IMG/VR virus record: IMGVR_UViG_3300046007_005026
Location: 1-26,444 of that record
Length of the DNA: 26,444 nt
Direction: 5' to 3' (one strand)
From: a virus
In this document: in pieces, positions 1 through 26,444 of the stretch
How the letters are laid out: every line of letters begins with the position of its first letter
Position numbering within the stretch: position 1 is the first letter of the stretch
The notes under the pieces: generated by a model
Database searches by the model: none
What the model was told of the DNA's origin: nothing
What the model saw: the letters and a program-made list of their open reading frames with translations, nothing else
Program-made: the position numbers and the translations under genes

Positions 1-2
1 GC

Positions 3-287
3 ATGTTGACCCGTCAGGAGTCTGAGCGGCTGGCAGGGATGGGTGTGACGGCTGAGGCGGCACAGCGTGGCTTTGCTGCGCTCGGCCAGGCCCAGGAGTT
101 GTTCAATCCGCTGAGTACGTCGGAAGAAGAAATCAGCCAGGATGTCCAGTTGGGTGCGGTGTTTGGCCAGAATGCCGAGGCCCAACGGCAGGTTGAGCAG
201 CGGCGCCAGCAGCGGCAGGCAGAGTTCGCTGGTGGCGGGCAGTACGCCATGACCCGTGAGGGAATGGTCGGACTTACCGGCGAGTAA
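3..287 (+). CDS. C-terminal end of a virion structural protein (partial)
   Basis: The reading frame is open to the left edge of the window, so only the last ~94 residues are seen and the true start lies outside. The segment is Gln/Ala/Glu-rich and probably helical, ending in a Gly-rich tail (GLTGE). Its position just before a scaffold and capsid gene, and a tail of the type seen on actinophage proteins encoded between portal and scaffold, suggest a portal-associated or minor head protein. No catalytic motif is visible. The product name is inferred from position, not from a recognised domain. Confidence 0.6.
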   Translation: MLTRQESERLAGMGVTAEAAQRGFAALGQAQELFNPLSTSEEEISQDVQLGAVFGQNAEAQRQVEQRRQQRQAEFAGGGQYAMTREGMVGLTGE

Positions 288-298
288 CTTGTGAATAG

Positions 299-327
299 TT
301 GCAGATGCACCATTTGTCTGTCATACT
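299..327 (+). promoter_or_regulatory. Candidate sigma70-like promoter upstream of the scaffold/capsid genes
   Basis: TTGCAG (299-304) and CATACT (322-327) are separated by exactly 17 bp, in a 170-bp gap that is AT-richer than its surroundings and lies directly upstream of the scaffold and capsid genes. The boxes are imperfect (4/6 each), so this is a candidate only. Confidence 0.35.
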
Positions 328-413
328 TCCCATTGAGCGTGTGCTAATCGTGTGTGCTTCGCAAGAGGCCGCGGTGGGCCGTTCGACAATTCGATAGGTC
401 ATAGACCCCGCCG

Positions 414-433
414 TCCCCATACCTCCGTGGGGA
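414..433 (+). promoter_or_regulatory. Small leader hairpin before the scaffold ribosome-binding site
   Basis: TCCCCA (414-419) and TGGGGA (428-433) form a perfect 6-bp stem with an 8-nt loop containing CCTCC, an anti-Shine-Dalgarno-like string. The scaffold RBS AAGGAG lies ~12 nt downstream. It could tune translation or be chance. Confidence 0.25.
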
Positions 434-459
434 TGAGTACGGAAAAGGAGCGAAACCGA

Positions 460-906
460 ATGTCAGATTTCACCGACACGGATGCAATCGAAGTCGAATC
501 TGAAGCCCGCGGACTGCGGAAGCAGTTGGAGCAGGAACTTCAGGCTAGGAAGGAAGCGGAGTCTCGGGCCACGAAGGTGGAGCGAGAGTTGGCTTTCGCT
601 AAGGCCGGAATTGATCTTGGCGATCCTCGCATGTCGTATTTCGTAAAGGGATACGAGGGGGATTCGGACCCGGAGAAGATTCGTCAGGCTGCGCTGGAGG
701 CAGGTTTCCTGTCTACTCCTACGCCGGATGTCCCTTCCGATGAACTTGCCCAGCATGAGAAGGCTGCGAGCCTTTCCGCTGGGACGCAGACGATTGACTT
801 CGATGTGGATGCCGAGTACGTCCAGGCTCTTGCTCAGGCCCGCACGAAGGATGATGTGCTTGCCCTGATGGACAAGTTTGGGAGTCCTCGCACCAGTTTC
901 ATCTAG
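460..906 (+). CDS. Capsid scaffolding protein
   Basis: A 148-aa acidic, highly charged protein. Residues ~10-50 are a continuous heptad-like helix rich in Glu, Arg, Lys and Ala (LRKQLEQELQARKEAESRA), followed by a less ordered acidic middle and a short basic/hydrophobic end. Scaffolding proteins fill the procapsid interior and are encoded immediately upstream of the major capsid gene, as here (37-bp gap). The ATG at 460 is chosen over an in-frame upstream start at 352 because AAGGAG lies 8-9 nt before it and the extra N-terminal residues look non-coding. The role rests on position plus composition rather than a sequence motif. Confidence 0.75.
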   Translation: MSDFTDTDAIEVESEARGLRKQLEQELQARKEAESRATKVERELAFAKAGIDLGDPRMSYFVKGYEGDSDPEKIRQAALEAGFLSTPTPDVPSDELAQHEKAASLSAGTQTIDFDVDAEYVQALAQARTKDDVLALMDKFGSPRTSFI

Positions 907-943
907 GTCGGTATCCGGCTCTCAATGCTTCTAGGAGGAAGCC

Positions 944-1912
944 ATGCCTGATGCCCTTACTAAGACCGGATCGGTTGCGTGGGACCAGACCGCGTACAAC
1001 CGGCTCGCTTACTTTGACCTGCGGCCCGAACTTTACATGGACGGGTTCGCGGATGTTCAGCCGACTGCTCAGGCGATGCCTGGTGCTGCGGTCGTGTTCA
1101 ACATCACCAGCGACATGGCTGTCGCTTCGACTGCGATCAACGAGTCCACCGATGTGGATGCGGTTGCGCTGTCGGACAGCGAGGTTACGCTGACCCTCGC
1201 TGAGTACGGCAACGTCGTGAAGTCCACGAAGAAGTTGCGGTCCACTTCGTACCTGCCCGTTGATGAGGTTCTTATCAACGTCATTTCGTACAACGCTGGT
1301 GTGTCGATCGACACGATCTGCCGCGATGTGCTGAAGGCCGGTAGCAACGTTTCGTACGTTGGTGGCAAGTCGGCCCGTAACACCATCACGCCGGATGACC
1401 ACTTCGGTACGGCTACTGCCCGTACTGGTGCTCAGGCTGTCCGTCGGGCGGTGGCTCAGTTGCGTTCCGCGAACGTGGCTACCATCGGTGGTTCGTACGC
1501 TGGGGTGATCCACCCCGACGTTTCGTACGACTTCCGTGGCGCTACGGGCGGTGCGAACTGGCGTGACCCGCACACCTACTCTGACCCGAGCAACATCTAC
1601 AACGGTGAGATCGGTCAGTTTGAGGGTGTCCGGTTCATTGAGTCGCCGCGGTCCCCGGTGTTCGCTGACGCTGGTTCTTCCACGACGCTTACCGATGTGT
1701 ACGGTACGCTGATCCTGGGGAAGCAGGCGCTGGCGAAGGCGTGGAGCATTCAGGATGGCGGTTCGCCGCTTCCGTCGGTGTTCCCGACCCCGATTGTGGA
1801 CAACCTTCGGCGGTTCCTCGGTGCGGCCTGGTACTGGATGGGTGCTTACGGCATCTTCCGTGAGGTTGCGCTCCGTCGGATTGAGTCGTCCTCGTCCATC
1901 GGTTCCAACTGA
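944..1912 (+). CDS. Major capsid protein, N4-gp56-like HK97-fold family
   Basis: A 322-aa protein with features of the N4-gp56 major capsid family: an N-terminal segment reading YNRLAYFDLRPELYMD, a central AGVIHPDVSYDFRG block (~residues 185-200), a GEIGQFEGVRFIESPR block (~222-238), and a C-terminal beta-strand segment (GAYGIFREVALRRIES). The length matches the family. The start is fixed by AGGAGG at 933-938, six bases before ATG. It builds the icosahedral shell on the scaffold encoded just upstream. A strong hairpin after the stop (1927-1964) would let it be expressed at higher level than the following genes. This is the most secure functional call in the left half. Confidence 0.9.
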   Translation: MPDALTKTGSVAWDQTAYNRLAYFDLRPELYMDGFADVQPTAQAMPGAAVVFNITSDMAVASTAINESTDVDAVALSDSEVTLTLAEYGNVVKSTKKLRSTSYLPVDEVLINVISYNAGVSIDTICRDVLKAGSNVSYVGGKSARNTITPDDHFGTATARTGAQAVRRAVAQLRSANVATIGGSYAGVIHPDVSYDFRGATGGANWRDPHTYSDPSNIYNGEIGQFEGVRFIESPRSPVFADAGSSTTLTDVYGTLILGKQALAKAWSIQDGGSPLPSVFPTPIVDNLRRFLGAAWYWMGAYGIFREVALRRIESSSSIGSN

Positions 1913-1926
1913 TCCGAGTGACTGTG

Positions 1927-1964
1927 AGGGGGGAGGCGTCGGTGATCCCGGCTGCCTCCCCCCT
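1927..1964 (+). terminator. GC-rich stem-loop terminator after the capsid gene
   Basis: AGGGGGGAGGC (1927-1937) pairs perfectly with GCCTCCCCCCT (1954-1964) across a 16-nt loop, 15 bp after the capsid stop. The downstream tract is only weakly T-rich (CTTCGTCGCTTTG), as is common in actinobacterial and actinophage terminators. It probably attenuates read-through into the minor virion genes. Confidence 0.75.
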
Positions 1965-1986
1965 TCGTCGCTTTGTGGGGTGTTGA

Positions 1987-2994
1987 ATGCCTACGTTCAT
2001 GCCGCCGACGGAACCGTATTCGCAGATCGATTTGTACGGTCCTCGGCTGCCTAATCGTCTGATGCGTTATTACGGTACGTTGGACCGTGGGCGTAATGTG
2101 TTCTATCTGTCTAATGGTGTAGTGACCGAGACTGATCCTGATTCGGTGTCGGTGTTTTGGGAGCAGTCGGACGGGTCGCCTTATGTTCTTCGTGTTTGGT
2201 ATGGAGGGCATCATGGCGGCAAAGTGTCTGCTGCGGAACAAACGGCCCTAGAAGCCGCTGGGTACACCGTCGAAACCCGGTATTTGTCTTTGGCGGGTGT
2301 TGAGAATTGTTTTGCGTATACGCCAAATAGCGCAAAAGTGCAAGTTGATGGCGTTTTAGATGTTCGTGCTCATGTTGCTTTGGACGAATGGATACGACCT
2401 TTCGATTCATCTTCTTTGGGCAATCAAGTGTTGATGGCTCAAAGGGACGATACAAAGTCAGACAGCAACGGCGGCGGGAATTCTTACGAGTTTACTGTTT
2501 TGCATAATCTTGCGACGCCGCCAGGGGGTTTTAGAAGTAGATGTATTACGACAGCAGGCACGGCTACGCTTGGAGTTAGTTCTGTTGCTCCTACTGTCGC
2601 TGATGGAGTCGCACTATGGGTGCGTCTAGTCCGCCAACTAGACGGAACATTTATTTTTTATACTGCTCCGTCTAGTATTGATGAGCCTTCTGTCTGGACT
2701 CAATTGGGAGAGTCGCAAACTGGTGTTGCGGGCCAGTTGATGAAAACAACCAGTAGTCTTTTTGTGGGTGCTAGGCTGGCGTTCAAGACTGCGACAGACG
2801 GTTTGGCGGGACTTCCGTACCGAACCGTTGAAGAAGCAGCAGGCAAGTTTTACCGCGTTTTGCTGTATGATGGCGATACTGTGGTAGCGGACTTCGATCC
2901 AGACGATGCTTTTACTGTGGACGAACGGTCTTGGGTTTCCAAAACCGGCGAACAATGGTTTCTTGTTGGTGATGCAAGTTTGGCGGTTTCGTAA
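1987..2994 (+). CDS. Chimeric virion protein: short phage N-domain plus LamG/ConA-like lectin domain
   Basis: A 335-aa protein. Residues ~1-85 resemble stand-alone ~90-residue actinophage virion proteins (RLMRYYGTLDRGRNVFYLSNG, ending near AALEAAGYTVE). Residues ~95-335 look like a concanavalin-A/LamG jelly roll with alternating beta-strands (VQVDGVLDVRAHVALDEWI, GVALWVRLVRQLDGTFIFYT, FYRVLLYDGDTVVADFDP). DNA after ~2225 is visibly more A/T-rich and uses codons such as TTT, AAA and TTA that the capsid gene avoids, consistent with acquisition of the lectin portion. It likely forms a capsid-surface decoration binding carbohydrate; this is inference. The next gene starts within its stop codon (TAATG). 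Confidence 0.65.
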   Translation: MPTFMPPTEPYSQIDLYGPRLPNRLMRYYGTLDRGRNVFYLSNGVVTETDPDSVSVFWEQSDGSPYVLRVWYGGHHGGKVSAAEQTALEAAGYTVETRYLSLAGVENCFAYTPNSAKVQVDGVLDVRAHVALDEWIRPFDSSSLGNQVLMAQRDDTKSDSNGGGNSYEFTVLHNLATPPGGFRSRCITTAGTATLGVSSVAPTVADGVALWVRLVRQLDGTFIFYTAPSSIDEPSVWTQLGESQTGVAGQLMKTTSSLFVGARLAFKTATDGLAGLPYRTVEEAAGKFYRVLLYDGDTVVADFDPDDAFTVDERSWVSKTGEQWFLVGDASLAVS

Positions 2995-3209
2995 TGGAAC
3001 TGGTTCAGGAACTGAATCGTCTGGCTGGCACAGTCGGTTTGACTGAGGTGCAGGCGGCGAATGTGTGGGCGGCTACGTCTGGTCTGACGTTGACGCAGGC
3101 CCTGCGGGCGAAGGCCACGAACACGGATGTGACTGATGTGCAGGCGTTGAATCTGTTGGCGAGCCGGGTTGGTTTCCCGGCCCCGTTGGCTGCGAGTTTG
3201 ATCCCGTGA
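2994..3209 (+). CDS. Small hypothetical protein in the virion operon
   Basis: A 71-aa protein starting at the ATG that shares its A with the preceding TAA. It is predominantly helical with an internal repeat: GLTEVQAANVWAATSGLTLTQALRAKA and DVTDVQALNLLASRVGFPAPLA share the pattern (L/V)T(E/D)VQAxNxxA. It has no Cys and no membrane segment. Overlap on both sides (TAATG before, GTGA after) indicates translational coupling with the virion proteins. It could be a neck or capsid-associated factor, but no family is recognised. Confidence 0.6.
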   Translation: MELVQELNRLAGTVGLTEVQAANVWAATSGLTLTQALRAKATNTDVTDVQALNLLASRVGFPAPLAASLIP

Positions 3210-3646
3210 CGCTTGGTGCGGCGATCCCGCCGCCTTCTTCTTCTCAACTTGCGTCGGTCGCTGAGAGTGCGCTGGACGCTTGGCTACGCGAACGGTCCGA
3301 TACCCTGATTGTGATTCAGGAGATTCTGCGTTCGCAGGAGCAGACGCAGGCTGCGTTGGCTGAGATTGTGCGGACGTTGAATGGGGCGGTGCGGGATTTG
3401 GCGATGGCCGCGTCGGGTCTTTCGACTCGGGTGGAGCAGCCTGCCCCGATTGTGAATGTGTCGGTTCCTGAAAAGGACCCGGTGGTGAATGTGACGGTTG
3501 AGGCTGCGCCGGTTCATGTTGAGGTTATTGAGCCTGAGGAACCGGAGAAGCCTGAGAAGCCAGAGAAGAAGTCGCGCGAGGTTACGACCATTGAGCGTGA
3601 TGCAGAGGGTAGGATTGTTCGGGCGATTACGGAGGAAGTTGAATGA
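3206..3646 (+). CDS. Hypothetical virion-associated protein with acidic Pro/Glu/Lys linker
   Basis: A 146-aa protein with a GTG start overlapping the previous stop (GTGA). Residues ~15-75 form an amphipathic, coiled-coil-like helix (LIVIQEILRSQEQTQAALAE). Residues ~80-110 alternate beta-like V/N segments (APIVNVSVPEKDPVVNVTVE). Residues ~112-127 are a Pro/Glu/Lys spacer (EPEEPEKPEKPEKK), and the end (TTIERDAEGRIVRAITEE) resembles tails of other phage structural proteins. The design of helix, linker and short C-motif suggests an elongated bridging protein. No enzymatic signature is present. Confidence 0.6.
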   Translation: MTLGAAIPPPSSSQLASVAESALDAWLRERSDTLIVIQEILRSQEQTQAALAEIVRTLNGAVRDLAMAASGLSTRVEQPAPIVNVSVPEKDPVVNVTVEAAPVHVEVIEPEEPEKPEKPEKKSREVTTIERDAEGRIVRAITEEVE

Positions 3647-4020
3647 GTCTTTCTAATTATGCTGAGAACGCATTTGCGAATGCGTTGCGTGGGGGTGGCA
3701 ACGGGACGAGTGTGACTGCCCCTACTGCGCTTTACGCCAAGTTGCACACGGGTGCGCCCGGCGAGGATGGCACCAGCAACGCTGCGGCTACGACGACTCG
3801 GGTCGAAGTGCAGTTTGGTGCTGCGTCGAACGGTGTGATTTCGCTGTCGAACACGCCGTCGTGGACGAATCTTGCGAATGCGGAAACCATCTCCCACGTT
3901 TCGATTTGGGATAACGTGACGGCTGGTAACTGTTGGGGTGATGGGGCGCTTACGTCGTCGGTGACTGTGGGTGTCGGTGACACTCTGACGATCAGCGCGT
4001 TCACCCTGACGATGACCTGA
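3643..4020 (+). CDS. Virion protein of the LHTGxPGEDGTSN family
   Basis: A 125-aa protein whose ATG overlaps the previous stop (ATGA). It carries the recognisable motif LYAKLHTGAPGEDGTSN (~residues 31-47), followed by TTRVEVQFGAASNGVIS and ISHVSIWDNVTAGNCWG. This signature defines a small beta-rich family widespread in actinophages, annotated variously as tail or structural protein. It probably assembles on the virion surface or neck. Codon use matches the capsid gene, unlike the lectin portion upstream. Family membership is confident; the exact virion location is not. Confidence 0.7.
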   Translation: MSLSNYAENAFANALRGGGNGTSVTAPTALYAKLHTGAPGEDGTSNAAATTTRVEVQFGAASNGVISLSNTPSWTNLANAETISHVSIWDNVTAGNCWGDGALTSSVTVGVGDTLTISAFTLTMT

Positions 4021-4031
4021 TTGGGGATTTG

Positions 4032-4505
4032 ATGCCTGCACCGCAGTATTCGTGTTCGACCGAAGCGGCTGTTGCGCTTACTGCCGCAACTGCTAAATCG
4101 GTTGTGGGGGTGCGCGCCCATGCCAATAGCGGAATTATGGTGTGCGGGTTCACTATTTCGTTTGCTGACACAAACGCTGCTGAAGTCCCGGCTTTGGTCG
4201 AACTGATGTACGCGACGTTTGCAACGAACGCCCCTGGGACGAACAGTACCTCTACGACGCCCCGCCAGATTTTTGGTCGTTCGTTGGCTGCCGGATTTAC
4301 GTCTGCAAGGAACTGGACTGCCGAACCGACTGTGCTGACACAAGCGTTCAACGAGTTTGTTCTCACTCCTAATGGTGGAACGTTTGTTTATAACTTCCCA
4401 CTTGGGACAGAACCGGATAGCGCATTGAGCGAAGGTTTTGTTTTGCGCGTGACAGCGCCTTCTGCTACTGATTGTCGCGCAGGACTAATCGTTTCTCGGA
4501 TTTGA
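4032..4505 (+). CDS. Hypothetical beta-rich virion protein
   Basis: A 157-aa protein starting at the ATG at 4032 after a GGGG-type RBS. It is rich in Ala, Thr, Ser and Val and made of short beta-strand-like segments separated by turns. The end, FVLRVTAPSATDCRAGLIV, resembles the last strands of a small beta-sandwich. No signal peptide or membrane span is visible. Lying in tandem with other beta-rich proteins of similar size, it is probably a capsid decoration or spike component. Codon use is slightly more A/T-rich than the capsid gene. Confidence 0.55.
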   Translation: MPAPQYSCSTEAAVALTAATAKSVVGVRAHANSGIMVCGFTISFADTNAAEVPALVELMYATFATNAPGTNSTSTTPRQIFGRSLAAGFTSARNWTAEPTVLTQAFNEFVLTPNGGTFVYNFPLGTEPDSALSEGFVLRVTAPSATDCRAGLIVSRI

Positions 4506-4508
4506 CCG

Positions 4509-5273
4509 ATGCCGGTCCCTACGGTTTCAACGCTGGTCGCGGCGACCGGCACAGATACCGACGCTGCCAATTATTCGACTGCTTCAATCACCCCGACGGC
4601 AGGGCGGTTGGTTGTCGCCGTGTTCGTTTGGCTTGATCTGTCGGGCAGCCCCAAGGTCCCTACATCGTTGACGGGTTGCGGCATCACTTTTACTCGTATG
4701 GATACAAGTGATGGCAATCCGACGACTGTCCCCTGGCAGGTGATTTATTCTGGTTGGGCCGATCCGGGTTCTGTCACTTCTGGCGCGTTGACGTTGAATG
4801 GTGTTGTGTCTACGGGCACGGCTGACGGCGCAATTTGGGCTGTTGTCGAACTTGACGGCGTAGACATGATGATTGGTGATACTGATACTGATGGGACACG
4901 ACGCGGGTTTTTGAACCAGGCGACCGTATTCACCACGAACGATACGGCTACTTCTACGGCTGCTGCGCGCCGTAATACAGATTCGTTGTTTCTGTCAGTA
5001 GCAAGTTGTTATGACAATGCGTCCACTACTGCGCCTTCTTTGACAAGCCCGACGAGTTGGACGGAGCAAACCAACAATCCGCAGGCTATGGGTGGAGATA
5101 GCGTTCGTCTTGCTATCGCCTATGACACTACGGGAGATACGACTGCGAATTGGGTCGCGGGTGCGTCCAATGACCGTATGTCAGTCCAAACATTTGAGTA
5201 CCCGGGGGTTGGGCGTACTGTTCCACGACAATGGAACTATAACGATGCTGTGCATCGAAGCACTCGGTGGTAA
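4509..5273 (+). CDS. Putative virion surface protein with Thr/Ser-rich beta-sandwich
   Basis: A 254-aa protein beginning three bases after the previous stop. The N-terminal portion (STASITPTAGRLVVAVFVWL, ~residues 23-42) is typical of phage proteins with a lectin- or galactose-binding-like fold. It has very high Thr, Ser, Gly and Asp content, conserved-looking Trp positions, and a C-terminal SVQTFEYPG strand. No catalytic motif is seen. It may bind glycans or decorate the shell; function is inferred from composition and position only. Confidence 0.55.
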   Translation: MPVPTVSTLVAATGTDTDAANYSTASITPTAGRLVVAVFVWLDLSGSPKVPTSLTGCGITFTRMDTSDGNPTTVPWQVIYSGWADPGSVTSGALTLNGVVSTGTADGAIWAVVELDGVDMMIGDTDTDGTRRGFLNQATVFTTNDTATSTAAARRNTDSLFLSVASCYDNASTTAPSLTSPTSWTEQTNNPQAMGGDSVRLAIAYDTTGDTTANWVAGASNDRMSVQTFEYPGVGRTVPRQWNYNDAVHRSTRW

Positions 5274-5276
5274 CAG

Positions 5277-6077
5277 ATGCCTCGTCTTGGTAGGCGCCAA
5301 CCGACTAATGAAATTCTGATTCTGCCCAAACGGGCAATTGTTGAACAGGTTTGTTCGGTTGAGATTGCGGGTAGCGGGGATTGGTCTGCTACCGCAACAC
5401 GCACCCGTTTCTTTTCTGCCGCCATCGCCGGTGATGGCGACTGGTCTGCATCTGCGACCCGCACCCAGTTCTTCTCTGCTGACATTGCTGGTAATGGGGA
5501 TTGGTCCGCAACAGCAGTATGCGTCCGGTCGCGGGCTGCTGCCATCGCAGGTAACGGTGATTGGTCTGCTGCCGCGACTGTCACTCGTTCCCGGTCTGCG
5601 GCTATCGACGGTGCTGGCGATTGGTCTGCGACCGTAACAGCAACCCGGTTCGCATCTGTTGATATTGCGGGTAGCGGTACTTGGTCTGCGTCGGCTACGC
5701 GCATCCAGTCTCGGTCTGCGGCTATCGACGGTAACGGTGATTGGTCTGCGACTGCGTTCGTTACCCGGTTCGCGTCAGCGGAAATCGTTGGGTTTGGTTT
5801 CTGGTCGGCAACGAACTTCGGCACCAAGTTTGCGATTGCTGCTATTGCAGGGTCGGGCACATGGCAAACCACGTTTGTTCGTAGTGCTGCGTTCGTTGCG
5901 GCCATTGCGGGGAACGGCGATTGGTCCGCTGCTGCGAACCGTAGCGGCGCAGAAATCGAACAGAGGTTCGGGGGTGCCCCGTATTCGCGGCGCGAGTTGG
6001 ACAAACAGATTTACGACGAACAATTGGCAAAAATCCTTGCTGACGATGAGGAAGTTTTGTTGTGGCTGTTGACGTAG
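5277..6077 (+). CDS. Virion protein built of ten 20-residue GxGDWSA repeats
   Basis: A 266-aa protein. Residues 30-~229 are ten in-register 20-residue repeats with consensus IAGxGDWSAxAtxtrxxSAa. The Ile, both Gly, the Trp and the Ser-Ala are nearly invariant, while positions 11-18 vary strongly. Constant 20-residue spacing suggests a beta-solenoid or regularly stacked sheet. A conserved-looking C-terminal helix follows (YSRRELDKQIYDEQLAKILA) and probably anchors it. The GTG of the next gene lies inside its 3' end. Likely a fibre or surface protein whose repeat number could change by recombination; the receptor role is speculative. Confidence 0.65.
   Translation: MPRLGRRQPTNEILILPKRAIVEQVCSVEIAGSGDWSATATRTRFFSAAIAGDGDWSASATRTQFFSADIAGNGDWSATAVCVRSRAAAIAGNGDWSAAATVTRSRSAAIDGAGDWSATVTATRFASVDIAGSGTWSASATRIQSRSAAIDGNGDWSATAFVTRFASAEIVGFGFWSATNFGTKFAIAAIAGSGTWQTTFVRSAAFVAAIAGNGDWSAAANRSGAEIEQRFGGAPYSRRELDKQIYDEQLAKILADDEEVLLWLLT
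5364..5963 (+). repeat. Ten tandem 60-bp coding repeats (GxGDWSA units)
   Basis: Units begin at 5364, 5424, 5484, 5544, 5604, 5664, 5724, 5784, 5844 and 5904, each opening with an Ile codon followed by Ala, Asp or Val and Gly. DNA identity between units is partial while protein consensus is strong, pointing to old repeats under selection rather than recent duplication. Unit 8 (GFGFWSA) and unit 9 (GSGTWQT) are the most diverged. Confidence 0.85.
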
Positions 6078-6457
6078 AGAAGTTGATTGCTGACATCACC
6101 CGGCGGGTGGCGCAGGAAGTGTTGGAGGCGCTTGCTGTCCCGCAGCGGGTGGAGGACGAGTACCCGGATTGGGACGAGTATGTGCCTGATCCTGTTGAGG
6201 ATGTGGCCCCGAGTGGGGTGTCGTCGCTGCGGTCACGGTTGCAGGGTGAGGTTGAGCCTGCGGTCGATGAGTTGGCTGAGGACGAGGATGTGGAGTTGTC
6301 GGCAGGTACGTCTGCTGGTGCTGTCGCACCGTTGCTGACGGATGTGTCGTTGGAGAGGCGAGGCGGGTTCGATCCTCGGTCGAATCCGAATTGGTTCACG
6401 GTCCAGTATCAGCGGGATGTGGTGCTGCCTTCTCGGGCCGCACCGAAGGGGGCATGA
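6062..6457 (+). CDS. Hypothetical acidic virion-operon protein
   Basis: A 131-aa protein with a GTG start at 6062, overlapping the preceding gene by 16 bp. The N-terminus is an amphipathic helix (MAVDVEKLIADITRRVAQEV), the middle is acidic and probably disordered (WDEYVPDPVEDVAP, DELAEDEDVEL), and the end contains a short aromatic motif (SNPNWFTVQYQRDVVLPSR). It overlaps the next gene as ATGA. No family is recognised. The combination of helix, acidic linker and aromatic tail would suit an adaptor or small chaperone for the structural proteins. Confidence 0.55.
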   Translation: MAVDVEKLIADITRRVAQEVLEALAVPQRVEDEYPDWDEYVPDPVEDVAPSGVSSLRSRLQGEVEPAVDELAEDEDVELSAGTSAGAVAPLLTDVSLERRGGFDPRSNPNWFTVQYQRDVVLPSRAAPKGA

Positions 6458-6906
6458 TGCCGACGTATTTGTACGAGTGTAAGAAGGGCCATCGGGACGA
6501 GGTGTGGCGTTCGATCCATACTGAGGACTTGAAGGTTTACGAGTGTGGGTGTGGGGCGAAGTCCCATCTGGTGTTCACATCCCCGGCGATTGCGGCTGAT
6601 GCGTTGCCGAACAAGTTGCATGGGGTCCGGTCGGTGGATGCGATGGAGAGCCGGTGGGATAAGGACATGCCTGCGTATAAGCGGTTGCGTGAGCAGGGCT
6701 ATCAGCCTCGGGGTGTGGATGGGGCGGCGATGGCCGAGTCGCAGGCGAATCATCCGTTGGAGATTGAGATGGGCCGTCCGTTGGGTAAGGACAAGGAGGT
6801 CCGTCGGGCGCAGGAGATCGCATCGGATTTGATGGGTAGGGATGTGACGAAGGTGGGGGCCGAGTTGGGCAAGTCGAAGCGTTCGGGTGAGGATGTGAAG
6901 GCATGA
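6457..6906 (+). CDS. FmdB-like zinc-ribbon protein with C-terminal extension
   Basis: A 149-aa protein. Its N-terminus follows the FmdB zinc-ribbon plan: MPTYLYECKKGH, then VYECGCGAKSHLVFTSPAI (~residues 28-46). It is degenerate because the first knuckle has one Cys plus His (CKKGH) rather than CxxC, and the second reads CGC. Residues ~60-149 are a charged helical extension unlike free-standing FmdB proteins. The start is taken as the second of two adjacent ATGs (6454 or 6457); either overlaps the upstream stop. Such small ribbons are common next to phage structural genes; the role is unknown. Confidence 0.65.
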   Translation: MPTYLYECKKGHRDEVWRSIHTEDLKVYECGCGAKSHLVFTSPAIAADALPNKLHGVRSVDAMESRWDKDMPAYKRLREQGYQPRGVDGAAMAESQANHPLEIEMGRPLGKDKEVRRAQEIASDLMGRDVTKVGAELGKSKRSGEDVKA

Positions 6907-8279
6907 ACGAGTTGACGTTGCTGTATACCCATTCGATGTCGATTGGGTATGGGCGTATGGGTGTCAAGTTGGCTGATGCTCTGGTTGATGCTGGTGTCAG
7001 GGTTTATGATTCGTTGGGTTTGGCCCCGGAGCATGAGCGTTCCACGGTCGGGTTCGATGAGTCTCGGAGTGCGCCGCCGCAGCCGACGAATGTGGTGTCG
7101 TGGATTTCGGTTCCGACTCATGCCCGCTGGTGGCATGAGAAGCAGTTCGCTTCGTGTTTTACGATGTGGGAGGCGAGCAATTTGCCGCCGTCGTTTCGTG
7201 ACACGCTGCATGAGTTCGATGTGTTGATGGTCCCGTCGGCTCAGAACCTGGAGTTGTTCGGCCAGTATCACGATGATGTGCGGTTCGTGCCGTTGGGTGT
7301 CGATTTGGACAAGTGGCATTTCCGTCCTCGGTCAACACCCGACAAGAATTTCGTGTTTCTGTGTGGCGGGTCGGGGAAGCGTAAGGGTGTGGACGTTGCG
7401 TTTGAGGCGTTCCGCACGGTGTTCAAGGGGTGGAAGAAGCGGTGGGGTCCTGAGCCGCAGTTGGTGTTGAAGAACCCGAAGGGCGAGGCGCAGTACCGTG
7501 GGTATGACCGGGTGTTGATGGTGTCTGGTCGCCTGTCCAACGAGGCTGAGATCGACCTGTATGCGTCGGCGCATTGTTATGTGCAGCCGTCCCGGGGTGA
7601 GGGGTTCGGGTTGCAGCCGTTGCAGGCTATGGCCCAGGGTTGCCCGACGATTTTGACGAACGCGCATGGGCATTCGTCGTTCGCGAATCTTGGTATCCCG
7701 TTGGGGTGGAGTTGGTCGAAGGCCGATTATTTCATTTATGGGGATGCTGGCGATTGGTGGGAGCCTGACCTTGATGAGTTGTGCGAGTTGATGTGGGATG
7801 TTTACAACAACTATCAGACGCATGAAGTGAAGGCGTCGGTCAACGCTCAGACTGTGATCCCTGCTGAGTTCAGTTGGCAGCGGTGCGCTGAACGGTTCAT
7901 CGACGCGCATGACGGTCAGTTGGCTGCCCCGTACAAGGGTGATGGGGCGTATCATTTCCCGTCGTATTTGCAGTATTTGGTGCGGGTGTCGAAGCCGTGG
8001 CAGGCTGAGATCGCCGGGTTGAACTATATGTGGCAGCCCGGCAAGGATTATTATGAGCCTGCCGATGTGAAGCGGATTCTGTTTGAGCGTGGCGTGTTGG
8101 ACCCTGCATGTTTGGAGGGGCCAGACCCGGGTTTGGCGGCGAATCAGATCGAACGGATCGGCGCGTATTCTGCCCACAAGGAGTGGTGCCCGACTTGCAA
8201 TCAGCAGTTGAACAGCCGCCCGGTGCGGGCCGATACGTTGTATCAAGAGATGGAGAACCAGGCTAACGCTTGGGGATGA
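6903..8279 (+). CDS. GT4-like glycosyltransferase with C-terminal zinc-knuckle tail
   Basis: A 458-aa GT-B-fold enzyme. Visible motifs are an N-terminal SIGYGRMGVKLADAL helix, a linker FVPLGVDLDKW (~128-138), the second Rossmann domain FVFLCGGSGKRKGVDVAFEAF (~150-170), and the donor-site loop SRGEGFGLQPLQAMAQGCP (~230-248). In the usual GT4 EX7E pair the first Glu is E233 but the second position is Gln (Q241). The last ~70 residues end with AYSAHKEWCPTCNQ, a His/Cys set that could bind zinc. The family transfers sugars from nucleotide-sugar donors. Its place among virion genes suggests glycosylation of a virion protein or phage DNA, but the acceptor cannot be read from sequence. Confidence 0.8.
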   Translation: MNELTLLYTHSMSIGYGRMGVKLADALVDAGVRVYDSLGLAPEHERSTVGFDESRSAPPQPTNVVSWISVPTHARWWHEKQFASCFTMWEASNLPPSFRDTLHEFDVLMVPSAQNLELFGQYHDDVRFVPLGVDLDKWHFRPRSTPDKNFVFLCGGSGKRKGVDVAFEAFRTVFKGWKKRWGPEPQLVLKNPKGEAQYRGYDRVLMVSGRLSNEAEIDLYASAHCYVQPSRGEGFGLQPLQAMAQGCPTILTNAHGHSSFANLGIPLGWSWSKADYFIYGDAGDWWEPDLDELCELMWDVYNNYQTHEVKASVNAQTVIPAEFSWQRCAERFIDAHDGQLAAPYKGDGAYHFPSYLQYLVRVSKPWQAEIAGLNYMWQPGKDYYEPADVKRILFERGVLDPACLEGPDPGLAANQIERIGAYSAHKEWCPTCNQQLNSRPVRADTLYQEMENQANAWG

Positions 8280-8310
8280 TGGTGTATCATTTTGAGATGA
8301 GTGTGATCCG

Positions 8311-9198
8311 ATGACTACGGCAAATGATCTGATTGATGCCACGTTGGATTGGGTTCTTGGCGGCGAGGACGAGAACGTCAATGTGCTGGCATCCCCGGCT
8401 ACGGCTAGCGACACGACGCTGACGTTCACTTATGAGATGGACGGCATCGTGCCAGGGTCGATGATCGCTGCCGGGTTGGAAGTGATGCGGGTGGTGCAGA
8501 CCAACCCGACTTCTAAGACGGCGACGGTGTTGCGGGGCCAGCGGGGTTCGTCTGCTGCAAGTCATTCGTCGGGTGCGATTGTTCAGGTTTCGCCCCGGTT
8601 TTCTCGCTGGTCGGTGTTCCGTGCCCTGAATGACGACATTGATTCGCTGTCGGGATACGGCCTGTTCCGCATCTCTACTGTCGATATCACATATAACGCT
8701 TCGGTGATGTCGTATGATCTGACTGGTGTGACGAACATCGACCAGATTTACTCTGTGCGGTATGAGGTTCCGGGGGCAACGAAGGAATGGCCGTTGCTCC
8801 GCCCGCAGGATTACCGTTTGGAGCGTCATGCGGAGACTGGTGATTTCCCGTCGGGGTTTTCGCTGACGATTTACCGTGATTGCTATTCGGGTCGGCTGGT
8901 GCGCGTGTCGTACAAGGCGCCATTTGTGCGGATGACGGCAGCGTCAGATAATGTGCAGACAGTTGCCGGGCTGCCCGCTACGGCAAATGATCTGCCGCCG
9001 TTGGGTGCGGCGATTCGTCTGGTGTCGGGCCATGAGGCTGGCCGTGTCGCTTACGAGAAGCAGCCGGATACCCGGCGTGCCCAGGAAGTGCCGGTGGGGG
9101 CGTCGCTGCAAACGGCGTCGGCGTGGACAAGGTTGCGTCAGCAGCGCATTGACGACGAGTTGCGTCGCCTGTCGCGCCGCTACCCGGTGAGGCGGTAA
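8311..9198 (+). CDS. Neck/tail adaptor-like virion protein
   Basis: A 295-aa protein. Residues ~30-95 form a beta-rich module ending in RGQRGSSAASHSSGAIVQVS, which recurs in related form in the tail-fibre gene at 11037. Residues ~95-240 contain RWSVFRALNDDIDSLSGYG and further alternating beta-strands. The C-terminus is a basic helix (RLRQQRIDDELRRLSRRYPV). Its location directly before the large tail protein, with a 1-bp overlap (TAATG), fits a head-to-tail connector or tail-tube-like component. No similarity to T7 gp11 can be claimed from inspection. Confidence 0.55.
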   Translation: MTTANDLIDATLDWVLGGEDENVNVLASPATASDTTLTFTYEMDGIVPGSMIAAGLEVMRVVQTNPTSKTATVLRGQRGSSAASHSSGAIVQVSPRFSRWSVFRALNDDIDSLSGYGLFRISTVDITYNASVMSYDLTGVTNIDQIYSVRYEVPGATKEWPLLRPQDYRLERHAETGDFPSGFSLTIYRDCYSGRLVRVSYKAPFVRMTAASDNVQTVAGLPATANDLPPLGAAIRLVSGHEAGRVAYEKQPDTRRAQEVPVGASLQTASAWTRLRQQRIDDELRRLSRRYPVRR

Positions 9199-11027
9199 TG
9201 AGCCTGAATTCGGGGTTCAACGCCCCGTTCTTTACGGGTACTGCTGCGACCACGTTGGTGCCATATAAGTTTGATGTGGCTGTCGCTGGTCGTGGCTACA
9301 TGCTTGATCGTGAGTACCTGTCGCAGACCCCGATGATTAGTTCGATTCGTGCTACTCGGACGCAGGGGGACGGGTCGAACGAGCCGGGTGAGCAGTCGTT
9401 GAACCCGGAGGATTTGTGGCGCCGGTCGCAACAGTCTTGGCATTTCGGTGCGGGTCAGACGTATCTGGATCGGGAGGATTCCAACCGGCGTCGGTTCCGT
9501 TCCAGTAAGGGAATCAACCCGTGGGTTGAAGGCAAGTTGTCTTTGCTGAATGGGACTACGCGGTCGTTGGCTGCGACGGGGACTGTGTTGCCGATGGTGG
9601 TTGCGGGGTCGCGCCTGTATGCGGCTGATGGGGCGACGCTGAAATACACGACTGATCTTTCTTCTTGGTCAACGGTTTCGGGTACGTCGGGGACGGCGAT
9701 TAGTTCGTTGGCGTCCGATGGGTACACGGTGTGGATCGCTGACGGTGTGGACATCCATAGCACGAATGCTGGTTCGACTTCGGCTTCGTTGCTGACGAAT
9801 AAAGACGCTGACATTCTCGGCTATGTGAAGGGCCGGTTGATGGTCGGCGCCGACAATGTGTTGACTTATATCACGAATGTGACGAATGGTTCGCATACCG
9901 ATTTGTGGACCCATCCGAATTCGAATTGGGCGTGGAAGGGTTTTGCGGAGTCGCCCGGGTACATCATCGCTGGTGGGAGTACGGACTCTAAGAGCATTCT
10001 CTACAAGATTACGATTACCGCTGAGGGGACGGCGTTGTCTGCCCCGTCGGTGGCTGGCGAACTACCCGATGGGGAAACCTTGTTCTCGGTGGGTTCGTAT
10101 CTCGGGTTCGTGTTCTTGGGTACGTCGAAGGGCGCCCGGTTCTGCACCGTTGACGGCAACGGCAATCTGACTATCGGGTCGTTGATCCCGACGCCGTACC
10201 CGGTGCGGTGCTTTGAAGGGCAGGACGAGTTCGTCTGGTTCGGATGGTCGAACTATGACGGCGTTTCGACTGGCTTGGGCCGGATGAGCCTGCGGACGTT
10301 TGCGGATACGGGGGCGTTGCTGCCTGCGTATGCGTCTGATCTGATGGTTACCAGCACGGCGAATGTGTTGAGTGTCAAGACGTTCAACGGCAAGCGGGTG
10401 TTTACCGTGTCGGGCGCTGGGGTTTATGTGGAGGACACAGCGAATCTGGTTGCGTCGGGGACGATCAATTGTGGCCGGTTCAACTTTGGTATCACCGAGT
10501 CGAAGATTCCGTCGTTTGTGGATGTGACGTTCGCGTCAGGGTTTGCTGGTTCGGTACAGACCGCTATCGCTGTGAATGGGAGTTCGACGTTCACGGCGGT
10601 GGGCACGCAGACGACAAGTTCTGCGAATCAGACGACGACGACGTTTGAGACTAACGCTAATGCGGTGGAGCAGGCCGAAGTCCAGTTCGTGTTGTCTCGG
10701 GGGACGACGACGACGCAGGGTCCGGTGGTTGAGCGGTACACGGTGCGGGCGCAGCCGGTGCCGCAGTTGCGCCGCCGGATCGTGTTGCCGTTGCTGTTGT
10801 CTGATCGTGTTCAGACCCGTGCAAGGTCTACGGTGACGTACGATACGGGCGAAGAATTGGGTGTGATTGAGGGTTGGCGGTCTACGAAGCAGGCGGTGAC
10901 CGTCCAGATCGGCCACGAATCGTATGCTTCTACCGTGGAAGATTTCGATTTTGTGGCTACTCACCCCACGAATGGGACGAGCCAGTTTTGGCACGGTACT
11001 TGTATCGTGCAGTTCAAGACTCTTTAG
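9198..11027 (+). CDS. Large tail protein with beta-propeller-like middle
   Basis: A 609-aa protein, the largest gene product in the window. The N-terminus contains SQQSWHFGAGQTYLDRED and RFRSSKGINPWVEGKLSLL (~residues 79-115), a signature of actinophage minor tail proteins. Residues ~115-430 consist of repeated four-strand-like blades of the type GSRLYAADGATLKYTTDLSS and GYTVWIADGVDIHSTNAG, which look like a beta-propeller. The C-terminal ~150 residues form further beta domains with a basic segment (VPQLRRRIVLPLLLSDRV). There is no transmembrane or tape-measure character. It is probably the tail nozzle or hub, or a baseplate/tail-tip protein. Confidence 0.65.
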   Translation: MSLNSGFNAPFFTGTAATTLVPYKFDVAVAGRGYMLDREYLSQTPMISSIRATRTQGDGSNEPGEQSLNPEDLWRRSQQSWHFGAGQTYLDREDSNRRRFRSSKGINPWVEGKLSLLNGTTRSLAATGTVLPMVVAGSRLYAADGATLKYTTDLSSWSTVSGTSGTAISSLASDGYTVWIADGVDIHSTNAGSTSASLLTNKDADILGYVKGRLMVGADNVLTYITNVTNGSHTDLWTHPNSNWAWKGFAESPGYIIAGGSTDSKSILYKITITAEGTALSAPSVAGELPDGETLFSVGSYLGFVFLGTSKGARFCTVDGNGNLTIGSLIPTPYPVRCFEGQDEFVWFGWSNYDGVSTGLGRMSLRTFADTGALLPAYASDLMVTSTANVLSVKTFNGKRVFTVSGAGVYVEDTANLVASGTINCGRFNFGITESKIPSFVDVTFASGFAGSVQTAIAVNGSSTFTAVGTQTTSSANQTTTTFETNANAVEQAEVQFVLSRGTTTTQGPVVERYTVRAQPVPQLRRRIVLPLLLSDRVQTRARSTVTYDTGEELGVIEGWRSTKQAVTVQIGHESYASTVEDFDFVATHPTNGTSQFWHGTCIVQFKTL

Positions 11028-11036
11028 GAGAATGTG

Positions 11037-12416
11037 ATGCCTTACACGCGCAAGGACTATGCGGGCGGTGCGGCGGATGCGACGCTCAACACCGGGATCA
11101 GCAATGCTGATACGACGATCACGTTGGCTGCGGCTACCGGCTGGCCAAGCGGCACGAACGGCCCGTTCGTCATCGTCATCAACCCTGGTACGTCGTCCGA
11201 GGAAAAAGTTCTCATCCAGAGCCGTAGTGGTACGTCGCTGACAGTTGCGACTTCGGGGCGTGGGTATGACGGGACGACCGCGGCGAGCCATTCTGCTGGT
11301 GCCACGGTGCGGCACAGCATTTCGGCTGTCGATTTCGATGAGGCGAACTATTGGGTGACTGAGTTGGCTGCGGCTGCGACTGCTGCCAATGATCTGATTA
11401 TTGCTGACGGCAATGATTCGCTGTCTCGGATTGCGAAGGGGTCGAACAGCACGGTTCTGGCTGTCGATTCGGGTGGGACGCTTGGATATACGACGGTTAC
11501 GTCAGCGATGATTACCGACGCGACTATCGCTACTGGTGATCTGGCTGATGGGGCGGTCACTAGCGCGAAGATCGCTGATGGGACGATTGTCGCTGGTGAT
11601 CTGGCAAGCAATTCGGTGACGACCGCGAAGATCGCTGACGATGCGGTGACTTCAGCGAAGATTCTGGATGGCACGATTGCTACTGGTGATCTTGCTGATG
11701 GTGCTGTGACTGATGCGAAGTTGCGTGATTCGGCTGCGTTGACGGTCATTGGGCGTTCTGCGAACAGTACGGGCGACCCGGCTGATATCGCGGCTGGGAC
11801 TGACGGGCATGTGTTGCGCCGGTCGGGTACGTCGCTGGGGTTCGGGACGGTTGCGACTGCGGGTATCGCTGATGATGCGGTGACGATCGCCAAGATCAGT
11901 CTTGCGAGCAATCCGACTACGGACACGCAGGCTTCTCGTAAGGCGTATGTTGATCTGAAGGGCCGTCAGGCAATCCTGAACGCGCAGAGCGCAACGCCAG
12001 TTGTCAACACGACTTCAACGGCGACGACCGCTTCGGGTGCCACCTCGCTGGCCGAGGTCACGATCACCGACCCAGGTTACGACATCTATGTGTGGGGTCA
12101 TGCGTCGATTGGTTGGTTCATCCAGCAGGGCACACAGTCCGCGGATTGGGCGTTGTGGTCGCTGATCATCACGGTCAACAGCGGTACAGGCGGTGCCGAT
12201 CAGGTCATCGACCGGCTGGATGTGCCGGTCAACAAGTTCCTGGTGGAAGCCCCGCTCGGTCTGTCAATCGGTTGCCCGTTGCGGCGCGTGTCGCGCGCAT
12301 CGGGTGCAAACACCGTTGTGAAGATGAAGGTATACCGCCAGGGTGGTAACGGCACTTTCTCTGTCGGCGGTGACGGGACCATGAACCATCTCCAGGTCTA
12401 CTGGGTGCAGCAGTAA
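11037..12416 (+). CDS. Tail fibre with DGTIxxxDLADGAVTxAKI repeats
   Basis: A 459-aa protein. The start is ATG 11037, six bases after AGGAG; the in-frame GTG at 11034 is less well spaced. The N-terminal ~100 residues carry a beta module ending GRGYDGTTAASHSAGATV, related to one in the protein at 8311, and are likely the virion-attachment part. Residues ~154-229 are tandem repeats of GDLADGAVTSAKIADGTI type, typical of trimeric fibre shafts. Residues ~300-459 form a compact Trp-rich beta tip (YDIYVWGHASIGWF, MNHLQVYWVQQ). Likely role is host receptor binding. It directly precedes the lysis genes. Confidence 0.75.
   Translation: MPYTRKDYAGGAADATLNTGISNADTTITLAAATGWPSGTNGPFVIVINPGTSSEEKVLIQSRSGTSLTVATSGRGYDGTTAASHSAGATVRHSISAVDFDEANYWVTELAAAATAANDLIIADGNDSLSRIAKGSNSTVLAVDSGGTLGYTTVTSAMITDATIATGDLADGAVTSAKIADGTIVAGDLASNSVTTAKIADDAVTSAKILDGTIATGDLADGAVTDAKLRDSAALTVIGRSANSTGDPADIAAGTDGHVLRRSGTSLGFGTVATAGIADDAVTIAKISLASNPTTDTQASRKAYVDLKGRQAILNAQSATPVVNTTSTATTASGATSLAEVTITDPGYDIYVWGHASIGWFIQQGTQSADWALWSLIITVNSGTGGADQVIDRLDVPVNKFLVEAPLGLSIGCPLRRVSRASGANTVVKMKVYRQGGNGTFSVGGDGTMNHLQVYWVQQ
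11496..11723 (+). repeat. Imperfect coding repeats of the tail-fibre shaft
   Basis: Units encode variants of (V/A)TSAKIADGTIxxGDLA, with recurring DNA strings such as GCTACTGGTGATCT (near 11530 and 11680) and GCGAAGATCGCTGATG or close variants. Such repeats form elongated trimeric shafts and often vary in copy number between related phages. Confidence 0.75.
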
Positions 12417-12426
12417 GGGGTATGTG

Positions 12427-12675
12427 ATGTTGTGGAAGCGTGAGCCTGCGCTGTTCTACGGGTTTGTGAACTCGGTGCTGGCCCTGGTGCTGGCGTTCGG
12501 GGTGAGCCTGACGACTGAGCAGATCGGTGCGATCCTGGCGGTTACGTCTACCGGGCTGGCTCTGATTACTCGCCGTCAGGTGAATCATGCGAATGTGCCG
12601 GTGCCGCCGTCGCCTGAGGACATCGGTCCTGGTGGTGTCGGGCCGAAGGCTGTGGTGCCTCCCGAGGTCCCGTAA
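12427..12675 (+). CDS. Holin candidate, two transmembrane helices
   Basis: An 82-aa protein with two hydrophobic stretches (FYGFVNSVLALVLAFGVSL, ~residues 10-28; IGAILAVTSTGLALITR, ~32-49) separated by a short turn, then a Pro-rich cytoplasmic-type tail (VPVPPSPEDIGPGGVG). The size and two-helix topology suit class II holins. It lies immediately before the endolysin, with a 1-bp overlap (TAATG). ATG 12427 is used; GTG 12424 would add one residue. Holins form membrane pores that release endolysin at the end of infection. An antiholin or other channel role cannot be excluded. Confidence 0.75.
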   Translation: MLWKREPALFYGFVNSVLALVLAFGVSLTTEQIGAILAVTSTGLALITRRQVNHANVPVPPSPEDIGPGGVGPKAVVPPEVP

Positions 12676-13451
12676 TGCTCGGGACGGTGTTCCATTATGC
12701 GGTCGTTCAGCCGATGGACGACCATGCCCAATGTGAGGCGCAGAAAGACGGCATCATTGCGATGCACGAACGGATGGGTTACCGCAAGGGCGGGGCCTAT
12801 AACGGTCATTTCTGTGTGCATGGGGGCTATTGGGTTTCGTATCGTGGGCCGAATGAGGCGACGGGTCATGCGTGGGCGAACCAGAACCTGAACGCATGGT
12901 GCTATCTAGCAACAGTTGATACGCCTGTTACTGATGCTGCGGCGCAGGCAGCATATGAATTGACTTGTATTGAGCCTGCTGGCCGCGACCAGATTTACCC
13001 CCATTCGGCGTTCTTCCCCACGGCTTGTTGCGGCGATCCGCTCCGAGAGTGGATTGCTAGTGGCGCATTGCCGCCTACACCGTCTAACATTCGTGTTGCA
13101 CAGGAGGAAGATGTGATTCTTGTTGGCCGTTCCCAAACCGACCCGAACCTTGTGGTCGCAGTCCACCCCGTGAATGGGGTGTTGGCTGTTGAGTTCACTT
13201 GTCGTGTCGGTGAGGAAGTGTTCGGCCTGCCTCCGTCAGCGGTCCCCTACTGCAACGGTACGGATGGGACGGGCCGTGGGGAGTTGCCGATTCGTTTCGT
13301 GTTGCCGCATGTGATTGATTGGCTGCGGCTGGTGCAGGGTCTGACGTTGGCTCCCCCGGTGGGAGGCGGCGGTAGTGGTGGCGGGGCGTCCGTGGAAGAT
13401 GTGCGTCGAATCGTTCGTGACGAAATCGACAAGACGCGCCTGTCGCACTAG
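12675..13451 (+). CDS. Endolysin, amidase_2/PGRP-fold N-acetylmuramoyl-L-alanine amidase
   Basis: A 258-aa protein. Residues ~1-125 match an amidase_2-type domain. H7 (VFHYA) and H110 followed at H-x7-C spacing by C118 (YPHSAFFPTACCGD) give the zinc triad seen in T7 lysozyme-like amidases. Segments such as GYWVSYRGPNEATGHAWANQ fit the core sheet. Residues ~145-215 form a separate beta-rich region, possibly wall-binding. A Gly-rich linker (GGGGSGGG) then leads to a C-terminal helix (SVEDVRRIVRDEIDKTRL) of a type common in actinophage lysins. It would cut the amide bond between MurNAc and the stem peptide. It is paired with the holin candidate. Confidence 0.8.
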   Translation: MLGTVFHYAVVQPMDDHAQCEAQKDGIIAMHERMGYRKGGAYNGHFCVHGGYWVSYRGPNEATGHAWANQNLNAWCYLATVDTPVTDAAAQAAYELTCIEPAGRDQIYPHSAFFPTACCGDPLREWIASGALPPTPSNIRVAQEEDVILVGRSQTDPNLVVAVHPVNGVLAVEFTCRVGEEVFGLPPSAVPYCNGTDGTGRGELPIRFVLPHVIDWLRLVQGLTLAPPVGGGGSGGGASVEDVRRIVRDEIDKTRLSH

Positions 13452-13458
13452 GTGAATG

Positions 13459-13578
13459 ATGGAAACGTGGCCGTCGTCGTGGCGTTCGCTCAGTTGGTTC
13501 AGCCTTCTCGGTGAGGCTGTCTGCTGGCTGGCGGAGAAGGTCGTCTGCCAGTTCGATCCGAGGCGGCAGTACCCGTGA
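13459..13578 (+). CDS. Tiny hypothetical protein (39 aa)
   Basis: Read directly from the sequence. The ATG at 13459 (an in-frame ATG at 13456 would add one residue) runs to TGA at 13576-13578. The product is Trp-rich and amphipathic: METWPSSWRSLSWFSLLG, then a short helix with two Cys (AVCWLAEKVVCQF) and a basic end RRQYP. It overlaps the GTG of the next gene (GTGA). Short peptides of this design recur between lysis and regulatory genes in actinophages. It may be membrane-associated and linked to lysis; the function is unknown. Confidence 0.5.
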   Translation: METWPSSWRSLSWFSLLGEAVCWLAEKVVCQFDPRRQYP

Positions 13579-13754
13579 GCGGGGCGATTGTTGCTATTGG
13601 GGCGACGCTTATCGGGGTGTCATTCACTTCGGTGATTGCGCTGATGGCATGGATGGTGCAGACCCTTTCGCGTACGAGTGGGATGCTGGCCGTAATGGAG
13701 GAACGGTCGGAGGATCACGAACGCCGGATCACAATGTTGGAGCAGGCTATTTAG
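13575..13754 (+). CDS. Small membrane protein, possible holin partner (59 aa)
   Basis: A GTG start overlaps the previous stop. The N-terminal ~28 residues are a single transmembrane helix (AIVAIGATLIGVSFTSVIAL), followed by a Met-rich amphipathic helix (MLAVMEERSEDHERRITMLE) that could form a coiled coil. One membrane span plus a short soluble coil is reminiscent of XhlA-like or accessory holin proteins, and the gene lies just downstream of the endolysin. It probably takes part in lysis, as an antiholin or spanin-like helper, but this is inferred from topology and position. Confidence 0.6.
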   Translation: MSGAIVAIGATLIGVSFTSVIALMAWMVQTLSRTSGMLAVMEERSEDHERRITMLEQAI

Positions 13755-13776
13755 CCTGTGTTGCAGGGGAGGCAGC

Positions 13777-14007
13777 ATGGCGAAGTTGAGTGATCTGTTG
13801 CGTATTGATGACCCTGAGCCTGTGTTCTGCAAGATGGGGTCTGTGATGCAGCAGTTGGACGAAGAAGATTTGGCTGCGTTGCAGGCAGCGTTCGCTGCGA
13901 AGGTGCCGTCCGAACGGATTTCTGAGGCGTTGCGCCGCTACGGGTATACGGTGTCTGGCCCGACGATCCGCCGTCATGTGCGCGAGGGGTGCGGGTGTCC
14001 TCGCTGA
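13777..14007 (+). CDS. Small helical, HTH-like hypothetical protein
   Basis: A 76-aa protein with a GGGAGG RBS just upstream. The core (LDEEDLAALQAAFAAKVPSERISEALRRYGYTVSGPTIRRH) reads as helix, then a helix-turn-helix-like element: the ISEALRRYGYTVSGPTIRRH segment places a turn before a candidate recognition helix (SGPTIRRHV). A short Cys-containing tail GCGCPR ends it. This style of protein is frequent in actinophages, often near terminase or nuclease genes, and may bind DNA. It overlaps the phosphoesterase gene by 13 bp with the start chosen there. Confidence 0.6.
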   Translation: MAKLSDLLRIDDPEPVFCKMGSVMQQLDEEDLAALQAAFAAKVPSERISEALRRYGYTVSGPTIRRHVREGCGCPR

Positions 14008-15083
14008 ACAGCGAGTTCTCGTCGCTGCTCGCCCATTGTGAGCAATGCGGTCGCCCGTTCGCACCGAAGTCTGCGTCGCATCGGTATTGCGAAGCGCAAT
14101 GTCGTGCTGATGCGGCGTCGCAACGTGAGCGGGCTGAGACTTTGCGGCGTCGGGAGACTGGTTTCGCTTGGCCTCCGGTTGTCCATGCGAAGCCGGTTGA
14201 GATCAAGGTGCCGGTGCGGAAACCGAAGAAGCAGGGCCGGTGGCGTACAGCGGTGGTGTTGCCCGACCCGCAGATTGGTTTCTGGCGTGACCTGTACGAC
14301 GGGAGTTTGACCCCGTTCCATGATGAGCGGGCATTGTCGATTGCGTTGCAGATCGTGGCCGACGAACGGCCTGATGTTGTGGTGTGGCTGGGCGACGTTT
14401 GTGATTTCGCATCCTTCGGTCGGTACCGGCAGGAGGCTGGGTTCGCGTTGACGGTGCAGCCGACGATTGATACGGCTCATGCGTGGATCGCGATGACTTG
14501 TGCGCTGGCGGGAGAGGTCCGGTTCTTGGAAGGGAACCACGATGCCCGGTTGCACACGGCGATGGTGGATAATGTGCAGGCTGCGGCGGGGGTGAGGCGC
14601 GCGAAGTCGGGTCCGCATGAGTGGCCTGCGATGTCGTTGCCTTCGCTGCTCCGGTTGGATGAACTAAACGTGAAGTATGTCGATGCTTACCCTGCGGGGG
14701 CGACATACCTAAATGATGGGATTGCTTGCGTACATGGACGCTTTCATGGGGCTCGGGCCATGCAACAGAACCTTGACCGCGAGCAAGTGTCAATCATCCA
14801 GGGTCACACGCATCATAAGCAAAGGGCTGCGAGGACGCGAAACCTGCGGGGTAAGCCCGCGTTCGCGTTTGCATATTCGCCTGGCACTCTTGCACGGGTG
14901 GATGGTGCCGTGCCGTCGCGGAACTCGGCGGTAGATGCGTTCGGTAGGCCGGTGAAATCGTGGGAGGATTGGCAGCAGGGGCTGGCGGTCGTCCGGTTCG
15001 ATGATCGGGATAGGTTCGCGTATGAGGACATCGACATTCTTGAAGGTTGGGCGATGCATAGAGGTCAGGAGTATGTGGCGTGA
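13995..15083 (+). CDS. Calcineurin-like metallophosphoesterase with N-terminal zinc finger
   Basis: A 362-aa protein. GTG 13995 is preferred because GAGGGG lies 5 nt upstream; GTG 13989 would add two residues. Residues 15-36 form a C-x2-C-x13-C-x3-C finger (CEQCG...YCEAQC). After a basic linker comes a metallophosphoesterase domain with all usual blocks: DPQ (91-93), GDVCD (133-137), GNHD (180-183), VHG (H247) and GHTHH (270-274). The first block is DxQ instead of DxH. The fold hydrolyses phosphodiesters or phosphomonoesters using two metal ions. The attached finger suggests a nucleic-acid substrate, but whether it is a nuclease or a phosphatase cannot be decided here. Confidence 0.85.
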   Translation: MSSLNSEFSSLLAHCEQCGRPFAPKSASHRYCEAQCRADAASQRERAETLRRRETGFAWPPVVHAKPVEIKVPVRKPKKQGRWRTAVVLPDPQIGFWRDLYDGSLTPFHDERALSIALQIVADERPDVVVWLGDVCDFASFGRYRQEAGFALTVQPTIDTAHAWIAMTCALAGEVRFLEGNHDARLHTAMVDNVQAAAGVRRAKSGPHEWPAMSLPSLLRLDELNVKYVDAYPAGATYLNDGIACVHGRFHGARAMQQNLDREQVSIIQGHTHHKQRAARTRNLRGKPAFAFAYSPGTLARVDGAVPSRNSAVDAFGRPVKSWEDWQQGLAVVRFDDRDRFAYEDIDILEGWAMHRGQEYVA

Positions 15084-15271
15084 GTGGCGTGAATGAGATT
15101 GACGAGATGGCGTCTGCGTTGGCGCAGTCTGCCTATCTAGTCGGTGTGTTCTATGGTGCGTTGCGCGATCAGCGGCTGCCCGACACGCTGATTGAAAGCA
15201 TCGTCCGTGATTGGCATTACGCGATGGTGACCGCGGTCGATGACGAATGGGCAGAGCAGGAAGATGGGTGA
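15080..15271 (+). CDS. Small hypothetical protein
   Basis: A 63-aa protein with a GTG start at 15080 overlapping the phosphoesterase stop (GTGA); a GTG at 15089 is an alternative. It is a single helical domain (EIDEMASALAQSAYLVGVFY, then LPDTLIESIVRDWHYAMVTA) with an acidic end, AEQEDG. It belongs to a series of tightly overlapping small genes. No motif gives a function. Confidence 0.5.
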   Translation: MSGVNEIDEMASALAQSAYLVGVFYGALRDQRLPDTLIESIVRDWHYAMVTAVDDEWAEQEDG

Positions 15272-15392
15272 CATGATCCCCCAATGTCCGGTATGTTTCG
15301 TCATCCGATACCCGGTGTTGGCTGACGAGGAAGGGAACTGTCCGAAGTGTCGTTGCAACCTGACCATTCGATTCCGACTGGAGCGAGGCTGA
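15264..15392 (+). CDS. Tiny zinc-ribbon protein (42 aa)
   Basis: Read directly from the sequence. ATG 15264 runs to TGA 15390-15392, overlapping the genes on both sides. It has two CxxC knuckles, CPVC (residues 8-11) and CPKC (26-29) followed by R-C, separated by 14 residues: a minimal zinc ribbon. A second in-frame ATG at 15273 is possible. Intact knuckles and overlapping stop/start arrangement support coding. Probably binds zinc; partner unknown. Confidence 0.5.
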   Translation: MGDMIPQCPVCFVIRYPVLADEEGNCPKCRCNLTIRFRLERG

Positions 15393-15625
15393 CTGCGATT
15401 AGGGGCGAACGGTACGGTCATCCGTCTACGAACTTCGCTCGTATCGCTGCGTTTTGGGAACCGATCCTCGGTGTCGATGTGACTGTGCAGCAAGTCGGTT
15501 TGTGTTTGGTAGCGTTGAAGTTGGCGAGGCTGATCGAAACCCCTGATGATGAAGATTCGATCCATGATCTAGCGGGGTATGCTGCTACGTTGGAAATGCT
15601 TGCTGGTCGCGAGCCATCTGTTTAG
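15347..15625 (+). CDS. DUF6378-like phage protein
   Basis: A 92-aa protein. GTG 15347 overlaps the tiny zinc-ribbon gene. The core RGERYGHPSTNFARIAAFW, followed by LGVDVTVQQVGLCLVALKLARLIETPDDEDSIHDLAGYA, is the hallmark of the DUF6378 family found widely in phages and some bacteria. It is an all-helical fold with conserved E, H and D positions reminiscent of MazG-type nucleotide-handling proteins. That biochemical link is a structural impression, not established. It is probably expressed with the neighbouring small genes. Confidence 0.75.
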   Translation: MSLQPDHSIPTGARLTAIRGERYGHPSTNFARIAAFWEPILGVDVTVQQVGLCLVALKLARLIETPDDEDSIHDLAGYAATLEMLAGREPSV

Positions 15626-15634
15626 GAGTTATGA

Positions 15635-15949
15635 ATGCCTAAGACCCCTGCGTGGCAACGCAAGGAAGGTAAGGACCCGAAGGGTGGCCTGAACGAGAAG
15701 GGTCGCCGTTCGTACAACCGGGAGACTGGCGGGAATCTGAAGCCTCCGGTGAAGTCGGGGGATGATCCTCGCCGTGCGAGTTTCCTGGCGCGTATGGGCA
15801 ACATGCCTGGCCCGGAGAAGAAGCCGAATGGTGAGCCGACTCGGCTCCTGTTGAGTCTCCAAGCGTGGGGTGCGTCGTCTAAGGCGGATGCGAAGCGGAA
15901 GGCGGCGGCGATGAGTAAGCGGCTGGAAGCGAAGAAGAAGAAGAAGTAG
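15635..15949 (+). CDS. DUF6321-like basic phage protein
   Basis: A 104-aa, strongly basic protein with TAGGAGTT upstream of the ATG. Recognisable family blocks are AWQRKEGKDPKGGLNEKGRR (residues 6-25), SYNRETGGNLKPPV, RRASFLARMGNMPGPE and PTRLLLSLQAWG. These match DUF6321, common in phages. The end is a Lys-rich helix finishing KKKKK. Charge and conserved RET/GG segments suggest nucleic-acid binding. It is the last gene before the promoter at 15950, so it closes the late rightward block. Confidence 0.75.
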   Translation: MPKTPAWQRKEGKDPKGGLNEKGRRSYNRETGGNLKPPVKSGDDPRRASFLARMGNMPGPEKKPNGEPTRLLLSLQAWGASSKADAKRKAAAMSKRLEAKKKKK

Positions 15950-15978
15950 TTGACTCGCCTCCCGTAACCTGCTACGCT
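15950..15978 (+). promoter_or_regulatory. Sigma70-like promoter for the rightward early/replication block
   Basis: TTGACT (15950-15955) and TACGCT (15973-15978) are separated by exactly 17 bp, with a TGC extended -10 directly before the second box. It lies in the only gap in this stretch (15950-16004) and ~27 bp upstream of the next start. A perfect 8-bp inverted repeat (CCTCCCGT 15958-15965, ACGGGAGG 15989-15996) straddles the -10 and overlaps the RBS. Nearly the same box pair and spacing recur at two leftward promoters in the window. Confidence 0.75.
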
Positions 15979-16004
15979 ATGGGCAGTCACGGGAGGAACG
16001 TGCG

Positions 16005-16247
16005 ATGCTGTTGTCGATGCACAAGTTTCGGGCTGACCCGAAACGACCAAACGAATGTTCGTTGTGTGGCCGTAAGGTTGCGGCCCACGATGTGAAGGTT
16101 CGTTGTCCGTCATGTAACGCTCCGGTTTCCAGGGTGGCCGGGGTTTGCCCAACATGCGGACAACTGGTGGGGGTAGAGCCGCCAACCTCCCGGGCGGCTC
16201 CCCCCACCGTTTCGCAAAAGACAAGGGAGAGGAAAACTAATGACTGA
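16005..16247 (+). CDS. Double zinc-ribbon protein, first gene of the early block
   Basis: An 80-aa protein. GGGAGG lies 8 bp before the ATG. Three CxxC knuckles are visible: CSLCG (~19-23), CPSCN (~34-38) and CPTCG (~48-52), the last two forming a classical ribbon (CPSCNAPVSRVAGVCPTCGQ). A Pro/Thr/Lys-rich tail follows. It is the promoter-proximal product, so it is likely made early, and it could act as a regulator or protein adaptor. Function is not determinable from the ribbon alone. Confidence 0.7.
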   Translation: MLLSMHKFRADPKRPNECSLCGRKVAAHDVKVRCPSCNAPVSRVAGVCPTCGQLVGVEPPTSRAAPPTVSQKTRERKTND

Positions 16248-16737
16248 TGAGATCGACGCGGGCACGCGGTTGGATCAGGCTGCGACAGTTATCGCAAATG
16301 ATGTCGCTCGCTTCAACGATCCTGCGTTGTGGGCAACGATTGACCTTGAAAGCCTGGTGTCCGTGTACCTGACGCTGGTCGATGCGGCGGGTGCGTTGGC
16401 TGAGACACGCGACGACTTGGCTGATGTGATCGCCCACGCGATGCAAGGCAAGCGCGACACGATTGCTGGTGTCACGTTGGAGCGGCACGCGAAGTCGCCT
16501 CGCCGCACCGATTGGGACCATGAGGGTCTGCTCCGGTTGGTTACCGACTCGCGTGTCGTTGACCATGAGACTGGCGAGATCGCATCGGTGTTGGATGTTC
16601 TCAAAAAGGTGTACCCCTTGAAGGGTTACAACGCGCGAGTGACTGCGCTTCGCGATCTCGGTATCGACGTAGACGAGTTCTGCCGTACCGAATCGACGGA
16701 TCGCATGACCTTGCGTATCCACAAGTCCAGTAACTGA
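16240..16737 (+). CDS. Hypothetical early protein
   Basis: A 165-aa protein. ATG 16240 overlaps the previous gene by 8 bp and is preceded by GGGAGAGG. The N-terminal ~80 residues are helical (LESLVSVYLTLVDAAGALAE, TRDDLADVIAHAMQGKRDTI). The C-terminal portion contains RRTDWDHEGLLRLVTDSR and ARVTALRDLGIDVDEFCRTE, a pattern often found in actinophage proteins encoded next to single-strand binding proteins. Its neighbour is the SSB-like gene. It may be a replication or recombination accessory factor; no domain name can be given. Confidence 0.6.
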   Translation: MTDEIDAGTRLDQAATVIANDVARFNDPALWATIDLESLVSVYLTLVDAAGALAETRDDLADVIAHAMQGKRDTIAGVTLERHAKSPRRTDWDHEGLLRLVTDSRVVDHETGEIASVLDVLKKVYPLKGYNARVTALRDLGIDVDEFCRTESTDRMTLRIHKSSN

Positions 16738-16756
16738 CAGAAAGAAGGGCGAGAAG

Positions 16757-17206
16757 ATGGATGCGTTCATGGACCCGGGCGAGCCCGGTGAACTGAAGGG
16801 CAGCCTTCGGGCGAAGGACCTTATCAACAAGCCGCTGTTGATTCAGCCGATCCATGAGGACCGGGTGGAGGGACAGGACGGGAAGCCGTGGCACTTCGTG
16901 GAGTGCAACATCGCGGTGATCGGCATGGGTGGCGTGGAGGATCACGCTTCCGGTGTCCGTATCTCCTGGGTGCGTGTCCTCCCGCAACTGACGGGCCGGA
17001 TGAAGGAGCACCCCGGCGAGTGGGTTGGCGGTATCCCGAAGGTGCAGCAGGACAACAGCGTGATCCTGACTCCGTTCTCGGAGAAGGGTCGGGCCGCGGC
17101 GAACGAGATGATGCCGAAGGTCCGCGCGTTGTTCGCTCCTGTGGAGCAGCAGAGCAGCGACGAGATGCCGCCGCCTGCGTACGCTCCGGGTGAGGAACCG
17201 TTCTAG
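16757..17206 (+). CDS. Putative single-stranded DNA-binding protein (OB-fold-like)
   Basis: A 149-aa protein. The core alternates beta-strands (NKPLLIQPIHEDRVEG, WHFVECNIAVIGMGG, GVRISWVRVLPQLTG), consistent with an OB fold. A Pro-rich tail ends in acidic-aromatic YAPGEEPF, resembling the acidic D/E-x-P-F tip by which bacterial SSB recruits partners. Position in the replication block supports the assignment. It would coat single-stranded DNA during phage replication. The call is from fold pattern and tail, not a confirmed family hit; other OB-fold roles are possible. Confidence 0.55.
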   Translation: MDAFMDPGEPGELKGSLRAKDLINKPLLIQPIHEDRVEGQDGKPWHFVECNIAVIGMGGVEDHASGVRISWVRVLPQLTGRMKEHPGEWVGGIPKVQQDNSVILTPFSEKGRAAANEMMPKVRALFAPVEQQSSDEMPPPAYAPGEEPF

Positions 17207-17538
17207 TGTTCTTCGATCCGGCGTTCGACGGCCCGTTGCAGCAGATCAGCGACGCCCTGGAGGCTGCGACTGACGAGTTTGTGCGGGCAGCGAACGAGAA
17301 TGCGACCGCAGAGAATGGGTACCTGCGGGCGTTTCGCCGGGCGTGGCTGGAATCCGATGGGGTTCCAGCCACGATCCGGGCGAAGCATTGCGACCAGCAG
17401 TACGAGGTCAACGAGGCGAAGTGCGCGTGGAATCTGACGGATGCTTACCAGCGTGGGTGCCGTCAGAAGTGCGACGAGTTGACGAATCGGTTGATGGCTG
17501 CGATGTCGTGGAACAAGATGGTTGGTAAGCAAACATGA
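17206..17538 (+). CDS. Hypothetical helical protein coupled to the SSB-like gene
   Basis: A 110-aa protein. GTG 17206 shares a base with the TAG of the SSB-like gene (TAGTG). It is almost entirely helical (ISDALEAATDEFVRAANENA, YLRAFRRAWLESDGVPATIR, RQKCDELTNRLMAAMSWNKM) with three Cys. The D-E-F-V-R and A-F-R-R-A-x-L motif order is found in short actinophage proteins that accompany replication genes. It may form a coiled-coil accessory factor. No enzymatic motif is present. Confidence 0.55.
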   Translation: MFFDPAFDGPLQQISDALEAATDEFVRAANENATAENGYLRAFRRAWLESDGVPATIRAKHCDQQYEVNEAKCAWNLTDAYQRGCRQKCDELTNRLMAAMSWNKMVGKQT

Positions 17539-17553
17539 TTCGGGAGGTTCGTT

Positions 17554-17985
17554 GTGAAGGTGCAAGGCGAGTTTCAGTTGCCGGTTTTCCCGTTGATCGG
17601 GGAGTGGACGAAGCGTGGGTTGTGCCGGGAGAAAGTCCTTGCGGGCGAGGCGCATCCTGACGATTGGTTCCCGGTGCGGGGCGCCCCGATTGAGAGCATC
17701 CGTCGTGCGGTTGCTATCTGCAATGCGTGCGAAGTGATTGACGAGTGTCGTGCTTGGGCGGTGGAGAACAACGAGTACGGCATTTGGGGCGGGCTGACGA
17801 GCAAGCCGTTGGCTCGGATGCGGCTGGTCACGGACCGTAAGTGTGTGCAATGCGAGCAGCATTATGCGATTGCGGATGATGAGACTGCGACCGCATCGTT
17901 CTGTTCGGAGGAATGCCGCCGGTTGCGTCGCAACGAGCAGAAGCGGAACAACAGTTTGGACCGTAAGGCTAGGGGCCTGCGATGA
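17554..17985 (+). CDS. WhiB-family Fe-S regulator fused to a C-terminal zinc finger
   Basis: A 143-aa protein with a GTG start at 17554. The WhiB cluster ligands are C24, C56, C59 and C65 (C-x31-C-x2-C-x5-C), followed by the family G(I/V)WGG turn (GIWGGL, 76-81) and a basic segment. WhiB proteins bind a [4Fe-4S] cluster and the primary sigma factor to alter transcription. They are restricted to actinobacteria and their phages, which fixes the host group. Residues 97-121 add a second Cys4 motif (C-x2-C-x16-C-x3-C), and the end is basic. That C-terminal finger is unusual for a WhiB. The next WhiB gene overlaps its stop (ATGA). Confidence 0.8.
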   Translation: MKVQGEFQLPVFPLIGEWTKRGLCREKVLAGEAHPDDWFPVRGAPIESIRRAVAICNACEVIDECRAWAVENNEYGIWGGLTSKPLARMRLVTDRKCVQCEQHYAIADDETATASFCSEECRRLRRNEQKRNNSLDRKARGLR

Positions 17986-18302
17986 GCGACGAGTACCTGG
18001 CCGACTGGTACGGGTCGTTGCCCCGGCCCGGGTGGTGGGACGAAGCGAAGTGTGTTGGTGAGGATTGGCGTAAGTTTTTCACTCGGCACTCCAAGGTCTA
18101 CAAGACACATTGTTCTAAGTGTTCGGTAGTCGATGATTGTTTGGTGTATGCGCTACGCCATGAGATGGACTTGAAGAATGGGCGTGCGGGCGTGTATGGC
18201 GGCATGACACCTACCGAACGGCATGAGTTTGGACGGTCGTTGAAAGATGCCGGGGTTAGGATCGGCACCGAATACCGTCTGGATTTGAGGGTTGATGAAT
18301 GA
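17982..18302 (+). CDS. Second WhiB-family regulator
   Basis: A 106-aa protein. C24, C44, C47 and C53 give C-x19-C-x2-C-x5-C. The turn GVYGGMTPTER (70-80) replaces the usual GVWGG tryptophan with Tyr. The N-terminus is Trp-rich (WYGSLPRPGWWDEAKC). It overlaps both neighbours by ATGA. Two adjacent, quite different WhiB proteins suggest separate regulatory targets or timing. Phage WhiB proteins such as TM4 WhiBTM4 are known to down-regulate host WhiB2 and can cause superinfection exclusion; whether either protein here does so is unknown. Confidence 0.8.
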   Translation: MSDEYLADWYGSLPRPGWWDEAKCVGEDWRKFFTRHSKVYKTHCSKCSVVDDCLVYALRHEMDLKNGRAGVYGGMTPTERHEFGRSLKDAGVRIGTEYRLDLRVDE

Positions 18303-18667
18303 GTGTCGCGTATGGCAAGGGGCCGAAGGGTAAAGCCACTCGGCTGCATTCGTTGGTTGTGCGTAGGCGTGGCCGGTGCGAACGGTGTGGTTCGACGGCG
18401 AATCTGCAATGCGCGCACATCATCGGCAGGAAGTTTTCTGCGACTCGTACCGATGAGCGCAACGCCTGGTGTTTGTGCGCGTCGTGTCACCGCCGCCTGA
18501 CCGACCATCCCGACGAGCACATGGCGTTCGTCGCGGCGACGATTGGGATGGAGATGTTCGGCGTGTTGAAAGATCGGGCGTTGGGGAACCTACGTCCGTG
18601 GAAAGAGTGGGAGTGGCAAGCGGAGGCTGATCGCCTACAAGCGATCTTGGATGCTTGGAGTGAATGA
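18299..18667 (+). CDS. HNH endonuclease
   Basis: A 122-aa protein. ATG 18299 overlaps the second WhiB stop (ATGA). A treble-clef HNH domain is visible: CERC (27-30), QCAHIIGR (H40), N55 in ERNAWCLC, and CASCHRR (60-66, H64). The C-terminal half (HMAFVAATIGMEMFGVLKDR) is helical. Positions of H40, N55 and H64 fit the H-N-H triad, and the Cys pairs hold structural zinc. It may act in recombination, like NinG-type proteins, in DNA packaging, or as a small free-standing nuclease. The early-block location favours replication or recombination. Confidence 0.8.
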   Translation: MSVAYGKGPKGKATRLHSLVVRRRGRCERCGSTANLQCAHIIGRKFSATRTDERNAWCLCASCHRRLTDHPDEHMAFVAATIGMEMFGVLKDRALGNLRPWKEWEWQAEADRLQAILDAWSE

Positions 18668-18867
18668 TGGTGTTCTGCGAGTTGTGTCGTAAGCGCATCC
18701 CTGATGGCGAACCTCGTTACCATCAGGAGATCGGGTGGGCGAAACCCCGGTCGGGTGGCGGGACGAATGCGTTGCGGTTGCGGGAAGAAACCGGCAAGTT
18801 CGCCCATGTTGCGTGCATCCAGTTGGGCAAGGGTCGTATTCATCTAGCGCAGGGGAGTTTGCTTTGA
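18667..18867 (+). CDS. Small zinc-binding-like protein
   Basis: A 66-aa protein. The second of two adjacent ATGs (18664 or 18667) is chosen because GGAG then has 6-nt spacing. CELC (residues 4-7) plus a later HVAC segment supply possible zinc ligands around a basic core (RKRIPDGEPRYHQEIGWAKP). It resembles a half zinc finger as often found in phage DNA-associated proteins. Its stop overlaps the TTG of the next gene. Function unknown. Confidence 0.55.
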   Translation: MVFCELCRKRIPDGEPRYHQEIGWAKPRSGGGTNALRLREETGKFAHVACIQLGKGRIHLAQGSLL

Positions 18868-19379
18868 CGTTGTGGTGGAGGTTCGCTGTCGTTGCTGTTG
18901 TTGCGGTGGTCGCCACGTTTGTTGGGGCTGCGAGCGAGTCGCATACCGGGAGGGTGCAGATGGATGCACCGATGGTGGCGAGTGGAGATCACGCCGAGCC
19001 GATGATTGGCGTGATGTGGTCGGTTGGTGAGCAGGAAATGGTTGAGCGGCGGGTAGCGCAGGAGCGGGCCGATGAGCAGAAGCGACGCGAGTTGGCGCAG
19101 GTGGCGGCAACTGGCGGTGGTGCAGGACAGCGAGTGGTTGCGACGGGAGATTGCTCTGCGATCCCTGAATGGTTCCCCTCCGAGATTGCTTGGAGGGAAT
19201 CACGTTGCACTCGGGGGATCGACACTGGCAACGGGTACTTCGGGTACGCGCAGGTCGCCGGGTTTCATTGGTCGAACCTCTGCCACGACTTGGATCGAAC
19301 CGTAGAATCTCAGTATGACGAGTGTGTCGCCCGGTTGTGGAACGGCGGGGCGGGCGCACGTCATTGGAATGCAGGCTGA
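18864..19379 (+). CDS. Exported or membrane-anchored lysozyme/transglycosylase-fold protein
   Basis: A 171-aa protein. TTG 18864 is chosen because AGGGGAG lies 6 nt upstream and the TTG overlaps the previous stop (TTGA). Residues 1-23 are a signal or anchor helix (WWRFAVVAVVAVVATFVGAA) and 55-80 a charged coil. Residues ~97-171 match a small lysozyme/Rpf/SLT-like fold: IPEWFPSEIAWRESRC with E112 in the catalytic position, GNGYFGYAQ, and a C-terminal WNGGAGARHWNAG. Four Cys (97, 115, 140, 154) could form two disulfides, fitting an extracytoplasmic location. It is separate from the holin/endolysin cassette and in the early block, so a role in entry-related wall remodelling or superinfection exclusion is possible. 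Confidence 0.7.
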   Translation: MTLWWRFAVVAVVAVVATFVGAASESHTGRVQMDAPMVASGDHAEPMIGVMWSVGEQEMVERRVAQERADEQKRRELAQVAATGGGAGQRVVATGDCSAIPEWFPSEIAWRESRCTRGIDTGNGYFGYAQVAGFHWSNLCHDLDRTVESQYDECVARLWNGGAGARHWNAG

Positions 19380-19400
19380 CGAGAAAGAAGGGTGAGGGTG

Positions 19401-19631
19401 ATGAGTGAACCGTCGTATGACGAGTACCGCAAGGCGCCGGGTCGTGCCCGGTGGGACGACGAGGTGCGTCAGGAGCGGCGCCGGGAGCAGTCTCGGAGGG
19501 CTGCGACCGCGCAGTCGCGTGCGCTAACTGCCTTGTCTCATCTCCACGACGAGGACTATCGGCGTTTCTATCGTGCTGCGGTGGATGAGATTCGTAAGGA
19601 GCGGGGTTCGCTTCCCGGCGATCCGGCATGA
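19401..19631 (+). CDS. Small basic helical protein, paralogue of the gene at 21360-21599
   Basis: A 76-aa protein with ATG 19401 after GGTGAGGGTG. The N-terminus is charged (RARWDDEVRQERRREQSRRA) and the C-terminal half reads ALTALSHLHDEDYRRFYRAA, then ERGSLPGDPA. The same block occurs in the oppositely oriented gene at 21360 (VLTALRTMHPDDYRTLYRHI, ERGPLPGDNE), so the two are paralogues. Helical and Arg-rich, it may bind nucleic acid or a host protein. It overlaps the replication-initiator-like gene by ATGA. Confidence 0.6.
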   Translation: MSEPSYDEYRKAPGRARWDDEVRQERRREQSRRAATAQSRALTALSHLHDEDYRRFYRAAVDEIRKERGSLPGDPA

Positions 19632-20440
19632 CTGCCCGTTCTGATACGGGTGCGTTCGCAATCATTCCCGAGTGGGTGTTGACGAGCAGTTTGAGTGATC
19701 GTGCCGTCCGGTTGTATGCGATCCTGTCTAGGTATGCGGACAATGCGACTGGTGAATGTTGGCCGTCGCGTAAGACGTTGGCCGATCAGTTGGGGTGCTC
19801 GTTGAAGTCTTTGGATAGGGCTAAGGACGAGTTGGTAGATGCGAATGCCCTAACGATTCATGTACGTCAGAACCATGACGGTCAGCAATCAAATCTCTAT
19901 ACGATTCGTAGGGTACGACCGGCTCAGGGTGGCGTCACGGGTGACGCTACCCCCCTGGTCACCGCTGACCAGCCCCCCCTGGTCACGGGTGTCGCCCTAA
20001 CTAGACCTAACCAAGAACTAGACCTAATAACGCACCGGCGTCAACGACGGGTCGATCCGTTGTTCGATGCGATCATCGAAGTGTGCGGGTTGGATGCGTC
20101 TGCGTTGACTTCATCGGCGCGTGGCGCGGCGAATCGTGCGCGTGCTGATCTCGCTGCGGTGGGTGCGACGGACGAGTCGGTGCGGCGCGCTGCGGTTGCG
20201 TATCGGCGCGAGTGGCCGACGATGAGTCTGACGCCTACATCATTGGCGAAGCACTATCCGTCGTTTACTAGTCCGAGTAAGCCGTCGGTTCCGACGGTGC
20301 AGTTGGGCAAGCCGCTCGGCACCCCGCCGATGTGGGAGTTGGACGAAGATGGCGTGGCACGCCCCGTCAGACGCCCGCTAGGGGGGGTAGAAGCCGTCGC
20401 TGCCGGGGGTGTGGGGTCGGATACCGGCGGTTCGGTGTAG
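19628..20440 (+). CDS. Winged-helix replication-initiator-like protein
   Basis: A 270-aa protein. Residues ~10-95 form a winged-helix domain: FAIIPEWVLTSSLSDRAVRL, then WPSRKTLADQLGCSLKSLDR as a clear helix-turn-helix, then ALTIHVRQN and SNLYTIRR as wing strands. A disordered linker (~98-135) overlies a cluster of DNA repeats. Residues ~138-225 are a second helical domain (RRVDPLFDAIIEVCGLDASA, AYRREWPTMSLTPTSLAKHY), and the tail is Gly-rich. The two-domain layout with repeats under the linker parallels lambda O-type initiators. It probably recognises the phage origin and recruits a helicase loader. A transcriptional role is the alternative. Confidence 0.65.
   Translation: MTARSDTGAFAIIPEWVLTSSLSDRAVRLYAILSRYADNATGECWPSRKTLADQLGCSLKSLDRAKDELVDANALTIHVRQNHDGQQSNLYTIRRVRPAQGGVTGDATPLVTADQPPLVTGVALTRPNQELDLITHRRQRRVDPLFDAIIEVCGLDASALTSSARGAANRARADLAAVGATDESVRRAAVAYRREWPTMSLTPTSLAKHYPSFTSPSKPSVPTVQLGKPLGTPPMWELDEDGVARPVRRPLGGVEAVAAGGVGSDTGGSV
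19934..20027 (+). other. Candidate replication origin: iteron-like repeats inside the initiator gene
   Basis: Within 95 bp lie an inverted repeat GTCAC-GG-GTGAC (19934-19945), two copies of CCCCCCTGGTCAC (19950-19962 and 19974-19986, 24-bp period), the inverted pair GGTCA-CCGC-TGACC (19958-19970 with small offset), and two perfect copies of AACTAGACCTAA (19999-20010 and 20016-20027, 17-bp period). The last pair sits in an AT-rich island in otherwise GC-rich DNA. The corresponding protein linker is low in conserved features, as expected where DNA rather than protein is constrained. Confidence 0.5.
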
Positions 20441-20456
20441 CGCATTCTAGGGGCTG

Positions 20457-20504
20457 AAACGGGTAGGCCCCCCGGCGGGGGGAACCGGGGGGCCTACTCC
20501 GTTT
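20457..20504. terminator. Bidirectional terminator between converging gene blocks
   Basis: GTAGGCCCCCCGG (20463-20475) pairs perfectly with CCGGGGGGCCTAC (20485-20497) around a 9-nt loop. The stem extends through AAACGG (20457-20462) and CCGTTT (20499-20504) past a single-base bulge. A T-rich string follows on the right and A-rich sequence on the left, so it can serve both the rightward initiator gene and the leftward block. Confidence 0.85.
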
Positions 20505-20522
20505 GATTGTATGTATGAATCG

Positions 20523-20834
20523 TTAGCCGGTGATGGGCCACTCGGTCCGGGGCTGAACATACCGTCCGAGGAAATGGAGCCGGGCCTCATCCGATCCGCA
20601 CTCCGAACAAATCTCGGTGTGGTTGTCGGCCCGGGACAACGCACCCGGGTACAGGCCGGGCGTGTCGTTGTTCGGGATGTAGCCCAAGCATCGGGGGCAG
20701 ACAGGGGCGTAGATCATACGCAGTCTTTCCTCCTTCTTGAATCGGTACTCGTCAACGAGTGTGACGACGGTGAGCATTACGAACGGGCCGACGAGCATCC
20801 CGACGGCGAACGCTTCCCAGGGTGTCAGTTCCAT
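20523..20834 (-). CDS. Membrane-anchored zinc-ribbon protein
   Basis: A 103-aa protein. ATG 20834 is used because AAGGGAG precedes it with proper spacing and the ATG shares a base with the upstream TAA. Residues ~5-30 are a transmembrane helix (WEAFAVGMLVGPFVMLTVVT). The rest carries CPRC (~48-51) and a late CSECG, with the recurrent actinophage motif ALSRADNHTEICSECGSDEA. That motif occurs in many otherwise unrelated phage proteins. It is the last gene of the leftward block. It may face the cytoplasm at the inner membrane; partner unknown. Confidence 0.65.
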   Translation of the reverse strand: MELTPWEAFAVGMLVGPFVMLTVVTLVDEYRFKKEERLRMIYAPVCPRCLGYIPNNDTPGLYPGALSRADNHTEICSECGSDEARLHFLGRYVQPRTEWPITG

Positions 20835-21190
20835 TATTGATTCTCCCTTTCCCATTCCAGCAGGTATGGCACATAGCAGGTTTCGCACAGCACGCCGCCG
20901 TCTGCGAATCGTTGGTCTTGAAACGCGTGTTCCGCATCGACGGTGCCGCATTCAACGCACGGCGGAATGTCGTTGGTGACGATCATCTCGCCTTCTCGGT
21001 TCCCGTCCTCATCGACAAGATCGAATCGCATGTCGGGTGCGTTCTCCAATGATGCGAGAAACTTCAACAGTTCCATAAATGCGATCCGGTCGTCGTCGCT
21101 CGGGTCGGTCCCGGCGATTCCCCGCAGGATTCGTTCGATGTTCTTCGGGCCGGTCATGCCGAACGGGTCGGCTGGTCGTCTGCCTGTCAT
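20834..21190 (-). CDS. Hypothetical zinc-ribbon protein
   Basis: A 118-aa protein. ATG 21190 follows GGAGGGACA and overlaps the stop of the small ribbon gene upstream (ATGA). The first ~80 residues are helical and acidic (DDDRIAFMELLKFLASLENA, RFDLVDEDGNREGEMIVTND). Then comes a Cys4 ribbon, CVECG (~86-90) and CETCY (~107-111). It ends LLEWERENQ. The layout of regulatory-looking N-domain plus ribbon is common among actinophage small proteins. Function unknown. Confidence 0.6.
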   Translation of the reverse strand: MTGRRPADPFGMTGPKNIERILRGIAGTDPSDDDRIAFMELLKFLASLENAPDMRFDLVDEDGNREGEMIVTNDIPPCVECGTVDAEHAFQDQRFADGGVLCETCYVPYLLEWERENQ

Positions 21191-21363
21191 TGTCCCTCCG
21201 GTGGTTCGTAGTGGAAACCGGGCCGGTATGCAGCCTGGTTCTTGAGTGCGCCGATGCTGCCCGCCCATCCGCACGGGCATTCTGCGAGCGGCCACCGGCC
21301 ACCGGCCGCGGCGAGGATCATTACCTCACCGCAGCCGGGGCAATGGCCGACGACGATGCTCAC
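21187..21363 (-). CDS. Small Cys4 zinc-ribbon protein (58 aa)
   Basis: Read directly from the sequence. GTG at 21363 overlaps the stop of the gene at 21360, and its TGA overlaps the ATG of the next gene (ATGA). Ligands are CPGCG (residues 8-12) and CPCG (29-32), an arrangement C-x2-C...C-x1-C. The overlap with both neighbours and intact knuckles argue it is real. Probably a zinc-stabilised peptide in the same transcript. Confidence 0.6.
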   Translation of the reverse strand: MSIVVGHCPGCGEVMILAAAGGRWPLAECPCGWAGSIGALKNQAAYRPGFHYEPPEGQ

Positions 21364-21599
21364 TCGTTGTCCCCGGGGAGAGGGCCGCGCTCGGCGTTCA
21401 CCACGTCGGTGATGTGCCGGTACAGGGTGCGGTAGTCGTCGGGGTGCATGGTGCGGAGTGCGGTGAGGACACGGGCACGGACGATGCTTGCTCGCCGGTT
21501 GCGCTCCTGGTGACGGGCCTTCTTCATGTCGTCATCGAATCGTCCGGGCCGTCCGTGTGCGGCATCTCGGCTGCGGAGGTACGCTTCAACAGGGTCCAT
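21360..21599 (-). CDS. Small basic helical protein, paralogue of the gene at 19401-19631
   Basis: A 79-aa protein. AAGGAG precedes ATG 21599 with 8-nt spacing. The N-terminal half is basic (AYLRSRDAAHGRPGRFDDDM), and the C-terminal half carries VLTALRTMHPDDYRTLYRHI and ERGPLPGDNE, matching the rightward early gene at 19401. Both genes end with the same LPGD tail. The paralogues lie in opposite arms on opposite strands, implying an old duplication or independent acquisition. Function unknown. Confidence 0.65.
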   Translation of the reverse strand: MDPVEAYLRSRDAAHGRPGRFDDDMKKARHQERNRRASIVRARVLTALRTMHPDDYRTLYRHITDVVNAERGPLPGDNE

Positions 21600-21759
21600 T
21601 GTGATTGCTCCTTAGGGTTGATTGGGTGTGTGCAGGTGCCGTCACTCGTCGGGCTATCGGGTCCTGCTACCGCCGCATGTTGTCCTCACCAGCGGGGGTG
21701 CGCCCGTCGTCCGCTCCGACGGGTGAGGGGCAGTTTCGTGCCGTGCCCAGGGCAGGGTG

Positions 21760-21996
21760 TCACTCCTTGATGTTCTCGGCGTACATGATCGTGTCGTTGT
21801 CGGGGATGCTCCCCAGGGCGAGGTCGATCCAGCCGTCCACGAACGCCTCGGTGTCGTCGGGGCTGGTGAAGTAGTGCGCTTGGGTGTCGTTGGTGATGAC
21901 GCAGAACGTGCCGTCGGTGTGCAGGACCGTGAGGCTGAACTCATCGACGGTCATGCGGACGCCGTGCTCGTTGCGGGTCACGATGATTTCGTGCAT
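21760..21996 (-). CDS. Hypothetical leftward early protein
   Basis: A 78-aa acidic protein. AAGGGAGGG lies just before ATG 21996, and a strong promoter (22024-22052) lies 27 bp upstream, so this is a promoter-proximal gene. Alternating beta-strands (MHEIIVTRNEHGVRMTVDEF, GTFCVITNDTQAHYFT) then a helix (DTEAFVDGWIDLALGSI) resemble a small alpha/beta domain. No catalytic residues are recognised. The acidity and small size would suit a DNA-mimic or inhibitor, but that is speculation. Confidence 0.6.
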   Translation of the reverse strand: MHEIIVTRNEHGVRMTVDEFSLTVLHTDGTFCVITNDTQAHYFTSPDDTEAFVDGWIDLALGSIPDNDTIMYAENIKE

Positions 21997-22023
21997 GTTC
22001 CCTCCCTTGTTGGTGTCTAACCT

Positions 22024-22052
22024 AGTATCGCATACTGCGGCGGGGTTGTCAA
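22024..22052 (-). promoter_or_regulatory. Strong sigma70-like leftward promoter
   Basis: On the minus strand, TTGACA (22052-22047) and GATACT (22029-22024) are 17 bp apart, with TGC immediately before the -10 box as an extended element. It lies between the stop at 22061 and the start at 21996. Confidence 0.75.
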
Positions 22053-22060
22053 GCGGTTTC

Positions 22061-22228
22061 TTACTGCTCTGTTCTGATCGGGTAGTCGTCGGGTGCGTAC
22101 TCGTCGGTGGTGCTCACGACGACGACGAACTCCCAACACTCGGCGCAATGACCGGACGGGCGCACCGCAGGGGCGGCGTCGCAGACGTTGCATGTTTCCA
22201 GCCAGCCGGTCGCAGGATTCCATTCCAT
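22061..22228 (-). CDS. Small zinc-binding-like protein (55 aa)
   Basis: Read directly from the sequence. ATG 22228 follows GGAGGT, five bases after the stop of the upstream gene, and TAA ends at 22061. Ligands are CNVC (residues 13-16) and CAEC (28-31), a clean Cys4 ribbon; the tail is acidic (STTDEYAPDDYPIRTEQ). A leftward promoter starts ~9 bp downstream of its stop, so it ends one transcription unit. Likely expressed from the promoter near 23373-23401. Function unknown. Confidence 0.65.
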   Translation of the reverse strand: MEWNPATGWLETCNVCDAAPAVRPSGHCAECWEFVVVVSTTDEYAPDDYPIRTEQ

Positions 22229-22231
22229 GAT

Positions 22232-22546
22232 TCATACCTCCAGGGCGTCGTTGATGTAGGTGCGGGCCAGGTGGGGCCAGTCGATCCGCGCCCAGGCGGT
22301 GTCCAGGAGATCACGGTAAAGACCGGGGAGACTGTGCACCTGGTACTCAAAGCGGAGGCTACCGAAGTCTCCCTCTAGCGTCCGGGCGAGGTCAAAGGCC
22401 GCGCACTCCGGGTCGTCCGGGTGTTGTTCGATTGCCTCGCTGGCGAGGGTGCTGACCCGCAGTTGGTCCGCGTAGTCGTTGCCGAGCCAGAGGGCGACCA
22501 GCCAAGTCTCCCGGTTGAGCCAGCCGTTGTAGGTGTTCTCATTCAT
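22232..22546 (-). CDS. Phage protein of the MNENTYNGWLNRETW type
   Basis: A 104-aa protein. ATG 22546 (not an upstream ATG at 22579) is preceded by GGGAGGAATCA. The start MNENTYNGWLNRETWLVALW is a motif found at the beginning of many phage and plasmid hypothetical proteins. The rest is helical and acidic (RVSTLASEAIEQHPDDPECA, DTAWARIDWPHLARTYINDA). It is widespread but uncharacterised. The tRNA-like RNA at 22590-22672 lies directly upstream on the same strand, so the two may share a transcript. Confidence 0.7.
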   Translation of the reverse strand: MNENTYNGWLNRETWLVALWLGNDYADQLRVSTLASEAIEQHPDDPECAAFDLARTLEGDFGSLRFEYQVHSLPGLYRDLLDTAWARIDWPHLARTYINDALEV

Positions 22547-22589
22547 GATTGATTCCTCCCTAGTTGGTGATTCATACACAGGGTGTGCA

Positions 22590-22672
22590 TGGTGGAGCCG
22601 TCGGGAATCGAACCCGAGTCCTCAACCGTTCCGGCGTGCGGTCTTACGATTGAGTCGAACCCTCGCGGCCCC
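22590..22672 (-). ncRNA. tmRNA-like tRNA domain lacking a tag reading frame (83 nt, encoded CCA)
   Basis: On the minus strand the RNA folds completely. Acceptor GGGGCCG (22672-22666) pairs 7/7 with CGGCTCC (22600-22594), with one G-U. D-loop CGAGGGTTCGA includes the tmRNA signature GGNTTCGAC. Helix 2, CTCAATCGT (22654-22646), pairs 9/9 with ACGGTTGAG (22629-22621), one G-U. The helix-2 loop is only 16 nt (22645-22630). The T-arm is TCGGG-TTCGATT-CCCGA (22617-22601), then discriminator A and CCA. In full tmRNAs helix 2 encloses ~250-350 nt with the tag ORF and pseudoknots; here that is absent. No 7-nt anticodon loop on a 5-bp stem can be drawn, so an ordinary tRNA is unlikely. Confidence 0.6.
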
Positions 22673-22688
22673 GAATGCTGGGGTCTGA

Positions 22689-22771
22689 CCCCCGAGTCCC
22701 GGCCACCACAGCGGGACCCGGGGGAGCCTGCCGCCCGCCGCATGATGGCGTGCGCCCCAGCAGGGCAGGCT
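22689..22771 (-). other. Two adjacent strong stem-loops just upstream of the tmRNA-like RNA
   Basis: On the minus strand, AGCCTGCC (22771-22764) pairs 8/8 with GGCAGGCT (22732-22725). CCCCCGGGTCCCG (22724-22712) pairs 13/13, one G-U, with CGGGACTCGGGGG (22701-22689) across a 10-nt loop. An alternative short hairpin GGGGTC-A-GACCCC overlaps the second stem at 22680-22692. The first stem begins at the stop codon of the gene at 22771, so it may act as a terminator or as the 5' processing region of the RNA. Confidence 0.5.
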
Positions 22772-23094
22772 TACCCCTCGTCAATGATCGTTGTCTTCCG
22801 GTTCCAATCGGGGTGCCGCCACCGGGGGTGGCCCGGACCGGCGAGCCAGCGGCGGTCGATGCGGTGGAACGTCTGCCCGGTGTCGGGGTTGTGAAGCGTG
22901 ACCGACCAGGACATGATCCCCTCGCCGGGGGTGGCGATCCACGGGGCGGGGACGAACATCTCGCCGCCGTAGGTCACGGTGTCGGGCGGGGCGTCGGCCA
23001 CCGGGCGGCGTGCCGGTCGGCGGTCGGGTCGGGTCTGGCCGTGCGCCTCGTTGATTGCGGCGGTGACGGCGGTGAGGGTTTCGCGAATGTCCAT
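22771..23094 (-). CDS. Hypothetical protein with Trp/Gly-rich C-terminal domain
   Basis: A 107-aa protein. GGGAGGAATGAATC precedes ATG 23094. The N-terminus is a helix (MDIRETLTAVTAAINEAHGQ) followed by a basic Pro/Arg linker. Residues ~40-107 form a beta-rich domain: TYGGEMFVPAPWIATP, MSWSVTLHNPDTGQTFHRID, then GHPRWRHPDWNRKTTIIDEG. Other frames over this stretch give arginine/proline-rich translations without such structure, so this frame is chosen. No family recognised. Confidence 0.6.
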   Translation of the reverse strand: MDIRETLTAVTAAINEAHGQTRPDRRPARRPVADAPPDTVTYGGEMFVPAPWIATPGEGIMSWSVTLHNPDTGQTFHRIDRRWLAGPGHPRWRHPDWNRKTTIIDEG

Positions 23095-23116
23095 GATTCA
23101 TTCCTCCCTGAATGAT

Positions 23117-23341
23117 TCAGTACGGGTAGTTGCTGAAGTAGTTGGCGAGTACCGGGTTGATCTTGTGCGCCATAGCCCGGGCAAACCGGGCGTTGGTGCG
23201 ATGCGATTCGCTGGTGTCCGCAAAGTAGTTAGCCGGGTCGTCGGCCTGCTCGTCCTGGGCGCGTGCCCAATCCAGCAGGGCGGCGACGATCATGTCTTGG
23301 TCGTCGTAGTCCAGGGTGACGGTGATATCGGGGTGGTCCAT
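23117..23341 (-). CDS. Hypothetical leftward early protein, promoter-proximal
   Basis: A 74-aa protein. CAAGGGAGGAAAC immediately precedes ATG 23341, and the promoter at 23373-23401 lies 31 bp upstream. The first 30 residues read HPDITVTLDYDDQDMIVAAL, then a helix with ARAQDEQADDPANYF and an aromatic tail ending YFSNYPY. Acidic and soluble. Its position as the first gene of a promoter parallels the gene at 21760, with a near-identical leader. Function unknown. Confidence 0.6.
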   Translation of the reverse strand: MDHPDITVTLDYDDQDMIVAALLDWARAQDEQADDPANYFADTSESHRTNARFARAMAHKINPVLANYFSNYPY

Positions 23342-23372
23342 GTTTCCTCCCTTGTGGTTGTCGGTACCTACG

Positions 23373-23401
23373 AGCGTAGCATACCGTGGTCATGGTGTCA
23401 A
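23373..23401 (-). promoter_or_regulatory. Strong sigma70-like leftward promoter
   Basis: On the minus strand, TTGACA (23401-23396) and TACGCT (23378-23373) are 17 bp apart, with TGC just before the -10. The -10 hexamer is identical to that of the rightward promoter at 15950. A perfect hairpin abuts its upstream side. Confidence 0.8.
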
Positions 23402-23402
23402 G

Positions 23403-23420
23403 CCGGGGTTGCTACCCCGG
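23403..23420 (-). terminator. Perfect hairpin directly upstream of the leftward promoter
   Basis: CCGGGGT (23403-23409) and ACCCCGG (23414-23420) pair perfectly around a 4-nt loop. The hairpin lies downstream of the stop at 23483 and one base from the -35 of the next promoter. There is no U-tract, so termination of the upstream transcript is plausible but unproven. Further GC-rich pairing is possible in 23440-23482. Confidence 0.45.
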
Positions 23421-23482
23421 TCATCCCGCCGTGACGAGATGGCCGGGGTGCCCCGACCCCGCAGGGCCGGGGCGGTCCCGTA

Positions 23483-24340
23483 TCAGTCGGCCAGGATCGT
23501 GTCCAACTGTGCGGCGATCCACGCCACCGCCTTGTCCACCGACCAGTCGTCCCGGGCCCGCAGCATCGGCAGGACGATGGACGGACCGTCGTCGTCGGGC
23601 AGGTCCCCGTCCTTAGGCGGCGTCGATTCGGGGGTGCCGTACCCCGAGCCCCGCTCGGTGACGATTGCCGGGGTGTTGCCGTTGGCCGGGTTCTCCCACA
23701 CCCCGAACATGATTCGGCGGAGCCAAGCGGGGTGAGCCAGGGCGAACATGATTCGCCCCATGTCCAACGGTTGGTCGGCGGCTTGCACCAGCACCGCCGT
23801 GGACGTGCGGCCCCGGGAACCGTGGCTAACACCGGACCACGACCAGACTTCCAGCCGGTTGCCGCACCGGGCGAGCACGTCCACCAGCGCCACGATCGCA
23901 GCGCCCCGAGCCCGCACCGTGTCGGCGGACACCGACGCGGACACCGCCGTCGGGACGACGATCCGCACGACCCGGCCAGTCCCCGGGGTCGGCACCATCA
24001 CCGGGGCGATCATGCATTCCGGTTCGCCGGTCAAGAACGTGCCGACGTCCACCACGTCACCCGAGAGATCCATCGGGAACGTCCACACCGGCACGTCATG
24101 CTCCCGCATCACGGTGTCGGCAATCCGTGACGCCACCCGGTCAGTCTCGGCGACGACACCGTGCCAGCCGGTCCGGGCGAGCGCCCTACCCTCGGTCGGG
24201 GTAGCCCCGGCCCAATCGGTGCGCCAATCGTTGTCTTGCATGGATGCCGGTTGCTCGTTCCAAGGCATTGTGGTGACGTCATGTTCCGATGCGGCTACTG
24301 CCGACTGCACGTCATGGAAGATATTACGGACGGTTGCCAT
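23483..24340 (-). CDS. DUF7192-like, possibly degenerate VWA-like partner of the AAA+ ATPase
   Basis: A 285-aa protein. GGGAGGAATCATC precedes ATG 24340. Recognisable segments are VWTFPMDLSGDVVDVGTFLT with GEPECMI (~105-127), RVVRIVVPTAVSASVSADTV (~139-158), a long helix RGAAIVALVDVLARCGNRLE, then LVQAADQPLDMGRIMFALAH and WLRRIMFGVWE. The strand-then-S-x-S pattern followed by a helix and a LEVWSW strand resembles a von Willebrand A core with an incomplete MIDAS. Proteins of this type sit beside MoxR/CobS ATPases, as here. The pair may act as a chaperone or remodelling machine. The VWA link is my inference. Confidence 0.6.
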   Translation of the reverse strand: MATVRNIFHDVQSAVAASEHDVTTMPWNEQPASMQDNDWRTDWAGATPTEGRALARTGWHGVVAETDRVASRIADTVMREHDVPVWTFPMDLSGDVVDVGTFLTGEPECMIAPVMVPTPGTGRVVRIVVPTAVSASVSADTVRARGAAIVALVDVLARCGNRLEVWSWSGVSHGSRGRTSTAVLVQAADQPLDMGRIMFALAHPAWLRRIMFGVWENPANGNTPAIVTERGSGYGTPESTPPKDGDLPDDDGPSIVLPMLRARDDWSVDKAVAWIAAQLDTILAD

Positions 24341-24418
24341 GATGATTCCTCCCGAATCGTTGAATGGCGTTGGATGGATGCGGGGTAGTTTCTCGTCATG
24401 CCCCAGGACGGTTGCCGC

Positions 24419-25693
24419 CTAGCCGAGCGTGGCGATCACGTCGGCCTTGAGTCCGGCGAGCAGCGTGGCACGCTTCACCCGGTCGATCGACCAGCCGAGC
24501 CCGGCGATCAAGGCGGCACCGGCACCGAGCGATCGGGGTGACGTGATGATCCCGAGCCGGTTGGCGTCGGACTGCTGCCGCACGTTCCGGCACCATGCCA
24601 GCCAGTCGGTCAACTGCGCCCGGATCGAATCGGTGGTGGCGAACATCATCACCGACGCCTCGTCCACCTCGTCGCAGTAGTCAACCTCAAGGGTGACGGG
24701 GAACCGGTTGAGGGTGGCGGCGTCCAACGGTTGCCGTCCGACGTACTGCCGGTCTGCACCCTTGCCGTAGGTGTTCGCCGTGGCGATCACCCGGAACGTC
24801 GGGTGGCGGGTGATGCGGGAGTCGGGGAATTCGTACCATCCCATACTCAACGCTTGATTGATCTTGACGAGCACCCCGGCGTTCGCGGCGTCCATCTCAT
24901 CCATCAGGAAGATGCCGCCGTGCTCGTAGGCATCACGGAACGGGGTCCGGTGGTACCGTCCGTTGGCGTCGATAAATCCGAGCCAGTCGGCGCGGGTGTC
25001 CTGCGGTCCGCACGCTTGCGCCCGAATCTCGGTGTCGAGCGCCTTAGCGGCGTCCTCCGCGATCGTGCTCTTGCCGGTACCGGCGGGGCCGACGAGCAAG
25101 AGATGCCGGAGGTGCGGGGCGTGCTCGGCGGCGCCCATGATGCCGACTACATCGGGGAGGACGGGGTGGTGCAAGTCGGGCAGGGTGATGGCGTCCCGGT
25201 CGGGGAACGAGACTCGGTGTTCGGTGATGGTGCGCCCGGGGATGATTCCCGCACCGGCGAGCAGTTCCGCCGGGGTCGCGTAGCCGGGGATGCCGTCCCG
25301 GGTGACGGGGACGAGCACGTCACCGGCGGGGTCGGGGTCCGGGGTCGGGTCCGGGGTCGGGTCGGGTGCCGGGGTCGGCACGGGGTCGGGCGCCGGGGTA
25401 GGTGCCGGGGTCGGGGTCGGGTCCGGGGTGCCGTGATTCCGCAGGATCGCACGACGGACTACGGACGCCTTGTCGCTAGCCCGGTAGGCTATCCCGCCGA
25501 CTTCCTTGCTGATGTACGCTGCCGTGACCATGATTTCCGCCGACGTCAGCGCGGCCAGGGACACGGGGTCGGGGCACCCGGACAGGGTGACCGCGGCGTC
25601 GCCGTTCACGACGGTTGTGCCGGTGATCACTCCCCACGGTCCGGGCGCCTTGTCGGACCCGGGTCGGGTGAATCGTGCTTTGGGCATTGCCAT
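24419..25693 (-). CDS. MoxR/CobS-type AAA+ ATPase with Pro-Thr-rich linker
   Basis: A 424-aa protein. GGGAGGAACTACC precedes ATG 25693. Residues ~1-88 are a small N-domain. Residues ~90-123 are a Pro/Asp/Thr linker. A second small region (GIPGYATPAELLAGAGIIPG) precedes the AAA+ core: Walker A GPAGTGKS (202-209), DWLGFIDANGRYHRTPFRDA, Walker B IFLMDEMD (261-268), sensor-1 ATANT (304-308, N307) and arginine-finger-like LNRF (R330). This order matches CobS/MoxR-like ATPases, which form hexameric rings that remodel partner proteins, usually with a VWA-domain protein. The neighbour downstream is such a candidate. Many phages carry CobS-like genes without cobalamin pathways, so a metal-chelatase role should not be assumed. 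Confidence 0.85.
   Translation of the reverse strand: MAMPKARFTRPGSDKAPGPWGVITGTTVVNGDAAVTLSGCPDPVSLAALTSAEIMVTAAYISKEVGGIAYRASDKASVVRRAILRNHGTPDPTPTPAPTPAPDPVPTPAPDPTPDPTPDPDPAGDVLVPVTRDGIPGYATPAELLAGAGIIPGRTITEHRVSFPDRDAITLPDLHHPVLPDVVGIMGAAEHAPHLRHLLLVGPAGTGKSTIAEDAAKALDTEIRAQACGPQDTRADWLGFIDANGRYHRTPFRDAYEHGGIFLMDEMDAANAGVLVKINQALSMGWYEFPDSRITRHPTFRVIATANTYGKGADRQYVGRQPLDAATLNRFPVTLEVDYCDEVDEASVMMFATTDSIRAQLTDWLAWCRNVRQQSDANRLGIITSPRSLGAGAALIAGLGWSIDRVKRATLLAGLKADVIATLG
25325..25426 (-). repeat. Pro/Thr/Asp-coding low-complexity repeats in the AAA+ gene
   Basis: Reiterated GGGGTCGGG(T/C)-type units on the plus strand encode the linker of tandem PTP, PAP and PDP motifs between the N-domain and the ATPase core. 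Such GC-rich short repeats often change in number by slippage, so linker length probably differs among related phages. Confidence 0.7.
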
Positions 25694-25725
25694 TGGTAGT
25701 TCCTCCCGTTTGTTGGTGGTGGCAT

Positions 25726-25741
25726 GGTCGGGGTTCCGACC
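25726..25741 (-). promoter_or_regulatory. Hairpin in the leader of the AAA+ gene
   Basis: GGTCGG (25726-25731) and CCGACC (25736-25741) pair perfectly around GGTT, ~33 nt upstream of the ATG of the AAA+ gene and ~18 nt before its RBS. It could influence translation or mark a protein-binding site. Confidence 0.3.
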
Positions 25742-25747
25742 CCGGGT

Positions 25748-25771
25748 GGCACGTTCCACGTGGAACATGCC
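25748..25771. promoter_or_regulatory. parS-like palindrome
   Basis: The core GTTCCACGTGGAAC (25753-25766) is a perfect 14-bp palindrome. Flanks GGCAC and ATGCC extend it to 24 bp with one mismatched pair. The form GTT(T/C)CACGTG(A/G)AAC is the recognition pattern of chromosomal ParB proteins; the C/G variant is known from pseudomonads. It lies ~60 bp upstream of the AAA+ start. No parA or parB gene is in the window, so it would use host ParB or a phage ParB encoded outside; alternatively it is an operator. Confidence 0.6.
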
Positions 25772-25802
25772 ATCGGGGGTCGGCGCGGCTTGCCAGACCG
25801 CG

Positions 25803-25836
25803 GGTCCAGGGTGGACCGATGACGCCACGCGTCATC
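25803..25836. promoter_or_regulatory. Two further abutting palindromes
   Basis: GGTCCA-GGG-TGGACC (25803-25817) is immediately followed by GATGACG-CCACG-CGTCATC (25818-25836). Both are perfect inverted repeats with short spacers, of the size of dimeric regulator sites. With the parS-like site and the leader hairpin they make four dyads in ~110 bp. Confidence 0.45.
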
Positions 25837-26291
25837 CCGTCAGGATCGGGGGGGGCCGATTGTGTTCCCGTCGCCGGGGAGCCCCGCTGCCGTCGGTCCC
25901 GCTCCCCTTGCTCCGGTCCTGATGTTGTGCCCCGCTTGTCTCGCCGCGGTCGGTGCCGGTTGTGTGGGGGTCGGGGGTTCCTTCCCGATCCTCGCTATTC
26001 CAGGGTCCTGCCTTCCCCCCGCCGCCTACCCGGCCCGTTCTCCGGTTCACTCCCCCCCCGCCGTTCCCGGTCCCGGGAGCACTCTGGCTCCGGGGGTCGG
26101 GGGTCGGGGGGTCGTCGGTAGGCGACAGGGACCCGGGGGGGTCCCGCCCGTTCCGCTCCGCTGGTCCTCGGTGGCTGGACCCCGGGGGGTCGGTCCGGTC
26201 CCGGTCCTGCCCGGAGGCTAGGGGGGGTCGTCGGTCCGTCCGTCCCGGTGGCAGTACCCGGTGAGGGGGGGAGCGTTCTGGCTTGTCAAGG
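25837..26291. other. ~450-bp low-complexity GC-rich region with no credible gene
   Basis: Dominated by runs of G and C (strings of 7-8 identical bases near 25850, 26055 and 26135) and short GGGTCGGG or CCGGTCC-type units. Open frames on both strands translate to Pro/Gly/Arg-rich or Ser-rich low-complexity strings without an RBS, so none is accepted. It may be a non-coding control, replication, packaging or recombination region. I can see no tRNA, CRISPR or clear promoter in it. Confidence 0.5.
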
Positions 26292-26334
26292 TGCTGGTGT
26301 CGGGCTCCGCCGTCCCTCCCGACCGACACCAGCA
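26292..26334. repeat. 12-bp perfect inverted repeat
   Basis: TGCTGGTGTCGG (26292-26303) and CCGACACCAGCA (26323-26334) are perfectly complementary across a 19-nt loop. No T-tract follows on either side, so it is not a standard terminator. It marks the boundary between the GC-rich stretch and an AT-rich right end. Confidence 0.6.
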
Positions 26335-26340
26335 TGACAC

Positions 26341-26444
26341 GCCGAGGCTACATATGCAACAGGGTAAAACGGACATACCTAGACACACCCCCCCAAAATG
26401 CCCAAAGAAATATCCGTTTACACCAAATGTCCGATTCCGACCCA
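26341..26444. other. AT-richer right edge with repeated CGGACAT-type motif
   Basis: The last ~100 bp are much less GC-rich and contain CGGACAT (26370-26376), ATATCCG (26410-26416, inverted variant) and ATGTCCG (26427-26433, inverted copy). No gene is visible before the window ends. It could be the start of a control region for genes beyond the edge. Confidence 0.3.

Follow-up and report, generated by a model that had tools for sequence, protein, structure and literature searches.

Phage-encoded tmRNAs that consist of the tRNA-like domain (TLD) alone have been known since 2014, when the ssrA gene of mycobacteriophage DS6A was published as "TLD only" (tmID 11587; Hudson et al., 2014, PMC4131195). 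A tmRNA catalogue from 2025 holds nine "standard, no CDS" entries among 97,179 tmRNAs and names one phage example (PMC11915505). CDS-less organelle tmRNAs (mitochondria, RF02544; Mallomonadaceae plastids, ~65 bp) are likewise cut down to the charging and SmpB-binding part (PMC11915505). A similar design exists in the laboratory: in TLD constructs, the 5′ 25 nt and 3′ 34 nt of a Thermus tmRNA are joined by UUCG (PDB: 2CZJ; a TLD is also present in 4ABR), helix 2 is shortened and closed by a small hairpin, and the constructs bind SmpB and EF-Tu.

Here we describe a predicted phage-encoded TLD-only tmRNA ("mini-tmRNA" or mini) of 83 nt on the minus strand at positions 22590–22672 of a viral contig of 26,444 bases, the whole of which was analyzed and is called the window below. 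With standard bacterial and phage tmRNA (RF00023) the mini shares an acceptor stem with G3·U70 and A73, a stemless D-region with the motif GGNTTCGAC, helix 2 and the T arm, whereas the mRNA-like region, resume codon, tag and pseudoknots are missing and the length is 83 nt instead of 230–400 nt. It is like DS6A, which is known here by its published description, in being a phage-encoded tRNA-like domain with little else and no tag coding region, but its family numbers ~100 distinct members across many phages and shows conservation of the inner hairpin. The organelle tmRNAs are cellular and not phage genes, the mitochondrial ones are permuted, and they lack this inner hairpin; the laboratory constructs are artificial, whereas the phage mini is natural and evolving. 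The novelty that the original prediction implied does not hold for the kind of molecule, for which DS6A is the precedent. In the literature searched, mostly outside subscription papers, we found no account of the mini family, and its size, covariation and age, the invariant charging signal, the inner hairpin and the phages with both a full tmRNA and a mini are apparently undescribed.

The RNA gene at 22590–22672 and its setting

The 83 nt match the Rfam tmRNA model RF00023 over its full length (model positions 1–374) with 65 bits and E = 1.9e-23, and 14 nt replace the 304 central model positions that hold the pseudoknots and the tag. This bears out the original prediction of a stand-alone TLD without an mRNA-like tag domain. 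The proposed scoring against tmRNA and tRNA models likewise came out for tmRNA, with RF00023 as the top-scoring overlapping match of its clan, tRNA (RF00005) included; the family model R1 described below gives 88.3 bits.

Read in order, the RNA is GGGGCCG CGAGGGTTCGA CTCAATCGT AAGA CCG CACGC CGG A ACGGTTGAG GAC TCGGG TTCGATT CCCGA CGGCTCC ACCA and holds a complete tRNA-like domain with a 7-bp acceptor stem, a T arm and a stemless D-region (all elements on the minus strand). The 5′ acceptor strand GGGGCCG (22666–22672) forms 7/7 pairs with CGGCTCC (22594–22600), which together with the encoded ACCA and its discriminator A occupies 22590–22600; one of these pairs is the G3·U70 wobble, not mentioned in the original prediction. 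The D-region CGAGGGTTCGA (22655–22665) has no D stem and, by direct reading as GGGTTCGAC and by family counts, agrees with the tmRNA motif GGNTTCGAC. Helix 2 is built from CTCAATCGT (22646–22654) and ACGGTTGAG (22621–22629) with 9/9 pairs, one of them U·G, and the T arm TCGGG-TTCGATT-CCCGA (22601–22617) has 5/5 pairs around the T loop TTCGATT. Base-by-base evaluation found every one of the elements originally listed (the three pair counts, the D motif, TTCGATT and the encoded CCA). Helix 2 had also been said to close on 16 nt; these nucleotides are not a plain loop, as they contain an A-rich internal loop followed by a 3-bp hairpin, CCG-CACGC-CGG (22631–22641), which caps helix 2 and covaries in relatives.

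Folding of the 83 nt gave a mixed answer: the minimum free energy structure (−35.9 kcal/mol) opens the T stem, and the listed TLD pairs can form at −32.2 kcal/mol (z = −1.9). Since the thermodynamic fold alone is equivocal, we relied on covariation as proof. Three other identities were considered and rejected. A canonical tRNA (RF00005) is contradicted by the clan ranking, the missing anticodon arm and ARAGORN, which called neither a tRNA nor a tmRNA in the window. The permuted two-piece tmRNA model (RF04321) yields a partial match of 39.3 bits, with a cut-off of 47, and the TLD halves stand in the standard order. A full trans-translating tmRNA would need pseudoknots and an mRNA-like region that carries the resume codon, tag and stop, all of which are absent from the window RNA.

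Two co-directional genes, 224 nt apart, flank the RNA gene: an upstream ORF of 107 aa with no Pfam match (22771–23094, minus strand), whose stop lies 98 nt before the RNA, and a downstream DUF7249/phrog_871 gene (22232–22546, minus strand), whose likely ATG start at 22546 behind GGGAGGA follows 43 nt after the RNA. A GC-rich leader (22673–22770, minus strand) adjoins the RNA on its upstream side and contains a strong hairpin, CCCCCGGGTCCCG/CGGGACTCGGGGG, with a z-score of only −1.06, which may be chance, a terminator or a processing site. The capsid of the window phage is ~40% identical to Streptomyces Beephvirinae capsids, and two adjacent WhiB-family genes, an actinobacterial hallmark, lie at 17554–18302 on the plus strand; together these point to a probable actinobacterial host. 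The search for close relatives of this phage found nothing at the DNA level and a single weak match among proteins, and the Beephvirinae that share its capsid at ~40% have no mini scoring above tRNA level.

A covarying RNA family in phages

A strict gapped DNA pattern (TTCGAC, 26–55 nt, GGAC and a T arm) matched 26 stretches in viral contigs and a looser pattern at least 120. As about 7 of the 26 strict matches recur among the 120 looser ones listed, extrapolation suggests very roughly 400 such loci in the viral collection. Among the matches listed, 102 distinct sequences of 78–98 nt were left after an acceptor-stem filter; two permuted tmRNAs (L003 and L025) that had matched the first pattern were left out. 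A covariance model built from 20 members (R1, members accepted at E ≤ 1e-8) collected 100 distinct members with bit scores of 49–98, while tRNAs, attP fragments and full tmRNAs all scored below 42. Five longer minis (L011, L014, L017, L062 and L076; ~92–98 nt) have a helix 2 that extends to as much as ~15 bp and does not end in the small inner hairpin, and they form a possible subfamily.

A similar pattern applied to 84,980 bacterial and archaeal species genomes returned 104 stretches and only ~7 minis; most of the others were tRNAs, chance matches or permuted tmRNAs hit in their 3′ part. The contig of one of these minis is identical with that of an IMG/VR virus record (L189/L135), and a second mini adjoins terminase- and portal-like genes in Parafrankia, as judged from ORF translations. 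The rarity in cellular genomes and the viral context of these two indicate that the RNA belongs to phages.

The 100 aligned sequences have a mean pairwise identity of 66%. Since the alignment was fitted to the structure, the counts lean towards pairing, and the controls nonetheless lie far below them: 97.5% of 2239 pair cells are paired, against 67.3% after shuffling and 39.5–51.2% with slid partners, and the covariation score is 0.690, against 0.129 and at most 0.089, respectively. Double changes occur in 17 of the 23 pairs, and the acceptor stem, helix 2, inner hairpin and T stem all covary strongly. For helix 2, where the original prediction had looked to compensatory changes in relatives, these were found: 94.2% of cells are paired and 7/8 pairs show double changes. 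The corresponding values are 96.5% and 3/3 pairs for the inner hairpin, whose preceding internal-loop A is kept in 97/100 relatives, and 99.8% of cells are paired in the T stem. An alignment-free control agrees, with a mean of 6.8 perfect pairs in helix 2 compared with 1.8 when partners are swapped between sequences. On this evidence, one RNA shape is under long-term selection in ~100 phages.

Several cultured phages carry a mini that is not annotated: the Streptomyces phages pSt2308, LuckySocke, GiJojo, BRock, Riptide, Wofford and Karimac, ~20 relatives of Karimac, and the Stenotrophomonas virus Jojan60. In Jojan60, a 46-aa "hypothetical protein" (L252:2889–3029) overlaps the 5′ part of the mini and was probably miscalled as a gene. 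Six distinct Streptomyces phages have the mini directly after tRNA-Val within a tRNA array; elsewhere, a tRNA lies within 1 kb of 23/133 mini loci, on the same strand in 22 of the 23 and in some cases only 1–7 nt away.

Three of these phages, Karimac (L249), Wofford (L254) and Riptide (L255), additionally encode a full tmRNA of ~270–280 nt at 11–13 kb from the mini. The full tmRNA is annotated as tmRNA in Wofford, and BE-cluster announcements reportedly count one tmRNA. Gilson, which belongs to their virus family, encodes a full tmRNA but lacks a mini above the cut-off; a swap of a Gilson-like full tmRNA for the mini in Karimac-type phages was considered and is wrong, as both are present. In the minis of the three phages, the D motif is worn (GGTGTGAC or GGTTAGATA) and TTCGAC is lost, but G3·U70, helix 2 and the inner motif are still present. 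Minis resemble one another more than the full tmRNA of their own phage, which argues for a separate lineage and against recent deletion of that tmRNA. As side observations, L079 has, 1.3 kb from its intact mini, another copy (L079:5–84) that scores less (41.5 bits) and has lost the T-loop TTCGA, and mycobacteriophage Bongo (L028:2302–2715) has a GOLLD RNA less than 1 kb from its full tmRNA.

Charging signal and possible functions

Pair 3 is G·U (G3·U70) and the discriminator is A (A73) in 100/100 relatives, and the window RNA has both. These are the recognition elements of AlaRS (PMC3968760). As they are invariant although acceptor pairs 4–6 show 5–6 pair types each among the same 100 sequences, charging looks selected, which strengthens the original suggestion that the RNA would be chargeable. 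We infer that members would act in the charged form, with EF-Tu, on the ribosome. The accompanying claim that it cannot tag agrees with the family, which has no conserved tag frame: a hidden mini-tag read from the conserved inner-hairpin GCA was rejected because in-frame stops are not enriched (13/71, compared with 9–10/71 in the other frames). An SmpB gene was absent from 47 phage or viral records, some of which may be fragments, and the control search was positive in 10 bacterial genomes. A phage-encoded SmpB partner was rejected accordingly, and a host partner is needed.

The best explanation, which we regard as probable, is a dominant-negative action on trans-translation, with the mini as a decoy that is charged by the host, bound by SmpB and EF-Tu, and blocks or replaces tagging. 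It would be transcribed jointly with the phage genes or tRNAs next to it and processed in the manner of a tRNA, host AlaRS would charge it with alanine, and host SmpB would bind it in place of an anticodon arm. Together with EF-Tu, it would then be a rival of host tmRNA, both for SmpB and at ribosomes that have stalled on broken mRNAs; it could take the nascent chain without offering a template, and the chain would receive no degradation tag. Phage products would thereby be protected, or host quality control blunted, during infection. In E. coli, tmRNA is strongly inhibited by a DS6A-like TLD, which may act by sequestering SmpB (PMC4131195; PMC11915505), laboratory TLD constructs of near-identical design bind both SmpB and EF-Tu and gain access to stalled ribosomes (PMC3929946, PMC3968760), and TLD fragments have been seen in stalled ribosomes (PDB: 2CZJ, 4ABR). 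In the family itself, the RF00023 match, the covariation, G3·U70/A73, the lack of a tag frame and of an own SmpB, and the placement in tRNA arrays are consistent with a decoy. Two points speak against it. The published inhibition worked without need for alanine charging, and the invariant G3·U70 exceeds the needs of a pure SmpB sponge; moreover, a mini that did nothing but block would be unexpected in phages with a full tmRNA of their own, of which there are at least three among the Streptomyces phages, their minis having a worn D motif. The window record is a 26-kb fragment, and other rescue genes may lie elsewhere in the window phage.

The invariant AlaRS determinants are better explained by an RNA acting on the ribosome, for instance if the charged mini with SmpB took over the nascent chain and freed the ribosome (by drop-off and peptidyl-tRNA hydrolase, or by template-free alanine addition), so that ribosomes used by the phage would be recycled with no host-style tag. 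In vitro, SmpB and a TLD fragment do make polyalanine in the absence of a template mRNA (PMC3929946), and tagless mitochondrial tmRNAs persist alongside SmpB (PMC11915505), but in E. coli a TLD-only RNA inhibited tmRNA and did not complement it (PMC4131195), and we regard such rescue as possible, if tentative. Its broadest form, a widespread phage RNA family in which the Ala-mini and host SmpB end or extend chains template-free (e.g. with alanine tails) as the phage's own route separate from host tagging, in some Streptomyces phages beside a full phage tmRNA, appears rather unlikely. Uses of a tRNA mimic outside trans-translation, as a decoy for tRNA-cleaving host defence or a structured control element of the downstream gene, would suit the position 43 nt upstream of a co-directional gene and the tRNA arrays of other phages; neighbor genes vary among members, however, such uses would call for neither the tmRNA-specific D motif nor helix 2 and there is no anticodon loop to cleave, which makes them improbable.

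Decay and integration are less probable still. The minis that lost TTCGAC in phages with a full tmRNA and the L079 copy without the T-loop motif could be read as signs that a phage tmRNA has decayed to a functionless relic, or that the mini is a tRNA pseudogene, a "reduced relic" having been one option of the original prediction. Intact pairing at 66% identity, G3·U70 in every member, the likeness of minis to each other instead of to the same phage's full tmRNA, and the empty ARAGORN result at the window RNA all contradict this; judged from covariation, a relic is refuted for the family, and we give it very little credence. Phages do integrate into tmRNA genes, and Nibb has a tmRNA 3′ half beside its tyrosine integrase, so the mini could stem from integration into the host tmRNA gene, as the half of the attachment site that the phage carries. 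A tyrosine integrase lies 557 bp from one mini and ~1 kb from another (L016 (G004), L099 (G023)); both minis are intact and might double as integration sites. However, attP cores retain only the 3′ half (PMC10865867), as in Nibb, whereas minis keep both halves of every helix and these covary, so an attP fragment alone is no explanation, as originally argued. Tyrosine integrases (PF00589) were found in only 7/40 mini-bearing viral records, at 3–92 kb from the mini apart from those two, and neither in the 26-kb window record nor in the 7 isolated mini phages searched, and isolated phages have the mini inside tRNA arrays. An attP remnant is largely refuted for the family and highly improbable as an account of the mini.

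The TLD-only form is thus common in phages, under clear structural selection, and has been overlooked in cultured Streptomyces and Stenotrophomonas phages. The minis are natural versions of the TLD constructs used in trans-translation studies, and the question of their function is directly testable with phages already in collections. If the decoy explanation is true, phages would have widely kept a small RNA whose target is ribosome rescue in bacteria.
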